Positions 1 through 64,000 of a DNA stretch of 64,000 nt are shown piece by piece (position 1 is the stretch's first letter; each line of letters opens with the position of its first letter). Below the pieces are notes generated by a model. That model was not told the origin of the DNA and ran no database searches. It saw only the letters and a list, made by a program, of their open reading frames with translations. The position numbers and the translations under genes are program-made. Where the stretch lies: NCBI GenBank assembly GCA_017307785.1, contig JAFKGI010000007.1:124001-188000 (forward strand), in the 5' to 3' direction. The DNA is from Vulcanimicrobiota bacterium (GTDB lineage: Bacteria > Vulcanimicrobiota > Xenobia > Xenobiales > JADMJV01).

Positions 1-1634
1 CCGTCTCCAAAGGGGAGCTGGCCGAATATCAACTGGATAAGCGCTATCTGCGCAAGGACGGAAGCGTGACCTGGGTACACGCTCATGCCACCATCTTGCG
101 TGACCAGGAAGGCGTTCCCACCCGAGCCATCGCCGTCATCGAGGACGTCACCCAGAGACGCGAGGCGGAAGAGGCCCTGCGGGCCAGCCAGCAGCTCTAC
201 ACGACCCTGGTCAATCATCTGGAAGACGTCGTCTTCTCCCTGGATCAGGATGCCTGCATCTCCTTTATCAACCCCAGCATCAGCCGTTTGGGCTATCAGC
301 CGGAATCGATGCTCGGACAGCCGCTAGCCCGATTTCTGGTTCCAGAGGACCGACCTCTGCTGCGGAGCCCCCGCGGCAAGAAAGAATGGCGAATCCTGGA
401 CAGCCACGGGAAGATTCACTGGTTTCGCGTCAACATGAATTTTCAGACGCTCAGCGGCGTGGCAGTCGACGTCACTCTCCACAAAGCCACCGAAGAACAG
501 CTGTTGGCGGCCCAGAAAATGGAGGCCATCGGTCGCCTTGCCGGCGGCATCGCCCACGATTTCAACAATTTGCTCACCGTGATCCTTTCCTACACCGAGC
601 TGGCCCTGGAGCAGGTACCGCAGGGAATCCCCGTGCGCCAGGATCTGGGCGAAGTTCTGGATGCCGGTAATCGGGCCAAGGAATTGACTCAACAACTGCT
701 GGCCTTTAGCCGCCGCCAAATGATGACTTTGGAGATCTTAGAACTCAACCCTCTGGTGGCGTCGGTGGAACGAATGCTGACCCGGCTGATCGGGGAAGAC
801 ATTGAAATTCACATTCATCCCGACCCGGGTTCGGTACGCGTGCGGGCCGACCGCAGCCAGTTGGAACAGGTGCTTCTGAACCTGGCCGTCAACGCACGTG
901 ACGCCATGCCCAGCGGCGGCCGCCTGACCCTGAGCAGTTCCTCCCTGAACATCGACCGGGAGCGAGCCGAGGAGCTCGATGTCCAGCCCGGAACCTTCGC
1001 GCTCCTGACCGTCAGCGATACCGGCAGTGGCATGAGCGAGGAAGTCCAGGCGCGTATTTTCGAACCTTTTTTCACCACCAAGAAACAGGGGGAAGGCACC
1101 GGACTGGGCCTGGCCATGGTGTACGGTATCGTGCGTCAAAGTCAGGGCGCTATCGAATTGACCAGCACGCCCGGTCAAGGAACTCGCTTTCGGATCTACC
1201 TACCGGCCACTTCCCAGCCCACCCCGGCCGAAATCCCTCCCTCACCCCCGACCCCGGCTCGCGGCGGCAACGAAACCCTGCTGGTGGTGGAAGACGAACC
1301 GGCGCTCTTAAATCTGGCGCGACGAACCCTGAAAGCTTGCGGCTATCAAGTCCTGTGTGCAAAGGATGGACGGGAAGCCATCATGCTTTGCCAGCAAGAA
1401 GGCCAGAACATTCACCTGGTGCTGAGCGATGTGATGATGCCCGGGCTCAATGGCCCGGACCTGATCTCGCAATTGCGGCCGCTCTGCCCTCAAGCACGTT
1501 TCCTCTTGATGTCCGGCTATCCGGACGATTCGCTGGCCGGGCGCGGCGTCCACGAATACCTGGCCAAACCCTTCGACGCTCCCACCCTGCGCGAGGCCGT
1601 CCGCGGCCTGCTCGACCTGCCTACAAAACCTTGA
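1..1634 (+). CDS. Hybrid sensor histidine kinase with PAS and receiver domains (5' truncated)
   Basis: The reading frame is open from nucleotide 3, so the gene starts upstream of the window; the GTG at 66 is internal. The visible part begins with the end of a PAS/PAC domain (RKDGSVTW), followed by a second PAS domain (about nt 190-480). Next come the phosphoacceptor helix with the H-box GGIAHDFNNLLT (about nt 543-580), an ATPase domain with N-box VNARDAMPSGG, G1 box SDTGSGM, F-box FEPFFTTKK and G2 box GTGLGL, and a C-terminal receiver domain (LLVVEDEP, phosphoacceptor Asp in LSDVMMPG). The family autophosphorylates on His and passes phosphate to its own receiver Asp. No transmembrane segment is visible in this part. 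The stimulus is unknown. The 3' end overlaps the convergent esterase gene by 14 bp. Confidence 0.93.
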   Translation, partial: VSKGELAEYQLDKRYLRKDGSVTWVHAHATILRDQEGVPTRAIAVIEDVTQRREAEEALRASQQLYTTLVNHLEDVVFSLDQDACISFINPSISRLGYQPESMLGQPLARFLVPEDRPLLRSPRGKKEWRILDSHGKIHWFRVNMNFQTLSGVAVDVTLHKATEEQLLAAQKMEAIGRLAGGIAHDFNNLLTVILSYTELALEQVPQGIPVRQDLGEVLDAGNRAKELTQQLLAFSRRQMMTLEILELNPLVASVERMLTRLIGEDIEIHIHPDPGSVRVRADRSQLEQVLLNLAVNARDAMPSGGRLTLSSSSLNIDRERAEELDVQPGTFALLTVSDTGSGMSEEVQARIFEPFFTTKKQGEGTGLGLAMVYGIVRQSQGAIELTSTPGQGTRFRIYLPATSQPTPAEIPPSPPTPARGGNETLLVVEDEPALLNLARRTLKACGYQVLCAKDGREAIMLCQQEGQNIHLVLSDVMMPGLNGPDLISQLRPLCPQARFLLMSGYPDDSLAGRGVHEYLAKPFDAPTLREAVRGLLDLPTKP

Positions 1635-2544
1635 GCTGCTTCAGCCAGATCAGCGCATCCCGAGTCCAACCATCCGAATCCGTCCCCTGCTTCTTGACTC
1701 CGAAGGCGTGTCCACCGTGCTTATACAGCTTGAGCGTCACCGGAACCCCGGCCTTTTTCAAAGCAGCGCCATACACTTCGGAGTAATGCACCGGATCCAC
1801 AGGGTCGTCTTGAGCGTGTACCAGCAAAGTAGGTGGAATACTTTTCGAGATGACCACGTCGGTGTTCAAAGCCCGGGAATTGATGTTTTTGTGACGCATG
1901 GTCAAATGCCCGGGATAGACGGGAATGGCAAAGTCCGGGCGGCAGCTCACCTGGTCGGTCGCATCCTGAGCTTTATAAGATCGTTTCAAACCGTTGGTAC
2001 TGGCCAGCACGGCCACATTCCCACCGGCCGAAAAGCCCATGACTCCGATTTTGTTCGGGTCGATGTGGTATTCCTGAGCGTGCTCGCGAATCAGAGAAAT
2101 CGTTCGCTGCGCGTCCTGCAGGGCCATCGGCACCTTGGGCGTCACATGCTTGTCCGTCTTGTTGTCGTAGTAGCAGCCGGAGTATGGAACGCGGTATTTC
2201 ACCAGCACGCAGGTGATGCCGGCGCTCACCAGCCAGTCCGCGATGTCGGTCCCCTCGATCCCCATCGCCAGCACAAGATGACCGCCGCCCGGGAAGACCA
2301 GGATGCAAGTGCCCGAGGGATTCGACTTGGGCGAGTAAACCGTGTAGGTCGGATTGGAGACATCGGTCACGGCCTTACTGGCCTGGATTTCCTTGTCGTC
2401 GATGCGGCGGATGCCTCCCGCCAGAATGGGCGAATGAGCGGGCCAAATCGGCACCTGCTTGTGTCCACCCTTAGGAGCCCAGGAGTCGGCCAGCGCCGTC
2501 CCCGAGAGTAAAAGAGCCAGCGAAAGTTTAAAGATATTCATCAC
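1621..2544 (-). CDS. Exported alpha/beta hydrolase (esterase/lipase-like)
   Basis: The protein has 307 residues with a Sec signal peptide (about residues 1-20, ending GTALA). Alpha/beta-hydrolase landmarks are an oxyanion-hole loop FPGGGHL near residue 85, the nucleophile elbow GFSAGG with Ser about 172, an acid in HAQDDPVDP near 246, and His about 276-279 in KHGGHAFG. This arrangement matches the BD-FAE/acetyl-xylan-esterase-like set of secreted hydrolases; the substrate cannot be inferred. The start is GTG at 2544 or the ATG immediately after it at 2541; GAAGG lies upstream at workable spacing. It is monocistronic and convergent with the histidine kinase. Confidence 0.88.
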   Translation of the reverse strand: MMNIFKLSLALLLSGTALADSWAPKGGHKQVPIWPAHSPILAGGIRRIDDKEIQASKAVTDVSNPTYTVYSPKSNPSGTCILVFPGGGHLVLAMGIEGTDIADWLVSAGITCVLVKYRVPYSGCYYDNKTDKHVTPKVPMALQDAQRTISLIREHAQEYHIDPNKIGVMGFSAGGNVAVLASTNGLKRSYKAQDATDQVSCRPDFAIPVYPGHLTMRHKNINSRALNTDVVISKSIPPTLLVHAQDDPVDPVHYSEVYGAALKKAGVPVTLKLYKHGGHAFGVKKQGTDSDGWTRDALIWLKQLKVL

Positions 2545-2662
2545 AGCCAGACCTTCAAGCCGGGCGCCGCCCCCCCTGGAGCGACTTTACCTTTTAACAA
2601 CTCGGCAACAAGAACCGCGCCAGGATAAGGCTCAAATTAGCTGGCGGGCCTAAATTGAGTCC

Positions 2663-3724
2663 ATGGATACGTTAAAAAGCCTGGGCAGCACCGCCCTCCA
2701 GAAAGTCAGCACCGTCGGCCAGAAGGCCAGTGAAGCCGCCGGCAGTGTGACCGAGTTCGTGCAGACCAAGGCCAACAAAGTCCTGGGTGAGCAAAAGCCC
2801 GCCGCTGCCGCAGACCTCAAGGAAGGCGGCAGCGGAATGGTGGCCCTGGCCAACCAGGACCAGGCCGAGGACGCGGTCAAAGCCAACACCGCCCGCAAGC
2901 AGAACACCGACTTTAACAGTCTTCAGGATCCGGCCAACCGCAAGGCCTTCGTGCAGAACATCACCCAGCTCGACGGTGCTCACGGTGGCATCGACGGCCA
3001 GTCCTGCGGACCCACCGCCCTGGTGGCCGGCATCACCATGGCCGACCCGGAATCCTCCAAAAAGCTGGCCGGCGGCATCCTGGATCAGAACAGCTCCGAC
3101 CGCAAGGAAATGTTCGGCAACAATCCTCTCGATAAAGACGACGCCGCCGCCCTGCGCCGCATTCGCGACGGCAACGCCAGCCCCGCCGACATGCAGGTGA
3201 TGGCTCAGGTCATGGCCAGCAGCAAAGGGGTCAGCACCGGCAACGGCACCAGTCCCGACGAAATGGGCCGTCTGGTCGGCAACGCCAGCAAACTGATGGG
3301 CGGCAAAATGCCCAACATGGAACTCCACATGTTCGCCGACGCCAAAGACCCCAAAGCCGGTGGCCATTGGCAAGCCTACGCCAATGGCACCGAAATCGAT
3401 CCCTGGCCAAACGACAAAGGCCAGGCCACTCTCACCGAAGGCCCCGCCGGCCTGGCTCAGGGCGCGCAGCACTTCCCCAACGGGTCCGTCCACACCAAAA
3501 TGATCCTCCAGAACGAAGGCAAAGACATCCATATGCCGCGTTACCTGGGCCTGGACGCACAGGGCAATCGCGTCGCCAACGCCGACCCCAACCAGCCACT
3601 CACCAACTACCACTATAAGCAGGACTGGATCGGCTATGGTTACACCCGCTCGGCCGGGGAAATCCCCGCCGGCGTCGACCCCAACCAGGAACCGGAGAAG
3701 GAAATGGGGCAGAAGATCAAATAG
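2663..3724 (+). CDS. Unknown protein with a papain-like (C39/transglutaminase-like) catalytic signature
   Basis: The protein has 353 residues. Residues 1-80 are Ala/Lys/Glu-rich and probably helical, with no signal peptide. A compact domain follows with GQSCGPTA (Gln113, Cys115) and, about 120 residues later, GGHWQAYANGTEIDPWPN (His235, Asp246). Gln-x-Cys, then His, then Asp is the order of catalytic residues in papain-fold enzymes; C39-like peptidases often show a CGPTA-type motif at the nucleophile. The assignment is inference from motif order only. No Shine-Dalgarno is present; TAAATT at 2651-2656 lies six bases before the ATG, so the transcript may be leaderless. The next gene starts 8 nt downstream and may be co-transcribed. 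Confidence 0.7.
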   Translation: MDTLKSLGSTALQKVSTVGQKASEAAGSVTEFVQTKANKVLGEQKPAAAADLKEGGSGMVALANQDQAEDAVKANTARKQNTDFNSLQDPANRKAFVQNITQLDGAHGGIDGQSCGPTALVAGITMADPESSKKLAGGILDQNSSDRKEMFGNNPLDKDDAAALRRIRDGNASPADMQVMAQVMASSKGVSTGNGTSPDEMGRLVGNASKLMGGKMPNMELHMFADAKDPKAGGHWQAYANGTEIDPWPNDKGQATLTEGPAGLAQGAQHFPNGSVHTKMILQNEGKDIHMPRYLGLDAQGNRVANADPNQPLTNYHYKQDWIGYGYTRSAGEIPAGVDPNQEPEKEMGQKIK

Positions 3725-3732
3725 CCTGACGC

Positions 3733-4062
3733 ATGAAACCCAATCCTCGTGCCATTCGCGCCCTGGGCGCGCTGCTCATCGCCCTGGGACTGCTGCTTTG
3801 CGGCTCCATGGCCTGGCTCATCCACTTTCTGCAGCAAGCCATCGCTCAGACCTCGAACCACCGCTGGAACGGCAGCCCCGAGTTCACCCGTGCCACCTTC
3901 TCGCTCTTCTACTCCATCTTCGCCTTCGGAGCCGTCTCCCTGGGCTCCGGGATTTTCCAGCTGCGCACCGCTCGTCGCAGCCGCGTCATCGCCATCGCCA
4001 CGCTAGTCGCCCTGGGCCCGATCCTCTACTACGTCTCCCAGATCATGAGCCTCAAGAAGTAA
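3733..4062 (+). CDS. Small integral membrane protein, three predicted TM helices
   Basis: The protein has 109 residues and hydrophobic segments at about 7-33, 57-79 and 84-105, separated by short polar loops, with a basic patch (RTARRSR) before the third. No family was recognised. It lies 8 nt after the papain-like protein gene, so the two are probably one transcript, and the membrane protein could be a partner or anchor for it. A short hairpin follows the stop codon. Confidence 0.7.
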   Translation: MKPNPRAIRALGALLIALGLLLCGSMAWLIHFLQQAIAQTSNHRWNGSPEFTRATFSLFYSIFAFGAVSLGSGIFQLRTARRSRVIAIATLVALGPILYYVSQIMSLKK

Positions 4063-4063
4063 C

Positions 4064-4079
4064 CGACCCTTGCGGGTCG
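4064..4079. repeat. Hairpin CGACCC-N4-GGGTCG
   Basis: A perfect six-base stem (CGACCC / GGGTCG) encloses a TTGC loop, directly after the stop codon of the small membrane protein and before the Rrf2 promoter. No T-run follows, so a classical intrinsic terminator is not supported. The same stem recurs at 19040-19059 and 36662-36679. Confidence 0.55.
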
Positions 4080-4088
4080 CGAAACCAT

Positions 4089-4130
4089 TTGACAAAGCTC
4101 TTTTCATGTAATACCAATTATTACATGAAA
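4089..4130 (+). promoter_or_regulatory. Promoter and probable Rrf2 operator overlapping the start codon
   Basis: A consensus -35 hexamer TTGACA lies at 4089-4094. After a 17-base spacer, TACCAA (4112-4117) could act as a weak -10, seven bases before the ATG at 4125. Superimposed is a perfect 11-bp inverted repeat: TTTCATGTAAT at 4102-4112 and ATTACATGAAA at 4120-4130, separated by 7 bases. The right arm contains the start codon of the Rrf2-type regulator, so a bound dimer would cover promoter and initiation site. Autoregulation is inferred. Confidence 0.75.
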
Positions 4131-4550
4131 CGCAACGGGCAACTCTCTCGGGTGCTGCACATCCTGATGCACCTGTCTCTCCGAAAAGGTCCCGCCACCT
4201 CCGCCGACCTGGCCCGATCCATCGATGCGAACGCGGTGGTGGTTCGCCAGATCATGGCGGGTCTGCGAGAACACGGCTATGTAAAGTCCAGCAAGGGGCA
4301 CGGGGGTGGCTGGGTCCTCAGCTGTGACCCATCGAAGGTCAGTCTGCGCGATATCTACAACGCCCTGGGCTGCCCGCCACTGCTGGCTCTGGAAAGCCCG
4401 GCTCCCACGGCGGAATGTCGAGTGGCCCAGAGCGTCAATGCCGTTCTCAGCCGCTCCTACCAGGAAGCGGAAATCGCTCTGCTGACCGGTCTTGGCCGGG
4501 TCACCCTGGCCGATCTCAGCGCCGACCTCAGGACGAGGCTGCATCCATGA
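4125..4550 (+). CDS. Rrf2-family (YwnA-like) transcriptional regulator
   Basis: The protein has 141 residues with an N-terminal winged helix: HILMHLSLRKGPATSADLAR, a recognition-helix region NAVVVRQIMAGLREHG, and wing residues KGHGGGWVLS, all typical of Rrf2 proteins. Two Cys (GCPP and AECR) lie in the C-terminal region, but the three-Cys iron-sulfur pattern of IscR/NsrR is absent, so it is closer to the cofactor-free YwnA/CymR type. The ATG at 4125 is chosen because it begins the HTH and sits in the operator arm; the longer upstream reading frame is an artefact. It overlaps the next gene by ATGA, so the methyltransferase is probably translationally coupled. Confidence 0.88.
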   Translation: MKRNGQLSRVLHILMHLSLRKGPATSADLARSIDANAVVVRQIMAGLREHGYVKSSKGHGGGWVLSCDPSKVSLRDIYNALGCPPLLALESPAPTAECRVAQSVNAVLSRSYQEAEIALLTGLGRVTLADLSADLRTRLHP

Positions 4551-5203
4551 ACGAAAACCCCTTTGACCAGCAACCGTTCGTCACTCACTATGCCGAGGGC
4601 CCGCCCCGGATGGTGCCAGGATTTGCCGGTCTGCAGCGCATGACGTGGTTGCTCCTGAAAGAACGGGCCCCCGCCCAGGCGAATATTCTCGTTCTCGGCG
4701 CGGGAGGCGGGCTGGAGCTGAAATTTCTGGCCGAGGCGGAACCGGACTGGAAGTTCGAAGGAATCGACCCATCCCAGCCGATGCTCGATTTGGCCGCCCA
4801 AACTCTCGGCCCGCTGGCTGAGCGCGTGACCCTGACTCCGGGTCGGGTCGAGTCCGCCGCTCCGGGACCCTTTCACGGCGCCACCTGCCTGCTCACCTTT
4901 CACTTTATTCCTCTCGAGGAGAGGCGACACACTCTCCAACAACTACGACGCCGACTGCTAACGGGCGCCCCGCTGGTGGTCGCTCACCTGAGCGTTCCGG
5001 AACCCAACCGCCAACAGTGGATCTCACGGTATCTCGCCTTCTCGGGCGCCCCGGACAGCCACGAAACCAGAACCCGACTGGAGACCCAATTGACCATCCT
5101 CACTCCCGACCAGGACGAAGCCCTGCTACGCGAAGCGGGCTTCCTGGACGTCCACCTCTTCTACACCGGCTTTACCTTCCGCGGGTGGGTGGCCAGTGCG
5201 TAA
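4547..5203 (+). CDS. Class I SAM-dependent methyltransferase
   Basis: The protein has 218 residues. Motif I is ILVLGAGGGLELKFLAE, followed by the acidic end of strand 2 in FEGIDPSQPMLDLA, as in Rossmann-fold methyltransferases. The post-motif region CLLTFHFIPLEERRHTL matches the motif II/III region of small-molecule methyltransferases. The start overlaps the regulator stop as ATGA, and the 3' end overlaps the next gene by 8 bp, so 4125-5819 looks like one three-gene operon under the Rrf2 regulator. The substrate is unknown. Confidence 0.88.
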   Translation: MNENPFDQQPFVTHYAEGPPRMVPGFAGLQRMTWLLLKERAPAQANILVLGAGGGLELKFLAEAEPDWKFEGIDPSQPMLDLAAQTLGPLAERVTLTPGRVESAAPGPFHGATCLLTFHFIPLEERRHTLQQLRRRLLTGAPLVVAHLSVPEPNRQQWISRYLAFSGAPDSHETRTRLETQLTILTPDQDEALLREAGFLDVHLFYTGFTFRGWVASA

Positions 5204-5819
5204 GATTGCGATCCTGACATGCGCGCTTGTCGCTCTGTGCCTGTCCGCCCATTGCGAACCACACCCTCACTCCCCTCTGGACTCCCCTACCCGGGAGGCC
5301 GTGCAGAAACCCGATGAAGTGGTGACCCTGGCCAACATCCAGGAAGGTATGGTAGTGGCGGACGTGGGCGCCGGCACCGGCTACTTCGAATCCCGGCTCA
5401 GTCGCGCGGTAGGGCCGCGCGGACGAGTCCTGGCCGTTGACATCGAGGCGGACCTGGTCTCCCAAATGAAAGCGCGATTCGCTCGAGAGGGGCTGGTTAA
5501 CGTGAAGGCCAAACTGGGAACACCGGACGATCCGGGGCTCCCAGCTTCAGGGGTAGACCGAATTCTGCTGGTCGACACCTGGCACCATCTGCAAAATCGT
5601 TCAGCCTTCGCCCAAACACTGCGGAAAGCGCTCAAACCCACGGGCCAGCTCGTGATTGTGGACTACACCCTCGAGGCTCCCGTCGGTCCGCCAGCGGCCA
5701 TGCGATTGAGCCCCGATACCGTAATCCAAGAGCTCGAGGCGGTCGGACTCCGGGCTCGTGTCGTACCCGAGACGCTTCCCAATCAGTATGTGATTGTCGC
5801 CGAAGGCTCAGCTCCGTAG
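5196..5819 (+). CDS. Predicted exported SAM-dependent methyltransferase
   Basis: The protein has 207 residues. An N-terminal hydrophobic stretch (about residues 3-19, ending LSAHC) looks like a signal peptide or lipoprotein signal. Then a full class I methyltransferase core follows: VADVGAGTGYFESRLSRAVG (motif I), VLAVDIEADLV (strand 2), DRILLVDTWHHL (motif II) and GQLVIVDYTL (motif III). Proteins with UbiE-like cores behind signal peptides are known in several bacterial phyla, but a SAM-using enzyme outside the cytoplasm is unexplained. The GTG start at 5196 overlaps the upstream gene by 8 bp. The 3' end overlaps the convergent NmrA gene by 12 bp. Confidence 0.85.
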   Translation: MRKIAILTCALVALCLSAHCEPHPHSPLDSPTREAVQKPDEVVTLANIQEGMVVADVGAGTGYFESRLSRAVGPRGRVLAVDIEADLVSQMKARFAREGLVNVKAKLGTPDDPGLPASGVDRILLVDTWHHLQNRSAFAQTLRKALKPTGQLVIVDYTLEAPVGPPAAMRLSPDTVIQELEAVGLRARVVPETLPNQYVIVAEGSAP

Positions 5820-6647
5820 CGCTTCCTCCAGCACCTCGCGCATGGTCACCGGCCTGCGGCCAAGTAGCCGCTCCAGGGTTGGATCGATAGCCGCGAACTC
5901 GCCGCGGCGACTGGCGGCGAACAGACCCACCATCAGGTCGGCCCTCTCCTTTGGCAATCCGCGCCCGAGCAGGGAAGCGCGGTATTCCTCATCGGAGATG
6001 ACCACTCGCTCGATGCTTCGGCCCGAGAGTCCAGCGGCCAGGGCGGCCAGGTCCGCCATGGTCAGGGCCTCCGTTCCGGTCAGTGCCGGGCTCGCGCCTT
6101 GCCAATCGGTGCCACCTGTCAGGGCCAGCACGGCCGCGTGGGCCAGGTCCGCATGAGCCGTCCAGGAAACCGGGCCATCCTCAGGGGCCACCAGCTTGCC
6201 CGTCTCCCAGGCCCTGCCCATCATCTGCACCGCCGAATCAGCATAAAACCCGTTGCGTAGCGAGATGTAGTCACCCCCACGCAAGAAAGCCTCGGAACCG
6301 GCGTGGTCGCGCATCGGCGGAAACAGCGAATCGGCGCCCGCCCCCATATGGCTGGTGTAAACCAATCGGCGAGCTCCCGCCTTACGAGCCGCCTCGATGG
6401 CGTTGCGATGATGCTGTTGAGCATGCAGCCCACTGCTGTTGCTCGACACCAGAAAGATTTGATCCGCGCCTTCAAAGGCCGCCCCTAAACTCGCCGGGTC
6501 GGCATAATCGCCGCGACGGACCCGTACCTCCCAGTCGCGCACCTGCTGGGGATCGCGGACGCTTATCGATACATCCGCGCCTTGCTGCAAAAGCTGGCCA
6601 GCGACCAGACTCCCAAGCTTTCCCGTCACTCCGGTCAGAACAATCAT
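5808..6647 (-). CDS. NmrA-like NAD(P)-binding oxidoreductase (atypical SDR)
   Basis: The protein has 279 residues. The N-terminal dinucleotide motif is TGVTGKLGS, followed by SVRDPQQV (NADP-ribose-contacting region) and the NmrA/QOR2-type motif VYTSHMGAGADS. The family includes NAD(P)H:quinone oxidoreductase 2 (YtfG-like) and redox-sensing NmrA proteins. The start is the ATG at 6647, because AGGAG lies 7 nt upstream; a TTG at 6653 is too close to that site. It is divergent from the TetR gene across a 52-bp region with palindromes, so TetR control is likely. Confidence 0.87.
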   Translation of the reverse strand: MIVLTGVTGKLGSLVAGQLLQQGADVSISVRDPQQVRDWEVRVRRGDYADPASLGAAFEGADQIFLVSSNSSGLHAQQHHRNAIEAARKAGARRLVYTSHMGAGADSLFPPMRDHAGSEAFLRGGDYISLRNGFYADSAVQMMGRAWETGKLVAPEDGPVSWTAHADLAHAAVLALTGGTDWQGASPALTGTEALTMADLAALAAGLSGRSIERVVISDEEYRASLLGRGLPKERADLMVGLFAASRRGEFAAIDPTLERLLGRRPVTMREVLEEALRS

Positions 6648-6658
6648 CTTCAAGCTCC

Positions 6659-6692
6659 TATCAATGAAAACAGATTTACGCTATCATTGATA
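6659..6692. promoter_or_regulatory. Palindromic operators between NmrA and TetR genes
   Basis: An 11-bp palindrome TATCATTGATA lies at 6682-6692, and a related half-site TATCAATGA lies at 6659-6667; TATCAATGA and TCATTGATA (6684-6692) are exact reverse complements. Both occupy the divergent intergenic region, and the left copy abuts the Shine-Dalgarno of the NmrA gene. TATCAT (6682-6687) could double as a -10 for the TetR gene. Use as TetR operators is inferred from position. Confidence 0.65.
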
Positions 6693-6699
6693 ACAGAAA

Positions 6700-7416
6700 A
6701 TGAAGAACGCCGATATCCGTCTAAGGTCTCAGCTCAACATGGCATCCGAGACTATGAAAGAGCGCATTCTGGAAGCGGCCATCGGGTTGCTCACCAGCGA
6801 GGGACCCGAAGGGGTGACTACGCGCGCCGTGGCCGAAGCGGCGGGAATTCAGGCTCCTACCATCTATCGCATCTTTGGCGACAAGCACGGATTGCTGGAG
6901 GCACTGGCCGAGCACGGGTTTCGCCGCCATCTGGCCGGCAAGCCCAGCAACGGCGGTCCCGACCCGGTGGAAGATCTACGGCAGGGCTGGGAGGTTCACA
7001 TCGCTTTCGGACTGGAAAATCCGGCCCTTTATAGCCTGATGTACGGAGCGCCTCGACCCGGCAATCGCTCCGCAGCGGCCCTCACGGCCGAGAAACTCCT
7101 GCAAGGCCGCATCCACCAGATCGCCCTGGCCGGTCGACTGAAAGTCAGCGAGCGGAGAGCCGTGGAGATGGTCCGCGCGGCGGCTTGCGGGGTCGTGTTC
7201 AGTTGGCTCGGCCAGCCGCAGGACGCTCGCGATCCGGGGCTGTCCGAAGCAACCCGCGAAGCCATCCTGGAGGCGATCACCCACGGCGATTCCACTCCTG
7301 CCGGCAGCACCGCTCATCTGGCCGTGGCCCTCAAAGCGCGACTGGAGAAGAGCAGCCATCTCTCCGCGGCCGAACTGGCCTTGCTCCGGGAATGGCTGGA
7401 TCGGCTCAGTGATTAG
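6700..7416 (+). CDS. TetR-family transcriptional regulator
   Basis: The protein has 238 residues from the ATG at 6700; an ATG at 6739 gives 225 residues and starts nearer the usual position. The N-terminal HTH reads ILEAAIGLLTSEGPEGVTT, RAVAEAAGIQAPTIYRIFGDK and LLEALAEHG, the standard TetR signature. The C-terminal ligand-binding part (residues about 80-230) is helical and contains a region like the WHG-type TetR C-terminal domain, but the ligand is unknown. It is divergent from the NmrA oxidoreductase, its likely target. The stop overlaps the convergent metallopeptidase-like gene by 4 bp. Confidence 0.88.
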   Translation: MKNADIRLRSQLNMASETMKERILEAAIGLLTSEGPEGVTTRAVAEAAGIQAPTIYRIFGDKHGLLEALAEHGFRRHLAGKPSNGGPDPVEDLRQGWEVHIAFGLENPALYSLMYGAPRPGNRSAAALTAEKLLQGRIHQIALAGRLKVSERRAVEMVRAAACGVVFSWLGQPQDARDPGLSEATREAILEAITHGDSTPAGSTAHLAVALKARLEKSSHLSAAELALLREWLDRLSD

Positions 7417-8072
7417 GTTGTTTTGACGAAGGCCTGAGCCGCACGCTCGGCCTGCGACTCCATCACGTGAGTGTCGTGCATGGCGTCCTGCAGCCCGATG
7501 TGAGTCTTGTTGGAATTGAAAGGATTCAGATTCTCGTGCATCCACAGTCCCAGACCGGTGAAGACGGCACCAGGACTGCATCCCGTACCGACCGCCAGAT
7601 GTCCCACGTAGGCACCGAGGTACCGGCGCACCCGCTGTGTGTCGCTCAATTCGGAAGGAGTCTGGGCAAACTGCATGACGTGCCCGCACTCGTGGGAAAG
7701 CCAGCGCCGGTACTGCCAGCCCTCGATGGCCTTGAGCTCATCCTGGCTGCGCACATAAATATCGTGACCAATCGTAACCGCGTTCCAGGGTGTATGGGCG
7801 GCGGGCCCTCCCAGGAACAACTGCACCTGACCCAGGTGTTCCCGCACCTCCGTCTCGGGTAGACCAAAACTGCTGGCCAGCGAAGGCGCCATCTTGTCGA
7901 TCTGGACGGGCGTCAGCGGTTGACCGTCGTCGCGCTCGGCCTTGCCCTTGATGGCGTCCCAGGAAGCCGCCAGCATGCCGGGACGTCGAGCCGAAGAAGT
8001 GGCTTTCAGATCAGCCGGGGTCCAGCCGCTCGGGGCGCGCAGCGAGGGATCCGCTTTGGGAAGGTTGCACAT
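7413..8072 (-). CDS. HExxH metalloprotein, DUF4157-like
   Basis: The protein has 219 residues and no signal peptide. The zinc-peptidase motif HECGH is at about residues 127-131, preceded by WNAVTIGHDIYVRS and followed near residue 205 by MESQAERAAQAF, whose Glu could be the third ligand. This order (IxxGxxIYV, HExxHVxQ, E-x-E/Q-A) is that of DUF4157-type putative metallopeptidases, often found near polymorphic toxins. Activity is inferred. TAAACT (8079-8084 on this strand) lies six bases before the ATG without a Shine-Dalgarno, which suggests a leaderless message. Confidence 0.72.
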   Translation of the reverse strand: MCNLPKADPSLRAPSGWTPADLKATSSARRPGMLAASWDAIKGKAERDDGQPLTPVQIDKMAPSLASSFGLPETEVREHLGQVQLFLGGPAAHTPWNAVTIGHDIYVRSQDELKAIEGWQYRRWLSHECGHVMQFAQTPSELSDTQRVRRYLGAYVGHLAVGTGCSPGAVFTGLGLWMHENLNPFNSNKTHIGLQDAMHDTHVMESQAERAAQAFVKTT

Positions 8073-8168
8073 AGGCCGAGTTTAGCCGGTCTGCCAAACC
8101 GAGATGTTGAAGGCTCGTGAAGACTTCGACAACAGGATTCGAACCTTGCCGGATCAAAAGAGCCGGGC

Positions 8169-9851
8169 ATGTGTGGAATTGCCGGCGTCGTCTATTATCA
8201 ATCCCGCCCTCGAGAAGCGGTCTTACCTGTTCTGGAGGCGATGAATCGGGCTCAGTCCTACCGCGGACCGGACGGAGACGGGGTCTGGACGGATGGCCGG
8301 GTCGGCCTGGCTCACGTGCGCCTGGCCCTGGTCGGCGACGCCGAGCGCGGGCACGAACCGCTGGCGGACGAAACCGGCGCCCAGTTGATTTTCAACGGAG
8401 AGATCTACCGCCCGGCCGAGTTGATGCGCTCCTGGGGACTGGAGTTTGCTCCTGGAGAAAGCGATGCCCGCACGTTGCACGCACTGCTCCGGCGCCAGGG
8501 TCCCGACGGTCTGGCCGAAGTGGAAGGGCCCTTCGCTGCCGCCCGCTATGATCCGGCAGCTGGCAAAGTCACCCTGATTCGCGACCTCTGGGGACAAAAG
8601 CCACTTTACCTGTGGCGCCGCCCCGAGGGCATCTACTTTGCCTCCACGGTGGCCGCGTTGCGAGCCGCCGTCGGGCCTTTGACCATCCGTCCCGAAGCCT
8701 TACTGGAATATCTGATCTATCGCAGCGTGGGCGGTCGCCGCAGCGCCTTTCAGGAAATCGAGCAACTCCCCCCGGGCAGCTGGCTGGAAGTGGCCGTGGA
8801 CGGCAGCGAGCGCAGCGGACAGTGGTATCACACCCCCGCGCCTGACCGGTTCGACGCCCGCCCCTCGGACGTTCGCGAGAGAGTCGACTTCGCCGTGGCC
8901 GAGCGCCTCGATCCGCAACTGGAACAGGGTATCTTCCTGTCTGGCGGCCTCGACTCGAGCATCGTGGCCACCTCGGCGGTGCTCCAGGCCAACGGCAGTC
9001 CTTTACGCTTTTACTCGATCGGCTACGACGTCTCCGGAGTGCAGGATGAACGTCATCTGGCCCGACGGCTGGCCGACAATTTCGACTACGAATACCAGGA
9101 AATCCAGCTTTCAGCCGGCCAGATTCCAGAGCTGTTCCTGGACGTCGCCCGCATTCTCGAGGACCCCATTCAGGACCCGGTCACGCTGCCGACCCTGCTG
9201 CTCTCGCGAGCGGCGGCCGGGCGCACCCGCTGCGTTCTCACCGGGGATGGTTCCGACGAATTTTGGGGCGGCTACGAGCGCTTCGACGATCCTCCCCGGG
9301 ATCTGGCCGACTACTTCCCACGCACCGCCATCTTCCAGCCCCAGGATCTCGGGCTCTCCTCAGCCCCGGCCAGCTACCTGGACCAGGTGGAAATGCCGCC
9401 TGAAAATTGGGCTCCCCTCGACCGCATCCTGGCCGTGGAGGCGCGCAATCGACTGCGCAACTATCACCTGGCCCGTGTCGACAAACTGAGCATGGGCTGC
9501 GGCCTGGAGATCCGCTGTCCGTTCCTGGATCGTCAGGTCACCAGCCTGGCGATGAGCATACCCGCCGAGAACAAACGGCTCTTCGGCGTGCCCAAAGGCC
9601 TGCTGATCGAGGCCTACCGAAGGGTTCTACCGGAATGGCTGGTCGAGCGCAAAAAGCAGCCTTTCAGCATGCCGATCCTGCAGTGGCTACACGGAGACCT
9701 GCAAAGCTACGCACGCGACCGCCTGGGACCGAACTCCAGAACCGCCTCGCTGGTTTCCGCTCAACCCTATCTGGAGAACTTGAACGAGAAGAGTGCGGCC
9801 AAGATCTGGTCGCTGCTGGTCCTTGAGGCCTGGATGGAGGTGTGGGCATGA
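8169..9851 (+). CDS. asnB: Glutamine-hydrolysing asparagine synthetase-type amidotransferase
   Basis: The protein has 560 residues. It begins MCGIAG, so Cys2 is the N-terminal nucleophile of the class II glutaminase; RGPDG, IFNGEIY and GESDART supply the glutamine-binding residues. The synthetase domain has the PP-loop LSGGLDSS for AMP-forming ATP use and LTGDGSDEFWGGY. The family converts Asp to Asn using Gln and ATP; relatives act on other carboxylates in natural-product pathways, and this copy is shorter than many primary-metabolism AsnB proteins. ATGA overlap ties it to the following hydrolase and cupin genes, so a tailored amidation step in a small pathway is possible. Confidence 0.92.
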   Translation: MCGIAGVVYYQSRPREAVLPVLEAMNRAQSYRGPDGDGVWTDGRVGLAHVRLALVGDAERGHEPLADETGAQLIFNGEIYRPAELMRSWGLEFAPGESDARTLHALLRRQGPDGLAEVEGPFAAARYDPAAGKVTLIRDLWGQKPLYLWRRPEGIYFASTVAALRAAVGPLTIRPEALLEYLIYRSVGGRRSAFQEIEQLPPGSWLEVAVDGSERSGQWYHTPAPDRFDARPSDVRERVDFAVAERLDPQLEQGIFLSGGLDSSIVATSAVLQANGSPLRFYSIGYDVSGVQDERHLARRLADNFDYEYQEIQLSAGQIPELFLDVARILEDPIQDPVTLPTLLLSRAAAGRTRCVLTGDGSDEFWGGYERFDDPPRDLADYFPRTAIFQPQDLGLSSAPASYLDQVEMPPENWAPLDRILAVEARNRLRNYHLARVDKLSMGCGLEIRCPFLDRQVTSLAMSIPAENKRLFGVPKGLLIEAYRRVLPEWLVERKKQPFSMPILQWLHGDLQSYARDRLGPNSRTASLVSAQPYLENLNEKSAAKIWSLLVLEAWMEVWA

Positions 9852-10783
9852 CCGATTTGGAGCAAGAACTTCGAGCCGCCGGGCTCATGGATACCCACTA
9901 CCACGTGGGTCCGGAGCTTTTCCCGCGCCGTTACGATGTATTGGGCCTGGCGGAGGCAGCTCGTCAGGTCAACATGACCTTGGTGCTGAAAAACCACACC
10001 TACCCCACTTCTCCCCTGGCGGCGCTGGCCCGCCAACACTACGGCGCCCGACTGCTGGGCGGAGTGGTGCTCAATCGTTTTGTCGGCGGTATGAACCCCG
10101 ACGCGGTCATCGGTGCCGTCTCCGGCAACCATTCCCAGGTGGGCGACCCGTCTCTGCCCGAGCCGCCAGTCATGGTCTGGATGCCCACCGTCCATGCGGT
10201 TTCTCATCTGCGCACGCTGGGCCAGGCATTTGATTCGCGCTGGTGGGGATGCGGCGCGGCTCCGCCGGCGGCCGCTCTCGATGAAACCCCGGTGGTGGTC
10301 TTCGACGAGGACCTGAAACCCGCCCCCGGTCTGGAAGCGGTCCTGGACGCCATCGCTCAGAGCGGCGCGCGTCTGGCCACCGGACACCTGCGGGCGGAAG
10401 AAATCATGCGTCTGGTTCCTATGGCTCTGGAACGTGGAGTGGCCGGAGTGGTGCTCACCCATCCTCACTATCCCTCGGTCCAGCTGAGTGATGTCCAGCT
10501 CAAGCAGCTGACTCGCGATTCGCGCGTGTTTATCGAGCACTGCTTTGCCATCCACACGATTGAGGAAGTTCCTCTGGAAGAGTTCGCCAAGAGCATCCGC
10601 TTCACCGGTCCGGATCAGGTCATTCTCTCCACCGACTTTGGCCAGGTCCATAGCGATCCGACCCCGGATGGTTCCATTCGTTTCGGCATGCTGATGAAAC
10701 AGCTTCTGGGGGATACCTACGCCATGCCCGACCTGCTACAGATGATGTCCCACAACGGCCGACGGGTGATGGCGCTCCAATGA
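9848..10783 (+). CDS. Amidohydrolase-superfamily metal-dependent hydrolase
   Basis: The protein has 311 residues. An early MDTHYHVGPE motif resembles the H-x-H of TIM-barrel amidohydrolases. Later candidate metal ligands are KNHTYP, TGHLRAEE, VLTHPHYP, and the near-terminal STDFGQVH Asp. The overall pattern resembles the DUF6282 type of predicted hydrolase; the reaction is unknown. The ATG at 9848 is used because it forms an ATGA overlap with the asnB stop; the in-frame GTG at 9842 is less likely. Its stop overlaps the cupin start as ATGA. Confidence 0.75.
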   Translation: MTDLEQELRAAGLMDTHYHVGPELFPRRYDVLGLAEAARQVNMTLVLKNHTYPTSPLAALARQHYGARLLGGVVLNRFVGGMNPDAVIGAVSGNHSQVGDPSLPEPPVMVWMPTVHAVSHLRTLGQAFDSRWWGCGAAPPAAALDETPVVVFDEDLKPAPGLEAVLDAIAQSGARLATGHLRAEEIMRLVPMALERGVAGVVLTHPHYPSVQLSDVQLKQLTRDSRVFIEHCFAIHTIEEVPLEEFAKSIRFTGPDQVILSTDFGQVHSDPTPDGSIRFGMLMKQLLGDTYAMPDLLQMMSHNGRRVMALQ

Positions 10784-11235
10784 CTCCCGCCATCAGCGAA
10801 CCTGGAGAGGGACTGCTCTTCCCTCTGGAACCCGGCAGTCTGGTGCGATTCAAGGTGCTCGGAGAAGACACTAATCACGCTATGGAAATGTACGAGCGGG
10901 AGGTGCCGCCACATTGCGTCGGAGCCGACCCGCACCTTCACCATACCACGGTCGAGACTTTCTACGTGGTGGAAGGGCACCCCACCATTCAGGTCGGGGA
11001 AGTGCGCCGCGCCTTTGGACCTGGTTCCACCCTGGTGGTCCCGATGGGGACCACGCACGGGTTCTGGAACGAGACGGAACAACCGGTCAAAGTGCTGATC
11101 ACCTTCTCGCCCTCCCTTGGACATCACGAGTTCTTCCGAGGTCTGTCCAAGCTGAAGGCGGGCCCACCCGAGGAATACGTGGAAAAATTGGCCGAACTCA
11201 GGCGCCGCTTCGACTCGGAGTCTCTGTTGAAGTAG
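10780..11235 (+). CDS. Cupin-domain protein
   Basis: The protein has 151 residues and a single double-stranded beta-helix domain. Cupin motif 1 is PHLHHTTVETFYVVEG, with His, His and Glu metal ligands, and motif 2 is PMGTTHGFWN with the final His. All canonical ligands are present, so metal binding is likely. It is translationally coupled (ATGA) to the upstream hydrolase as the third gene of the asnB operon. Cupins of this type are isomerases, dioxygenases or small-molecule binders; the role cannot be chosen. The 3' end overlaps the convergent PrpF-like gene by 38 bp. Confidence 0.85.
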   Translation: MTPAISEPGEGLLFPLEPGSLVRFKVLGEDTNHAMEMYEREVPPHCVGADPHLHHTTVETFYVVEGHPTIQVGEVRRAFGPGSTLVVPMGTTHGFWNETEQPVKVLITFSPSLGHHEFFRGLSKLKAGPPEEYVEKLAELRRRFDSESLLK

Positions 11236-12235
11236 CCTCTTCCGGCGGCTCCAAAAAGAAGCTGTGCTGCGGTGGGACCGGCGCGGCACCGTGCAACAGC
11301 AGGCGCACGGGGGTCTCGAACTGGGTGTAGGAATTGTTCTCGCCGACCTGCACGCGCATCAACTCCTGATGCCGCGGACCGCAGTAAATTTCATAATCTC
11401 GACCAGGAATCTCTAGAACGATCCGAGCCAGTAAACCCAAAGCCATGCCGGCCGAGCCCGGCATCGAGCTGTGTCTTTCGCCCTCGAAGTAGCTGGCCGT
11501 GCGGAACTGGTGCGGCTCCATTTGCGCGTAGGGAATGACCTTCGGCAAAAAGGGAGCCTCGGCACGAGCTAACTCCACGGCTCGCTCTATGACCTTGTGC
11601 GACAGTTCCAGCGCCAGTGCCTCGGTCATCTCCTCGGGTGGCAGCTGACAGAAAGCGAAAACATTGCCGTGCTTGATGATGTGGCAGTCGATCAGGCGTC
11701 CGTCCTCCAACCCGAGCTGGGTGGCCTGTCGGCACAACTGGTATTTGGCGGCGACCGCCGTGGGCAATTCGAAGCGAATTCCCCATGGTTGCTTCCACAT
11801 CTCGCCTTCAGCCGGAATGCTCAACACAATGTGCTGTCCGGTGGCGGTGTTGGTCGTCTCGATCAGTGTGCTGCCGGTGCGAGGACGAGCCACCCGGCTC
11901 AACCGGGCAAACAATCCGGCGGCAGCAGCGGCATTCGAGCACTCCATCTGGTCAAACAACTGCCCGGTCTGGGGAACCACCTGGTAAAAGTGGAACTGAA
12001 AAGCCTGACGGGCTCGCTGGGAGGTCACCACCGAGACCTTGTTGTTCTGACTGCTCTCCCCGCCCAGTCCTTGAGGCTTGCCGTGCATCAAATCCAGCAG
12101 CAACTGATTGCGCTGCTCGCCGGGCGGTGGCAGAAACTCTCCTCCGATGACGACCAGCCGGCTGGTGCCGGAGCAGATGATCATACACGGGATTTCTTCC
12201 GCCCTGCGCAGACTTTGGGTGACCAGTGGACGCAT
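11198..12235 (-). CDS. PrpF-like isomerase (diaminopimelate-epimerase fold)
   Basis: The protein has 345 residues. Features shared with PrpF/4-oxalomesaconate tautomerases are an N-terminal CSGTSRLVVI (RGGTSKG-like), the GLGGESSQNNKVSVV segment with a conserved Lys, and MECSNAAAAAGLFA with the Cys seen in the family's GNCGN-type motif. The family isomerises unsaturated tricarboxylates such as 2-methylaconitate or 4-oxalomesaconate. The start is the ATG at 12235, one base after the stop of the flavin monooxygenase gene; upstream in-frame codons belong to the overlap with that gene. It is the last gene of the minus operon from 15936. Confidence 0.78.
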   Translation of the reverse strand: MRPLVTQSLRRAEEIPCMIICSGTSRLVVIGGEFLPPPGEQRNQLLLDLMHGKPQGLGGESSQNNKVSVVTSQRARQAFQFHFYQVVPQTGQLFDQMECSNAAAAAGLFARLSRVARPRTGSTLIETTNTATGQHIVLSIPAEGEMWKQPWGIRFELPTAVAAKYQLCRQATQLGLEDGRLIDCHIIKHGNVFAFCQLPPEEMTEALALELSHKVIERAVELARAEAPFLPKVIPYAQMEPHQFRTASYFEGERHSSMPGSAGMALGLLARIVLEIPGRDYEIYCGPRHQELMRVQVGENNSYTQFETPVRLLLHGAAPVPPQHSFFLEPPEEATSTETPSRSGA

Positions 12236-12236
12236 T

Positions 12237-13370
12237 TCAGTGAGATCCTCTCGGGGTATCGAAGTAGAGTTGGCGGCCGCCCGTGATTTCCTGCCACCAC
12301 GCCTCAAATCTCGGTTCGTCCCAGTCGTCCCAGTTGTGTTCGCGCGCCTGAATTTCCTGACCCAGACGGTGGGCGACCTCGATTTCGCCGCGCACCACCT
12401 CGCGGCGTTTCTCGCCCCAAGACTGCAGCGAATCCCCCCGGCCCAGCGCCTGACAAAGGGATTCCACATCCTGGTAAGCGATCGAAGTGGCCGCCCCCAG
12501 GTGCGGAGGAGAAACATGAGCCGCGTCTCCGATCAGAGCCACCCGCCCACTCACGAAGGTGTCCGGTAGACCCTGGTAAATGGCCTGAAGATAGATTCCG
12601 GATGTCGCGCGGACCAGACGAGAGAATGCCTCGGGCATGTGCGAATCCACCAGTTCCAGCAGTCTCTTGCGCAAATCAGGCGACACCGCGTCCGGCGGCA
12701 GACTCCAACGGTGCCGCATCCCCTGGGCATCCGTCAGCAAGTCTCCCGCCTCGGTGGCGTTGCAATAACACATCCAGTTAAGCATCGGTCCGGCAGGTGC
12801 ATAAAGGACGGCGTGACAGTGGCGGCCGTAGAGGTTCACCACCTCGCCGTGGGCGGGCCAATCGCTGCTCTCGCACATGCCTCGGATGGCCACGTAGCCG
12901 CAGTACTCGGGTTGAAAGTGCGGGGCCAAACAGGCGCGCACCGTCGAGCCCAGGCCGTCCGCTCCCACCACCAGGTCGAAGCGACGGTGCGAACCATCCT
13001 CAAAATGCAGGCTGCCGTCACACTCGCAGGCGGTCACGGTGCAGCCGTTGTGGATCCAGGCATCCTCCACACGGGACCGTAAACATCGATACAATTCGCC
13101 CCAACTGGTGGCCATCTTGCGCAAAGGCCGGGTCCACAGAGTCTGCATGCGCGAACCGAGCACGCGCCGAAGCCCATGCGTGCGAGTAGCCAGACCAGCG
13201 ATGGAGCAGGCGACTTCAGCATCGAGCATAATTCCCGAACCGCCTCGCTCGGCCAGGTGAAGGGAGCGCTCGAACAAATGAACCCGAGCGCCCTGGCGGG
13301 CCAGAGCGTGGGCGGCGGTCAGGCCGGCGATGCTGGCCCCCACAATACCGACTTCCAGATCGATTTTCAT
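12237..13370 (-). CDS. FAD-dependent aromatic monooxygenase (group A)
   Basis: The protein has 377 residues. It carries the dinucleotide-binding GIVGASIAGLTAAHALA, the DG motif region VVGADGLGSTVR and the GD motif GRVALIGDAAHVSPPHLG, the three signatures of single-component flavin hydroxylases of the PHBH/2,6-dihydroxypyridine hydroxylase type. The family hydroxylates aromatic or heteroaromatic substrates with NAD(P)H and O2. It lies 31 nt downstream of the rifampin phosphotransferase gene and 1 nt upstream of the PrpF-like gene. Modification of an antibiotic or ring hydroxylation are both possible roles. Confidence 0.88.
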   Translation of the reverse strand: MKIDLEVGIVGASIAGLTAAHALARQGARVHLFERSLHLAERGGSGIMLDAEVACSIAGLATRTHGLRRVLGSRMQTLWTRPLRKMATSWGELYRCLRSRVEDAWIHNGCTVTACECDGSLHFEDGSHRRFDLVVGADGLGSTVRACLAPHFQPEYCGYVAIRGMCESSDWPAHGEVVNLYGRHCHAVLYAPAGPMLNWMCYCNATEAGDLLTDAQGMRHRWSLPPDAVSPDLRKRLLELVDSHMPEAFSRLVRATSGIYLQAIYQGLPDTFVSGRVALIGDAAHVSPPHLGAATSIAYQDVESLCQALGRGDSLQSWGEKRREVVRGEIEVAHRLGQEIQAREHNWDDWDEPRFEAWWQEITGGRQLYFDTPRGSH

Positions 13371-13401
13371 AGCGCCCGGCTTCGCGGCCGAACGGACAGA
13401 C

Positions 13402-15936
13402 TCATTCGGCCAAAATCTCCACCCAACCGCGACTGCCGTCCACGCGGATGCGCTGGCCGTCCTGGATCAAGCGAGTGGCCTGCTCCACGCCGACCACGGC
13501 CGGCAACCCATATTCTCGGGCAATGACGGCGCCATGGGTCATCAATCCGCCCACTTCGGTGACCAGCCCGGCCACCGAGACGAAAAGCGGAGTCCAGCTG
13601 GGATCGGTATAAGGGGTCACCAATAGGTCGCCCGGTTCCAACTGCGCCTCCCCCATGCTGAGCAGCACCCGAGCCCGCCCTTCCACCACCCCGGCCGAAA
13701 CCGCCAGTCCGGCAAGCGCTCCGGCCGGCACATCCTCGCGACGATAACGGCCCGTCAGGACCTCCCCATCGGAGGTCATCACCCGGGGCGGCGAAAGTTT
13801 CTGAAAGTGGCGGAAATCCGCCTTGCGAGACTCCAAAACCGTCTGATCGAACGGAGGTCCTTGTCCCAATTCTTCGAGCCGAAAGTAGAAAAGGTCTTCG
13901 ACCTCACGCAGTTCTCCGGCCTCCACCAGGCGGGCTGCTTCCTCCAGCAGGACCTGCTTGCACAAGAAATAGCGGCACACGATGTCGTATTTCGGATATT
14001 CCCGATAGCCTGCGTAGTTCCGCAGCAACTCGACCATTCGCCGGGTCTGGCGGGCCTTCTCCTCTCCTCCGGGGAGGTCGCGCAAGCGCTCCAACAACTG
14101 GCTTTCCTTCTGTAGAGCCTGCTGACGGCCGTGTTCAAACCTGCGTTTCCCTTCGCCGCTTGAAAAAGCCACCACATGGGCCAGAAGTGCGGGCACCAGA
14201 GTCATCGGCTCCTCGCTCCAGCGCGGTCGCGTGATGTCGATTTCCCCCGCACAGCGCATTCCGTATCGTTGGAGGTAGGAATCCAGGGCGTCCATGACCT
14301 GGCGACCACCTTCCAGCTGCTCCAGGCTCCGCAGATCGGAAGCCTGCTGCAGAGACTCGACCACCGCTGGGTGGGGGCGAATCACGTCGGCCACCTCCAG
14401 CAAAGCCAGGCCCATTTCCGAAGTGATGTTGTTGGGAACCGACTGGGAAAGCACGTCGGCCGCTCCGACTTCGCCCAGCCACTCCAGCAGATGGTCGTTG
14501 AGCCAGTAAGCCGCGTTCATGGACGTCATAATCACCGCGAAGCTACGCGGGTCGCTCAAGGTCGTGCGGATCTGGCGCAATTCGTCGAGAACCCGTAAAA
14601 AAAGCTGCGGACCCGAGAGCCCCTGCAGCTTTCGCTTCAGCTCCTCGCGAGTCGCCTCCGAACGCGCGATCAGCTCCGGCACAATCGAAGGATCATACTC
14701 CATCATGGTATCGTAGTTGTGGGGAAAGGGAGCCGGGTCGGCGACTTCTCCAGGCACAAAATCATCCCGATCCAAAAGAGTCATGATGGCGTCTCGAATC
14801 AGGGGGTCCGATTTCCCCAACACGTTCACGATGACGTTTCGGCGAGCCGGCACCGCCAGGTCGGCGGCGACGTCCACGAAGAGTCGTCCGCCCGCCGTCT
14901 CCATGGGTCGGGCGGCCGTAGCCAGCCATACGGAAAGGCCCAGGGGCTTCATGGCGTCCGTCATCATCTGTTGATGCCCTACCGAGACATAAACGTGCGA
15001 GCCGCCGTCCTGGACGGGAATGGGAAAGAGGGTGGTGATCGGCCGGCTCTGCACGATCTGAAAAGTATCGTCGAGCAGGCACCATTCAATATCCTGAGGG
15101 GAACCGAAATGGGCTTCGATCTTCCGACCCAGACGGGCCAACTCCAAGACCTGGGCGTCACGGAGAGCCCGGGCCTCCTGCCGCTCCGTTCCGTTGAGGC
15201 GAATCTCCGTACCGCCCTCGACGGATGGATAGGTCCCTGACTGCTTGGCCCCGATCACCCTCTCCAGCACGCATCCGTCCCGCACCTTATAGTGATCCGG
15301 CGAAACTCTGCCCGAGACCAGCGCTTCTCCCAGGCCAAAGGAGGCATCGATGGAAACGACCCGCCGATGGCCGGTGACCGGGTCGGCGGTAAACATCACG
15401 CCGGACACTTCCGCCGGCACCATGCGCTGGACCACGACCGCCAGCGAAACCGAGCGATGGTCGAAGCCGTTCTGGTTGCGGTAGTGAACGGCGCGGTCGC
15501 TGAACAGCGAAGCCCAGCAGCGGCTGACCGCCCGCAGCACCCCTTCCCGGCCACAGACGTTCAGAAAGCTGTCTTGCTGACCCGCGAAAGAGGCGGTGGG
15601 CAAATCTTCCGCGGTGGCGCTGGAGCGCACCGCATAGGCCACGCCTTCTTCCAGGCATTGAGCAATCTCGGCGGCGATCTGCTCGGGAATCGGTGCGGCT
15701 TCGATGGCCTGGCGGAGCCGGGCCGGAGGAAGGTCGTCCCGGCTCAGGTCCTGGACCACCTCTCGATAGGCGCTGGTGGTGACGCAAAAGCCGTCGGGAA
15801 CGTCAAGGCCGGAGAGCCGGGACAACTGGACCAGATGGGCCGCTTTGCCGCCTACCTGATCCAGCCGGGATGGGTCGATTTCCGCGAAACGAAGTACATA
15901 GCAATTCATCTTCGCCGTATTCGCCCAAAGCCGCAT
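13402..15936 (-). CDS. rph: Rifampin phosphotransferase (PEP-synthase-like)
   Basis: The protein has 844 residues, close to the 865 or so of characterised Rph enzymes. N-terminal ATP-grasp region: GGKAAHLVQL, AVRSSATAEDLPTASFAGQQDS, VMFTADPVTGHRR, IEWCLLDDTFQIVQSRPITT. The central rifamycin-binding region keeps HQQMMTDAMKPLGLS, NNITSEMGLALLEVADVIRP and GMRCAGEIDITRPRW. The C-terminal swivelling His domain has EVGGLMTHGAVIAREYG with the catalytic His. Rph phosphorylates the ansa-chain 21-hydroxyl of rifamycins using ATP (to AMP and phosphate). An ATG at 15909 is an alternative start that fits the family N-terminus better. No inverted repeat like the actinobacterial rifamycin-associated element was seen upstream. 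Confidence 0.9.
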   Translation of the reverse strand: MRLWANTAKMNCYVLRFAEIDPSRLDQVGGKAAHLVQLSRLSGLDVPDGFCVTTSAYREVVQDLSRDDLPPARLRQAIEAAPIPEQIAAEIAQCLEEGVAYAVRSSATAEDLPTASFAGQQDSFLNVCGREGVLRAVSRCWASLFSDRAVHYRNQNGFDHRSVSLAVVVQRMVPAEVSGVMFTADPVTGHRRVVSIDASFGLGEALVSGRVSPDHYKVRDGCVLERVIGAKQSGTYPSVEGGTEIRLNGTERQEARALRDAQVLELARLGRKIEAHFGSPQDIEWCLLDDTFQIVQSRPITTLFPIPVQDGGSHVYVSVGHQQMMTDAMKPLGLSVWLATAARPMETAGGRLFVDVAADLAVPARRNVIVNVLGKSDPLIRDAIMTLLDRDDFVPGEVADPAPFPHNYDTMMEYDPSIVPELIARSEATREELKRKLQGLSGPQLFLRVLDELRQIRTTLSDPRSFAVIMTSMNAAYWLNDHLLEWLGEVGAADVLSQSVPNNITSEMGLALLEVADVIRPHPAVVESLQQASDLRSLEQLEGGRQVMDALDSYLQRYGMRCAGEIDITRPRWSEEPMTLVPALLAHVVAFSSGEGKRRFEHGRQQALQKESQLLERLRDLPGGEEKARQTRRMVELLRNYAGYREYPKYDIVCRYFLCKQVLLEEAARLVEAGELREVEDLFYFRLEELGQGPPFDQTVLESRKADFRHFQKLSPPRVMTSDGEVLTGRYRREDVPAGALAGLAVSAGVVEGRARVLLSMGEAQLEPGDLLVTPYTDPSWTPLFVSVAGLVTEVGGLMTHGAVIAREYGLPAVVGVEQATRLIQDGQRIRVDGSRGWVEILAE

Positions 15937-16029
15937 AATCCTTAAGTTTCGTTGTTAAAATACCCTAAACGACGACCACCAGGAAAGAGACCTGGACGCA
16001 AGAAGTTGAAACACAGAAGGGCGAGAATT

Positions 16030-17058
16030 TCACGGCCGGACTGCCCAGGCCATACCGTCCGGGCGACCTCCGGCTTCCACGTAGCCCGTCACCGTTAGCT
16101 TCACCAGATCGACCACCGCCACTCGATGATCGGGCGTGCAAGCCACGAATGCCCTCGGATCTTCCGGGTCCAACAGAATCTCGGTGGCTCCCTTGCCCAG
16201 AGGAATGCGGGCCTGCTCCCTCCGACTGGCCGCGTCAAAAACCACCAGTTCACCGGTGCGCGCGCTAGAAATCAATACGCGCTTGCCGTCCAGGGTAAAC
16301 TTGACCCGATTGACGCCCAGCACCAGGTCACTCAAGGTAGCCACGACTTTTTGAGCCACCCGATCCATCACGAAGACGTGACCGCTCTGCGGGGTGGCCG
16401 TCCACAACTCTCTGCCGTCGGGTGACAAATCAAAGCCCTCGACCCCCTTTTCGACCGGCACGATCGTGTGACGCCAACCCAATTCCGGCTTGGCGCCCGG
16501 CATTACGTATCCCATCGGGGTCACCGGCGGCGGGATCAGCACATTCTCGAAAAAACTCAGACTGCCTGAATCGACATTGGTAGCCACCAGCCACTTTTGG
16601 TCCGCTCGCACTCGCAGCATGTGGGTGCGTTCCTGTCCGGTGCCCAGAACCTGATCGATGACCCCGCGGGCCGGATCGTAACGAGCCACGGCCATCGAGC
16701 CCTGAGCCGTAAACCAGATTTTCCCGTCGACCATGGCCAGCCCGTGCGGACCTAGAAAAGCCCCGGTGTCCACCGCGGGCAATGGCTTCTGTCCCACCAG
16801 GTCGACCACCGAAAGCTGATGAAAACGGCCGCTGCCGGTGTTGGAGGCGTAGGCGGTGCGGCCGTCCGCTGTCACCACCACTTCGTGAGGATCCTCACCG
16901 ACCGGCACACGGGCCAGCACCGCCAAACTGGAAGGGTCGACGATGGCCAACGTTCGGTCCACTTTGGAAAGAATGAGCAGCGAACGATTGGGAGTAGGAG
17001 TGGGAGTGGGCTGAGCCCAGGCGGCCGAAGCCAGAAGAAACAGAAAGCAAGTGCGCAT
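16030..17058 (-). CDS. Exported YVTN/YncE-like beta-propeller protein
   Basis: The protein has 342 residues. A signal peptide ending SAAWA and a short Pro-Thr linker precede a seven-bladed-type propeller. Blades show the YVTN-family pattern: LAVLARVPVGEDPHEVVVTADG, LGPHGLAMVDGKIWF, DLSPDGRELW, ILLDPEDPRAFVACT, VEAGGRPDGMAW. These are usually periplasmic or surface binding scaffolds. No catalytic residues could be assigned. TAGCCT (17064-17069) lies 5 nt before the ATG with no Shine-Dalgarno, a leaderless pattern. The antiporter gene lies 25 nt upstream on the same strand. Confidence 0.85.
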   Translation of the reverse strand: MRTCFLFLLASAAWAQPTPTPTPNRSLLILSKVDRTLAIVDPSSLAVLARVPVGEDPHEVVVTADGRTAYASNTGSGRFHQLSVVDLVGQKPLPAVDTGAFLGPHGLAMVDGKIWFTAQGSMAVARYDPARGVIDQVLGTGQERTHMLRVRADQKWLVATNVDSGSLSFFENVLIPPPVTPMGYVMPGAKPELGWRHTIVPVEKGVEGFDLSPDGRELWTATPQSGHVFVMDRVAQKVVATLSDLVLGVNRVKFTLDGKRVLISSARTGELVVFDAASRREQARIPLGKGATEILLDPEDPRAFVACTPDHRVAVVDLVKLTVTGYVEAGGRPDGMAWAVRP

Positions 17059-17083
17059 GGGAAAGGCTATGCCAAAGCCCGGG

Positions 17084-18709
17084 CTATTCCCCCCGCCGGC
17101 CGGGTGCCGCGGCCGCCTGCTGGATGTCCAGTTCTTCCTGAAGCTGGGCCAGGGTGCTGTTGTTGATCTTCTTTTGGCGAAACAACTCCAGCAGAACCCG
17201 CTGCTGCGCCTGCGCGACTGCTCCGCGCAGTCGGCCCGCCACCTCGCTGAGAAGCGAAGTACCCGAATCGCCCCGATCCCTTTGCTCCTCCACTCGCAAC
17301 TGGAAAACTTCCATCATCTTGGTGCCGACCGTCTGCACGGCTTCCGCCGGATAACCCTGCCCGATCAATCCCTCGACCGCTTCCGGTAGAACCTCGCGGG
17401 CCCGCTCCAGCATGGCGGCGCGGGCCCGAGCTTCTTCCCGATCGATCTCGTCCAGCGGCGGCAGCTTCAGATCTTTCAAGATCAGAGGCAGACCCACCGC
17501 CGCCAGCAACAGCGTGGCCAGAGTGACACTGGTGGCCAGGTAAATGGCCGCGTCCCGGTAGGGGAAAAGCGCGCCCGAAGAACTCGCCACCGGCAGCGAG
17601 AGCACGCTGGCCAGGCTAACCGTGCCGCGCACGCCGGCCAGGGCAGCCGTCCCAATGAGACGCCAGGCCTTGAGAGGAAGCTTGCCTTTCCGCCGATAGA
17701 AGGTCTTGCGCATCCACACATAGGCCCAAAACAGACGAATCAGGGCCAGCGCTCCCAGCACGAGCAAAGGGTAGAGCACAAAAGCGAAGCCGGATTGCAG
17801 CGCGGGCGGCACGCTGCCCAGATGCTCCGGCAGTTCCAACCCGAGCAAGACGAAAATCAGGCCATTGAGAGTGAACTCCAGCATACGCCAGACCCCGTGA
17901 ATGTGCAGCCGTAGAAAACTTTCGCGTTCATTGACCAGACCCGACACATTGAAAGCCAGTCCGGTAGCCACCGCCGCCAGAATTCCGGAACCGTGGCAAT
18001 GCTCCGCCAGCAGGTAGGAAGTGAAAGGCAGCGCCAGCGAGAGCAAAGCCTGACCGCTAGGATCCTCGTAGTGGCGGCGGGCCAGCCAGGAGCAGAAACG
18101 TCCCGACAAGGCTCCCACCAGTGTTCCCACCAGGGCCCCGACCAGGCTCAACTGGAGAAAGCGTAAGAGGCCTTCCCCCAGCGAAAAGTGACCGGTCAGG
18201 GCAGCTCCCACCGCCAGTCGCAGCGACACCACCGCGGTGGCGTCGTTGAGCAGCGCCTCTCCTCGCAAGAGATGCATCAGGCGCCGAGGAATTCCCAAAT
18301 TACCGGCCAGACCCGATACGGCCACGGCGTCGGTGGGAGCCAGCACGGCGCCCAGCGCGCAGGCGACCGCCAGCGGCATGCCCGGGATCAGCCTGTGCAC
18401 GAAATGGCCGATTCCCAGCACGGTAACGAAGACCAACCCCACCGCCAGACTCATGATGGGCGCCCGCATTTCGGCCATCTCTCGGCGCGGCATGCGCACC
18501 CCGTCGGCGGCCAGCAAAGGGGCCAGGAAAATCAGAAAAAACAACTGTGGGCTCAGCGGCAGACGCTCCGCCCAGTGCAACTCGGCCAGACCCCATCCCA
18601 GCAAAATCTGAACCAGGGGCAGAGGCGCCCGGAACGGCGCCACTCGCACGATCACGTCCGAGAGCGCCACCGCCAGCAGCATGCAAAGAACCGAGAGAGC
18701 GATGGTCAT
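17084..18709 (-). CDS. Na+/H+ antiporter, CPA1 family
   Basis: The protein has 541 residues with about 12 hydrophobic segments across residues 1-400, then a soluble C-terminal tail of about 130 residues with charged helices (residues about 410-541, Glu/Arg/Gln-rich). CPA1 markers are LAPTDAVAVSGL and GEALLNDATAVVSLRLAV, the latter carrying the Asn-Asp pair implicated in ion exchange. The family exports Na+ (or K+) for protons at the inner membrane. The gene follows a 75-residue ORF by 7 nt, so it is probably the second gene of its transcript. Confidence 0.92.
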   Translation of the reverse strand: MTIALSVLCMLLAVALSDVIVRVAPFRAPLPLVQILLGWGLAELHWAERLPLSPQLFFLIFLAPLLAADGVRMPRREMAEMRAPIMSLAVGLVFVTVLGIGHFVHRLIPGMPLAVACALGAVLAPTDAVAVSGLAGNLGIPRRLMHLLRGEALLNDATAVVSLRLAVGAALTGHFSLGEGLLRFLQLSLVGALVGTLVGALSGRFCSWLARRHYEDPSGQALLSLALPFTSYLLAEHCHGSGILAAVATGLAFNVSGLVNERESFLRLHIHGVWRMLEFTLNGLIFVLLGLELPEHLGSVPPALQSGFAFVLYPLLVLGALALIRLFWAYVWMRKTFYRRKGKLPLKAWRLIGTAALAGVRGTVSLASVLSLPVASSSGALFPYRDAAIYLATSVTLATLLLAAVGLPLILKDLKLPPLDEIDREEARARAAMLERAREVLPEAVEGLIGQGYPAEAVQTVGTKMMEVFQLRVEEQRDRGDSGTSLLSEVAGRLRGAVAQAQQRVLLELFRQKKINNSTLAQLQEELDIQQAAAAPGRRGE

Positions 18710-18716
18710 ACCCGAA

Positions 18717-18944
18717 CTACTTTAGTTGAGTACGAAACCCCATCCCTGCCATCATCGTCAGATACATTTCGCCGGCCCGTCTCTCGGCCAGGTCCTTCAC
18801 CTTGGGCTTCTCCTCCCGAGGCGGCGAGGCCATCGGCAGGCCCATCGAAGTCATCGGCGGCAATAGAGCCCGGACCGCCGTCTCGGATACTTCCACGGCC
18901 TGCTCTTGCGGCATCAAAATGTTTCTTACTGTCTGCATTTTCAT
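18717..18944 (-). CDS. Small hypothetical protein upstream of the antiporter
   Basis: The 75-residue ORF has a Met-rich composition (MTSMGLPM, MYLTMMAGMGF) and a charged middle part, without signal or TM segment. It ends 7 nt before the antiporter start and is preceded by GGAG about 11 nt before the ATG at 18944; a GTG at 18954-18956 is an alternative. Another frame over the same bases is also open, so this call rests on position and composition. No family recognised. Confidence 0.45.
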   Translation of the reverse strand: MKMQTVRNILMPQEQAVEVSETAVRALLPPMTSMGLPMASPPREEKPKVKDLAERRAGEMYLTMMAGMGFRTQLK

Positions 18945-19014
18945 CCTGGGCCACACTCCTACTCCAGCAATCTAACAGCCCTCCGTGTGCGAACCGTAAA
19001 TCCTATTGCGAAAA

Positions 19015-19032
19015 TGTAAACGACTTGTAAAC
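19015..19032. promoter_or_regulatory. Direct repeat TGTAAAC x2, 11 bp apart
   Basis: TGTAAAC occurs at 19015-19021 and 19026-19032, one helical turn apart, in the divergent region between the small ORF/antiporter transcript and the M28 peptidase gene. Tandem heptamers at 11-bp spacing are typical of OmpR/PhoB-class response-regulator sites. The assignment is speculative. Confidence 0.35.
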
Positions 19033-19039
19033 AGGCGCA

Positions 19040-19059
19040 GGCGACCCACGGGGGTCGCC
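19040..19059. repeat. Hairpin GGCGACCC-N4-GGGTCGCC in the M28 peptidase leader
   Basis: A perfect 8-bp stem with loop ACGG ends 13 nt before the start codon of the peptidase gene. It shares its CGACCC/GGGTCG core with hairpins at 4064-4079 and 36662-36679. In this position it would fold in the 5' leader and could limit ribosome access. Confidence 0.55.
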
Positions 19060-19072
19060 CGAAGCGGGCGCC

Positions 19073-20449
19073 ATGAAACGCGCAATTCTCTGGCTTAGCC
19101 TTGTCTCGATCGGCTGGTCTCAGGACTGGACTTCACGACTGGATCCGGTTCGTCAGCACGCCATGGAGAGCGATTACTCCTACCACTTCCTCTCCCGCCT
19201 GTGTCATCAAGTGGGGCCCCGCCTGTCCGGCTCTCCGGCCGCCGATGCCGCCGTCGACCTGGTCGAGAAAGAGATGCAGCAGATCGGCCTCAAGACCCGG
19301 CGCCAGTCGTGCCAGGTGCCCCACTGGGTGCGCGGACGAGAGGAAGCGGAACTGACCGAATACTCCGGTAAACCCGCCAACGTCCGCATGCCCCTGGTGT
19401 TGACGACCCTGGGAGGCAGTTCCAGCACCGGTGAGCAGGGACTGAACGCGCAGTTGTTGCTGGTCGAGAGCTTCGCCCAACTGGAGGCCCTGCCCGACCA
19501 GCAAGTGCGCGGCAAAATCGTTCTCTTCAATACTCGCTTCGACCAGCGCCTGGCCGACCAGGGGCGTGGTGGAGCCGCTTATTCGCAAAGCGTCGCCTCC
19601 CGCACTCGTGGCCCGGCCGCCGCCTCCAAGAAAGGCGCCGCCGCCTGCCTGGTGCGCGCCGTGGGGGGCGCTGACTTTCGGCTGCCGCACACCGGCGTGA
19701 CCAGCTTCGGCGAAACCCAACGCATTCCGTGCGCGGCCGTGAGCAGCGAAGACGCCGAGCGCATGGCCTATCTGAGCAAACTGGGCCCGGTCCAGCTGCG
19801 CCTGGTGATTACGGCGCAAAACCTGCCTGACGCTCCCAGTTGCAACATTATCGGCGACCTGGAGGGCAGCGATCCCAATGCCGAAGTGGTCATCGTGTCG
19901 GGCCACCTGGATAGTTGGGACGTCGGAACCGGCGCACTCGACGACGCGGCCGGCGTGGCCACCGCTTTGCAAGTTGCCCAGACCTTCCGCGCCCTGGGGC
20001 TCAAACCACGGCGCACCTTGCGCGTGATCGGCTGGATGAACGAAGAGAATGGTGGTGCCGGCGCCAAGGCCTACGACAAAGAGACCGAAGGCAAAAATCA
20101 CTTTGCGGCCGTGGAAAGCGATCTCGGCTGCGGCCACTGCCTGGGCTTCAGCTGCTGGACCCCCTCCTACTGGTTAGCCGCCCTCAAACCGGTCAGTCAG
20201 TGCCTGCAGGCCATCGGCGGTAACCAGCTGGAGACCAGCAACGGAGCGGGAGCCGACATCTCGCCGTTGGGAGCCCGGGGCGTGCCCTGCTTCAATCCGA
20301 TGCTCGACAGCCGCACTTACTTCCATTATCACCACACGCCGGCCGACACGGTGGACAAGGTCGATCCCCAGCACCTGCGCCAGAACGGGGCCATGATGAG
20401 CGTGCTGGCCTGGGCTCTGTGCTCGATGGACCGTCCCAAGGCTCCTTGA
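19073..20449 (+). CDS. Exported M28-family zinc metallopeptidase (carboxypeptidase Q-like)
   Basis: The protein has 458 residues with a signal peptide (about 1-16, ending GWS). A PA-domain insertion covers about residues 110-255. The M28 catalytic domain has GHLDSWDVGTGALDDAAG (first His and bridging Asp), NEENGGAGAK (catalytic Glu pair), ESDLGCG (Asp ligand) and YFHYHHTPADTVDKVDP (final His). All expected di-zinc ligands are present. The family removes N-terminal amino acids or splits dipeptides outside the cytoplasm. No Shine-Dalgarno was found before the ATG; a strong hairpin lies in the leader. Confidence 0.9.
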   Translation: MKRAILWLSLVSIGWSQDWTSRLDPVRQHAMESDYSYHFLSRLCHQVGPRLSGSPAADAAVDLVEKEMQQIGLKTRRQSCQVPHWVRGREEAELTEYSGKPANVRMPLVLTTLGGSSSTGEQGLNAQLLLVESFAQLEALPDQQVRGKIVLFNTRFDQRLADQGRGGAAYSQSVASRTRGPAAASKKGAAACLVRAVGGADFRLPHTGVTSFGETQRIPCAAVSSEDAERMAYLSKLGPVQLRLVITAQNLPDAPSCNIIGDLEGSDPNAEVVIVSGHLDSWDVGTGALDDAAGVATALQVAQTFRALGLKPRRTLRVIGWMNEENGGAGAKAYDKETEGKNHFAAVESDLGCGHCLGFSCWTPSYWLAALKPVSQCLQAIGGNQLETSNGAGADISPLGARGVPCFNPMLDSRTYFHYHHTPADTVDKVDPQHLRQNGAMMSVLAWALCSMDRPKAP

Positions 20450-20452
20450 GGG

Positions 20453-20968
20453 TTATTTCAGCCCGATCTTCAGACCCAGTTCATTTTTCAGCGTCAGCAA
20501 AGCCTCGGCATTGCCGCGGGCGTCGTCTACGGGATGGTGGGTGTGGGCAGTCTGACGCAGGTGCTTGAAGTTCTTGGAAAAGTCTTTGACCAGGCCTTTG
20601 TAGAGCGAGCCCAGATTGGTGGAAGAGTGACCGAAGGGATTGCGTCCCAGGAAGTGGTGAAAGTAGTAGTTGATGAACTGCCAGTCGAACCCGTTGTTGT
20701 CGGATACAAACATGGGTCGTCCGCTACCGGCGGTTTGTAACCATGCTTCGAACTGCTCCATGACCGTTTTGGGATCGTCAAATTCCAGCGTTTCTTCTCG
20801 CGTAAAGCCGCCCACCGCCAGCGCCTCGGGAATCCAGCGCTGCGAGACAGGCTTCAGACGTCCATAGAAAGTCTTGCTCAGACTCGGCTCCACCACCACA
20901 GCACCAAAGCAAGTCAAAGAATAATCCCCCGGAATGGGGCCGTCCGCTTCTACATCCACCATGATCAT
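20453..20968 (-). CDS. DEDDh 3'-5' exonuclease-like protein
   Basis: The protein has 171 residues. Exo I is MVDVEADGP (Asp and Glu), Exo II is in VSDNNGFDWQFINYYF, and Exo III is THHPVDDARGNAEALL (His and Asp), the arrangement of RNase T/DnaQ-like DEDDh enzymes. GAGG six bases upstream selects the ATG at 20968; in-frame codons further upstream (to 21022) are not needed. Proteins of this small type are often annotated as exonucleases of unknown substrate. It ends 3 bp from the convergent M28 peptidase stop. Confidence 0.82.
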   Translation of the reverse strand: MIMVDVEADGPIPGDYSLTCFGAVVVEPSLSKTFYGRLKPVSQRWIPEALAVGGFTREETLEFDDPKTVMEQFEAWLQTAGSGRPMFVSDNNGFDWQFINYYFHHFLGRNPFGHSSTNLGSLYKGLVKDFSKNFKHLRQTAHTHHPVDDARGNAEALLTLKNELGLKIGLK

Positions 20969-21056
20969 AGGCATCCTCAGGACTTTCCCGCCCGCCGGGG
21001 AGCTCCTTCGGGAAAAGCTCACGGTGCCCGCCGCCCTCAGGTCTTAGCATCAGGTC

Positions 21057-21548
21057 ATGGACATCGAGCATTTCTTCGAGCGCAAGGTCTACCAAATCGA
21101 CTTCGAATGCGGTCGCTGCCGCATCTATGACGAACCCAAGGTAACCTCCGGTCCGGGCTGGCTGCTGGAACTGCAAATTCGCCTGCAATCGGACGGTCGC
21201 CGGCGCAATCTGGTGCGCATCCTGGAAGCCGCCGGCACCCTCCACTACCTGCCGGTCACCCTGGAGGACGTCGCCCAGAGCTTTGAAGCCGAGGTCATTT
21301 CTGGGGCGGGTCCGTGGGCGGAGTTGCGGCCGCTGCTGGCAGAGGCCGCAGCGCAAGCCCTGAACCTGGCGGAGGTTTCTCCCCGATTGGACCTGGCCGC
21401 TCTCTCTGCCCAACAACTGGAGGCTGTCGACCAGGGCTTCAGCCAGTTCCCAGGCTATGTGAAACGAGTGGTCCAGGGCTGGCGTCAGACCCGCGCCCGG
21501 GTCGACCTGCGAGAACTGGAGAGGGCCGTGGAGCAGGCGGTTCAGTAG
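21057..21548 (+). CDS. Hypothetical protein
   Basis: The protein has 163 residues, cytosolic, no family recognised. The N-terminal third contains CGRCRIYDE with two Cys and a predicted beta-rich stretch (GWLLELQIRLQSDG); the C-terminal two thirds are amphipathic helices rich in Ala, Glu and Leu. TAGCAT at 21045-21050 lies six bases before the ATG without a Shine-Dalgarno, a leaderless pattern. The 3' end overlaps the convergent lipoprotein gene by 7 bp. Confidence 0.65.
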   Translation: MDIEHFFERKVYQIDFECGRCRIYDEPKVTSGPGWLLELQIRLQSDGRRRNLVRILEAAGTLHYLPVTLEDVAQSFEAEVISGAGPWAELRPLLAEAAAQALNLAEVSPRLDLAALSAQQLEAVDQGFSQFPGYVKRVVQGWRQTRARVDLRELERAVEQAVQ

Positions 21549-22066
21549 GGAATCTGCAGGTTCAGCGGGATGGGAAAATCGGGATAGTCTTCCTTGTGCT
21601 GGCGCTGCTCCCGCTCGATCTGATCGAGCACCGAGTTGATGTTGTTGACGGGCACGTAGACCTTCTGGAACACGTCCTTGTGAGACGGTGCTCGGGCAAT
21701 CTCCAGGTCGAGTTTCCAGTCCAACCTGGGCAACGATTGCTTCTTCAAGTCGGCGAAGTGCCACTCGTCAAAACGTTTGTCCCAGTAGGGTCCACTCCAG
21801 GCAGGCGGACGCGGCAACATGGGCATGTCCAGTCCCGGCTTCTCCAATTCCAGAGAATGCGACTCGGGCACGTTCGGTTGACTCAGCGGAGCGGGAGATG
21901 TCCAACTCGGCTCGCTGCGCTTGGGCAGGGGCTCGACCTTCAACGGTTTGGACTTGGGGATTTCGCGCGGCACCTTGGGCGGCGCGGTTTCCTGCCGCAT
22001 CGGCTCCCGTCGCGCGCAACTGGCCAGGGCCAGTGCCACACCTATCCAGCAGATTCGTTTTCCCAC
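21542..22066 (-). CDS. Proline-rich predicted lipoprotein
   Basis: The protein has 174 residues. A signal with lipobox ALASC (Cys about 17) is followed by a Pro/Ser/Lys-rich linker (about 25-90) and a C-terminal segment with aromatic clusters (SGPYWDKRFDEWHF) and charged helices. No known domain was recognised. The GTG start at 22066 is preceded by TATGGT (22073-22078) with six bases between, a leaderless pattern. It is probably a surface or periplasmic anchored protein. Confidence 0.65.
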   Translation of the reverse strand: MGKRICWIGVALALASCARREPMRQETAPPKVPREIPKSKPLKVEPLPKRSEPSWTSPAPLSQPNVPESHSLELEKPGLDMPMLPRPPAWSGPYWDKRFDEWHFADLKKQSLPRLDWKLDLEIARAPSHKDVFQKVYVPVNNINSVLDQIEREQRQHKEDYPDFPIPLNLQIPY

Positions 22067-22133
22067 GCCAACACCATACCAGATGCCAGCTCATCCGGTT
22101 CCCAGCGTGGGTAAAGATTTTCTTAGAAGGTCT

Positions 22134-22496
22134 TCAGTTATTGCGCAGAAACTCGGCCGCCTGCACAAAATAGCTCCAAATCGGCTCTTGCAGCTCGGCC
22201 GGGAGTTGAGCCGCATCCAGGCTTCGACGCATATGCAGCAACCAGGCGTCGCGCTCCGCCTCCCCCACCGAAAATCCCATATGGCGCATGCGCAGACGCG
22301 GGTGCCCTCGCCGCTCCGAGTAGGTGCCGGGTCCACCGAAATACTGCATCAGGAAGAGCTTCAGTCGCTGGGCCGCGGGCCCCAGGTCAGCCTCCGGGTA
22401 GAGCGGTCGCAGCAACGAGTCATCCGCCACGCCCTCATAGAAACGTTGCACCAATGCCTCAAAAAAAGGCTCGCCCCCAACCTGTTCGTAAATCAT
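22134..22496 (-). CDS. Group II truncated hemoglobin
   Basis: The protein has 120 residues, normal for the family. Tyr20 in QRFYEGV is at the B10 position, Tyr33 (PLYP) at CD1, His72 in MRHMGF is the proximal heme ligand (F8), and Trp85 (DAWLLHM) is the G8 Trp typical of group II. Family members bind O2 and handle NO or peroxide. It starts 21 nt after the CHAT protease gene on the same strand, so it is probably the last gene of that operon. Confidence 0.9.
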   Translation of the reverse strand: MIYEQVGGEPFFEALVQRFYEGVADDSLLRPLYPEADLGPAAQRLKLFLMQYFGGPGTYSERRGHPRLRMRHMGFSVGEAERDAWLLHMRRSLDAAQLPAELQEPIWSYFVQAAEFLRNN

Positions 22497-22517
22497 GAGC
22501 GGGCCCTTCGGTTTCCT

Positions 22518-25500
22518 TCAGCGCGGGTCCCCCAGCAAGGTGAAGCCAGCCCAGTAATACGGGTGCGGATGCTGTCGCAGGCAGCTCAACTTGGCTTGAC
22601 GCAACGCCTCAAGCCGTGACTGTCCGCTCAACAGGGCTTGATACATCGGCAGAAAGAAGCTGGCCGTCACCTCATCGTCGATGGGCCAGAGAGCGGCCAC
22701 CACACTGGCCGCCCCGGCGGCACGGAAGCCACTGGAGAGCGAAATCAGGTCGCGCTCCCGGTGTTCCTGCGCCTGAGCGCCGCTGCAGGAACTCAGCACC
22801 ACCAGCGAGCCGGCTGGTAGGGCAAGTCCATAGATTTGCTCCATGGGCACCGGTCCTTCCGACAATTCCACATAGTTATCGGTTGCTCTCGAAGGAAAAG
22901 CCTGACTGTGGGTTGCCAGATGCAAAAACCGCGCCTGGGGAGCGAGTTCCTTCAGCTCCGCCCAGCTCTCGGTCCGGCGCCCGTCGGGAAACAGCCTGGC
23001 CAGGGCCGCAACTTCGGCTTGAGTCCCCGGCAGGCGAGCGTTGCTGACCCCCAGCCAGCGCCCAGCGGCCGCGGCCACCGGCAGGGCCAACTGCATTGCC
23101 TCACTGGGCCCCAGGTAGGCGCAGCCTCCGGACTCCACCAGGTAGTGCTCGTTCTCGTCCAGCAAGCTCTCGAAAGGCAGGTCCCAGAGCTCGGAGCTAG
23201 GCATCAACCACAGGTTTGGATGCTCCACTCGCAACGAAGCCAGCGGCTGAATCAGCTGGCTATAGAGCAAACGACTGGCCTCCCGCTCCTCGGCACTCAA
23301 AACGGACGGTTTGCGCAAAGCCCCACGCCAGCGTTCCAGCAGACTCAGCAGACGAGGTTTCTCGATGGTAATCTTGGCCAGGCGTTGCTCTTCTCGGGTC
23401 AAGGCCTGGATGTAGACCCCATCCGGTGCCAGATAATACTGAACCAACACCGTCCGGGTATCCAGAAACGGCTGCAAAGCCAACAGTTCGCTGACCTGGG
23501 CCGACATCGACTTCTCCATGTCCGGATTCAGCTGGCGTAACTCGTTGGTCTTCAGCAAAAACTGGGCGCGGGTATCGGCCAGACGAGCGGCCGAGGCGGG
23601 GTCGGAACTGGACCGCAGACCGGTTAGCTCCGCCCGCAACTGTTCTAGTTCGGGAGAAACGAGCGCCGGCTGGCTCTGCAGTGCGCGCCACACGGCCAGG
23701 CAATGGGCTCCTTCCTGAGGCCGTCCCGCCCGGATCGAGGCCTCTAGAATCGCTTCCATCAGCGCCTGCAGGCCGGGCGAACGCAGCGCCTGCGGACGGG
23801 CCGAGGTGGGTAGCTGCTCAAAGGTCTCGCGGAACTGCTCGAGCGCCTCGTGGCCAATCTCGAGAGCGCGCTCGGGAGAAGAGTCTGCCATCAAGCGCAA
23901 AGCCAGCCTGGGCGAGCGCGCGCTCACGTGGCTCAGCCAGTTCCCGGCCGGGTCCAGCTGCTGCAACGCCAGGTAGGCCTCGTTGCGGGTCACGTCCTGA
24001 GTGGCCGTCTCCAGAGCGCGCTTCAGGTCCTCCACGCGCTTGTAGGCCTGGCCCCGAACAATCAGATAGATCGGTTGGTAGCTGTCCTTCGCATCGGCCA
24101 ATCCCTCGTCCAACAACTTCAGCGCCTCTTCTGGTTGGCCGCTTTCCAGCAACTGACGCAGCAAAATCAGTCGAAAAATGCCCGGAGAGAGAAAGACGCT
24201 GCCTTTGCGCGACTGCTGGAAGGCCAGTCGGGACATTTCCAGAGCCCGTTGGCGACTGCCGGTACTCCACAGCTCCTGACTGAGCATCAGGGCGGTGTTG
24301 GCTTCCAGCGGTGAGTAGCCGCTTTCGGCCTCAAGGGCCTGCGAATAGGCGTCGATGGCTTCCAGGGGCCGGTCCAGGCTGCCTAAAACCATCCCTCGGA
24401 AAAGTCCCTCGGCCCCGCGCAGAGCGGGATGGTTGGACTGCTTCTTGAGGTCGTCGAGGGCCGCGAAGATGCGGGCCTGCAGGCGGACATCCTGACGCAG
24501 CTCGGCGAACATCCATCCAGCCGGAGTATCCGGGTCGACCCGTGGTGGCACCAGCGGCCCGGCCAGATGACGATTGGCGTCGAACGAGGACATCATCAAA
24601 GTGGTGAAAACCTGAGAATATGCCAGCGCCCGGGAAAGGGGAGCGTCCACCGTTTCGGCCCGAGCCAGAATGGAGTCCAAGGTCTGACGGGCCGACTGTA
24701 GTTGGGCGGTGCGCAAGTAGACTCCCAGCAGCGTCAGACTGGAGCCCAGAAACGCGTTGAAGTCCTCGCCAGCCGCCTGGGCCGCCTGTCGCCCCCAGCT
24801 CTCGGCTTCCCCATAGCGTTTTTGGCTCAACTCCAATTGAGCCAGCGCCGTGCTCAGCACCATGGGCTGAGCCAGAGCAAACACCTCGCTGCCAGCCGGC
24901 CGTTGAGCCAGACCAAAAGCTGCTTTCAGGTCCTTCAGGGCAGCCTCGGGCTGGCCATGAGCCGCCTCCAGGACCCCGCGCTCGCTCAACCCGATCAGCC
25001 GCTCATCGGCATTCTTGGAAGCGCAGAGCTGATCCGCTTCGCGGCGCCATTCCTCAAATCGCAGAGGATTGTTCTGGGCCACCAGCGAGCGAATGCGAAA
25101 AGCAAGGAGCCGCTTGCGCAAATCCCAATTCCGATCTCGTGCACGGATTCGCTCGAGCTTGGAGAGCAGATGGCCCCCCCGCTCTCGATCCAGTTCGCTA
25201 CGTGACTCGGCCAAGTTCAGCAGGAACAACAAAGCCGGAGCGCTCTCTTCGACCAATAGGGGCATCTCGGCTCTGCTCTCCTGGGCCTCGCCGCTGCGCC
25301 CCAGCGCGTTGAGGAGCTCGATGCGCGCACTCTGCAAACGCCAGGGGGCCGAGCTATCGGAACCCAACAAGTTTTGCACCACGGCCAGGTCAGCGAATCC
25401 CTCCTGGGGTCGCTTCAGGGAGCATAACAAATTGATGTGAGCCAGACTGAGACGGACCAGAAGCTCTCGGGACAATCGATGCTTGGACGCAATTTCCGCG

Positions 25501-25907
25501 GCTTCTTCCCAGTAGGACTGATCTTTGGGAAATGGATGGGAGCGAAAAAGACGCAGCAGCACGTCCACCCGATCGGCCGGGGTCTGGCTCAAATCCAGAG
25601 CCTGGTTCAGGTCTTTGACCCGACTCTCCGAGTAGAGAAGCGAGTGCACGATCAGATAGAGTCGAGCGCTGCGAGGATTCGGGCGGAAAGAGCGCAGGCG
25701 CTGGCGAGCTTCATCTCCGCGCAGGGAATTCTGCAGCGCCCAGATCTGCAGCAGTTCCGAACCTTCGGGGTCCTCCGGCCGGCAACGCAGCGCCTCCCGG
25801 TAGGCGTGCTCGGGACGGGAAGCCTCCAGGTGACGCCGGGCTCCTTCCAAATCGGCCCAGGCCGGAATCGCCAGCCAGGCGGTCAGAAACATCATCCGCC
25901 AACGCAT
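22518..25907 (-). CDS. Exported TPR-CHAT caspase-like protease
   Basis: The protein has 1129 residues with a signal peptide (about 1-18). Residues about 30-750 are helical repeats of TPR type. The C-terminal CHAT domain (about 840-1129) carries FLHLATHSQAF with catalytic His about 1000 and VVLSSCSGAQ with Cys about 1041, then the family-typical GFRAAGAASVVAALWPIDD. The dyad is intact, so protease activity is plausible (CHAT is clan CD, as separase and caspases). A signal peptide sends it to the periplasm. It lies 4 nt downstream of a propeller gene and 21 nt upstream of a hemoglobin gene. Confidence 0.9.
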   Translation of the reverse strand: MRWRMMFLTAWLAIPAWADLEGARRHLEASRPEHAYREALRCRPEDPEGSELLQIWALQNSLRGDEARQRLRSFRPNPRSARLYLIVHSLLYSESRVKDLNQALDLSQTPADRVDVLLRLFRSHPFPKDQSYWEEAAEIASKHRLSRELLVRLSLAHINLLCSLKRPQEGFADLAVVQNLLGSDSSAPWRLQSARIELLNALGRSGEAQESRAEMPLLVEESAPALLFLLNLAESRSELDRERGGHLLSKLERIRARDRNWDLRKRLLAFRIRSLVAQNNPLRFEEWRREADQLCASKNADERLIGLSERGVLEAAHGQPEAALKDLKAAFGLAQRPAGSEVFALAQPMVLSTALAQLELSQKRYGEAESWGRQAAQAAGEDFNAFLGSSLTLLGVYLRTAQLQSARQTLDSILARAETVDAPLSRALAYSQVFTTLMMSSFDANRHLAGPLVPPRVDPDTPAGWMFAELRQDVRLQARIFAALDDLKKQSNHPALRGAEGLFRGMVLGSLDRPLEAIDAYSQALEAESGYSPLEANTALMLSQELWSTGSRQRALEMSRLAFQQSRKGSVFLSPGIFRLILLRQLLESGQPEEALKLLDEGLADAKDSYQPIYLIVRGQAYKRVEDLKRALETATQDVTRNEAYLALQQLDPAGNWLSHVSARSPRLALRLMADSSPERALEIGHEALEQFRETFEQLPTSARPQALRSPGLQALMEAILEASIRAGRPQEGAHCLAVWRALQSQPALVSPELEQLRAELTGLRSSSDPASAARLADTRAQFLLKTNELRQLNPDMEKSMSAQVSELLALQPFLDTRTVLVQYYLAPDGVYIQALTREEQRLAKITIEKPRLLSLLERWRGALRKPSVLSAEEREASRLLYSQLIQPLASLRVEHPNLWLMPSSELWDLPFESLLDENEHYLVESGGCAYLGPSEAMQLALPVAAAAGRWLGVSNARLPGTQAEVAALARLFPDGRRTESWAELKELAPQARFLHLATHSQAFPSRATDNYVELSEGPVPMEQIYGLALPAGSLVVLSSCSGAQAQEHRERDLISLSSGFRAAGAASVVAALWPIDDEVTASFFLPMYQALLSGQSRLEALRQAKLSCLRQHPHPYYWAGFTLLGDPR

Positions 25908-25911
25908 CAGC

Positions 25912-26748
25912 TCAGGAAGGCCACCAGTTCTGTCCGGTTTCCCGCTCCCAGCGTCGGCGCATCTTCCGGAAAGCGGCCGGAGTCAAGTTCCAGCCCTGCC
26001 AGAGCCCGACATTCAGGGGATGCTTCGGTAACTTTCCCACGGAAACCTGAAACACTCGGATCTGTCCCTCGCCGTCCAGAGTTGCCAGCAACTTCCCGCT
26101 CGGATCGTAAGCCAGGGCTCTCACGCCCTGGATCGGAAGCTTCGCCTCCGTCTTCAAAGTGGCTGCCGACAGGAGATAGACGGCGGTCCCGTCCGAAACC
26201 GCCAGCTGGCCTGGCCGAGCGGCCAGCGTGTAGGGTGGACGGGCCAGGCGACGTCGGGCCACCACTCTGCCCTGAGTGGCAACTTGGACTTCGTCGTCCA
26301 CCAGCTCGAAGCTGCGCGCTCCCCAAGTCACCGCTGCCGGCGGAAAGTTCTCCGAGCCGTGGTAGCGCTTGGGCCCGGTGGGAAATCGCCGATAGCTTCC
26401 ATTCTTGGCGGCTTGCCAGAGAAACCAGCCCTGCTTCTCTTCGATCAAGGCACTCATCCCGATGGGGTCGACATGTTCGATACAGGCTGGCACCGGCAGC
26501 GGGAAAAGGGAAAGGCCGTCGGGCCCACTCCAACACCAGTCGCGGCCGGCCGGGACAGAGTTGTAGCTCCATTGCCCATCGATACCGAAGCGCTGGCCCC
26601 GCACCCAAACTCCCAGGCTGTCTTTGGGCGCCTGCACGCTGGCCAGCAGTCGTGGTCCACTCTGTGCCGGAGCCGCGCAAGTGCAGAGCAAGACCAGCAG
26701 GAGCCGGGACCCGAGCCCGCCAAAGGGGACGCCCTTGAGAAAAGCCAT
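25912..26748 (-). CDS. Exported WD40-like beta-propeller protein, partner of the CHAT protease
   Basis: The protein has 278 residues. A signal peptide (LLLVLLCTCAAPAQS) precedes beta-rich repeats such as VRALAYDPSGKLLATLDGEGQIRVFQ, a WD40-like blade near the C-terminus. It ends 4 nt before the CHAT protease start, so the two are co-transcribed, and it may deliver substrate or regulate the protease. The ATG at 26748 lies inside the first codons of the divergent gene (start 26735); the two 5' ends overlap by 14 bp. Longer in-frame extension to 26805 would bury the signal peptide and is rejected. Confidence 0.72.
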   Translation of the reverse strand: MAFLKGVPFGGLGSRLLLVLLCTCAAPAQSGPRLLASVQAPKDSLGVWVRGQRFGIDGQWSYNSVPAGRDWCWSGPDGLSLFPLPVPACIEHVDPIGMSALIEEKQGWFLWQAAKNGSYRRFPTGPKRYHGSENFPPAAVTWGARSFELVDDEVQVATQGRVVARRRLARPPYTLAARPGQLAVSDGTAVYLLSAATLKTEAKLPIQGVRALAYDPSGKLLATLDGEGQIRVFQVSVGKLPKHPLNVGLWQGWNLTPAAFRKMRRRWERETGQNWWPS

Positions 26749-27679
26749 CCTGATAGTTTTGAGCGTGCTGCTCTGCCTCCTACCCGCCTGGTCCGATCCG
26801 GCCAATCAGATCGACCTGGTGGAGTGGCTTTTTCAGCGTCCCCTCAATTGCGTGGAAATCCAGGTGCTCAGCGACAAAGACGGCTGGCAGAACTGGGCCA
26901 AGGTGGCCCAGGGCCTGGACCATCCTACGCCCACGGAGCGGGCCACTTTGCTGCAGCAGTTCCGCGCCGACACGCAACCTTTCGCCACCACGGCCTGTAA
27001 TCTGGACCAGGTTGCCCACCGCCAGATCGCGCCCGGTCTGGAGTTTCAGAGCAGCGAAGCCTTTGCCGAATGGCTGCTTTTCGGCATGGCCATCGCGGTC
27101 GGCAGCGATAGCAACCAGGTGCTGCCCGGGTCCCATTTCCGCGACGCGGTGCAGACGACCCTGGCCGTGGAATGGCCCAAAATGTCCACCCACTACAAGG
27201 AAGTGCTGGTCGGCTTTCCCTCCTACTGGGCCAATATGCGCAAACAGTGGCCGACCATGAGCTTCGAGGACAAGAACGTAACCGTCATTGCCTGGCAGAA
27301 CAACCTGGCCAACGTAGTGCAGCGAGACGACGTGCTCCGCCTGGCCAACGCCTCGCTGCAAGACCTGCAGGACGCCATGCGCAACAACCCCGCTCCCCAG
27401 ACTCTGGAAGTGGCCTGCGACCGCCTGATTTTTTGCGCCCAGCGCCTGCGCCGGCCCGACATTCAGGACCCCCAGTTGTCCGACCAGCTGATCGCCTTCG
27501 TGAACAAAGCCCGCAACCAACAGGCCAGCGAAGTCGAGTCCGCGCAACTGATGCAGAAACTCGACATTCCCAAGGTGTGGTATTCCCCCATCTGGACCGA
27601 CACCATGGACTTTCCCGGATATTGGGCCGGAGGCCCGTGGGGATGGGGCTGGGGCAGCGGCTACCCTTACTTCTGGTAA
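26735..27679 (+). CDS. Exported hypothetical protein with TTG start
   Basis: The protein has 314 residues. A signal peptide (MRKAILIVLSVLLCLLPAWS) is obtained by starting at the TTG at 26735, which has AAAGGGG about 7 nt upstream; the reading frame is open further 5' but without a signal. The mature part is helical and Trp-rich, ending in an aromatic Gly-rich tail (GGPWGWGWGSGYPYFW). No family recognised. Its first 14 bases are shared with the divergent propeller gene. A split-barrel gene follows 10 nt downstream. Confidence 0.68.
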   Translation: MRKAILIVLSVLLCLLPAWSDPANQIDLVEWLFQRPLNCVEIQVLSDKDGWQNWAKVAQGLDHPTPTERATLLQQFRADTQPFATTACNLDQVAHRQIAPGLEFQSSEAFAEWLLFGMAIAVGSDSNQVLPGSHFRDAVQTTLAVEWPKMSTHYKEVLVGFPSYWANMRKQWPTMSFEDKNVTVIAWQNNLANVVQRDDVLRLANASLQDLQDAMRNNPAPQTLEVACDRLIFCAQRLRRPDIQDPQLSDQLIAFVNKARNQQASEVESAQLMQKLDIPKVWYSPIWTDTMDFPGYWAGGPWGWGWGSGYPYFW

Positions 27680-27689
27680 ACCCCGAGGA

Positions 27690-28178
27690 ATGGAGCCGGC
27701 CCAACCGAACGCGATCTTTATGAATATCGTAAAAGCGGACTCCATGACCGAACTTCTGGGCGAGGAACAGGTACGCGTCATCCTCTCCGAGCCCCTGCTG
27801 ATGCGGCTGGCTTATGAAGATGCGGAGGGTTGGCCGGTAGTCCAGCCCGTCTGGTTTATCTTTCAAGACGGCCAGCTTCTGACCACCGTGGAAAAAGGCT
27901 CCCGCAAAGCCGTGCGGCTGCAGGCCGACAACCGCTGCTACTTCACCATCGACACCTCTGGAGAAGGGGGAACCTACGGCGTGCGGGGCCGCGCCCACGT
28001 CTCCCAGAGCACCGACCAGCACCTGGCCGAACGCATTTTGCGCGCCAGCCTGCGCAAATACCTGGGTAGCGAAGAAGGTCCCACCGCTGAGGCGCTCCTC
28101 CAGGACATCGCCGAGGGAAATCTGGTGGTGCTACACCTTCAGCCCGTCAAATACGCCGCCTGGAAGTATCCCGCTTAG
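27690..28178 (+). CDS. Pyridoxamine 5'-phosphate oxidase-like FMN-binding split-barrel protein
   Basis: The protein has 162 residues from the ATG at 27690; ATGs at 27720 and 27744 are alternatives, and the domain begins only after the last (MTELLG). The pattern ILSEPLLMRLAYEDAEGWPVVQPVWFIFQDGQLLTTVEKGSRKA is that of split-barrel flavin proteins, with RKAVRLQADNRCYFTID following. Such proteins bind FMN, F420 or heme; no specific enzyme can be named. It lies 10 nt after the exported gene upstream. Confidence 0.82.
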   Translation: MEPAQPNAIFMNIVKADSMTELLGEEQVRVILSEPLLMRLAYEDAEGWPVVQPVWFIFQDGQLLTTVEKGSRKAVRLQADNRCYFTIDTSGEGGTYGVRGRAHVSQSTDQHLAERILRASLRKYLGSEEGPTAEALLQDIAEGNLVVLHLQPVKYAAWKYPA

Positions 28179-28247
28179 GACAGCGCTACTACCAGCGGGT
28201 GACTCCCGGCAGGGCCCGGGGGCCTCGCAAAGTCTTAAGATAGGCTT

Positions 28248-28547
28248 ATGAAAAAGCTGTCTCTCGCACTGCTGACCGGCCTCTGGCTCAGCCACCTGGT
28301 CGGTGCCGAAACGACCCTGAACGCCCCCCGGAACCTCACCACTCCGAACGGCCACTGGGCGATCACACGCGAGCGTCCCGTCGACGCGAACAAGAACGGC
28401 CGTATCGACCCAAAGGAATGGAAGCCTTCCGACTCTCAGCGCCCCTGGAACCGACCCCAATATTTAGAAGGCCAGACCCAACGCTGGAACGTAAAGTGGG
28501 AGGCCGGTAACGCTCCCACCTACGGCAGCCAGCCCCTCAAGCTTTGA
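28248..28547 (+). CDS. Small secreted protein with one EF-hand loop
   Basis: The protein has 99 residues. A signal peptide (about 1-19, ending LVGA) is followed by a canonical calcium-binding loop DANKNGRIDPKE (positions 1, 3, 5, 9 and 12 filled by Asp, Asn, Asn, Asp, Glu), then a Trp/Pro-rich tail. No other domain is visible. TAAGAT at 28236-28241 lies exactly six bases before the ATG and no Shine-Dalgarno is present, so the message may be leaderless. The 3' end overlaps the convergent zinc-ribbon gene by 11 bp. Confidence 0.75.
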   Translation: MKKLSLALLTGLWLSHLVGAETTLNAPRNLTTPNGHWAITRERPVDANKNGRIDPKEWKPSDSQRPWNRPQYLEGQTQRWNVKWEAGNAPTYGSQPLKL

Positions 28548-30414
28548 ACGACCCACGCAGCCAGACGCCTCGGCACTCAGGACACTCGGATCCCAGGCGG
28601 GAAGCCCTGGTCCCCGGCCGGAGCGGTAGCCGGCAACGCGGGCAGCTGCCCTCTCCCTCGGGTGGTTCAGCCGTCCAGCTTGGATGAGTGCGCACCAGCC
28701 ACTCCAATTCCGCGTAATCGAGCCACAAGCTGTGGCAGGGTCGGCAGCGATCCAGGACGACGTCGGCCACCACCTTCTCCATTGCGCGACCGCAGCCCGG
28801 ACAATCTAGAATCTCCATGCCTTGAACGGCCCGACGAGCGTCCAAAACGCTGTTGAGCAAAACGATGAGCGATCGGGGGGCGTGCCAATCTCCGCCGGAG
28901 AAGTGCCACTCCTCACGCTCCCACTCCGCCACCCAATCGCCCGGGGCCTTTAACTCTCCTCGCCATGCCTGTCCGCGCGGATCCCGGCAGCCAATGGTCA
29001 CGGTTTTCCCTTGAGCCCTGAGGAGCAATCGGCTTCCCTCAGGAGTGATTCCCTCAAGAACCAGCCAGTCGGGAACCTTCACTGCCGCCGACAGACCCAG
29101 TCGGACGGTGCTTTCCGGATCGAAGGGAGCAAGCAGCGCGGCCAGCCACTTCTTTCGGGCCAGCGACCCATCCGAGGGCGCCTCGAGAGCCATTTTCAGG
29201 GGGTCCGGAGCAGCCTTGAAGAGGCTGGCCAGGGCACCCCAGAAGCCCGAAGGTGCGGCCGCGGGCAAGGCCTGGGGAAGGCTGCGCGGATAGCGTCCCA
29301 GCAAATCCTGAACCAGCTTTCCGGGGTCGTCATACTCGAGCCACATTCCATGCGTGTGATAGCTGTCCAACAGTTGCCGACAGCGCTCGCCCAAACGCCA
29401 GTGCCCCACCAGGCCTTCCAGCCAGGGCTTGCCCAGATGGCGCAGGCCGGGCTTGACGGAAGCGTAGCCTCGCACAAATTCATCGGCCAAGTCGAGAGCG
29501 ATTTCTTCCAATCCGCTCAGGACGGCCCGCAACTCGGGGGATTCCACCAATCCGCTCCGGGACAGGTCCAGGGACAGGTCCGGGCTGCTGACGATGGCCC
29601 GAAAGCACACCGGCGTCTGCAAGACTTTGCGGAAGAGCACGCCGTCGACCAGGAAGTGGACCTCGCTCTGCCCCTGGCGTTGCCAGCTATCCAGCCGAAT
29701 CAGGGCGGAGGACAACCCCAATCCCGGGCGCCTGAACACGCCGGCCGGAGCCAGACGTTCCAGCAAAGGCGCCGCTGCTTTCCCTTCCACGAATCGCAAC
29801 TCATGCAGCAAATCTGTGGGCAATAGAAACCCTGCGCCCGTTTTGCGGTTGACCTTGATTTTCAGAAGCTGAGCGGGGATGCGCTCGCGCAGGTAGTTCA
29901 GCTCCAGGTCTTCCCAGGCGCTGGCCTGGCTTTGCTCGCGCACCAGCAGAAAACGCAGGCGCCGGGCCGGCTCTCCCTTGCTGCGCGACAGGCGAGTCGT
30001 TCCGGGACGGATCTGCAGACGCTGATCGAACGATTCCACAATCAACTCATGAGGCTCGGTCGCCAGCGCCGCCGTTAGCGCAAAGGCCAGATGCCCGATT
30101 CGACCCGGATGAAGACTGCCGCCCTCGTCGAGAACCTGTTCCAGCTCCCCCGCTTGGAAGTGGGCTCCATCAAATTCCAGACACAGCTGATCCACGCCGA
30201 TGGTAGCCGATAATTCGGTCGCGCCCCCCAGCACCGCGGCCGCCGCCAGCCAAAGTGCGAAATCCTGGGGCCTCTCCACTTGAAAGCGGCGCATTTTGGC
30301 CAGTGCTTTGTCGGCGTCCACGGTGAACTGGCCACTCGAGTCCCACTCGCCGGCAGCACGCATCTCCGTCAGCAGACTCTCGAGTTCCCCACGCGTTGCC
30401 TCTACCTCTTGCAT
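28537..30414 (-). CDS. Large protein with two C-terminal TFIIB-type zinc ribbons
   Basis: The protein has 625 residues. The first 500 or so residues are of unrecognised fold (mixed alpha/beta, Leu-rich). The C-terminus holds two related zinc-finger units: CPGCGRAMEKVVADVVLDRC-x-x-C with SLWLDYAELEWL, and CPRCRLPLRPG with ECPECRGVWL. This is the pattern of the bacterial zf-TFIIB family (CPxCG, a middle strand, CxxCxGxWLDxxEL). AAGGAA six bases upstream sets the ATG at 30414; the frame is open to 30483. DNA, RNA or protein binding is possible; function unknown. Confidence 0.72.
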   Translation of the reverse strand: MQEVEATRGELESLLTEMRAAGEWDSSGQFTVDADKALAKMRRFQVERPQDFALWLAAAAVLGGATELSATIGVDQLCLEFDGAHFQAGELEQVLDEGGSLHPGRIGHLAFALTAALATEPHELIVESFDQRLQIRPGTTRLSRSKGEPARRLRFLLVREQSQASAWEDLELNYLRERIPAQLLKIKVNRKTGAGFLLPTDLLHELRFVEGKAAAPLLERLAPAGVFRRPGLGLSSALIRLDSWQRQGQSEVHFLVDGVLFRKVLQTPVCFRAIVSSPDLSLDLSRSGLVESPELRAVLSGLEEIALDLADEFVRGYASVKPGLRHLGKPWLEGLVGHWRLGERCRQLLDSYHTHGMWLEYDDPGKLVQDLLGRYPRSLPQALPAAAPSGFWGALASLFKAAPDPLKMALEAPSDGSLARKKWLAALLAPFDPESTVRLGLSAAVKVPDWLVLEGITPEGSRLLLRAQGKTVTIGCRDPRGQAWRGELKAPGDWVAEWEREEWHFSGGDWHAPRSLIVLLNSVLDARRAVQGMEILDCPGCGRAMEKVVADVVLDRCRPCHSLWLDYAELEWLVRTHPSWTAEPPEGEGSCPRCRLPLRPGTRASRLGSECPECRGVWLRGSFKA

Positions 30415-30553
30415 GAGCGGTTCCTTCCCTGGATGGCCCGTGCATTCCCGGCCCGTCTGAAAATGCTCATAAGACGGCAACATTCGAGCCTGAGGTTTTG
30501 GTTGTGTTTTAGCCGAGGTCGATAGAATGAAGTCACTCAGGAGGATTGCAAAG

Positions 30554-30682
30554 ATGTTCGCTATCAGTACCGCTTCGACCGATCCGCTTACTCAGTACTA
30601 CAACGTGGTGGCTGGACCCATGAACGTTCTGGGAATGGGAGTCCAGGACCCGGTAGATACCTATACGCCCAGCCAGGGTTGA
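30554..30682 (+). CDS. 42-residue ORF with strong RBS and a DTYTPSQ tail
   Basis: AGGAGG at 30538-30543 lies 9 nt before the ATG and TAGAAT (30523-30528) is a possible -10, so transcription and translation signals are good. The peptide runs MFAISTASTDPL... and ends PVDTYTPSQG. The closing motif recurs near the N-termini of two larger proteins in this window (GGDQFTPSQPVD at 33153-34142; TPDQVTLSKG at 58019-58840). It could be a small protein or an N-terminal leader that lost its domain. It lies 37 nt before the di-iron protein gene. Confidence 0.55.
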   Translation: MFAISTASTDPLTQYYNVVAGPMNVLGMGVQDPVDTYTPSQG

Positions 30683-30719
30683 TCTTTTTCTCCCACGGAT
30701 GTGCTAATCTCTGGCCGAG

Positions 30720-31349
30720 ATGGCTACCCTTCAAGAACTGGTCCACGGTCGGCCGTGGAACGCCCGGATTTTCTACGCTTACGGGCTCGATCCCAGCAGC
30801 AATCAGAGCCTGCAACAGGCTTGTCAGGCCCAGCAGGTCAACCAGCCGGAGCTGACCCGTCACCTCGAGCAAGTCTGGGAGGGACCTCAGGCGCTTCAAA
30901 GACTCACCCCCGGGCAGCTGCTGGACTACATCGTCCACTGTCACCACCGATACCTGCGCAGAGCGCTTCCTCATTTGCTCGCCCAGGCCCGGGTGCTGAC
31001 TCAAAACGACTCACGCTATCAGTCTATCCTCAACGAACTTTGGGAACTGAACAACGAAGCCAATCCCCATATGTTTCGTGAGGAAATGGAGGTCTTTCCG
31101 GCGATCCTGGATATGCAAGGAGATCTGGCCCGAGCACCTCACCTGCCCCGCTGGATCCAGCGCCTGGAACAAGAGCACAGCCGCGCCCTGCAACATTTCT
31201 TGGCCTTCCGCAGGGCTATGGAAGTGCCCGAGCACAACCCCGAGGCCCGCCGGCTGATGGCCGGGCTGGCCGACCTCGACGAAGACATGCGTTGGCACAT
31301 GTACGCCGAAAACGACCTCGTCTTCTCGAGCTTGCGCCTGCTGGCTTAA
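30720..31349 (+). CDS. YtfE/ScdA (RIC)-like hemerythrin di-iron protein
   Basis: The protein has 209 residues. The N-terminal part (about 1-55) resembles the ScdA/DUF542 helical domain (ELVHGRPWNARIFYAYGLD... SLQQACQ), but the Cys pair usual there (CCGG) is missing, with DPSSNQ in its place. The C-terminal four-helix bundle provides candidate iron ligands in DYIVHCHHRYLR, NPHMFREEMEVFPAI, EQEHSRALQHF and WHMYAENDLVFS. RIC proteins repair iron-sulfur centres damaged by nitrosative or oxidative stress. The 3' end overlaps the LexA-like gene by 4 bp. Confidence 0.82.
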   Translation: MATLQELVHGRPWNARIFYAYGLDPSSNQSLQQACQAQQVNQPELTRHLEQVWEGPQALQRLTPGQLLDYIVHCHHRYLRRALPHLLAQARVLTQNDSRYQSILNELWELNNEANPHMFREEMEVFPAILDMQGDLARAPHLPRWIQRLEQEHSRALQHFLAFRRAMEVPEHNPEARRLMAGLADLDEDMRWHMYAENDLVFSSLRLLA

Positions 31350-31696
31350 CCGGTCGGCTGCAGCGGCGGGATGGGACTCAAATCCAGATGCTCGGTCGCC
31401 AGCAGGCCGGCCTCGGTCAGTTCATAGCCGCGGGAACTTCCGTTCCTTCCGATCAGTGGCAGAGTCATTCCTTTGCGCACCAGGACGTGTAGATGGCGCA
31501 GTGCGCTCTGGGCGGACTTCATCTCAAGATACTCACAGACTTCCCGAACGACCGGAGAGCAGCGGTAGGTCGCGATGTAGCGGCGGACAAAGCGCAGGAC
31601 CTCGAGCTGACGTCCGGTCACGGGCCGAAGTTTGCCAGCACGGCGTCCGGTCAATGGGTCCGGCGATGCCATTTTAGGTGTCAAAACGTATGTCAT
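31346..31696 (-). CDS. LexA-type winged-helix DNA-binding protein without peptidase domain
   Basis: The protein has 116 residues from the ATG at 31696 (GTG at 31702 is alternative). The domain LTGRRAG...VTGRQLEVLRFVRRYIATYRCSPVVREV-CEYLEMKSAQSALRHLHVLVRKG follows the LexA N-terminal DNA-binding pattern (RQxxVLxFI, PxxREI, Sxxxxxxx HLxxLxxKG). The protein ends after a short tail, so the self-cleaving Ser/Lys peptidase domain of true LexA is absent. Upstream GTGAA repeats may be its operator. Control of its own gene, and possibly of neighbours, is inferred. Confidence 0.72.
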   Translation of the reverse strand: MTYVLTPKMASPDPLTGRRAGKLRPVTGRQLEVLRFVRRYIATYRCSPVVREVCEYLEMKSAQSALRHLHVLVRKGMTLPLIGRNGSSRGYELTEAGLLATEHLDLSPIPPLQPTG

Positions 31697-31738
31697 ATTC
31701 ACACGTATACCACACCTTCACTCAGGTGAATAGGTGAA
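31697..31738. promoter_or_regulatory. Cluster of GTGAA/TTCAC repeats upstream of the LexA-like gene
   Basis: Four pentamer copies occur within 42 bp: TTCAC at 31698-31702 and 31717-31721, GTGAA at 31726-31730 and 31734-31738. The middle pair forms a perfect inverted repeat TTCAC-TCAG-GTGAA. CACCT (31713-31717) and AGGTG (31724-31728) are nested within it. TATACG on the minus strand (31704-31709) lies 7 nt before the ATG. A multi-site operator overlapping the promoter is inferred. Confidence 0.6.
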
Positions 31739-31860
31739 CACTCCGAGAATTTCTCACCGACCAACTTTTAACAGGCGTCGCCGGAAAAGCCCGGTTAACC
31801 AGGTTTCGCAATTTCCGCATCCCGGGCGGAACAACCCGGCCCGTTGCGAAGCTCCCAAGA

Positions 31861-33165
31861 ATGAGCAGTTGGAGCAATCCCTGGCAGGGCTACCAGATCG
31901 ACTATCCGGACGGCTGGAGAATCCTCTATCCACCGATTGAAGGAGTAGCTTTTGACTCTCCGGACGGGGGGGCGTTCCTGGAGTTCTCGCAGATGCAGGC
32001 TGCCAACGCCGGCCAGGCTGTGCGCGAGCGCCTTTCGAAAATTCCCGGCCACGAGGCTCGCTCTCTGGAAGACACGCCCGATCAGGCCGCCGTCCTCTTC
32101 CGCCACGGCGACGTTTTCGGAGAAATGCGGGCGCGCTGCCAGAACGGCCGAGCCACTCTCCTTCTGGCTCAAGCCCGTCAAGGCAAAACCATCGATCTCA
32201 CCGAGACGATTCGGGCCGCCTTGAACGGTCTGAAACCGCTCCAGCCCATCCCCCGCCAACTTTGGAAAGACCCGGCCGAGAACTGCTTCGAACTGCTCTG
32301 CCCTCAGGGTTGGCGGGTGGACCATGGTTTCGCACCGGATACCTTCGGCATTCGCCAGCCGGTCTGTCGAGTGAGCCTGAACCGATATACCTTCCTCCAC
32401 CTGGAAGGCGAATTCCGGGGCTTTACCCAGGGCCCCCCGGAATTTCCTGGCGACATTCATCTGCCCCTGCGCGGCCTTTACCCCGTGTTGGAAGGTGGCT
32501 TTCTGCCGAAATGGGGCGCCCGGGTTCTCGCTTTCGAAGACTTCGGCAGTCCCCTCGAAGCCGATGCTCGCCTGCGCCTGCCGGACGGACTCGAGCGCGT
32601 AGCCAGACTGGCGGCCGCGACCGTCCCGAATTCCCCGCGCTGGGCGGGCGGTGTCAGCCACTACTACCAGGCCACCCCCGACGAAATGGTGCAGCTTGAG
32701 CCCATTTTCCGCGGCATCGCCAAGAGTTATCGAGTCGATCCGAATTGGCAGAACTATCAGCGCCAGCTGCAAAACGCCCAGTTCCAAAGCCAGCATGCCC
32801 AGCAAACGCAACAGTGGATGAACCAATCGCAGAATCTGCACCAACAGCGCATGCAGGATATTCACATGCAGGGCCAGGCCAACACCGCTCGCCATCAGAT
32901 GCGCCAGGACCTGAACGATGCTCAGGTGAGCGGTTTCCAGCAGCGGATGGACAGCATGGACCGAATGCATCACGACAACATCAATTCGATCCGCGAGATG
33001 TCCGACTATCTGGATCCCCAGACCGGCCAGATGCACAATCTGAGTTCACACTACGAGCAGGTCTGGAACGACGGGAAGGGACACTTCGTGGCCACCGACT
33101 GGCACCTCGACGCGCCCCCCGACTGGCATCAGCTCAAACGGATCGATCCGAGCTATCGACCCTGA
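31861..33165 (+). CDS. Hypothetical protein with Gln/Met/His-rich C-terminal region
   Basis: The protein has 434 residues without signal peptide. Residues 1-290 appear as two related globular parts, each opening with a similar phrase (GYQIDYPDGWRILYP near 10 and CFELLCPQGWRVDHG near 140), suggesting an internal duplication. Residues about 300-350 are very Gln-rich with Met and His (QRQLQNAQFQSQHAQQTQQW), probably a long helix or disordered spacer. The tail contains aromatic motifs (HFVATDWHLDAPPDW). No family recognised. The 3' end overlaps the convergent gene by 13 bp. Confidence 0.68.
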   Translation: MSSWSNPWQGYQIDYPDGWRILYPPIEGVAFDSPDGGAFLEFSQMQAANAGQAVRERLSKIPGHEARSLEDTPDQAAVLFRHGDVFGEMRARCQNGRATLLLAQARQGKTIDLTETIRAALNGLKPLQPIPRQLWKDPAENCFELLCPQGWRVDHGFAPDTFGIRQPVCRVSLNRYTFLHLEGEFRGFTQGPPEFPGDIHLPLRGLYPVLEGGFLPKWGARVLAFEDFGSPLEADARLRLPDGLERVARLAAATVPNSPRWAGGVSHYYQATPDEMVQLEPIFRGIAKSYRVDPNWQNYQRQLQNAQFQSQHAQQTQQWMNQSQNLHQQRMQDIHMQGQANTARHQMRQDLNDAQVSGFQQRMDSMDRMHHDNINSIREMSDYLDPQTGQMHNLSSHYEQVWNDGKGHFVATDWHLDAPPDWHQLKRIDPSYRP

Positions 33166-34142
33166 AGCGCGTCCAGATAGCCCAAGAAATCGTGAGCCTG
33201 GCGTAGGGCGCCGGCATCCCGCGGAGCCATTCGGTCCAGACCGCTGCGGATCTGGTCTCCCAATTGCTGACGGAAGGGAGCGTCCGAGAGCAGTCGCAAG
33301 CGAGCCGCCTCTCTCTGGCCGGCGGTGGCACCGTCCGCCGAGGAAACCGAAAGTCGCCCGTCTTCGAATCGGTATTGAATATGGCTCTGACCGTCAGCCG
33401 GCCGCACATGGATGCCGTTGCTGTTGAAGTCCGAGCTGAAAGCGCGCGGATTGTCCAGGCGATTGGCCGGATCCTGGAGCAAGCGCCGCTGTTGTTGCGA
33501 CAAGTCGCCGATGGCCTGGGAGTCGGGATGAATCTGCAGGGCCGGACGGCTGACTGGCGGAGGCACACTGCCCTCGGCGGGCGGACGCGGTCCGTCTAGA
33601 TGGCGTAGTCGGTCCGGATTTTCCGCCATTCGGCCGAGCTGGCGCTGCGCCGCGCTGTCGGGCGCGTGCCCCAGCACTCGAGCAGCCTGCTCGGCGTGAC
33701 GGGCGGCCCGCCCGAGTCGCACCATGGCCCCCAGCGCGGCCGCCTGGCGCAGCCCGGGAATAGGAGCATTCTGGCCCAACAATCGCGCGTTCTGCTCGGA
33801 AGAATTGGTCTGCACATCCTGCACCAGTTGCTCGCCGGCCTGCACCACCGAGCGAGCCGCCCCACGTGGGTCGGCGATCACCTGCTGGGTGAGGCCGCGC
33901 AGCGCCTGAAATGTCTCCACGGGATGGGTCACCGCTTCCCAGACATCTCCGACCTGATCCCCTACGCCACGCGCAAAACCAGCCCCAGCCCTCAGCATAT
34001 CCGCGCGGGTAGGCGGGCGAAAATCCACCGGCTGCGAGGGCGTAAACTGGTCTCCGCCAGCGGGCACCGCAGCCGGCTGAGGAGCAGTCCGAGGCAACTG
34101 GATGTTGGGCGTCAAGATCGGAGAAATCGAGTTCATAGCCAT
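33153..34142 (-). CDS. Hypothetical protein with DQFTPSQ N-terminal motif
   Basis: The protein has 329 residues. A disordered Pro/Ala-rich N-terminus (1-45) contains GGDQFTPSQPVD, then a helical, Ala/Arg/Gln-rich middle region (VGDQVGDVWEAVTHPVETFQALRG resembles the small helical repeats seen before toxin-like domains) and a C-terminal region with short strands (SHIQYRFEDGRLSVSS). No signal peptide and no recognised enzyme motif. TATCCT (34149-34154 on this strand) lies six bases before the ATG. The shared motif links it to the 42-residue ORF and the caleosin. Confidence 0.62.
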   Translation of the reverse strand: MAMNSISPILTPNIQLPRTAPQPAAVPAGGDQFTPSQPVDFRPPTRADMLRAGAGFARGVGDQVGDVWEAVTHPVETFQALRGLTQQVIADPRGAARSVVQAGEQLVQDVQTNSSEQNARLLGQNAPIPGLRQAAALGAMVRLGRAARHAEQAARVLGHAPDSAAQRQLGRMAENPDRLRHLDGPRPPAEGSVPPPVSRPALQIHPDSQAIGDLSQQQRRLLQDPANRLDNPRAFSSDFNSNGIHVRPADGQSHIQYRFEDGRLSVSSADGATAGQREAARLRLLSDAPFRQQLGDQIRSGLDRMAPRDAGALRQAHDFLGYLDALQGR

Positions 34143-34223
34143 GCTCCAAGGATAGCCAGCACAGGTGGTAAAAAGGTCATCTGGTTCCGAAGAATGTAAA
34201 CTTTTGCGTCAGGAGCTCGCCCC

Positions 34224-34925
34224 ATGGAGTTCGGTCCCGGCATCGTGCAAGCAGACGATTTTCTCACGCCCGCGGAATGCGCGGAAATCTCCCGCAAAGT
34301 CCTGTCCCTGGAAAAGCACTGGGAGCCCCGCCTCGGGCCCTACCGCTTTGCCACTCTCGGCTGCGCCGCCTACCTGGATGGCGAAGGGGACTACGGGGAG
34401 AAGGCGGCAGCTCTCAACGAGCTGATGCGCGACACCTTTCAGGAAACCTACGAGAAGGTCCGGATTTATTTTGAGAGCATCCTGGAGGGGGAGGTCTACT
34501 ACGACGAGGCCTATGCTTATCCGGGCTTCCATCTTTTCCACTTTGATGGCCAGGAGATATCCCGTGACCGTCCGGCCGACCGGGCACATTTTGACTATCA
34601 GTTCGCCAAGGTTTTCCCCAACTTCGCCAGCACCACCGCTCTCCCCATCACCTTCACCATTCCCGTCGAAGAACCGTCCACCGGTTCCTCGCTAGAAATG
34701 TGGGAGCTGCGGCCCGAGGGTCACGCCGAGCTGGGATATGAACACAAAGAATACGCCCACAGCACCCCGTCCAAAACCGTTCCCTACGCCCTAGGACGCA
34801 TCTTCAGCCACGATGGTCTCAATCTGCACGCTATGGGTCAGATTCCGGCCGGCACCACCGGCCGCCGTATGACTCTGCAGGGGCACGCTTTCCGCACCGA
34901 AAGGGGCTGGCAGCTCTACTGGTAG
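34224..34925 (+). CDS. 2-oxoglutarate/Fe(II)-dependent dioxygenase-like protein
   Basis: The protein has 233 residues. It has a jelly-roll-like order of motifs: iron-binding HFD (His122, Asp124) in RAHFDYQFAKVF, a distal His in FSHDGLNLHAMG (His196 or His202), and GRRMTLQGH with Arg214/215 as the likely 2-oxoglutarate salt bridge. Family enzymes hydroxylate proteins or small molecules. AGGAG lies 9 nt before the ATG. The 3' end overlaps the convergent arginine deiminase gene by 10 bp; a link to it is not shown. Confidence 0.72.
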   Translation: MEFGPGIVQADDFLTPAECAEISRKVLSLEKHWEPRLGPYRFATLGCAAYLDGEGDYGEKAAALNELMRDTFQETYEKVRIYFESILEGEVYYDEAYAYPGFHLFHFDGQEISRDRPADRAHFDYQFAKVFPNFASTTALPITFTIPVEEPSTGSSLEMWELRPEGHAELGYEHKEYAHSTPSKTVPYALGRIFSHDGLNLHAMGQIPAGTTGRRMTLQGHAFRTERGWQLYW

Positions 34926-36403
34926 CTTGCCCCTTCGGGAGGCTCCTTGAGCGTGTTGGTGGCGCAATGGACGTTGCCGTAATTATCCTGGTAGCGTTCG
35001 TCGTCCACAAAACGCACTTCGGCAGCGCCCGCCTTGAGCAACCGGGCTTCGATTTCCCGAGCCACCGCCGCCGGTACGTGCCGGTCGCCGGTCAGGGCGA
35101 TTCCGTTCAAGTAAACCGAGTTCACGGGATTGGACCAAATGTTGTGTCCTCCGTCGTAGGAAACGGGCAACTTCACGACCTGATCCTCCGACAGTCCCAG
35201 TTGGGCCAGCAGTCCGGGATTGGATTCCCCCGATGGATAGCTGCCGCCGTGCAGCACCTTGTCCAGACGCTCCTGATTGGCCGCATTTGAAGGCCCATCG
35301 CTTTGCGGAGCCAGTTCGGCGGCCGAACGCGTATCGGCAAACAGCATGCGCGTGCGGCCGTCCGGACCCGGCAGAAAACTGGCAATTTCATCGACGTGCT
35401 TGATGGTCAGGAAGCCGGTGTCGACCCAGAACGGCTTCTGCACCTCCTGAGCCTCCAAAAAGGAAACCAGTTCCGGATGCAAAGTCGTGCCCGTATCGGT
35501 ATTTTTACCGTAGAAAATGCGGCCTTGCGGATAGCCGGGCAGAGGCGGAGTGCATTCTAAATTCCCCATCCAGTCGGCCCAGTCGTCGATTCCATCGTCG
35601 ATACCGCGATACTCCCCGACCTGTAAAAAGCCACGGTCTGGTCCAAGCAATTGGGGACCAAAAGAATCCGCCTGGCGCAGACCGCCCAGCACCAGATGCT
35701 GCGGCTGGCCACCCGGCAGTTGGGTGTAGCCCACTTCCATGGTGTCCTGCATCCACATCTCTTTCCAGGAAGCCGTGTTGTGGGTCACCAGCTTGACGTC
35801 CGCATCCTGGCAAGCCTCGGCCAACTGCTCGCGAAAGCGGGCATTCGGGTAATTGGGGTGGCCCTGGGAAACGTAGAGCTCGCGAGTGCGGGCCGAATTG
35901 GGCAGCAAAAGCAGCGGAGTCACCCGCATCTGCATCCGATCTTCGCCCAGACTGCGACCTTCGGCATCGCTCACCTCGACACCAATCTCGACGCGACCGT
36001 TCCAATTCTTATCGGCAAAGGCCATGCCCTCGACGCCCAGCTCCATTTCGGCGGCCGCATTCTTGAGAGTGCCTTCGACCAGTGACCAGCCCTCCCCATC
36101 GCGCTCATACAGCCGGACTCCGGGAACATTCGAGTGCACGCGAACCTGATGTCCCACCATTTCGGGCGCCAGCCGCACTTTCAGGCGGGCCAGATCCTGC
36201 GCGTCCTGTGGACCATTGATGCGCAGATCCGCGCAATCGGCCACTCCGTCGCCGTCGTCATCATCCAGGTTCGGCAAAAAGAAAGCACCCGGCCCTTCCC
36301 AGCTCCACTGGTCGCGACCCTCAATGTCCGCCTCATCCACCTTACCATCGCGATTGCTGTCACCGAAAATCAGCACAGGCCGCGTCGACCGAATCGAATC
36401 CAT
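34916..36403 (-). CDS. Protein-arginine deiminase (PAD), bacterial
   Basis: The protein has 495 residues. The C-terminal catalytic domain carries the PAD signatures: WMQDTMEVGY (Asp220, with nearby Trp217), KHVDEIASFLPG (His336, Asp338) and NVHCATNTLKEPP (nucleophile Cys480). These match Asp350, His471, Asp473 and Cys645 of human PAD4. The middle region (about 70-165) looks like the Ig-like PAD subdomain. The N-terminus has calcium-loop sequences DSNRDGKVDEAD (15-26) and DDDDGDGVADCAD. PADs convert peptidyl-Arg to citrulline in a Ca2+-dependent way. No signal peptide is seen, so the enzyme may be cytosolic. Bacterial PADs are rare but known, for example in cyanobacteria. Confidence 0.88.
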   Translation of the reverse strand: MDSIRSTRPVLIFGDSNRDGKVDEADIEGRDQWSWEGPGAFFLPNLDDDDGDGVADCADLRINGPQDAQDLARLKVRLAPEMVGHQVRVHSNVPGVRLYERDGEGWSLVEGTLKNAAAEMELGVEGMAFADKNWNGRVEIGVEVSDAEGRSLGEDRMQMRVTPLLLLPNSARTRELYVSQGHPNYPNARFREQLAEACQDADVKLVTHNTASWKEMWMQDTMEVGYTQLPGGQPQHLVLGGLRQADSFGPQLLGPDRGFLQVGEYRGIDDGIDDWADWMGNLECTPPLPGYPQGRIFYGKNTDTGTTLHPELVSFLEAQEVQKPFWVDTGFLTIKHVDEIASFLPGPDGRTRMLFADTRSAAELAPQSDGPSNAANQERLDKVLHGGSYPSGESNPGLLAQLGLSEDQVVKLPVSYDGGHNIWSNPVNSVYLNGIALTGDRHVPAAVAREIEARLLKAGAAEVRFVDDERYQDNYGNVHCATNTLKEPPEGASYQ

Positions 36404-36681
36404 CGTGCTCAGAGAACCACAAGCGCCTGAAAGAATTCAGAAAGGCTGCAGTCCCTGGAACATCCAGGCGAATTGATCCTTGCCGGAATTCGCTACCAGT
36501 CGACTTCAGGCCGGCCGCGCCCCCGCACAGCGAGGAAATCGGCCATAAACACCCTTTGGCCCCGCCCTACGGGGTCGCGTCCCCAAGTAGCGGGGAAATC
36601 CGCCGGAAATCGCCCATTTCCCCGCACACCGGGGACGCCGCATACCCGCGCTGCGCCTGGGACGACCCAGGTGGGTCGTTT
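36404..36681. other. 278-bp structured non-coding gap
   Basis: No convincing gene lies here; open frames are short and lack signals. It contains several stem-loops: CCCCG-CCCTA-CGGGG (36560-36574), GCGGGGAAAT (36590-36599) paired with ATTTCCCCGC (36616-36625), and CCCCG-CACAC-CGGGG (36620-36634), followed by the CGACCC hairpin at 36662-36679. Similar words (CCCCGCACA at about 36530 and 36620; GAAATCG/GAAATCC) recur, suggesting a degenerate repeat unit. It may be a terminator/leader region or a small RNA. Confidence 0.5.
36662..36679. repeat. Hairpin ACGACCC-N4-GGGTCGT, followed by T-run
   Basis: A perfect 7-bp stem with AGGT loop and TTTT (36679-36682) immediately downstream on the + strand. 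It sits 3 bp from the stop of the minus-strand M48 gene. As a terminator it would face the wrong way for that gene, but the stem can also form in the minus transcript. It shares its core with the hairpins at 4064 and 19040. Confidence 0.5.
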
Positions 36682-37683
36682 TCAGGGCTGGGTCAGGCGC
36701 TCGAGCCGCTTGGGGCCGGCCGGGTGGTGGTGGCTGGAGCCGGTGTTGCCGAAGAGGTCGACGGCGGCCTGGAGGATCTGTTCGGGGCTGTGGCCGCGCT
36801 GACGGGCGAATTGGTAGCCTTCCTGGTCGGCTCGGTATTCCTGGGCGTGAGACAGTTCTTGTTGGGCCCAGAGCAGCGAGTCCGGGGACCCGACCGCCTG
36901 GAGCACGGCCGCTTCGCCCAGGGCGGCGGCGCAATCGCGGTGGCGAGCGTGGCTGGCTTCGTGACCCAGCAAGAAGTCGGTGCGGGCGTCGGGCTGGGCC
37001 AGGTTCACTCCGGCGTCCACCAGAATGGTGTTGAACAGCGAGTAGCCGTCGGTGCCTTCGCGCTTGCGCAGGTCGGTGACGCGCTGCACTTCCAGTCCCC
37101 CTAAGGTATCTCGGCCCACGATGCGTGGGCCCATCCGGTCGAAGTCCAGTCCAGCCTTCATATCCTCGGGTCGGTAGCCGTCTTTGGCCACCTGACCGGC
37201 TCGCTCCATCACGTAGGCGGCTCCACGGACCTCGCTGGCTCGCCGGACGGCTTGCGCCAGGGTCCGTGTGCCTGACAGGTCGACGCCATCCTTTTCCAGT
37301 TCCCGGCGGTAGCTCTGGGCGAAGACCTTACCATCGAGTTGGAACGAGGGGCGCTGCCAGTGCGCGGACCCCTCCAGGACACCGGCCAAAGCCGCTCCCA
37401 GGCCCAACCCGATCAGAGCCGCGCCGGGTGCGGCCAGAGCGGTGACTCCCAGAGCCAGCTGAGCAGCTCCCATGCGGGTTACCTTCAGATTTCCCAGGGC
37501 CGCGGATCCGACCGTGCCGACGGCCAGTCCACCGATGCCCCCGACCGTTGCCCCCACGGCCGGCAGGCCGTTCTCGACGAAAAATTCGCCGGCGCGCTGC
37601 AAACCGGCCCGGGCCGAAGACTTCAGGCCGCCGTCGTAAACTCGCACCATCGGCCGGGACGCGATTCTCACAGCAGCTTCCAC
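36682..37683 (-). CDS. M48-type zinc metallopeptidase with Gly-rich membrane segment
   Basis: The protein has 333 residues. Residues about 40-105 are a Gly/Ala-rich hydrophobic stretch (GATVGGIGGLAVGTVGSAALG and AAPGAALIGLGLGAALAG) able to form two membrane helices. The C-terminal peptidase region has FLLGHEASHARHRD with HEASH as the HExxH motif, and HAQEYRADQEGYQFARQRG, where Glu in QEYRAD is the expected third ligand of M48 enzymes. M48 proteins degrade or process membrane or periplasmic proteins. Its ATG lies inside the last codons of the upstream frameshifted gene (16-bp overlap), so the two are coupled. Confidence 0.78.
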   Translation of the reverse strand: MEAAVRIASRPMVRVYDGGLKSSARAGLQRAGEFFVENGLPAVGATVGGIGGLAVGTVGSAALGNLKVTRMGAAQLALGVTALAAPGAALIGLGLGAALAGVLEGSAHWQRPSFQLDGKVFAQSYRRELEKDGVDLSGTRTLAQAVRRASEVRGAAYVMERAGQVAKDGYRPEDMKAGLDFDRMGPRIVGRDTLGGLEVQRVTDLRKREGTDGYSLFNTILVDAGVNLAQPDARTDFLLGHEASHARHRDCAAALGEAAVLQAVGSPDSLLWAQQELSHAQEYRADQEGYQFARQRGHSPEQILQAAVDLFGNTGSSHHHPAGPKRLERLTQP

Positions 37684-38611
37684 CAGGGACGAGCCGGAAC
37701 GTCCTTCCGTGCTTTCAACTCCTCGAGATAGGCCTTCTGGTCGGCGCTGGCCGTGGAGGGAAGACCCTGCAAAAGCTGCTGGAGCTTCTCCTGGAAGTCT
37801 TCGCGATTCTCGAAGGGAGTCTGGCCTTTGCGAACGTCTTTCAGGGTCTGCTTCATACCCTGTCCAAGCCCCTCCACCGAGCGATCATAGAACTTGTCCA
37901 GGACCCAGCTCAGCTTGTCACCCAGCTCTCCATTAGCGTACCGGCGAATTTTTCCCGGTCGGCCATCTGACTTGCTTTGACGAAAACGGCCTCCGGGGTC
38001 GCCAGCGAGGCCAGGCCGGAAATTTCCGCCCCTCGCGAGCCGGCCTGGCCGAGAAAGGGACGTACGTGAACTCGTTTGAGTTGTTGAAAAGCTTCGTTCC
38101 CGATCGCATCGTGAAGCTGCTCGAGCGTGCCCGCGATCATCTCCCGCTGCTCAGCCGGCACGTTACCGATGACCCAGACTTCGTGGTCCGGAAAACGGAC
38201 GGAGAAGCGCGGGGCGAGCTGCGTGGCCACCTGGTCGACCACGGCCGGTTCACCCAAAATCTTGAGGCGTTGCTGCTCCACGTTGGGTTGCCAGAGCAGG
38301 CCGGGAGAAAATCGAGACAAGGCAGCCACCGCCGCCCCTCCCAGGGAACCGGAGGCCAGGCTGGCCGTGTAGCCGACCAGGGATTCCAGCGTGCGATCGG
38401 CCTGAAAAGCTTGAGCCCGGTGTTTCGTTGGAGCCACGGGCGGCGCCGAAGCCAGCGCGGTATTCTCGAACAACTGCAGAGCGGCCAGCTCGATGGTGCG
38501 CTCGTCGAATCCGTCTCCGAGGCGTTCCCGCGCCTCGACACGGTAGTTCTCGGCGACCGGCAATTTCCGGACGCGGACGGGAGGAGGCTGGATTACAGAA
38601 TGCACGCGCAC
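37668..38611 (-). pseudogene. Frameshifted gene; product possibly related to inactive ATLF/HExxH-type metallopeptidases
   Basis: Two reading frames on the minus strand (38611-37910, 233 residues; 37877-37668, 69 residues) join if one base is added in the run of five T (plus strand) at 37949-37953. The joined length is then an exact 314 codons plus stop, and the bridging sequence EKIRRYANGELGDKLSWVLDKF is protein-like, whereas the first frame ends in an abrupt ESWVTS. GELGD sits where HELGH would be in Zn peptidases of the lethal-factor type, so the active site is probably lost if related. TAAACT (38618-38623) six bases before the GTG start supports 38611. It may be a real pseudogene or a homopolymer read error. 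Confidence 0.6.
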
Positions 38612-38645
38612 GCGATCAGTTTAGGTCCGGACCCCCAAAAAAACC

Positions 38646-39980
38646 TTACGCGCGGATGGCCGACAGCGCCTGGTCCAGCATTTCCAGTTCCGTTGCTCGA
38701 GCCTCCAACTTCAAGACCTCGAGCACCTCGACGAATTCGCTAGCGATCGGACCCAGCTTGATCAGAGCCTGCAGAACGGCCTGGCGAGTGGAAGTATACT
38801 CCAGCAGCTTGTAAAAGGCCCCAAACGCCGGACGCGCCCCTTCACCGAACTCCGCCAGCAGAGCCACGGCCCCGTCGCGCAGAGGGTCCGGTATCCCCAG
38901 ACGGGCCAGCTCGATCAGCCAGCTCGCCTCCCCCACCGCCAGTGCGCCGAATCTGGCCACTCCCCGAAAGGCGTCTCCGTAAACTTTCCCAACGGTCGGC
39001 GCCAGACGCGGCAACACTTCCCGGGCCAGGCCGGCCGGATCTGGATGCAGCCGAAGAATTCCCTCTCTCAGGTCCGGCTCCAGCACGTAGAGGTCCGGCA
39101 TCCCGGGCAACACCTCATCCCTCTGGGAAGGCATAGCCAGCAGAGCCATCAGCGCCGCTTTCCCACGATCGGGGTCCGCCCGCAGTTCCAGCAGGCGAGG
39201 CGCGGCCGCCCGGGCTCTGTCGCCCAGAGCCCCCAGCAGGGCGACCAGCGGAACGGTCAGCCGGCCGCGACAGAGTGAGTCCACTTGATCGGGACCGAGT
39301 CGCTCCAACTCGCCAAAGTGCAGCAACGCACACGGGCGCTCATGCCCGGCCGCCGCCTGCTCCACCTGGAAAGCAAACACGCGAGGATCCTGCGGAAAAT
39401 AGCTGAGTGCCTCCGTGAAAGTCCCGGCTTGCGGATGCTCCCGACAGCGTGCCAACAGTCTATCGATCAGATCCGCCGGTGCCAGCCGGGTCAAGTCGGG
39501 CATGCGCTCCCGCAAAGACCGCACCTTCTGCACCGCTTGATAGGTCACGCCCGAGGCGGGATCGGCCAGCATCTCCAGGAGTTGAATCAACAACCGCTCC
39601 TCTCCGGTTCTTTCGTATTGAGGCAACAGCGAACCGACCGCCTGTTCGCGAGCCGCTGCGTGGGAGTGATGACAAAGCTCCAGCAGCGGTTCGACCCCGG
39701 GAGTTCCTTGATGGCGCAGCATACGAGCCACAGAAAAGGCAGCCGTGTCGGAAATCCGAGTCTGGGCCATGATCGCCTCCCGCAACTCGCCAAACCGACC
39801 CGCCAGACTTTCGGCGGCTGCCTCCGCCACCGGATAGAGGAAGGGCGGAGCGTCGTAGTCGCCCGGCCATTCCCCCACTCCTTCGTCGCACAGGGCCGCG
39901 ACCAGCGCCCGGCTGGCCTCTTCGCTGAGGTCCGAGGCCAGACGCTCCATGGTGCGATAGCGCTCCAGCTCGCCCGACAC
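38646..39980 (-). CDS. HEAT-repeat protein
   Basis: The protein has 444 residues built of alpha-helical repeats of about 35-40 residues rich in Leu, Ala and Arg (for example VEPLLELCHHSHAAAREQAV, LVALLGALGDRARAAAPRLL, PLRDGAVALLAEFGEGARPA), a HEAT-like solenoid for protein binding. No catalytic motif and no signal peptide. The GTG start at 39980 shares one base with the TAG stop of the SRPBCC gene, so translation is coupled; longer in-frame extension into that gene is rejected. It ends 34 nt before the frameshifted gene on the same strand. Confidence 0.75.
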   Translation of the reverse strand: MSGELERYRTMERLASDLSEEASRALVAALCDEGVGEWPGDYDAPPFLYPVAEAAAESLAGRFGELREAIMAQTRISDTAAFSVARMLRHQGTPGVEPLLELCHHSHAAAREQAVGSLLPQYERTGEERLLIQLLEMLADPASGVTYQAVQKVRSLRERMPDLTRLAPADLIDRLLARCREHPQAGTFTEALSYFPQDPRVFAFQVEQAAAGHERPCALLHFGELERLGPDQVDSLCRGRLTVPLVALLGALGDRARAAAPRLLELRADPDRGKAALMALLAMPSQRDEVLPGMPDLYVLEPDLREGILRLHPDPAGLAREVLPRLAPTVGKVYGDAFRGVARFGALAVGEASWLIELARLGIPDPLRDGAVALLAEFGEGARPAFGAFYKLLEYTSTRQAVLQALIKLGPIASEFVEVLEVLKLEARATELEMLDQALSAIRA

Positions 39981-40426
39981 TAGCCGGGGATTTCGGGCTC
40001 GACCAGGCGAGCTAGATACTCCAGCGATTCCTGCCAGCCCAAATTGCACTGCTCGGCCGGAATCTCCGCCGGAATACCGCTCTGAGTCACCTTGAAATCG
40101 GTACCGCAACCGACCGCCCGCAACTCGACGGTGGTAGTCATCTCGCCGGCCGGCCCGGGAGCGTCGAATTTAGCGTTGTAGCGCAGCAGTTTGCCGGGTT
40201 CGAAATCCAGATAGGTACCTCCGAAAGAATGGCTGTTGCCGGAGCTGAAGTTTCGGAAAGACATCCGGTAGCTACCTCCCTGCCTGGCTTCCAGCTTCTC
40301 GACGCTGCATGTAAAGCCGTGCGGCGGCAGCCAACGACCAATCGCGTCCGCTTCCACAAAGGCTCGGAAAACTTTCTCGGGGGTGGCGCGCAAAACGCGA
40401 TGGAGATGGACGGTTCCAGTAGACAT
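39980..40426 (-). CDS. SRPBCC (AHSA1-like) domain protein
   Basis: The protein has 148 residues. The sequence HRVLRATPEKVFRAFVEADAIGRWLPPHGF, then GGSYRMSFRN, TYLDFEPGKLLRYNAKFD and WQESLEYLARLVEPEI, is typical of the activator-of-Hsp90-ATPase-like START fold, which binds hydrophobic ligands. AAGGAG eight bases before the ATG supports the start. A tandem member of the same family occurs at 46017-46970. Its ligand is unknown. Confidence 0.85.
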   Translation of the reverse strand: MSTGTVHLHRVLRATPEKVFRAFVEADAIGRWLPPHGFTCSVEKLEARQGGSYRMSFRNFSSGNSHSFGGTYLDFEPGKLLRYNAKFDAPGPAGEMTTTVELRAVGCGTDFKVTQSGIPAEIPAEQCNLGWQESLEYLARLVEPEIPG

Positions 40427-40464
40427 CTTTTGAACTCCTTAATTTGATTGCACAAAGTAGTCGT

Positions 40465-41619
40465 TCAGGGGCTGGCCAGATCGACACGCAAACGGTCGAT
40501 TTGTTCTTGCAGGCCTTTTTCTCCCAGGTAGTGACCCAACCGTTTGGCGCGCACCTTGGCCAGATCTTCGTTCAGTCGGGCCAGCATCTTCTGGCGGGTG
40601 GGCTCGTAGTCGGTGACTCGTTCCGCCAGAACTTTCGCAGCGTCACGAGCACCCACCACCCAACAGCGCACCAGACCGTCGGCGTCGGCTCGAGCGCCAG
40701 CCTGTAACAGCCGTCGCGCCAAAACCTCCGGCAGCTCCCCCCCAACCAGGCGAAACATCGCCTCGCTCACCGGTGCCCCCAGATCCAGCAAGGCCTCTAA
40801 AATCTCCAGAGAACCGAACTGCATCGCAACTTCTGTAGGCAGGGCGCTGCCCCGCACGGGTCGCGTCCAGTCGGCACCGGCCTCGGCTACCTGTCGCAAA
40901 ACTTCCAGGTCGCGATGCTCCAGGGCGTGATGCAGGGCCAGCCGCAGCAGATGGGAATCGCCCGCCAATTGCTTCCTGTGAATGGCCCCCCGCCAATCGG
41001 GCCGGGCGCGACCATAGAACTCCATCACCTTTTCTGTGAGCTCCGGCTCCAGCTCGCTTTCTTCCAGGAAGCCTTGCAAATCTCCGGATTCCTCACCCAC
41101 CCAGAGTCGGCCGAAAGCCGCTTGGAGACCTGAGGCGACGGTGGCGATAGCATCCCTGTGCAGGGCGTGCTGCCAACCCGGCGGCAGGCCCATCTTCCAG
41201 GCGACCACTTCTCCGGAGTCGGGCGAATCCGGCTCCACCCGCACGTAGATCCGATCGCAATACTCGAAGCCCCCGATGGGCAGGTAGCGCAGGGGCCCGG
41301 GAGCCAACTCCTGTTCGTGCTCCATCCATCCGGGCAAGTCGTGATAGCCGTCGCTGTCGTGGTAGAACAACTCGGTCCAGCTGATGGCTTCCTGATTGCC
41401 GGCCATTTCCAGCGTCAGGTTGTAGTCCAGCGAGCCGCCCGCCGTCAGCGCCCACAGTTCCAGCAACTCGGCCGGCAGCGGACCGGCACATTGTGCCGCC
41501 ACCTCCGCCAGTCGTGCGGAAGAAATCGGCGGTTGGGCATCAAAGATCACCCGGTCCGCGAAAATCACTACGCCGCAGGCACGCAACCGCTGCAACTCCA
41601 CGTCCGAAAAATCGCTCAT
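40465..41619 (-). CDS. SMI1/KNR4 (SUKH) domain plus ankyrin-like repeats
   Basis: The protein has 384 residues. The N-terminal half matches the SUKH fold: LPAELLELWALTAGGSLDYN, IGGFEYCDRIYVRVEPDS, GEVVAWKMGLPPGW and HRDAIATVASGLQAAFGRL. The C-terminal half has ankyrin-like units (LRLALHHALEHRDLEVLRQVAEAGADW, GSLEILEALLDLGAPVS, LARRLLQAGARADADG). SUKH proteins are best known as immunity proteins to nuclease and deaminase toxins; here no toxin gene is adjacent, so a general binding role is equally possible. It lies 18 nt after the adaptor gene on the same strand. Confidence 0.78.
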   Translation of the reverse strand: MSDFSDVELQRLRACGVVIFADRVIFDAQPPISSARLAEVAAQCAGPLPAELLELWALTAGGSLDYNLTLEMAGNQEAISWTELFYHDSDGYHDLPGWMEHEQELAPGPLRYLPIGGFEYCDRIYVRVEPDSPDSGEVVAWKMGLPPGWQHALHRDAIATVASGLQAAFGRLWVGEESGDLQGFLEESELEPELTEKVMEFYGRARPDWRGAIHRKQLAGDSHLLRLALHHALEHRDLEVLRQVAEAGADWTRPVRGSALPTEVAMQFGSLEILEALLDLGAPVSEAMFRLVGGELPEVLARRLLQAGARADADGLVRCWVVGARDAAKVLAERVTDYEPTRQKMLARLNEDLAKVRAKRLGHYLGEKGLQEQIDRLRVDLASP

Positions 41620-41637
41620 CTTGTCTCGCTTTCTCGG

Positions 41638-42924
41638 TCAACGACCGACCTGGATTCGCATGCCTTCGACCAGGGTGGCGTCGGGGACGGCTACGATTTG
41701 GTCCGAGGCTTTTAAACCTTTCACCACCTCCAGGGTGGTCTCGGAGGCCAATCCTACTTCGATGGGTTGGGAATGCAAGCGGTCACCTTCGACCTTCCAG
41801 ACCAGCTTGCCGCCGTTGGCCCCCTGCAGGGCCGAGAAGCGGTCGATGAGCATGACGCCGGCACGGGAGCGCACCTGGAAGCGGGCTTGCAACTGGTAGC
41901 CCACTCCCAATCCCGCACCCGGCTTGTCCAGGCCAATGATGACGTTGACTCGCTGCTGCTCAATTCCCAGAGAAGAGAGCTTGGTAAAACCCGCCGGTTC
42001 GATCTGTTGAACCCGGCCCTGCCAATGTTTGCCGGAAGCCTCCAAATCCACCGGGGTTCCCTTTTCCACTCGAACCGCATCGCCGGTGAGCACCTGGCAC
42101 ACCACTTCCAGGTCACGCAGGTTGCCCAGCAACAGCAGAGGCGAGCCGGCCGCCATGTCGCGAGGGCCTTCTTCGTAGCGCTTGAGCACCACCCCCTCGA
42201 TCGGTGAGCGGATCTCGGCTCGTCCCAGGGCGTGTTCGGCCCGGGCCTGCTCTTGCTGCGCCTGGGCCACCCGCTGCTGCAGCACTGGAGCCTGATTCAA
42301 CCGCCGCGACTCTTCTTCGCGCAAGCGAGCCACTCGCGACTCGGCGGCTGCCTGGTCCTGTGCCTGAGCCAGCAGCTCCTGCCGTAAGCGACGGACCGAT
42401 TCATAGGCCGCCCTTTCGGCCAGCTGGGCTTGTTCAAAGTCGCGCTGCGGCATCAGTTCTTTCTGCAACATCGCCTTCCAGCGCTTGCTGTCCGCCTGGG
42501 CCTGGCGCCAGCGGGCCTCGGCCTCGCGCAGCTGCGCCTGCAGCGCCCCCTGACGCTGGCGCAGGGCCCCCAGCTGAGCCCGACCTTCGGCCGCCGCCTG
42601 CCGCTCCACCCCGACGTCGCCCAGCAGGGCCAGGTCCTGTTCCGCCTCGGAGACACGAGCCTGCGCCTGCAGTAGGCTGGAGCGTTGGTCAAAGCGGTCG
42701 AAATGCACCAGCACCTGACCACGCCGCACCGCGTCCCCGGGCTTGAGTTCCACCCGCCCGATGCGCCCGCTCACGGGAACCTGGACCGGATACTGGCGGC
42801 TCAAGCGCGTTTCGGCTTTTTCCGTAAAGGACTCCACGATATCGCCCTGAGAAGGCGAGACCACCCGCATTTCCGGCGGCGGGGCACATCCCGCCAGCAA
42901 CAATACCCACAACCACTTCTTCAT
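41638..42924 (-). CDS. Periplasmic adaptor lipoprotein (MacA/HlyD-type)
   Basis: The protein has 428 residues with a lipoprotein signal (LLLAGC, Cys about 13). The lipoyl half-motifs VSGRIGRVELKPGDAVRRGQVL and RSPIEGVVLKRYEEGPRDM bracket a long coiled-coil of about 150 residues (residues about 85-235, Gln/Ala/Arg-rich). A C-terminal beta-barrel and membrane-proximal part follow. This is the adaptor of a tripartite MacAB-like efflux system. It is translationally coupled (4-bp ATGA overlap) to the permease gene and is the third gene of ATPase-permease-adaptor. Confidence 0.9.
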   Translation of the reverse strand: MKKWLWVLLLAGCAPPPEMRVVSPSQGDIVESFTEKAETRLSRQYPVQVPVSGRIGRVELKPGDAVRRGQVLVHFDRFDQRSSLLQAQARVSEAEQDLALLGDVGVERQAAAEGRAQLGALRQRQGALQAQLREAEARWRQAQADSKRWKAMLQKELMPQRDFEQAQLAERAAYESVRRLRQELLAQAQDQAAAESRVARLREEESRRLNQAPVLQQRVAQAQQEQARAEHALGRAEIRSPIEGVVLKRYEEGPRDMAAGSPLLLLGNLRDLEVVCQVLTGDAVRVEKGTPVDLEASGKHWQGRVQQIEPAGFTKLSSLGIEQQRVNVIIGLDKPGAGLGVGYQLQARFQVRSRAGVMLIDRFSALQGANGGKLVWKVEGDRLHSQPIEVGLASETTLEVVKGLKASDQIVAVPDATLVEGMRIQVGR

Positions 42925-45272
42925 TCGCGCACCTTCAAGGCATCCAGCCAGGGCCAGCCGCGCACCATGCGCAGCACCACCAGCTGAGCCAGACTGATAA
43001 ACAAGAACATCAATGCCACGCTCAGCAGCAGGCGATGGAGCGGAACCAGCGTCGGAAATCGAAAGAAATCCGTATCATAGCTCTTCGTGATCGAGCCCAC
43101 CAGCAAGGCACCCAGCGGCAACCCGGCCAGAACACCGAGACCATTCAGCAGATAGCTCTCCATCACGAATATGCGCGCCACCTCGGGGGGAGTCAAACCC
43201 AGCACGCGAAAGGTGCCGACTTCCCGTGACCGTTCGGAAAGCGAGACCAGCGCCAGGTTGAGCACGCTGCCGAAGGACAACAGGGCCGCGAAAGTGGAGA
43301 GAATTCCCAGCGACGTTCCCAGCGACTGATCCAAAGTGGCCCGCATTTTAGCATACGAAGCCAAACGCCAGTTCAAGCCGACCACCCAGGGGCGCGGGAC
43401 CAATTGAGGAGCGAACCGGGTGCCGGAATTGCGCAGCAGCACCGAACTGGCGGCGCGTTCTTCGCCGATCAGTCGACTCAAGTAGCCCAGGTCACAGTAA
43501 GCTCCCATGCCCAGGTAGGTGTCCACAATCTGCGTAACCACGCAATCGCTCTCGCGACGCTCCCCTACCAACGGACGGACTCGTAGCACATCTCCCACCC
43601 GTGCATGGAGCACGGTGGCGGCCCGGGTGGACAAGACCAGTCCCTGGTCGGGGGGGCGGACCGGATGTCCTTGCTGATCCAGCGGAAGATAAAGGCGCGC
43701 GTCGGCGCTCAGCCCGGTCACGCTCACGCGGCGGCTGCGCGCCCCCAGAACCAGGTCGCAACCCACGCTCAGTTGCCCCTCGGCCACTTCGATGCCGGGC
43801 AAGCCGCGCAGCTCGCCCAGAGTCTGCCAGGACCGCGGCTCGCGCAAACTGAGAGTCACGTCCTGGTGACTGGTGCGGCGAAACTCGTAGTCGTTGAGGA
43901 ACTTGATGGAATCTCCCAGACAGAAAGCCTCGACCATGAGAGCGGTGGCCATGGCGCTGCCGAAAGCCGTCACCAGACAACGAAACGGATTCCTCAGCAG
44001 GTTGCGCAGCACCATTTTGACCGCGAAAGAAAGTCGACTCCACAGCCAGCTCCAACGTTCCACAAAGACCGAGCCTCCGATCTCGGGAGGAGCCGGGCGC
44101 ATCGACTCAGCCGGCTCCAGACGCAAGGCGGTGCGCACTCCGCCCAACGTTCCCAGGCAGGCGAATCCCAGACACACCAGCACACCGGCGCCCAGCGTCT
44201 GAGGATAGAAGCCCGCCTGAATCTTGGGAAGCTCATAGAACTGAGAATAGAGCGCCACCATGGTGCGCTGCAGCCACATTCCCATGCCCAGTCCCGCCAG
44301 AGCTCCCAGACCTCCGATGGTCAGGCCAATCGTCAGATAGTGACGGGCCACTTGCCAGGCGGTGTAGCCGAGAGCGCGCAGGGTGCCGATGACCACGCGC
44401 TGTTGGGCGACCATTCTGCCCATGACCACATTCAAAACCAGGGCCGCCACCGCCAGGCAAATCCCTGGCAGCATGGTGCTGCTGATCTTGAGGCCCTGCA
44501 ACTCTCCGGCCAGCACCTGCACGGAAGCCTGCTCACTGTCCACCGTGGCTTGCAGCACTCCATAAGGCCGCAGGCGCTCCTGCAAGAGAGCGAGGGTATT
44601 GCGCAACTGCCGGCGGTCCACCACCGTTCCCACCACCTGGTTACAGGCTCCTTCCAGGTCCCCTTGCTCCTGAAGATAACCAAAGGGCAGGTAAATCACG
44701 GGGGTTCGGGCCGGGTCGGGCACGACTCCACTGCCGGGGGAGATCACGTAGACATACTCCGGCGAGCGCGCTCGACCCACCACCGTCAGGTCCCGCTCCT
44801 GCCCCTGCAACAGCACGCGCAGGCGCCCGCCCGGCTCCAACTGGTTGGCCCGGGCGAAAGCTTCATTGAGAATAGTCTCCGGACCGTCCCGCTCCAACCA
44901 GCCGCCGGCCGTTAAACTCAGGGCATTGTTGAATGGCTGGTGCCGCACGGGCAGCGAATGGGCGGTGCCGGACAACAGATCCCCCTGCCATTCCACCCGC
45001 ACCGGCAAGCTGATGCGCGGTTCGAGCTGGGCTACGTTGGGAACTTGCCGCAGTTCTTCCAGCACGGCCAGGGGAGCGCGCTTGATATCGACACTGAAAT
45101 GGGCCAGACGGCATTCTCGGTAAAAGCGCTCGCGAGCCAGATCCATATCGAAATAGGTCGAGGCCAGCCCGGTCAGGCAGCCTTCACCGACCGTAACGAT
45201 GGCCACCAGCGCCAGCAGCGAGCCCTTGCGCAGCCACAGCTCCCGGCTCAACTTGCGCCACAACACGCTCAC
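42921..45272 (-). CDS. ABC transporter permease with two FtsX domains
   Basis: The protein has 783 residues. TM helices fall at about 15-35, 275-400 and 425-445, and again at about 655-775, with two FtsX-type permease domains (for example VVLNVVMGRMVAQQRVVIGTLRALGYT, and VLNLALVSLSERSREVGTFRVLGLT), the layout of macrolide/lipoprotein-type exporters. A periplasmic domain lies between helix 1 and the first FtsX part. It overlaps the ATPase gene and the adaptor gene by 4 bp each. Confidence 0.92.
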   Translation of the reverse strand: MSVLWRKLSRELWLRKGSLLALVAIVTVGEGCLTGLASTYFDMDLARERFYRECRLAHFSVDIKRAPLAVLEELRQVPNVAQLEPRISLPVRVEWQGDLLSGTAHSLPVRHQPFNNALSLTAGGWLERDGPETILNEAFARANQLEPGGRLRVLLQGQERDLTVVGRARSPEYVYVISPGSGVVPDPARTPVIYLPFGYLQEQGDLEGACNQVVGTVVDRRQLRNTLALLQERLRPYGVLQATVDSEQASVQVLAGELQGLKISSTMLPGICLAVAALVLNVVMGRMVAQQRVVIGTLRALGYTAWQVARHYLTIGLTIGGLGALAGLGMGMWLQRTMVALYSQFYELPKIQAGFYPQTLGAGVLVCLGFACLGTLGGVRTALRLEPAESMRPAPPEIGGSVFVERWSWLWSRLSFAVKMVLRNLLRNPFRCLVTAFGSAMATALMVEAFCLGDSIKFLNDYEFRRTSHQDVTLSLREPRSWQTLGELRGLPGIEVAEGQLSVGCDLVLGARSRRVSVTGLSADARLYLPLDQQGHPVRPPDQGLVLSTRAATVLHARVGDVLRVRPLVGERRESDCVVTQIVDTYLGMGAYCDLGYLSRLIGEERAASSVLLRNSGTRFAPQLVPRPWVVGLNWRLASYAKMRATLDQSLGTSLGILSTFAALLSFGSVLNLALVSLSERSREVGTFRVLGLTPPEVARIFVMESYLLNGLGVLAGLPLGALLVGSITKSYDTDFFRFPTLVPLHRLLLSVALMFLFISLAQLVVLRMVRGWPWLDALKVRE

Positions 45273-45973
45273 AAAGCCAACCCCGCGGCCGCTGCCGGAA
45301 CCTGGGAGCGCACCGATGTAATGGCGCCGTCCTTGAGTTCAGCGACGCGATGACCGATGCGGGCCGATTCGAGGTTGTGCGTGATCATCACCACGGTCTT
45401 GCCCAGGCGCTGATTGACGTCCTGGAGCAACTCCAAGATCTGCCGACTGGTCTCGGTGTCTAGATTGCCGGTCGGCTCATCGCACAGCAACAGACGAGGA
45501 TTGCCGGCCAGGGCCCGAGCGATGGCCACGCGCTGCTGCTGACCGCCGCTCATCTGGGAAGGAAAGTGATGACCCCGCTGTTCGAGTCCCACCAGGCGCA
45601 TGGCTTCCTGGGCCTTCATGGGTTGGCGGGCAATCTCGACCACCACTTCCACATTCTCCAGGGCGGTCAGCGTGGGCACCAGATTAAAAAACTGAAAAAC
45701 GAACCCGATCTGGTAGCGACGATAAAGAGTGAGAGTCCGGTCGTTGGCCCGGGCCAGGTCCTGATCTCCGAACAGAACCTGGCCCGAGGTGGGACGATCC
45801 ATTCCACCTAATAAATTGAGCAGAGTGCTCTTGCCCGAGCCGCTCTGCCCCAGAATGACCAGAAATTCGCCTTCGACCACGTCAAGACTCGCCTGACGCA
45901 GGGCCGGAACCTCGACCTCCCCCATCCGATAGATCTTGCTCACCTCGAGCAGCCGCAGCAAAGGCTTCATCAC
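45269..45973 (-). CDS. ABC transporter ATP-binding protein (MacB/LolD-like)
   Basis: The protein has 234 residues. Walker A GQSGSGKSTL, Q-loop in FVFQFFNLVPTLTALENV, signature MSGGQQQRVAIARALAG, Walker B LLLCDEPTGNLD and H-loop MITHNLE are all intact. It pairs with the FtsX permease and adaptor downstream to make a mechanotransmission-type exporter or efflux pump. The start is 43 nt after the tandem SRPBCC gene. Confidence 0.95.
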   Translation of the reverse strand: MMKPLLRLLEVSKIYRMGEVEVPALRQASLDVVEGEFLVILGQSGSGKSTLLNLLGGMDRPTSGQVLFGDQDLARANDRTLTLYRRYQIGFVFQFFNLVPTLTALENVEVVVEIARQPMKAQEAMRLVGLEQRGHHFPSQMSGGQQQRVAIARALAGNPRLLLCDEPTGNLDTETSRQILELLQDVNQRLGKTVVMITHNLESARIGHRVAELKDGAITSVRSQVPAAAAGLAL

Positions 45974-46016
45974 TCACGCTTCCCACTGCTCCGGCCCGAC
46001 CCTGCCGGTCCAACGG

Positions 46017-46970
46017 TCAGCTCTGCGCGGTGACTTTCTTACGCTCGCCAAGCTGAGCTTCGAGCTTATCGAAGCTACCGTTCCAACCGGGCGTCATGCT
46101 ATCGCGAGTTTTGAGGAAGGCGGCCAACTGCTCGGCCGATACCTCGCCTTCGGGCCGGCTGCTCACCACTACCCGGGTCTTGTCATCTCGCTCGGGCGCA
46201 AAGAGAACCATCGTGTGCAATTTTTCTGGAAAAACCGGCAGTCCGGGATGCTGAGCCGACTGCTTCCTGGCATCGCAGAATCTCTGCGTGTAGCTGAGAC
46301 TTCGAGGAGGTTGCAGTTCCCGATAGTCGATCTGGGCGAAGAGTGCGCTCCCTTCCAGATTCATGCGGAAGAAAGCGCTACCTCCCGAGCGAATGTCGGC
46401 CTCCAGGTACTGGATGGTCGCGCCCGCCGGAGCCAACCACTGCGCCAGATGCTCCGGCTTCGTCCACATCTCAAAGAGCACTTCCGGAGAGGCTTCGAAG
46501 GAGCGAGCGATCACGAAACTGTCGCTGCCGTCGGTCTGCTTTTCCAGATATTCGGCCAGCCGGTCCCAGGTCGCGTTGCCGCCCGCCAGACGGATGAAAT
46601 GGGCGGTCGTGCGCGCGACTTCTTCGTTCTCGAATCCCATGGTCATGTCCATCTGGGTGCCGCCGTCCACGTCTCTGAAAAAGACGGTGACGCGGAAAAG
46701 CGGCTTGCTCTGTCCGTCGCTGCCATGATCGTAGACCAGTTTCTCCCCTTCAATCACCTCTAAGTAGCGAGTCGTGTTGGGGTAATCAACTCCGTCCGGA
46801 CCGTGCATGGTGTAGACCCAGCTGCCACCGGCCTTCAAGTCTTTGCTGTGATGGGTCAGCGTGAAACCACGCGGCCCCCACCACTGGCCCACGTGGGCCG
46901 GATCGGTCCAACATTCCCAGACCAGCGCGCGCGGGGCTCGATAAAACCGGGACAAATGCAGTTCACTCAT
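46017..46970 (-). CDS. Tandem SRPBCC (AHSA1-like) two-domain protein
   Basis: The protein has 317 residues with two START-fold copies. Copy 1 (about 1-145) has RFYRAPRALVWECWTDPAHVGQWWGP, and copy 2 (about 155-300) has ARSFEASPEVLFEMWTKPEHLAQWLAP. ArsR plus AHSA1 gene pairs are common in bacteria. The ATG at 46970 is selected by GAGGAG nine bases upstream; an in-frame upstream ATG at 46979 has no spacing. It overlaps the ArsR gene by 8 bp. Confidence 0.88.
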   Translation of the reverse strand: MSELHLSRFYRAPRALVWECWTDPAHVGQWWGPRGFTLTHHSKDLKAGGSWVYTMHGPDGVDYPNTTRYLEVIEGEKLVYDHGSDGQSKPLFRVTVFFRDVDGGTQMDMTMGFENEEVARTTAHFIRLAGGNATWDRLAEYLEKQTDGSDSFVIARSFEASPEVLFEMWTKPEHLAQWLAPAGATIQYLEADIRSGGSAFFRMNLEGSALFAQIDYRELQPPRSLSYTQRFCDARKQSAQHPGLPVFPEKLHTMVLFAPERDDKTRVVVSSRPEGEVSAEQLAAFLKTRDSMTPGWNGSFDKLEAQLGERKKVTAQS

Positions 46971-47307
46971 GGGAAACATCTCCTCGCTGAATTTTCTCCA
47001 GATAGGCTTCCAAACGATCGAAACTCTCTTCCCAGTGAACCCGGTAGGGCTCCATCCAGTCGGCCGCTTCTTGCAGCGCCCGGCCATTGAGCTTGCACGG
47101 CCGCCATTGCGCTTCGCGGGACTTGGTTACCAATCCGGCCTTCTCCAGCACCTTGAGATGCTTGGTGACGGCCGGCAGGCTCATGGAGCTAAGGAACGGC
47201 TCCGCCAGGTCGGAAACACTCGCTTCCCCTCGGGACAGCCGCGCCAAAAGGGCGCGGCGGGTCGGGTCAGCCAGTGCGGAAAAGATGAGGCTCAGAGTAT
47301 CTTTCAC
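46963..47307 (-). CDS. ArsR-family transcriptional regulator
   Basis: The protein has 114 residues. The winged-helix pattern ALADPTRRALLARLSRGEASVSDLAEPF, SLPAVTKHLKVLEKAGLV and wing SREAQWRPCKL is typical of metal-independent ArsR repressors that accompany AHSA1 genes. No Cys pair of arsenic or zinc sensors is present. It starts at GTG 47307. A perfect TTAACC-N4-GGTTAA repeat lies 8 nt upstream. It leads a minus-strand run of genes to 36682, so it could control the SRPBCC and ABC genes. Confidence 0.9.
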   Translation of the reverse strand: MKDTLSLIFSALADPTRRALLARLSRGEASVSDLAEPFLSSMSLPAVTKHLKVLEKAGLVTKSREAQWRPCKLNGRALQEAADWMEPYRVHWEESFDRLEAYLEKIQRGDVSHE

Positions 47308-47314
47308 TGCTTAT

Positions 47315-47330
47315 TTAACCTTCTGGTTAA
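47315..47330. promoter_or_regulatory. ArsR operator TTAACC-N4-GGTTAA
   Basis: A perfect 6-bp inverted repeat (47315-47320 and 47325-47330, spacer TTCT) lies 8 bp upstream of the GTG start of the ArsR gene, where binding would block transcription or initiation. A related but imperfect TAACGGTTGA follows at 47337-47346. Autoregulation is inferred. Confidence 0.7.
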
Positions 47331-47480
47331 TTATCCTAACGGTTGAATATGACGGGCGTCAAGCCCCAGCCGGGTGAAGTTTCTCGAAAACCGGGATTGC
47401 CAGCTCGTCGATCCGGTTAAAAAGGAAGTCATGCAAATCCCCGACTCAGCTCATTGGATCGAGGCACGGGGGGGAACCCG

Positions 47481-48764
47481 ATGGGTCGACTCTCCCCGGT
47501 AGGATTCGCCTACTTATTTTGCATGCTCTGTCTCTGCCTGCCCGCTTTGATCAACGGAGCGCCGCTACTGTTTACCGATATCGTGGGTTATGTGAAGTGG
47601 AGCAGCGACTTTTTCCAGAACGCCCCTTTCGGCTGCACCGACATGGCGCGCTCCCCGACCTATAGCCTGGTTATGCTCAAGCCGTTTCTGGGGGACAAGT
47701 TCTGGCCGGTCATTTTGTTGCACTGCCTGGCCGTGGTGGGCGTGCTGGACTTCACCACGCGGAAGTTCTGGGGCGGGCCCCATCCGCTGCGACTGTGTCT
47801 GTTGGTGCTGGGCTTAACCCTCACCACTCCCCTGGCCGTGATGACGGACTTTGCTATGCCAGACATCTTTGCCGGCCTGCTCTTGCTGCTCCTTTACTGG
47901 CTCGGACCTGGACAAAACCAAACGACCGGAAGACAGCGTAGCTGGCTGATTCTGGCCGCCTCGCTCTTCATCACCTTTCACGGCAGCAACTGGCTGCTGA
48001 CTCTGGCCCTCGTGGTAGTGGGTCGCAGCCGCCACCTGGGACTGGCCTTGCTGGGCGCCAGCCTCCTGTCGATCTCCTTGAACGTGCTGGCTTTCGGCCG
48101 CCTGATGCTCTTCCCCGTCCATCCGCCCTTTGCCGTGGCCCGAACGCTGGATTTCGACCTGGCCCAGCGCTATTTTCGCAACCACCCCGAGAGCAAACGA
48201 TTCCATCTCTATGCCTATCGTCGGCACCTGCCACCGGACGCCTCCTACTTCTTGTGGGGAGACCGCAGTCCGTTGCGTCGACTGGACGAAGCGCAACGCA
48301 TTCGAGCCGAAGAAATGTCTCTCTATCTGTCGATCTGGCGCGCCTATCCGCGCGAGTGTCTGGACATGGCCTTGGAATCTTCGCTGAACCAGCTGGGCTG
48401 TTTCTCCCTCTGGGAACTTTGGGGAGTCCACCTGCCGGAGTATTTCACCCACGACCTGGGCCCCCGCATGGACTACGTCGCCAACACCTGGCAGCCGCAA
48501 AACCGCTGGCCGGTACAGCGAATGGAGAAATGGTATCGGCGTTTTTTTTGCCTGGCCTTGATCTGGTCGCTGTTCGACCGACGGGTGTCTCGCCCGTTGC
48601 TGCTCTGGTGCCTGTTTGGGCTGGTCGTGAACGCGGCTGTCTGCGGCACCCTTTCAGGGGTCTATGCTCGCTACCAGTGCCGAGTTCAATGGTTGGCCGT
48701 GCTGCCCGCGCTGCTGGCGGTTCTCCGCCCCCGCCTGCTCAATGCGGCGCGATCGCCTGACTGA
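47481..48764 (+). CDS. Multi-pass membrane protein, unknown
   Basis: The protein has 427 residues with about nine hydrophobic segments (residues 8-27, 80-100, 110-125, 140-150, 165-185, 190-210, and in the C-terminal 350-415). The loop after the middle segments contains HPPFAVARTLDFDLAQRYFRN and CFSLWELWG. The layout resembles GT-C-like transferases, but no catalytic Asp/Glu motif could be assigned. The ATG at 47481 follows GGGGGGAACCCG; an in-frame TTG at 47454 is an alternative. The 3' end overlaps the convergent aminopeptidase gene by 26 bp. Confidence 0.72.
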   Translation: MGRLSPVGFAYLFCMLCLCLPALINGAPLLFTDIVGYVKWSSDFFQNAPFGCTDMARSPTYSLVMLKPFLGDKFWPVILLHCLAVVGVLDFTTRKFWGGPHPLRLCLLVLGLTLTTPLAVMTDFAMPDIFAGLLLLLLYWLGPGQNQTTGRQRSWLILAASLFITFHGSNWLLTLALVVVGRSRHLGLALLGASLLSISLNVLAFGRLMLFPVHPPFAVARTLDFDLAQRYFRNHPESKRFHLYAYRRHLPPDASYFLWGDRSPLRRLDEAQRIRAEEMSLYLSIWRAYPRECLDMALESSLNQLGCFSLWELWGVHLPEYFTHDLGPRMDYVANTWQPQNRWPVQRMEKWYRRFFCLALIWSLFDRRVSRPLLLWCLFGLVVNAAVCGTLSGVYARYQCRVQWLAVLPALLAVLRPRLLNAARSPD

Positions 48765-51297
48765 AAGACTTCAGGCCTCGTTCGCGCTCCATGATTCGGC
48801 CCTCAATTCTCTCTTCGAGCTTCTCGAGTTCACGCTTGAGCACGCCGTCCGGATCCGCTTGTTTGGCAAAAAACTCGCTGAGAGCTTTCAGAGACTGGCG
48901 GTCGCGGGCCCCCGAGAGGCTGCCCACCACAGAGGCCAGGAAGGGCGGGGGAATCTTAGCCCTTAAAGCCGGAAAGTTCGCGAAGATCCAGCGCTGTAGA
49001 TTCCGGCGCCGGTCTTCTTCCATGGAATTGGCCCGTAACAGGGTGCGCAAGTCGGAAGGAGTCACCACCGGATCGAGCATCAGATCCATCGACTTCTCCT
49101 GAGCCTCCGGTCGGCCGAAGAGTCCGAGGGCGGTCAGTAGAGTGGTCCGCCGTTGCGGGTCGGTGGCTTTGCTCAGAGCCTCTTTGACGCGACCAACCAT
49201 GTCGACCTCAGCGTGACGCAAGGCGATTTGAAAGTAAACGTCCACCAGAGTCGGCTCCACCTCGGCCGAACCATCCAGGTAGGCCTCCACCGCCTTGCGG
49301 GCCAACTCTCGAACGGCAGTCCCCTCACCATAACGGTCTACCAGCACCAGCAGGATCGGGCGAAGCTCCTCGACCTTGGGGTGTTCGCCGGCCCGCGGCG
49401 TCAGGCCGTAGCGCTTTACCAGCGACGGCAACTGGGCTCGCCAATGCTGCAGCCAGTCGGCTTCATTGCTGGAATCCACAAACAGCTGCCCCATCGTCTC
49501 CAGATCCACCAGCGCGGCGGCGGCGACGGCAGGGTGAGACTCCTTCACCAGCGGACTCAGGTAAGCAAAACGCTCGCCGGCGGAAATCAGGCCGGCCTGG
49601 GCCAGCCCCTTGACGTTATACAGAAAAGCCAGCTTCTCTCGGTTGGACAGGCGCGCGGTGTGCTCCGCCAGCTCTTTCATCAGCGGCTGGCTAAACTGCC
49701 AACGGTAATAACTCACCCCTCCGTCATCGGGAAAGACCCACTCGGGTTCGAAGTCCAACTCCACTTCGGCACTGGCGGCATCGAACAGCACGGTGCGCAC
49801 AGCCGACTGCTGGCCGCGTCCATAGCGCAGAAAGACCGGTAGCGTCCACTGCAGCGGCGGCGCGTCCACCCCTACCGAAGCAAAGCGTCGTTGCCCCAAG
49901 GTCAGGCTTTTGCCTTTCCAGCTCAGGTTGAGCAACGGGTAGCCGCTCTGTTCCGTGAAGCTCTTCAGCACCGCTTCCACATTCTGGTGAGAAACCGCCC
50001 CCAGCGCGCCCCACAAATCGGAGGCCTCGGCATTGCCAAAGCGATGGGCGTTCAGGTAGCGACGAATGCCCTGACGGAAAGTCTCCTCTCCCAACCAGCG
50101 TTCCACCATATTCAAGACCGACTCGCCCTTGTTGTAGGCCAGGCCCAAACCATCCATGACATCCGATTCACTGCGCACAGGCTTGCGAATCGGCTTGCTG
50201 GAGAGATTGGCATCCTGGGTCATCACGTTGTTCTGGGGCGTTTCCAGATCGTATTCCAGCTCAGGGTAGAGCTGATAGACGACTTTGGAGGCCATCCAAC
50301 TGGCGAAGGCTTCGTTCAACCACAGGTCATTCCACCACTTCATAGTCACCAGGTTGCCAAACCACTGATGCGCCAGTTCGTGGGCCACTACCATCACCGT
50401 CAGGGTGCGCGCATCCTGACCAGCGGTTTTTTCGTTGACCAGCAGAATGTCTTCTCGATAGGTCACCAGACCGGCGTTCTCCATCGCTCCGTAGGGAAAC
50501 TCGCTGATGGCGATCTGATCCAGCTTCTTATACGGATAGGGAATCTCGAAGTAGCGCTCGAGGGCTCTCTCGATCTTGGGGGTTTGCTTGCGCACAAACC
50601 CGGCCAGGCTCAACTTTCCGTAGGGAGCGATGATCCGCCCGGGCACCGGCATCCCCTGCACTCCGACCGCCTGGTAGGGTCCCACCGCCAGCGCCACCAA
50701 ATAGGACGGCATGGGTGGAGTCGCGGCAAATTGGTGAGTCGTCCAACCGCCCTTTTTCACTTCCTTGAGCTGAGGGGCGTTGCTATAGACGTTCTGACTC
50801 GAAGGGGCGGCCACCGTCATTTGAAAGGGAATCTTGAAGGCCGGCTCGTCAAAACACGGGAAACAACGCCGAGCTTCCGACATCTCGAACTGGGTGCTCA
50901 AGTAGGGGCGGTCGCCTTCTCGGAACTGATAGAGTCCCACCGAGTGGTGATTAAAATCGGCGCTGAACTCGAGCTCCAAACGGTGTGGACCCGGGCGAAT
51001 CGCCTTGCTGGAACGAAGCAAGGCGCAGGGCGACTTCAGCATCACGTTCAGGGGCTTGCCATCCAAAGTCGCCTTGCGGATGCTCAGGTCCAACGCGTGC
51101 AGGCGAAACTGGGAGGTCGGGCGCTCCACCTGCAAGACGATCTGGGTCGAGCCCGAGTATGCGGTCGCAGCCGGGTCTGTGCGCAACTGCACCCGTTGAG
51201 ACAGAGGTCTGACCGTCTCCCCCAGGCGGTCTCCCTGACCCCAGGCCAGAGTCGAGCAAGCCAGCAAACAGGCAAAAACCAAAGTGTTCCGTTTCAT
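48739..51297 (-). CDS. Exported M1 aminopeptidase (aminopeptidase N-like)
   Basis: The protein has 852 residues with a signal peptide ending LAWGQ. The exopeptidase motif GAMEN is at about 270-274, the zinc motif HELAH at 306-310, with the third ligand Glu about 329 in NEAFASWM. The C-terminal ERAP1-like helical domain occupies roughly 500-850. All catalytic residues are intact. M1 enzymes remove N-terminal amino acids from peptides; the signal peptide places it in the periplasm or outside. Confidence 0.93.
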   Translation of the reverse strand: MKRNTLVFACLLACSTLAWGQGDRLGETVRPLSQRVQLRTDPAATAYSGSTQIVLQVERPTSQFRLHALDLSIRKATLDGKPLNVMLKSPCALLRSSKAIRPGPHRLELEFSADFNHHSVGLYQFREGDRPYLSTQFEMSEARRCFPCFDEPAFKIPFQMTVAAPSSQNVYSNAPQLKEVKKGGWTTHQFAATPPMPSYLVALAVGPYQAVGVQGMPVPGRIIAPYGKLSLAGFVRKQTPKIERALERYFEIPYPYKKLDQIAISEFPYGAMENAGLVTYREDILLVNEKTAGQDARTLTVMVVAHELAHQWFGNLVTMKWWNDLWLNEAFASWMASKVVYQLYPELEYDLETPQNNVMTQDANLSSKPIRKPVRSESDVMDGLGLAYNKGESVLNMVERWLGEETFRQGIRRYLNAHRFGNAEASDLWGALGAVSHQNVEAVLKSFTEQSGYPLLNLSWKGKSLTLGQRRFASVGVDAPPLQWTLPVFLRYGRGQQSAVRTVLFDAASAEVELDFEPEWVFPDDGGVSYYRWQFSQPLMKELAEHTARLSNREKLAFLYNVKGLAQAGLISAGERFAYLSPLVKESHPAVAAAALVDLETMGQLFVDSSNEADWLQHWRAQLPSLVKRYGLTPRAGEHPKVEELRPILLVLVDRYGEGTAVRELARKAVEAYLDGSAEVEPTLVDVYFQIALRHAEVDMVGRVKEALSKATDPQRRTTLLTALGLFGRPEAQEKSMDLMLDPVVTPSDLRTLLRANSMEEDRRRNLQRWIFANFPALRAKIPPPFLASVVGSLSGARDRQSLKALSEFFAKQADPDGVLKRELEKLEERIEGRIMERERGLKSFSQAIAPH

Positions 51298-51390
51298 TCC
51301 GCCCCGTTCTGCGGACAGAGCAGGGACACCCGCAAAAAATATTTTCAGAGCCCGTTACTTTTTTCGCCCCTCCGGCGTCCTACCTGAAGA

Positions 51391-51870
51391 GTGAACGTGC
51401 AAAAGGATTTCGAGGAGGTTTGTCTGCCACATTATTCTCAGGTACAGGGGCTGTGCCGACGTATGCTGGGGGCTCAGCGCGCCCAAGACGGCGCCCAGGA
51501 AACCTTCGCCAAAGCCCTCCAGAAGTTCCCCGCCCTGCACGACCGGTCTGCCGCTCGCGGCTGGCTTTACTCGATCGCCACCCATCACTGCCTGGATATG
51601 TTACGAGGGCGCAGCGAAGACGCTCTCGAGGAGTGGGAACCCGTCGTGCACTCCGACCCCATTCCAGGCATTCTGGGCGACAGCATCCTGGCCGGAATTG
51701 CGCCTCGTCCGCGCAGCCTGTTGGTGCTGCGCCACTATCTCGAACTCAGCTATCAGGAGATTGCGGCGGTTCTGGAAATCCCACCCGACCAGGTGGGAAT
51801 GGCTCTGCAGCGAGCGCGGGCGGAAGCCCTCAAATTTGCCCGACAGCGGGGCCTGACCTGTGGTTTGTGA
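51391..51870 (+). CDS. ECF-type RNA polymerase sigma factor
   Basis: The protein has 159 residues from GTG 51391. Region 2 reads YSQVQGLCRRMLGAQRAQDGAQETFAKALQKF and RSAARGWLYSIATHHCLDMLRG, and region 4 reads RSLLVLRHYLELSYQEIAAVLEIPPDQVGMALQRAR. This matches ECF sigma factors. The 3' end overlaps the anti-sigma gene by 11 bp. No upstream self-recognised promoter was found. Confidence 0.88.
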   Translation: MNVQKDFEEVCLPHYSQVQGLCRRMLGAQRAQDGAQETFAKALQKFPALHDRSAARGWLYSIATHHCLDMLRGRSEDALEEWEPVVHSDPIPGILGDSILAGIAPRPRSLLVLRHYLELSYQEIAAVLEIPPDQVGMALQRARAEALKFARQRGLTCGL

Positions 51871-52249
51871 CGAGGGGGCGGTCCACGCCTATTTCGACGG
51901 AGAACTCGAGCCCACCCGGCGGGCGGCGGTAGCCGCCCACCTGCGGATCTGTCCGTCCTGTCGTCAGATCCACAAAGAAATCGGTTGGCTGCACGGCGCT
52001 CTGGCGGAGCCTCGCCGGCGACGCTCCTGGAAGCCCTGGATGGCGGCCGCCGCGCTACTGGCGCTGCTCTTCCTGAGCTGGAAACCGCGAACTCCAGCCC
52101 TGCCCGCCGAGGAAAACTCGACCTACCGGGTCACGCTGGCGGGGGAAACCCACCAGGTTAAGGTGGAGGGAGCGGAACTGGTAGAGCTCTCCCTGGGCGA
52201 GGAACGACCCGACCACGATGTCGATTTAAGAAAGGCCAGAATGGAATGA
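51860..52249 (+). CDS. Anti-sigma factor with zinc-binding (ZAS) domain
   Basis: The protein has 129 residues. The N-terminal ZAS motif is AHLRICPSCRQ (His-x3-Cys-x2-Cys), with an earlier Asp/Glu-rich helix (VHAYFDGELEPTRRAAVAAHL). A single TM helix (about 60-75, MAAAALLALLFLSW) places the C-terminal half (about 50 residues) outside. It sequesters the cognate sigma factor at the inner membrane until a signal comes. The GTG start overlaps the sigma gene, and an ATGA overlap joins it to the next gene. Confidence 0.87.
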   Translation: MVCDEGAVHAYFDGELEPTRRAAVAAHLRICPSCRQIHKEIGWLHGALAEPRRRRSWKPWMAAAALLALLFLSWKPRTPALPAEENSTYRVTLAGETHQVKVEGAELVELSLGEERPDHDVDLRKARME

Positions 52250-52707
52250 AAAGACTGCTCATACTCCTTGCTCTGACCGGCTCGGTCTGGGCTCAAGAGG
52301 AACTGCTGCTGCGCCTTGAGGTGAAGTCTCACCACCAAACTCGCCAACGCGCCCTTTCCCATACGGTGCGCATCAAGAGCGGTGCTACGGCCAGTATTTC
52401 CGTGAGTCCTCAACAACGCAACGAAGGCATCTTCGAGACCTGGCGATTTCATCCGACCCGCCTCGACGATCAGAAAATTCGTATGGAATCTCAGCTAGAG
52501 GTCCGACTGGAAGAGGGACCCCAGCAGCAGAGCAAGTTCAGTGCGACTCTGCTGGAGGGCGAACCCTGGGAAGCCGCGCTGGACACTCCCGACGGCAAAG
52601 CCACCCTGGACTACCGCATTACCGCCTGGAAAATCCCCACCGGGCAACGTCTGCTCAAATTCGACAAAGACGGGCGCCCGCTCTGGGTCACGCCCACCAA
52701 TTACTAA
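52246..52707 (+). CDS. Secreted hypothetical protein of the sigma/anti-sigma operon
   Basis: The protein has 153 residues with a signal peptide ending SVWAQ. The mature part is beta-rich and Gln/Arg-rich (ELLLRLEVKSHHQTRQRALSH, VRIKSGATASISVSP, LDYRITAWKIPTGQRL). It overlaps the anti-sigma gene by ATGA, so it is in the same operon and may be the envelope target or sensor partner of the sigma system. No family recognised. Confidence 0.72.
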   Translation: MKRLLILLALTGSVWAQEELLLRLEVKSHHQTRQRALSHTVRIKSGATASISVSPQQRNEGIFETWRFHPTRLDDQKIRMESQLEVRLEEGPQQQSKFSATLLEGEPWEAALDTPDGKATLDYRITAWKIPTGQRLLKFDKDGRPLWVTPTNY

Positions 52708-52722
52708 GAAGGAGACACCCCT

Positions 52723-53250
52723 ATGTTCAAGTCCCTGTTTGGCGCCTGTCTGGTTCTACTCAATCTCAGCGCCTCTTGCCTTTGCGCCCCGGTTTTCGTG
52801 GGTTCCAACGAAAAACAAGAGCGGCTCTCCCCACGCATTTACCAGCGTAGCGATGGCCAGGGCGGAACCGAATATGAAAGCGAAGTGGTGGTAGCCCACG
52901 CCGATTATCGGGTGGCCGTCTTCTACACGTTCAATCGCAGCCGTGGCCCAATCGGTCTGGCGATCAATCTGCGCAAGCCGCTGGAATCGGATCAGCCCGT
53001 AATTTTTTACTTACGTGGCGGGTCCAGTCTGGAAGACGCCCTGGATCAAGCCTACGGACGGCCAGAGGATTCTCCCGGCTACATCTACTCGCTGGACTCA
53101 AAAGCCTTTCAACACGAAGAGGGAATGGCCACGCAGGAGCTGGCCAGTCATGATTCTTTCGACCGTCCGACCGCCCAGGTCATCAATCGCCGCCAGGAAA
53201 TCCAGCGATTGGCGGAGGCCGGCCAGATCCAGTTAAAGTGGCAACCCTGA
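52723..53250 (+). CDS. Secreted hypothetical protein
   Basis: The protein has 175 residues with a signal peptide (about 1-21, ending SCLCA). The mature part is mixed, with SPRIYQRSDGQGGTEYESEV, VIFYLRGGSSLEDALDQAYG and RQEIQRLAEAGQIQLKW. A strong AAGGAG lies 8 nt before the ATG, in contrast to most genes nearby. It follows the sigma operon by 15 nt and may be part of it. No family recognised. Confidence 0.72.
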   Translation: MFKSLFGACLVLLNLSASCLCAPVFVGSNEKQERLSPRIYQRSDGQGGTEYESEVVVAHADYRVAVFYTFNRSRGPIGLAINLRKPLESDQPVIFYLRGGSSLEDALDQAYGRPEDSPGYIYSLDSKAFQHEEGMATQELASHDSFDRPTAQVINRRQEIQRLAEAGQIQLKWQP

Positions 53251-53291
53251 ATTTCAGGATTGTTTGAGGGCCTGGCGATGTAATCTAAGCT

Positions 53292-54020
53292 ATGAAAATC
53301 CAGGCTGCTCCCCTACCGACGCTACCGAAGGTTCCGCACAACAAGGGGCCGCTGGAGGTGTCCATCGACTTCGTGGGACCTGCTCGCCAGGACACCAACC
53401 TGGGCCAGATTCCCAAGGATTTCTACACCTCTCGCGGCCGCACCGGCAGCAAGCACACGGAATTTCCCAATGCCCAGAGCCCCATCCGCGACGGCCGTGA
53501 GATTGTGCGCCCCCAACCGGTACTGGGCGCGGACGGCGCTCCCGTGCTGGTGGCCAGCAGCAAGCAGATCAAAGCCCAGGCGGATTCAGCCCTGAAACAC
53601 GGAATCATCGGCGCCCTCATCGGAGCCGGGGCCGGACTCTTCCTGGGAGCTTTCCCGGCCATCGCCACCGGTTCCGGGGCCGTCTGGGGCGGCGCCATCG
53701 CGGGCGGAGCGGCTTTAGGCGGCGGGATCGGCGCTCTCTCGGTCGCCAATGACCGCGTCCGGCTGGAGTGGCGAGAGCAACCAATTCTAACCCATCGCCT
53801 GCGCGGCTACACGGAACGCGTCAGCGAAGACAGTCACACCCAGAAAGACACCTTCGGTAATGGTTCCCACACCGTAACCGACGGCTACTGGCACCGCTTC
53901 ACGCCCGACGTTGGCGCCAAATCACTAGGAACCTATATGGAGCCGATGGTGGTCCACTATGACGCCCGCAGTGGAGCCATCCGCCGCGTCGAAGGCGAAC
54001 TCACGGCCAACGAAAGTTAG
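53292..54020 (+). CDS. Hypothetical protein with glycine-zipper membrane segment
   Basis: The protein has 242 residues. Residues about 1-95 are polar and Pro-rich with no signal peptide. A Gly-zipper hydrophobic region follows (HGIIGALIGAGAGLFLGAF and VWGGAIAGGAALGGGIGAL, about 103-150), then a soluble tail (LEWREQPILTHRLRGYTERV). TAATCT at 53281-53286 lies 5 nt before the ATG and no Shine-Dalgarno is present, a leaderless pattern. The 3' end overlaps the convergent lipoprotein gene by 4 bp. Confidence 0.65.
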   Translation: MKIQAAPLPTLPKVPHNKGPLEVSIDFVGPARQDTNLGQIPKDFYTSRGRTGSKHTEFPNAQSPIRDGREIVRPQPVLGADGAPVLVASSKQIKAQADSALKHGIIGALIGAGAGLFLGAFPAIATGSGAVWGGAIAGGAALGGGIGALSVANDRVRLEWREQPILTHRLRGYTERVSEDSHTQKDTFGNGSHTVTDGYWHRFTPDVGAKSLGTYMEPMVVHYDARSGAIRRVEGELTANES

Positions 54021-55204
54021 GGTGTAATCGCCCCGATTTTGTTGGTGGAGCTCTCGGTGAACCAGATGCGGTTGTCCGAGCCGCGACAAAGATTCAGCAC
54101 TCCACCCGAGATCCCGGCCTGAAAGAGGGTCGAAGCACCCGTTGTGGTCACCCGGCCCACGCCCGAGCCGCTGCCGAACCACAGGTTGCTGTCGGGCCCC
54201 AGACAAATCCCAGAAACTCCGGGGCTGGCCGTGACCGGAAAGGCCGTAATAACGCCGCTGGTGGTGATGCGGCTGACTTTGGCCGTATTGTTGGAAGAAT
54301 CGGTAAACCAGAGATTGCCGTCTGGCCCGTTGCAAATTCCCCCCAGGTTACCGGGTGAACTCACCGGAAAGATGGTGGCCGTCCCCCCCGTGGTCATGCG
54401 GCTGATGGAAGAAGCGTTCCAGTTGCTGGCCCACAGATTGTTGTCCGGTCCCTTGCACAGGGCATTGGCAAAAACGGTCGCTCCCGTGTAGGGAAAGAAG
54501 CTGAACTGACCGCCGGTGGTGACTCGACCCAACGCGTTGCTGGCTCCAAACCAGACGGCCCCGTCCGGTCCGGCACAAATCCCAACCCCGATCGACGGAT
54601 TGGTCTGCGAGGGGAGCGTAAATTCGGCCAGGCTGCCGCTCGGCGTGAGCCGCCCGATACGGCTTCCCGGCTCGGTGAACCAGATATTCCCGTCCGGCCC
54701 CACGCAGATCGAACCTGGATCGGCCGTCAATCCGGCGAATTCGGTGCGCACGCCGGCCGTGGTCATGCGCACAACCCGAGCAGGGCGGGCGGTATACCAT
54801 AAATTGCCGTCCGGCCCGCTGCAAATGTCCAGCGGCACGGTTGTCGGGTCCGAGCCGGCTGTGAATTCGCTGACCGCATTGCCCCCACTGGTGCTGGTTG
54901 TGCTGGTTGTGCTCGTGGTCGTCGTGGTCGGGGACGTTGTGGTGGTGGTCGTGGTTGTCGTGGTGGTGGGCGTCGTGGTCGTCGAAGTGGTTGTGCTGGT
55001 TGTCGAAGTCGAAGATGTGCTGGTGCTCGAGGTGGACGTACTCTGAGTGGTGGTGGTCGTCGTCGTCGTGCCGCCGCTCACGACCGTCCCACCGCCGCCG
55101 GTAAAAGTTCCATTGCTTCCGCCCGAGCCGCCACAGCCGGCCAGGACCAAGAGCAAATAAAAAGAACTCCCGCGAAGATTCTTACGCAAAATGACGCCCC
55201 TCAT
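54017..55204 (-). CDS. Vgb-like beta-propeller lipoprotein with Thr-rich linker
   Basis: The protein has 395 residues. A lipoprotein signal (VLAGC, Cys24) is followed by Gly-rich and then an about 60-residue Thr/Ser stalk (about 46-106), and a propeller of repeats with the pattern I(C)xGPDGNLWFT, for example ICSGPDGNLWYT, ICVGPDGNIWFT, ICAGPDGAVWFG and ICNGPDGNLWFT. This resembles virginiamycin B lyase-type propellers. Extended Thr stalks usually hold a surface domain away from the membrane. Streptogramin lyase activity is not supported by the anchor and stalk architecture. Confidence 0.82.
   Translation of the reverse strand: MRGVILRKNLRGSSFYLLLVLAGCGGSGGSNGTFTGGGGTVVSGGTTTTTTTTQSTSTSSTSTSSTSTTSTTTSTTTTPTTTTTTTTTTTSPTTTTTSTTSTTSTSGGNAVSEFTAGSDPTTVPLDICSGPDGNLWYTARPARVVRMTTAGVRTEFAGLTADPGSICVGPDGNIWFTEPGSRIGRLTPSGSLAEFTLPSQTNPSIGVGICAGPDGAVWFGASNALGRVTTGGQFSFFPYTGATVFANALCKGPDNNLWASNWNASSISRMTTGGTATIFPVSSPGNLGGICNGPDGNLWFTDSSNNTAKVSRITTSGVITAFPVTASPGVSGICLGPDSNLWFGSGSGVGRVTTTGASTLFQAGISGGVLNLCRGSDNRIWFTESSTNKIGAITP
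54887..55069 (-). repeat. GT-rich simple repeat coding the Thr stalk
   Basis: About 180 bp of ACC/ACG/AGC-type codons (GTGGT and GTCGT on the plus strand) encode a run of Thr and Ser with a few Pro. Low-complexity tracts of this kind vary in length by slippage, so the stalk may differ among relatives. Confidence 0.8.
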
Positions 55205-55256
55205 TTCCTATGCTGAGGGAGCCCCTTCGCCCACCGGGGAAATAATTCCTGATTCT

Positions 55257-56087
55257 TTAGAAAGTCGCCGTATTCGGATCCGGCCCGATCCGGCCATCTG
55301 CCGAATCTAGCGCGTCCAGTTGATGGCGATCGTCTTCGTCCAGACGGAAATCGTGCACCGCGAAATTCTCGGCAATGCGCAGGGGAGTCACCGATTTGGG
55401 GATCACGATAAAATTGTGGTCCAAATGCCAGCGAATCAGCACCTGAGCGGGAGTCTTGCTGTGCTTGGCGGCAATCCCGCCGACCACTGCGTCATTCAAG
55501 AGCTGACCCTGGCCCAACGGACTCCAGGATTGGGTGGCGATGCCCAGGCGGCTGTGAGCCTCGCGCAATTCTCGCTGCTGGAAGCGCGGGTGCAGCTCGA
55601 CCTGGTTGAGAACCGGTTTGACTCCGGTTTCGCCGATAATGCGCTCCAATTGTTCGGCGCCGAAATTGGAAACCCCGATGGAGCGCGCCCGTCCATCTTC
55701 TTGCAGACGCACCAGCGCTTTCCAAGAATCCAGGTAGAGTCCACGGTGGGGAGAGGGCCAGTGGATCAAGTAGAGATCGACATAATCGGTGCCGAGTTTC
55801 TTCAAGCTCGTTTCACAGGCTCGCAGAGCTGAGTCAAATCCCTGGTCGTCATTCCAGAGTTTGGTGGTTACGTAAATCTGTTCCCGAGCCACTCCGGAAG
55901 CCCGGATGCCCTCGCCCACCCCTTGCTCGTTGCCGTAGATGGCGGCCGTGTCGATGTGCCGGTAGCCGTTGCGCAGGGCCGCTTCGACGGCAATCACGGC
56001 GGTGTCGTTAGGAGTCTGCCACACGCCCAGGCCGATCTGCGGAATGGATTTATGGTCGTTCAATTGGATGATAGGTTGCTCGCTCAT
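55257..56087 (-). CDS. Aldo/keto reductase
   Basis: The protein has 276 residues. The AKR tetrad is visible: Asp in RHIDTAAIYG, Tyr in AAIYGNE, Lys in VTTKLW and His in YLIHWPSP; NADPH-binding segments IPKSVTP and RIAENF follow. Family members reduce aldehydes and ketones, for example 2,5-diketo-D-gluconate reductases. The ATG at 56087 is favoured. The start lies within the last codons of the SDR gene (38-bp overlap). Confidence 0.93.
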   Translation of the reverse strand: MSEQPIIQLNDHKSIPQIGLGVWQTPNDTAVIAVEAALRNGYRHIDTAAIYGNEQGVGEGIRASGVAREQIYVTTKLWNDDQGFDSALRACETSLKKLGTDYVDLYLIHWPSPHRGLYLDSWKALVRLQEDGRARSIGVSNFGAEQLERIIGETGVKPVLNQVELHPRFQQRELREAHSRLGIATQSWSPLGQGQLLNDAVVGGIAAKHSKTPAQVLIRWHLDHNFIVIPKSVTPLRIAENFAVHDFRLDEDDRHQLDALDSADGRIGPDPNTATF

Positions 56088-56874
56088 TCTCAGCCCTTTT
56101 ACCCCTCGACCGAGGGCCACCTCCCAGGAAAGACGCGGCAGCCCCTAGCAAAGTCAAAGCGCCAAGGGCGAGCACCGGATCGACTCCGGACCGCTTCGGG
56201 GCAGGAACCGGCAGCCTGGGAACGTCCCTCGGAGAGTGGACGGCGGCTTGCAGAATCGCGCGAGCAACTTCCTCTGCTCCGCAGAGCGGGAGCGGAAGGG
56301 CGGCCGGCGTGACCAGGGTGACGGAAACCGGCTCCTGCAAGTCTTCCACCTCCAGGCGAAAGGCTTCGGTAAATCCTTGGACCGCATGCTTGCTGGCCGA
56401 AACCATTCCTTGCAGCGGAAAGTCTGGTTCCGACAAGACACAGCCGACATTGATGATGGCGCCGCCTTGATCGCGAACATACCGCAGCCCGATGAACGAA
56501 CCATTCACCACTCCCCAGAAATTGGTATCGAAGAGACGTCGATGCTCTTTCTCGGGCACTCTTTCCATCCGGCCGAGGAGGGATACGCCGGCACCGTTCA
56601 CCCAGGTATCGATCTCGCCGAAATGGGAAATGGCGCAGTCCGCCAATCTTTCCATGCCCTCAATCGAGGCGACATCCAGAGCGCAACTGGCCACCCGGCC
56701 ACCGGCCTGACGAATTTCTCGTTCCACCTGCTCGAGCGTGCGCTGATTGCGCGCTCCCAAGACCACTCTTGCCCCCTGGCGAGCCGCCATCTGACAGACT
56801 GCCAATCCAATACCACGGGTCGCTCCCGTCACGACAAGGACCTGTTCGGAGAGCGGTTTTAACTTAGGATGCAT
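56050..56874 (-). CDS. Short-chain dehydrogenase/reductase lacking the catalytic Tyr
   Basis: The protein has 274 residues. It has the cofactor motif TGATRGIG (16-23), Asp67 in ALDVAS, NGAG (92-95) and Asn118, Ser148 in INVGCVLS and Lys162 in VSASKHA. The normal catalytic YxxxK is VSASK: Val158 is encoded by GTT where Tyr is expected. The C-terminal part adds a hydrophobic helix (about 232-250, VLALGALTLLGAAASFLGG) and a basic tail. It could be a non-catalytic SDR-fold protein or use another residue. It overlaps the aldo/keto reductase gene by 38 bp. Confidence 0.82.
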   Translation of the reverse strand: MHPKLKPLSEQVLVVTGATRGIGLAVCQMAARQGARVVLGARNQRTLEQVEREIRQAGGRVASCALDVASIEGMERLADCAISHFGEIDTWVNGAGVSLLGRMERVPEKEHRRLFDTNFWGVVNGSFIGLRYVRDQGGAIINVGCVLSEPDFPLQGMVSASKHAVQGFTEAFRLEVEDLQEPVSVTLVTPAALPLPLCGAEEVARAILQAAVHSPRDVPRLPVPAPKRSGVDPVLALGALTLLGAAASFLGGGPRSRGKRAENERATYHPIERP

Positions 56875-57028
56875 AGCTGGAGGCTCCTCGGCTGGAAATC
56901 TTATCCACCCAGGGTAGCCTTAGCGGAGAAGTTCTCCCCACCCTCAATCGTCCGCTGGCTGGAGGACTCGCGTACCGAGTAGGATCAAGCCCGTGCGCGC
57001 CAAAGGCGATCCTTTGCAAGGAGGCAGC

Positions 57029-57436
57029 ATGGGAGAACGCGGTAACATTGTGGTGGTTCAACATCCGAATCGACCCGAAAAGGGAGAAGGAGAGATTTAC
57101 CTCTACACCCATTTCGGAGGCGAGTGTCTGCCCAGCATCGTGCACCAGGTTCTGGCCCGCCGCTTGCGCTGGGATGACGAGGGCTATCTGACCAGAATGC
57201 TGTTCTCGGCGCTGGTCGACGGCGATGTCCAGGGAGATTCCGGAGCCGGCATCACCAGCTACCTGACCGACAATGGTTACCCGCTGCTGGTCCTGGATAC
57301 TCACAAAAAGCGCGTGAGCATGCGGGACGCCGGTTTCTCCGACCGCTCCTGGACCTTCGAAGAGTTCGTGCGCCTGGACATCGACGAAGACCAGCCCTGG
57401 CTGGCCCTGGGCTACGACGTGGAAGCCGACGAGTAA
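57029..57436 (+). CDS. Hypothetical protein
   Basis: The protein has 135 residues. It opens MGERGNIVVVQHPNRP and is followed by IYLYTHFGGECLPSIVHQVLARR, DEGYLTRMLFSALVD and RLDIDEDQPWLALGYD. Similar small proteins beginning MG[DE]RGNIV occur in many bacteria and phages without known role. AAGGAGG four bases upstream decides the ATG at 57029. The next gene starts 50 nt downstream. Confidence 0.72.
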   Translation: MGERGNIVVVQHPNRPEKGEGEIYLYTHFGGECLPSIVHQVLARRLRWDDEGYLTRMLFSALVDGDVQGDSGAGITSYLTDNGYPLLVLDTHKKRVSMRDAGFSDRSWTFEEFVRLDIDEDQPWLALGYDVEADE

Positions 57437-57486
57437 GTAACAACCTGGACATCCCGCCGGCCTCCCGCCCGGGTAGACTTCTGGGT

Positions 57487-57939
57487 ATGAGCGTCATTCA
57501 ACAGTTGCCCCGCTGGGCCCAGGCCCCCACCCAGAAGTTTATCGACAAGACCAAGATCGAAGGCACCGAGACCCGCCCGCTCGATCAGGACGGTTTCGAC
57601 CAGGGATTCAGCCACGCCGCCGGCGTGCTGTTGATGTGCGGCAACGACGAAGTTCCCGGCGAGGACCAGGCCATGGACCAGCCCGGACTGGTCAAGAGAA
57701 ACGGCGCCACCGTCCATTTCGAAGGAGACCTCAGCGATGGACGCGGCTCGGTCGAAGCCATCGTGCTCGGCCGCCGTAAAGGCGTCGAATATGTCTCCTA
57801 TGTGCAGTCGCGTCCCGACGGTTACACCAGCCTGAAGCTGGTCAATGACGAAGGTTCCATCGACCTTCACGGCACCCAGGCCCAGCGCAAAGGCGGCGCG
57901 ATGCAGGGCTACTTGTTGTCGGGCAGCTACTACGAGTAG
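57487..57939 (+). CDS. Hypothetical protein
   Basis: The protein has 150 residues. It contains a charged N-terminal half and a beta-rich C-terminal half (GSVEAIVLGRRKGVEYVSYV, SLKLVNDEGSIDLHGTQAQR). TAGACT at 57474-57479 lies 7 nt before the ATG, with no Shine-Dalgarno. No family recognised. It precedes the caleosin gene by 79 nt on the same strand. Confidence 0.65.
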   Translation: MSVIQQLPRWAQAPTQKFIDKTKIEGTETRPLDQDGFDQGFSHAAGVLLMCGNDEVPGEDQAMDQPGLVKRNGATVHFEGDLSDGRGSVEAIVLGRRKGVEYVSYVQSRPDGYTSLKLVNDEGSIDLHGTQAQRKGGAMQGYLLSGSYYE

Positions 57940-58018
57940 CTTTCAGCGATCTTTCATTCCACCTGGCTAGACTCCAATCACACACAGATAGAGTTCAGCG
58001 CATTCAGAGGTGAAAAAG

Positions 58019-58840
58019 ATGATCAGCCCCATCCGTTCCATGGGTCCCCTGGCGCCCGCGCGCCGCAACGGTTCAGTCGCAGCCCAAGGCGAAACTCCGC
58101 AGACTCCGGATCAAGTCACGCTCTCCAAGGGCCCGAACGGTCCGGAAGGTCCGGATAAGCCGCGTCCGCGCGGCAGCGTGTTGGGCAAGATCGCCCGCGC
58201 CGTGGGCCTCACCGTAGGACTGAGCACCATCGGCCTGGTGGGCATCGGCGCCGTCGTGCCGGCCGTCATCCAGCACCCGACCGTGCACATCGCGCCCCAG
58301 AACATGACCGCCCTGCAAAAGCACCTTTCTTTCTTCGATCAGAATCACGACGGCAACCTGACCCGCAGCGAAACCGCCCAGGGCCTTCAGAAGTTAGGCC
58401 TTAGCCCGGTGCGCTCTCAGGTCACCGGCAGCTTGATCAACGCCGGCATCGGCGTCAAAAGCAGCGATCACTGGTACGACTTCACCACCGTCAACCTCTC
58501 CAAGATCCACTCTTCCAAGCACGGCAGCGACACCGGCATCTACGACACTCAGGGTCACTTCGTGCAGTCGAAATACGACGAACTCTGGTCTCGCTTCGAC
58601 CAGGGCAACAAGGGCGCCCTCAGCCAGTCGGACATCCAGGCCATGCACGCCTCGCTGAGCACCGACAAGGTGGGCGACGTGGCCTCCAAGGCCGAATTCG
58701 ACCTGCTGATGGAACTGGCCGGCCAAAACCGAACTATGGCCGACGGCAGCAGCCAGCGCGTGCTCACCAAGGAACGCATGCAGCAGTTTTACGACGGCAG
58801 CCTCTTTTACCAGCTGGCCGGAGAAACCGCGCCTTTTTAA
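58019..58840 (+). CDS. Bacterial caleosin-like protein (EF-hand, putative heme peroxygenase)
   Basis: The protein has 273 residues. A disordered N-terminus (containing TPDQVTLSKG) is followed by a hydrophobic helix (about 60-86), then the caleosin core: LQKHLSFFDQNHDGNLTRSE (His102 and an EF-hand loop at 107-118), IHSSKHGSDTGIYDTQGHFV (163-182, His168), and FYDGSLFYQLAGE near the end. These match plant caleosins (HVAFFDQ-, KHGSDTGTYDTEGRYV, CFDGSLFEQ), including both His residues associated with heme. A second, degenerate calcium loop is FDQGNKGALSQSD. Plant members sit on lipid droplets and are Ca-dependent peroxygenases. GAGGTGA five bases upstream sets the start. Confidence 0.85.
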   Translation: MISPIRSMGPLAPARRNGSVAAQGETPQTPDQVTLSKGPNGPEGPDKPRPRGSVLGKIARAVGLTVGLSTIGLVGIGAVVPAVIQHPTVHIAPQNMTALQKHLSFFDQNHDGNLTRSETAQGLQKLGLSPVRSQVTGSLINAGIGVKSSDHWYDFTTVNLSKIHSSKHGSDTGIYDTQGHFVQSKYDELWSRFDQGNKGALSQSDIQAMHASLSTDKVGDVASKAEFDLLMELAGQNRTMADGSSQRVLTKERMQQFYDGSLFYQLAGETAPF

Positions 58841-59784
58841 CGAACCTTGAGCTGCGAGGCCTGGGAGTAGCGCCCCAGGTCCAGTAGCAGGCGAGCTTTC
58901 GTGTTCAGCACGCCCGGATCGCCCGGGCGCAAGCTCAGAGCCGAATCGGTGGCCGCCAGAGCTTCCTCGAGAAATCCCTTTTCTTCCAATAGATTGGCCA
59001 GGTAGACCCAGGGCTGTGGGCTTTTCGGCTCAAGTTGGGACCACTGAGCCACCTGTTTCCGCGCGGCCGCCAGCTCTGTTTCTTCCTGAGCGCTGGCGTG
59101 GTAGAGACGCGTCCACAAGCTCAGTTTCTGAGAAGACGGGTCAAAAACGCGTAAGCTGTAGGCTTTGGGGGTGTCCTCCAGGGGCCAGGGCGCCTGCCAC
59201 TGCCAGCGGCCGCCAACCTCGTGCCCGCTGACCTGAGTGGCAAACACCGACTTCGCGGGGCGTCCCGACTCCGCCACCGTCTCGAAATTGGACAGCAGGG
59301 TGGGCATCGTCTCGTGGTCCAGGTAAACGAACTCCAAGGAAGGAGGCGCGCCCTTCCCGGCCGGGCGCGACAGGGTCAGACCCTCCGGAGTCACTTCCAC
59401 CCGGTCCAGAGAGGAATCCCAGGGTTTCGAGGCGACCCTGCGCAGCGTCATTCCCCCGATCTGGCGCTGGTTCTCCCCGTTGAGGGCCAGACGCACCTGA
59501 GTCGAGGCCAAAGATTTGGACTGCACGCCTTTCAGCGACAGTCCGCGAGTGGAGACCTGAACTTTGCCCTTGCCCGACAGCTCCAGCCGTTCGCCTTTGT
59601 TGAGCAGCAGCACGGTCACACGGGAACCGGCGGGCAGGTCGATACTTTGACCGTCCGACCACATTTGACCGGTCAGAACCTCGGGACTACCCTCGGCCTT
59701 CAGAACCATGGCGACCTTTTTCGGCGCTGGCTGAGCCAGCGCCACCCCCGCCAGCAAGAGTGCGATCAGGGTTCTGGAAAACAT
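58837..59784 (-). CDS. Exported FecR-like/TPR protein
   Basis: The protein has 315 residues with a signal peptide ending VALAQ. The N-terminal part resembles FecR-like domains (EGSPEVLTGQMWSDGQSIDLPAGSRVTVLLLNKGERLELSGKG). The C-terminal part has TPR units (WVYLANLLEEKGFLEEALAATDSALSLRPGDPGVLNTKARLLLDLG). AGGAGG seven bases upstream decides the ATG at 59784. It starts 10 nt after the caspase-like gene, so the pair forms an operon. Confidence 0.78.
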   Translation of the reverse strand: MFSRTLIALLLAGVALAQPAPKKVAMVLKAEGSPEVLTGQMWSDGQSIDLPAGSRVTVLLLNKGERLELSGKGKVQVSTRGLSLKGVQSKSLASTQVRLALNGENQRQIGGMTLRRVASKPWDSSLDRVEVTPEGLTLSRPAGKGAPPSLEFVYLDHETMPTLLSNFETVAESGRPAKSVFATQVSGHEVGGRWQWQAPWPLEDTPKAYSLRVFDPSSQKLSLWTRLYHASAQEETELAAARKQVAQWSQLEPKSPQPWVYLANLLEEKGFLEEALAATDSALSLRPGDPGVLNTKARLLLDLGRYSQASQLKVR

Positions 59785-59794
59785 GGACTGCCTC

Positions 59795-62700
59795 CTAAGG
59801 CTTGCCGCTCTGGCGGATGGGGAAATCGGTGCCGCTGACAAACTGGAAGACATCCTGGTTGAGCCCGACCTGCCTGCACAGGTCGGGAACCTGACTGCAC
59901 ACGTAATAAACCAGTCCGCTCACGGTCACCTGTTGTCTGGAATTAGGGGGAGCTGACTTCAGCCCCTCCAACAAGCTATAAGTCAGTAAGCCGTGCTGCA
60001 ATTTGGGCAACTCCAGGGCCGATTGGTCGCTACGACAGGCAGCCAGCAAATAGACACCCGAGCCACGCGCCATCTTTTGCTGACTCAGCGCAAACGAGGA
60101 AGCCATCTCGTCGCTGACGGCGCCGGCGTGACAGGTGTCCAGAATGACGAACTGCTTCTGGGCCGGGAACTCGCGCAACCACTGCGCCAAGGCCGGACCA
60201 TCCACACTCGGCTGTCCGTCGGCCATTAGAAAGTGATAGCCCTTAGAGTCCAGCGAGCCGTGACCGGCCAGAAACAGCACCAGCGTATCCTGCGGCTGCG
60301 CCTGCTTGCCCAATTCTTCAAAGGTCTGGCGCAGCGTATCGGTTCGCGCCTTGTCCCCCGTGAGCAAACGGACTTCGTTGTATTCAAAGAGCGAGGACTG
60401 GAGTTTCTCGCTGAACGACTGGGCGTCTTTTTCGGCAAAGGTCAACTTGGGAGCGTTGGCCGCCTGATTGACTCCCAGGGCCACCACCCAGAGCTTGGGG
60501 TTGCGCTGAGCCACGGCGGTGCAGGTCACTCGCAAGCGGTCGCCGCGACTCTCCACCGTACCCGACTTGTCCATGGCGGTGCAGCGCAACTCGTTGACGC
60601 CGGCCTGTAGAGGAGCCTGCAAAAGGTAAATTCCACCCTCTCGGCGCGCCGTCTGGGGGACGGCCTTGCCGTTGACAAAGAGGCGTGGCTCGCCCGCTCC
60701 CCCACCCTGGTCTTTGACGCTGACGCGAACTTCCACGATGCGCTGGGGGATTTCCGCGCCGGGGGCGGGCGTCTGGAACGTTACCAGCGGCGGCTCGATC
60801 TGGAGACCCGCCACCGGAGTTTTGCTGGATGCGGCTGCCGTTGAGGAAGCAAACGTTTTGAGCAGGCCGGGTCGATAAGCCTTCTCGAAAATCTGGTCGA
60901 CTCGCACTTTGCGTTTGTTCACCAGCCACTCGACCTGCCTCTCGGCCGCCGGCGTGCCGTCAAAAAGCCCCGAACTGTCCGAAGCCAGCCAGTCCTCTCC
61001 CCCGTTCAGAACCAGCAGTTGTCCCCGCGGCGTGGATTCCTGGGGCTTCCAGAACTCCACCGTGGCCTCGCGCCCCACGCTCACAAAGCTGCCGTTGGGA
61101 AGCGGGACGATACCGCTAGAACTCCAGTTAGCCGCGTCCGGCAACAGGGGTTGAGGCTCCGGACTGTCGCCCAGCAGCAAGACCTGCCCCAGGTCTCCGA
61201 ACATCAACCAGCGCTGACCCACCTCATCGTAGTTGAGGCGCACCTTCCAGCCGCTGTGCGACTTGAAGTTGTAGGTCCGGCTCCCGGCCGGTGCGTGAAT
61301 GATTTCTTGTTCGCTGCGAGCCACCACCGGCTGCAAACTCACCTCGCGGCCCACCACCTCGTCCAGACAGAACAGTCGATCCTGACTGTCGTATTCCAAA
61401 GCGGTTCCATGATAGTTGGGAAACTGCTTCTGTTGGCCGCTGGCCAGGTCGGTCTCCGTGATCACACCCGCTTCGGCCACCGCCAACCGGGCCGGAGAGT
61501 TGCGCGACAGTGCGTAAGACATCGGCAGGGACTGCTGCTTGAGCAACTTGCCGGTCTTGACTTCGTAGGCCTCCAGCTTGTTCTTGCGCAGGCCGACCAA
61601 GAACTGACCGTCCGCACTCAAGCGCACCCGCGTCAAGCCGTCGGCGATAGCAAGCTTGCCTTTGGACTCGAGGCGTTCGGCATCGACCAGTTCCAGCCCG
61701 TCGCCTTCCCGCGAAACGACCAGGACTTTGCCATCCGCGCTTACGGACAGGCCCTGGATGCGGCCTTTGCCAGGCAACAGCGTCTCCCGACCGCCGCTGT
61801 GCAGACTCCAGCAGACCACCTGTCCACTGATCAGGCCGGCAAAGATCCGGCTCTTGCGGTCGTAGGCCACATAAAGAACCTCGGAGAAAGGCGGATTGAC
61901 CAGCGCCTCTTTGCCCGTGGCCGCCTCCAGGACCTTGCCTTCCATATTTCCCACCACCATCTGGTGGGCGGCCACCCCTTCCCCGAAGACACCGGCCAGC
62001 GTGTGCGAACCCAGGACCCGGTCGCTTTCCGGGTGCTGCGGGTCCAGTTGCATCAAGCGCTGCTGGGACAGATACTGGATCTTGCCGTTCACCCAGAAGG
62101 CCTTGGCGTCAGGAGGGTGGCCGAAAGGACCGCGCATTTTCCCGGCCTTGATCAGATAAACACCGCGCCCATCGTAGCCCAGCAGCGTTTCGCCATCCGG
62201 CCCATAGTCTCCCAAGCTGAACTTGTCCGAGGTTTTCTCGATCTGCCAGTTCACTTTGCCGGCCGGCAGGCTCAGCTCCAGGACTTTGCTGCCGCCCAGC
62301 AGCACACAGGCTCGCGTTCCCATGCGGTTGAGAGCAAGGTAAGAAATGGTTTCATCGGGTTGAGACGCGGGAATCGGCCATGAGGCCAGCCGCTTCCAGG
62401 CCAGAGGCTCCCACTGCTGTAGGGTCAGCGGACCTTCCACTTTGGGGCAAAAATAAAGCTTCCCACCCGCCTGAGCGGCCCCACCCTGACTGCGACAAGG
62501 TTGTTCGGGACGAACTCCCAACTGCTGTCCGCTGCGCACATCATAGAGATGGTAGCGAAAATCGTTGCCGTAGCAGATCAGATGGTCGGGACTGAGCCAA
62601 TCCAGCCAGAACGGCATGAACCCGCCACGCTCGGAAGTCAGCGTCTGCTGCAGCTGATGACTGCTTTCGTCCCAGACCTTGATGACGCCGCCGGTGTCGC

Positions 62701-62848
62701 CACTGGCCAGCAAGGCCCCGTCCGGACTTTCCTTAACCACGCTGATGGGATGCGAATGCGGTACGGGCACCACCAATCGAGGGCTGGGGGCGGGTTCGCC
62801 CATGGCCAGTCCGGTGCAGAAGAGAAAGCCAAGCAGGGTCCGTTTCAT
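59795..62848 (-). CDS. Exported caspase-like (C14) protease with WD40-like propeller
   Basis: The protein has 1017 residues with a signal peptide (MKRTLLGFLFCTGLAMG). Residues about 30-560 form beta-propeller repeats (SPDGALLASGDTGGVIKVWD). A beta-rich linker domain follows, and the C-terminal peptidase C14 domain has LFLAGHGSLDSKG with His about 863 and FVILDTCHAGAV with Cys about 906. The dyad is intact. Such metacaspase/WD40 proteins occur in cyanobacteria and other multicellular or social bacteria. An alternative GTG lies just upstream at 62851. It forms an operon with the FecR/TPR gene. Confidence 0.9.
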   Translation of the reverse strand: MKRTLLGFLFCTGLAMGEPAPSPRLVVPVPHSHPISVVKESPDGALLASGDTGGVIKVWDESSHQLQQTLTSERGGFMPFWLDWLSPDHLICYGNDFRYHLYDVRSGQQLGVRPEQPCRSQGGAAQAGGKLYFCPKVEGPLTLQQWEPLAWKRLASWPIPASQPDETISYLALNRMGTRACVLLGGSKVLELSLPAGKVNWQIEKTSDKFSLGDYGPDGETLLGYDGRGVYLIKAGKMRGPFGHPPDAKAFWVNGKIQYLSQQRLMQLDPQHPESDRVLGSHTLAGVFGEGVAAHQMVVGNMEGKVLEAATGKEALVNPPFSEVLYVAYDRKSRIFAGLISGQVVCWSLHSGGRETLLPGKGRIQGLSVSADGKVLVVSREGDGLELVDAERLESKGKLAIADGLTRVRLSADGQFLVGLRKNKLEAYEVKTGKLLKQQSLPMSYALSRNSPARLAVAEAGVITETDLASGQQKQFPNYHGTALEYDSQDRLFCLDEVVGREVSLQPVVARSEQEIIHAPAGSRTYNFKSHSGWKVRLNYDEVGQRWLMFGDLGQVLLLGDSPEPQPLLPDAANWSSSGIVPLPNGSFVSVGREATVEFWKPQESTPRGQLLVLNGGEDWLASDSSGLFDGTPAAERQVEWLVNKRKVRVDQIFEKAYRPGLLKTFASSTAAASSKTPVAGLQIEPPLVTFQTPAPGAEIPQRIVEVRVSVKDQGGGAGEPRLFVNGKAVPQTARREGGIYLLQAPLQAGVNELRCTAMDKSGTVESRGDRLRVTCTAVAQRNPKLWVVALGVNQAANAPKLTFAEKDAQSFSEKLQSSLFEYNEVRLLTGDKARTDTLRQTFEELGKQAQPQDTLVLFLAGHGSLDSKGYHFLMADGQPSVDGPALAQWLREFPAQKQFVILDTCHAGAVSDEMASSFALSQQKMARGSGVYLLAACRSDQSALELPKLQHGLLTYSLLEGLKSAPPNSRQQVTVSGLVYYVCSQVPDLCRQVGLNQDVFQFVSGTDFPIRQSGKP

Positions 62849-62931
62849 CACTGTGGTTGCGACTCCTAAGGGTGGGATTCCTGGCGCCAGTTTACCCCGC
62901 GGAGCCGGCCCCAACCGTGAGCGATGTTACG

Positions 62932-64000
62932 CTAACCTTTGCCCATCTTCTGCAGCACCTGCTCCGAGGTTTGCAAGGCTCCCTCGACCCAGCCCTGAGC
63001 GGTGGAAAAGGCCTCGCCACAAACAAACAGGGGCAGACCAGTCAGCGGTTGCAGCATGCTCTCGGCGCTCTCGCGCGGGCGAGACCCCGGATTCCAGGTG
63101 TGCCAGCCGGCCCCAAAAAACGGATCCGACCAGCGCTTGTAAACCAGGCCGGTGGGCCGAGGCAGTTCGCGGCCGTGCATTTCCTCCAGTTCCTTGTGCA
63201 ACTCTTCCACCAGTTGTGGCGTGGCCTCGAGACGGACCGCCACTCCCGGCTCGCCGGGATTCTGCAGGCCTTCCCAAAATTTGCTGCGCTCGCCGTCGTT
63301 GTAGACCTGCACATAGGGGCGTTTACCCGGCTCGCCGTTGCCGTAGTAGTAGACCTGGCCCAGATTCAGGTCGGTCAAGGAGCGTCCGCCGGTAATCCCC
63401 ATCTCGTTCCACCAGGGCTTCTCATAGGTGGCGAAGATGCGCGTCAGAGGGTTCGCTTCCACTTTGGAGAGGTTCTCTTCCAGCGGGGTGTGCTGCAGAA
63501 AAGGACTGTCCTCGACCACCTGCTGCAGGGGAACCTTGGGAAGATTCAGCACTAACTGATCGGCCGTGACCGCCACCGCGCCCCCGCTGCTCTCAAAGGT
63601 CAGACGAAATTGCTTGCCGTCGTGCTCCACTCGACGAAGCGTACGATTGGCGCGGATATCGGTTTTGGTGCGGCTGAGATCATGCTGCATGGCGTCGTGG
63701 AAAGCGCTCATGCCTTCCTTGGGCACACGATACTCGGTGCCGCTTTTGGTCAATTCCAAAATGGCCTGGCCGGCATCCCAGTTCTGCAGGTCGCTTTCAT
63801 AGCCTGAGAGGTCGGTGATCATCTGAATGGCCTCGCGACTCAGGCTGCGGGCCAACACATTTTGCAGGCCCAGCTGGGAAAGCGGCACCTCACCCATGCG
63901 AGCGTCGGCCACCGCCTTCTCCAGTTGTGGCCGATCCATCTCGGCGTGGCCGGGGATGGTCGCCTCGATGGCCTGGTGCAGCAGCTCCTCGGCGCTCTTG
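62932..64000 (-). CDS. FAD-dependent amine oxidase-type protein (5' truncated by window)
   Basis: The open frame runs off the right edge of the window; the visible part is about 356 codons. It resembles flavin amine oxidases: VTADQLVLNLPKVPLQQV, TRIFATYEKPWWNEMGITGGRS and, at the C-terminus, GLPLFVCGEAFSTAQGWVEGALQTSEQVL, which is the FAD-binding ending of that family. The N-terminal dinucleotide-binding motif lies outside the window. Members oxidise amines, amino acids or carotenoid-like substrates; none can be chosen here. Confidence 0.82.
   Translation of the reverse strand, partial: KSAEELLHQAIEATIPGHAEMDRPQLEKAVADARMGEVPLSQLGLQNVLARSLSREAIQMITDLSGYESDLQNWDAGQAILELTKSGTEYRVPKEGMSAFHDAMQHDLSRTKTDIRANRTLRRVEHDGKQFRLTFESSGGAVAVTADQLVLNLPKVPLQQVVEDSPFLQHTPLEENLSKVEANPLTRIFATYEKPWWNEMGITGGRSLTDLNLGQVYYYGNGEPGKRPYVQVYNDGERSKFWEGLQNPGEPGVAVRLEATPQLVEELHKELEEMHGRELPRPTGLVYKRWSDPFFGAGWHTWNPGSRPRESAESMLQPLTGLPLFVCGEAFSTAQGWVEGALQTSEQVLQKMGKG

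Follow-up and report, generated by a model that had tools for sequence, protein, structure and literature searches.

Within the window, by which we mean the whole 64,000-nucleotide stretch of Vulcanimicrobiota DNA analyzed here, the gene at 58019–58840 (forward strand) encodes what, judged from its sequence, is a real and well-supported bacterial caleosin, a variant of an already known family that is predicted to be exported or anchored and that has a weak lipid segment. We lean slightly towards reading this 273-amino-acid protein, with its EF-hand loop and both invariant histidines, as a heme-dependent peroxygenase that is exported or sits at the outer face of the cytoplasmic membrane. The characterised members from plants and fungi make peroxygenase function a reasonable inference; outside the cytoplasm the protein likely oxidises lipids or comparable molecules by means of heme and a peroxide. 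Its interest lies in a predicted structural bridge to the fungal peroxygenases and in an invariant glutamate.

The caleosin gene and its conserved residues

The gene is a single open frame running from an ATG at 58019 to a stop codon ending at 58840, and its product lacks cysteine. A probable ribosome-binding site, AGAGGTG (58006–58012, forward strand, read from the sequence), lies 6 nt 5' of the ATG. The frame proposed in an earlier note on this DNA is present; a mechanical open reading frame listing places the start at GTG 58010 instead. Searches around the gene for a consensus promoter or terminator found none, and an Rfam scan of the window gave no match. The profile search that the earlier note had proposed as a check aligned the protein with all of PF05042 (positions 1–170 of 170) with a score of 135 bits, where the cut-off is 27 (E 3.3e-39), a match which is far beyond chance. 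One match was found in the organism's own genome and none in 14 well-known control genomes. The signatures FFDQNHDGN, KHGSDTGIYDTQGHFV and FYDGSLF, on which the caleosin call had been based, are all present and each aligns with plant caleosins.

Conservation was assessed in an alignment of 188 sequences, comprising the window protein and 187 of its 197 homologues (10 outside 170–300 amino acids were dropped). The homologues form a bacterial-type set of 69 (70 with the window protein), defined as those absent from a eukaryotic search and consisting mostly of metagenome proteins, and a eukaryote set of 118. Eight residues are identical across all 188 sequences: His102, Phe106, His168, Asp171, Gly179, Glu226, Gly260 and Phe263. 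His102 (codon 58322–58324, forward strand), within LQKHLSFFD, is the putative proximal heme ligand. His168 (codon 58520–58522) and Asp171 belong to the motif KHGSDTGIYD (58517–58546, forward strand), and Glu226 (codon 58694–58696, forward strand) is a candidate acid–base catalyst, a role suggested by the peroxygenase-like fold; each of these residues is matched in 187 of 187 homologues. We take His102 and His168 to correspond to His70 and His138 of Arabidopsis CLO1. The earlier note had both conserved histidines present, which holds for these two and fails for the histidine of NHDG: His110 occurs in only 6 of the 69 bacterial-type and 32 of the 118 eukaryote-set sequences, and was rejected as a heme ligand for its poor conservation across the 187 homologues. 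In the full profile, the first EF-hand, the two invariant histidines, Glu226 and a C-terminal YDGSLF, the protein resembles the plant and fungal caleosin/peroxygenases (PF05042, EC 1.11.2.3). The family is most familiar from the oil bodies of plants.

The EF-hand claimed for the protein was likewise confirmed. Its first loop, DQNHDGNLTRSE (residues 107–118; 58337–58372, forward strand), is complete, aligns with the homologues and is conserved in them, with Asp107 and Asp111 kept in 186 and Glu118 in 184 of the 187; it lies within an EF-hand_6 match at residues 100–127 (27.6 bits, cut-off 25) and is a predicted calcium-binding site. The second loop, DQGNKGALSQSD (residues 194–205; 58598–58633, forward strand), is degenerate, with G and K at ligand positions and a PF13499 match at residues 188–237 that barely reaches the cut-off. 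Relatives such as P0006, P0007 and P0008 have this loop intact, and its first ligand, Asp194, is found in all 69 bacterial-type homologues versus none of the 118 in the eukaryote set. A divergent caleosin-like protein from the Elusimicrobia phylum (L057, a 398-amino-acid frame) keeps the first histidine and has RKGTHH in place of the expected KHGSD.

Hydrophobic segments and predicted location

An N-terminal hydrophobic stretch at about residues 62–84 (58202–58270, forward strand; 15-residue Kyte–Doolittle maximum 2.28), preceded by basic residues, is a predicted anchor or signal; the structure model has low confidence at its N-terminus (pLDDT <50 at residues 49–77). The earlier note had stressed that this helix precedes the EF-hand and that in plants the hydrophobic region follows it. 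The stretch does exist, but its position is not unique, as the N-terminus is hydrophobic in 18 of the 118 eukaryote-set homologues too. What is unusual about the window protein is instead its weakly hydrophobic central stretch. After the EF-hand the 19-residue Kyte–Doolittle maximum is 0.72, compared with a 5th–95th percentile range of 1.36–2.07 in the 118 eukaryote-set sequences; with a value below 1.36, the protein did not show the canonical oil-body segment, which binds lipid, has a proline motif and lies between the EF-hand and the second histidine. For this central stretch, which in plants serves lipid droplets, the mean maximum is 1.23 in the bacterial-type and 1.74 in the eukaryote set, with overlapping ranges, and the knot region holds on average 1.4 prolines in the former versus 3.2 in the latter. 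The window protein differs from the plant and fungal caleosins in its weak central stretch, its signal-like N-terminus and its retention of Asp194 in the second loop.

Lipid association, as earlier supposed, gained little support, because the canonical segment is only weakly hydrophobic and the stretch at the N-terminus rather resembles an export signal or anchor. We read it in this way since many relatives have lipobox-like or signal-like N-termini: a lipobox-like pattern occurs in 35 of the 70 bacterial-type sequences, the window protein included, and either such a pattern or a hydrophobic N-terminus in 52 of the 70. The domain is accordingly predicted from sequence to be either exported or tethered to the outside of the cytoplasmic membrane. 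A published classification describes an 'N-class' as prevalent in plants and bacteria (PMC9807586). Exported bacterial caleosins with a weak membrane segment may purify and crystallise more easily than oil-body proteins. Ahead of the hydrophobic stretch, the region encoded by 58019–58170 shares with P0001–P0003, P0006, P0007 and P0010 a long proline-rich leader, which starts MI, MV or MT, soon reaches SP or PL, and is unusually long for a segment preceding a signal-like one.

Predicted fold and possible mechanism

The predicted domain consists of four EF-hand-like helix pairs. Among the matches listed, the best whole-domain structural matches of the window model were fungal unspecific peroxygenases, and the model of a plant caleosin yielded the same best matches; in the window-model search chloroperoxidase tied with EF-hand proteins, and half-domain matches were to calmodulins and calbindin. 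These fungal enzymes (PF01328, EC 1.11.2.1), for which His168 and Glu226 may have counterparts in the distal pair, differ from the window protein in owning a heme-thiolate cysteine within a PCP motif. The window protein has no cysteine and did not match the PF01328 profile at E up to 1, and neither hhalign (not significant) nor free-end profile alignment linked caleosins and peroxygenases in sequence. When alignments onto the peroxygenase were anchored, His168 or its equivalent fell on peroxygenase His110 in five of six cases, and Glu226 or its equivalent on Glu180 in one of six. A PF01328 search of 140 genomes from the phylum of G104 gave no match, and since the controls were likewise unmatched this is no proof of absence. 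PDB sequence searches returned no solved caleosin; the best rows, none better than E 4e-7, are EF-hand proteins.

These observations suggest a broader proposal, which we hold to be possible rather than probable: that the caleosins of bacteria, plants and fungi may belong to the chloroperoxidase/unspecific-peroxygenase fold as a branch that binds calcium and ligates its heme through histidine, built as a duplicated calmodulin-like EF-hand pair clamping heme. Nearest the ancestral state would be the bacterial members, which have two EF-hand positions and lack the oil-body hairpin, and EC 1.11.2.1 and EC 1.11.2.3 would be of one origin, with a common distal His–Glu pair and a swapped proximal ligand. 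If true, this would join two peroxygenase classes that are treated separately and offer a calcium-binding, histidine-ligated scaffold for biocatalysis. The open-access literature yielded nothing joining caleosin with chloroperoxidase, or caleosin peroxygenase with AlphaFold and heme, and the accessible part of PMC12524458 covers caleosin and unspecific peroxygenase and gives no structural link between them. Lopez-Tavera and colleagues (PMC13394420) searched bacterial models with fungal peroxygenases and obtained 21 hits, of which two were excluded for a predicted histidine-coordinated heme; its main text, as far as available, never mentions caleosin or EF-hand. The two excluded hits may be bacterial caleosins. 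As described there, the bacterial enzymes (BUPOs) resemble the window protein in being bacterial, in having clades that are lipoproteins or exported and, if the window model is right, in their fungal-peroxygenase fold, and are unlike it in being cysteine-ligated by selection.

In the mechanism that we propose, the two halves of the domain would grip heme b between them in the manner of chloroperoxidase. His102, in the first helix, would act as the proximal iron ligand and take the position of the thiolate cysteine, an amino acid absent from this protein. The distal acid–base pair that cleaves the peroxide would consist of His168 and Glu226, and Ca2+ in the first EF-hand would keep the proximal side in shape. 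The N-terminal stretch would position the domain at the outer membrane face, where the oxygen atom might be passed to an unsaturated lipid or another hydrophobic molecule near the membrane. The host genome encodes a ferrochelatase and the host is therefore likely able to make heme. We would guess that the oxidant, H2O2 or a lipid hydroperoxide, comes from outside the cell, because the organism's own genome has no lipoxygenase match. Of 18 genomes tested, 3 matched the lipoxygenase profile PF00305, all of them (G017, G105 and G107) among the 14 with a caleosin and none among the 4 without; 11 of the 14, including the genome studied here, had no match, and a lipoxygenase partner is unsupported. 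The peroxygenase-like model makes sharp predictions, namely an invariant glutamate as catalyst and a histidine replacing the thiolate.

Two other accounts of the conserved residues have to be weighed. The accessible caleosin literature assigns heme coordination to two invariant histidines and, where open access, explains heme binding by these two only, with no discussion of an invariant glutamate of the Glu226 type. Under such a plant-type active site both histidines would ligate one heme iron, and the likeness to peroxygenases would be a shared helical arrangement only. We consider this unlikely, though well worth keeping in view: both structure models favour peroxygenases across the whole domain over the other matches listed, and bis-histidine ligation alone leaves unexplained why the conservation of Glu226 equals that of the histidines. 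Conversely, we give the peroxygenase-like reading slightly lower weight than we otherwise might, on account of Asp171, which is just as invariant as Glu226, and of the tie between chloroperoxidase and EF-hand matches. The half-domain matches to calmodulins and calbindin, together with the first-position Asp of the second loop in every bacterial-type member and the scarcity of lipoxygenase matches in caleosin-bearing genomes, would also suit a protein that binds calcium in a structural or signalling role, with the caleosin residues retained and no peroxygenase activity in bacteria. This seems to us quite improbable, since full conservation of both histidines and Glu226 in 187 homologues is unexpected for a pure calcium protein.

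Distribution, phylogeny and genomic site

Within the class, caleosins were found in 3 of 18 genomes, the present one included, and a survey of 98 relatives up to phylum rank returned the same three. The congener G004 encodes a different caleosin, 41–42% identical, on another contig. A wide scan with exact peptide patterns, a method that overlooks divergent members, covered one genome per species in 84,980 species and retrieved 13 encoding loci, all in metagenome-assembled genomes and all 13 genomes confirmed above the cut-off. By their depositors' own labels these belong to Armatimonadetes, Vicinamibacteria, Elusimicrobia (2), Kofleriaceae, Myxococcales (2), Proteobacteria (3, one a Gammaproteobacterium), Cyanobacteria and 'bacterium' only (2); two of them, L004 and L007, apparently repeat the class-mate G017 and the congener G004. 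Of 377 genomes sampled from the phylum of the Kofleriaceae genome, 2 carried a caleosin, and of 294 from the phylum of an Elusimicrobia genome, 6 matched (the genome itself counted in each case), three of the six weakly and partially inside very long frames. The weak partial matches L059, L060 and L061, in frames of 1167–1336 amino acids from the Elusimicrobia phylum, may be chance or EF-hand cross-matches. A profile search found at least 78 proteins at E up to 0.001 among the best 7996 candidates scored. From the counts across phyla the bacterial family appears sparse but broad, which moves caleosins in bacteria from isolated plant-derived oddities to a sparse multi-phylum family. P0067, a caleosin domain joined to the start of an ABC-transporter ATPase on a 2.6-kb contig, is probably an assembly chimera.

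The earlier statement that caleosins are mostly described in plants, algae and fungi is true of the literature, but bacterial cases have been published for Sorangium cellulosum (PMC5957377), some Legionella are mentioned as having caleosins in PMC7542358, and databases name a caleosin for a Kofleriaceae bacterium. An open-access literature search aimed at bacterial caleosins as such found none, though single papers mention them. The CLO/PXG-like proteins of Sorangium, set against the window protein by description only, are likewise bacterial with an EF-hand and two histidines; they differ in comprising seven paralogues, in having a lipid-binding domain and in their suggested plant origin (PMC5957377).

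That published suggestion of plant-to-bacterium transfer, together with the patchy occurrence in the class and the absence of the gene from the corresponding site in two congeners, might be taken to mean that the window gene was recently acquired from a plant or fungus, which we regard as very improbable. The phylogeny called for by the earlier note, an unrooted, long-branched tree of 51 rows with thin eukaryotic sampling and its sole named fungus on a long branch, separates 32 of 32 bacterial-type rows, the window protein among them, from 19 of 19 eukaryote rows with support of 100/100; L013 (cut off), L014 (partial) and most near-copies were left out. In AU tests of hypotheses chosen after inspection of the tree, grouping of the window clade with plants alone (p 0.0165) or with fungus/protist-like rows alone (p 0.0128) was rejected, a sister relationship to all sampled eukaryotes was not rejected (p 0.405), and a clade of the window group with the congener protein L007 was neither shown nor rejected (p 0.498). 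The tree and the AU rejections argue against extending the Sorangium reading to the window gene, for which the sequence comparisons make recent import from a plant or fungus the less favoured reading. Nor does the gene look like a fresh import in composition, its GC (63.1%) and GC3 (82.4%) being near those of its neighbours (60–63% and 74–81%).

The gene lies between an upstream gene (57487–57939, forward strand), which lacks a Pfam match and is matched in all six family genomes, and a convergent downstream gene with C-terminal TPR (58837–59853, reverse strand), matched strongly in five of the six and weakly in G005 (E 2.2e-4), the present genome counting among the six and the five. In G003 and G001 the two flanking genes are direct neighbours, the gaps between their matches measuring about 40 and 20 bases and containing no caleosin. 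These empty sites suggest that the gene was gained in the window lineage or lost in both congeners; G002, G004 and G005 say nothing about the site, because the best matches of the flanking genes lie on different contigs. Eukaryotic contamination was rejected, as the 256,443-base contig carries bacterial genes and the neighbours are joined without a caleosin in two of the five other family genomes. A conserved operon is unsupported: a Pfam scan of 20 mechanically called neighbouring frames at six loci (L004, 3; L005, 4; L006, 3; L009, 4; L010, 1; L011, 5), 8 of the 20 without a match at E 1e-4, found no family common to most. Multicopper oxidase genes lie near the caleosin at L005 (4093–5832) and L011 (7826–9721), at these two loci only, which may be chance. 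In the window, the downstream flanking gene adjoins a gene for a WD40-like protein that ends in a caspase domain (Peptidase_C14; 59795–62914, reverse strand). Elsewhere the window encodes a TPR-CHAT protein (22518–25907, reverse strand) and a Vgb-lyase-type beta-propeller with a long threonine-rich linker behind an apparent lipoprotein signal (54017–55204, reverse strand).
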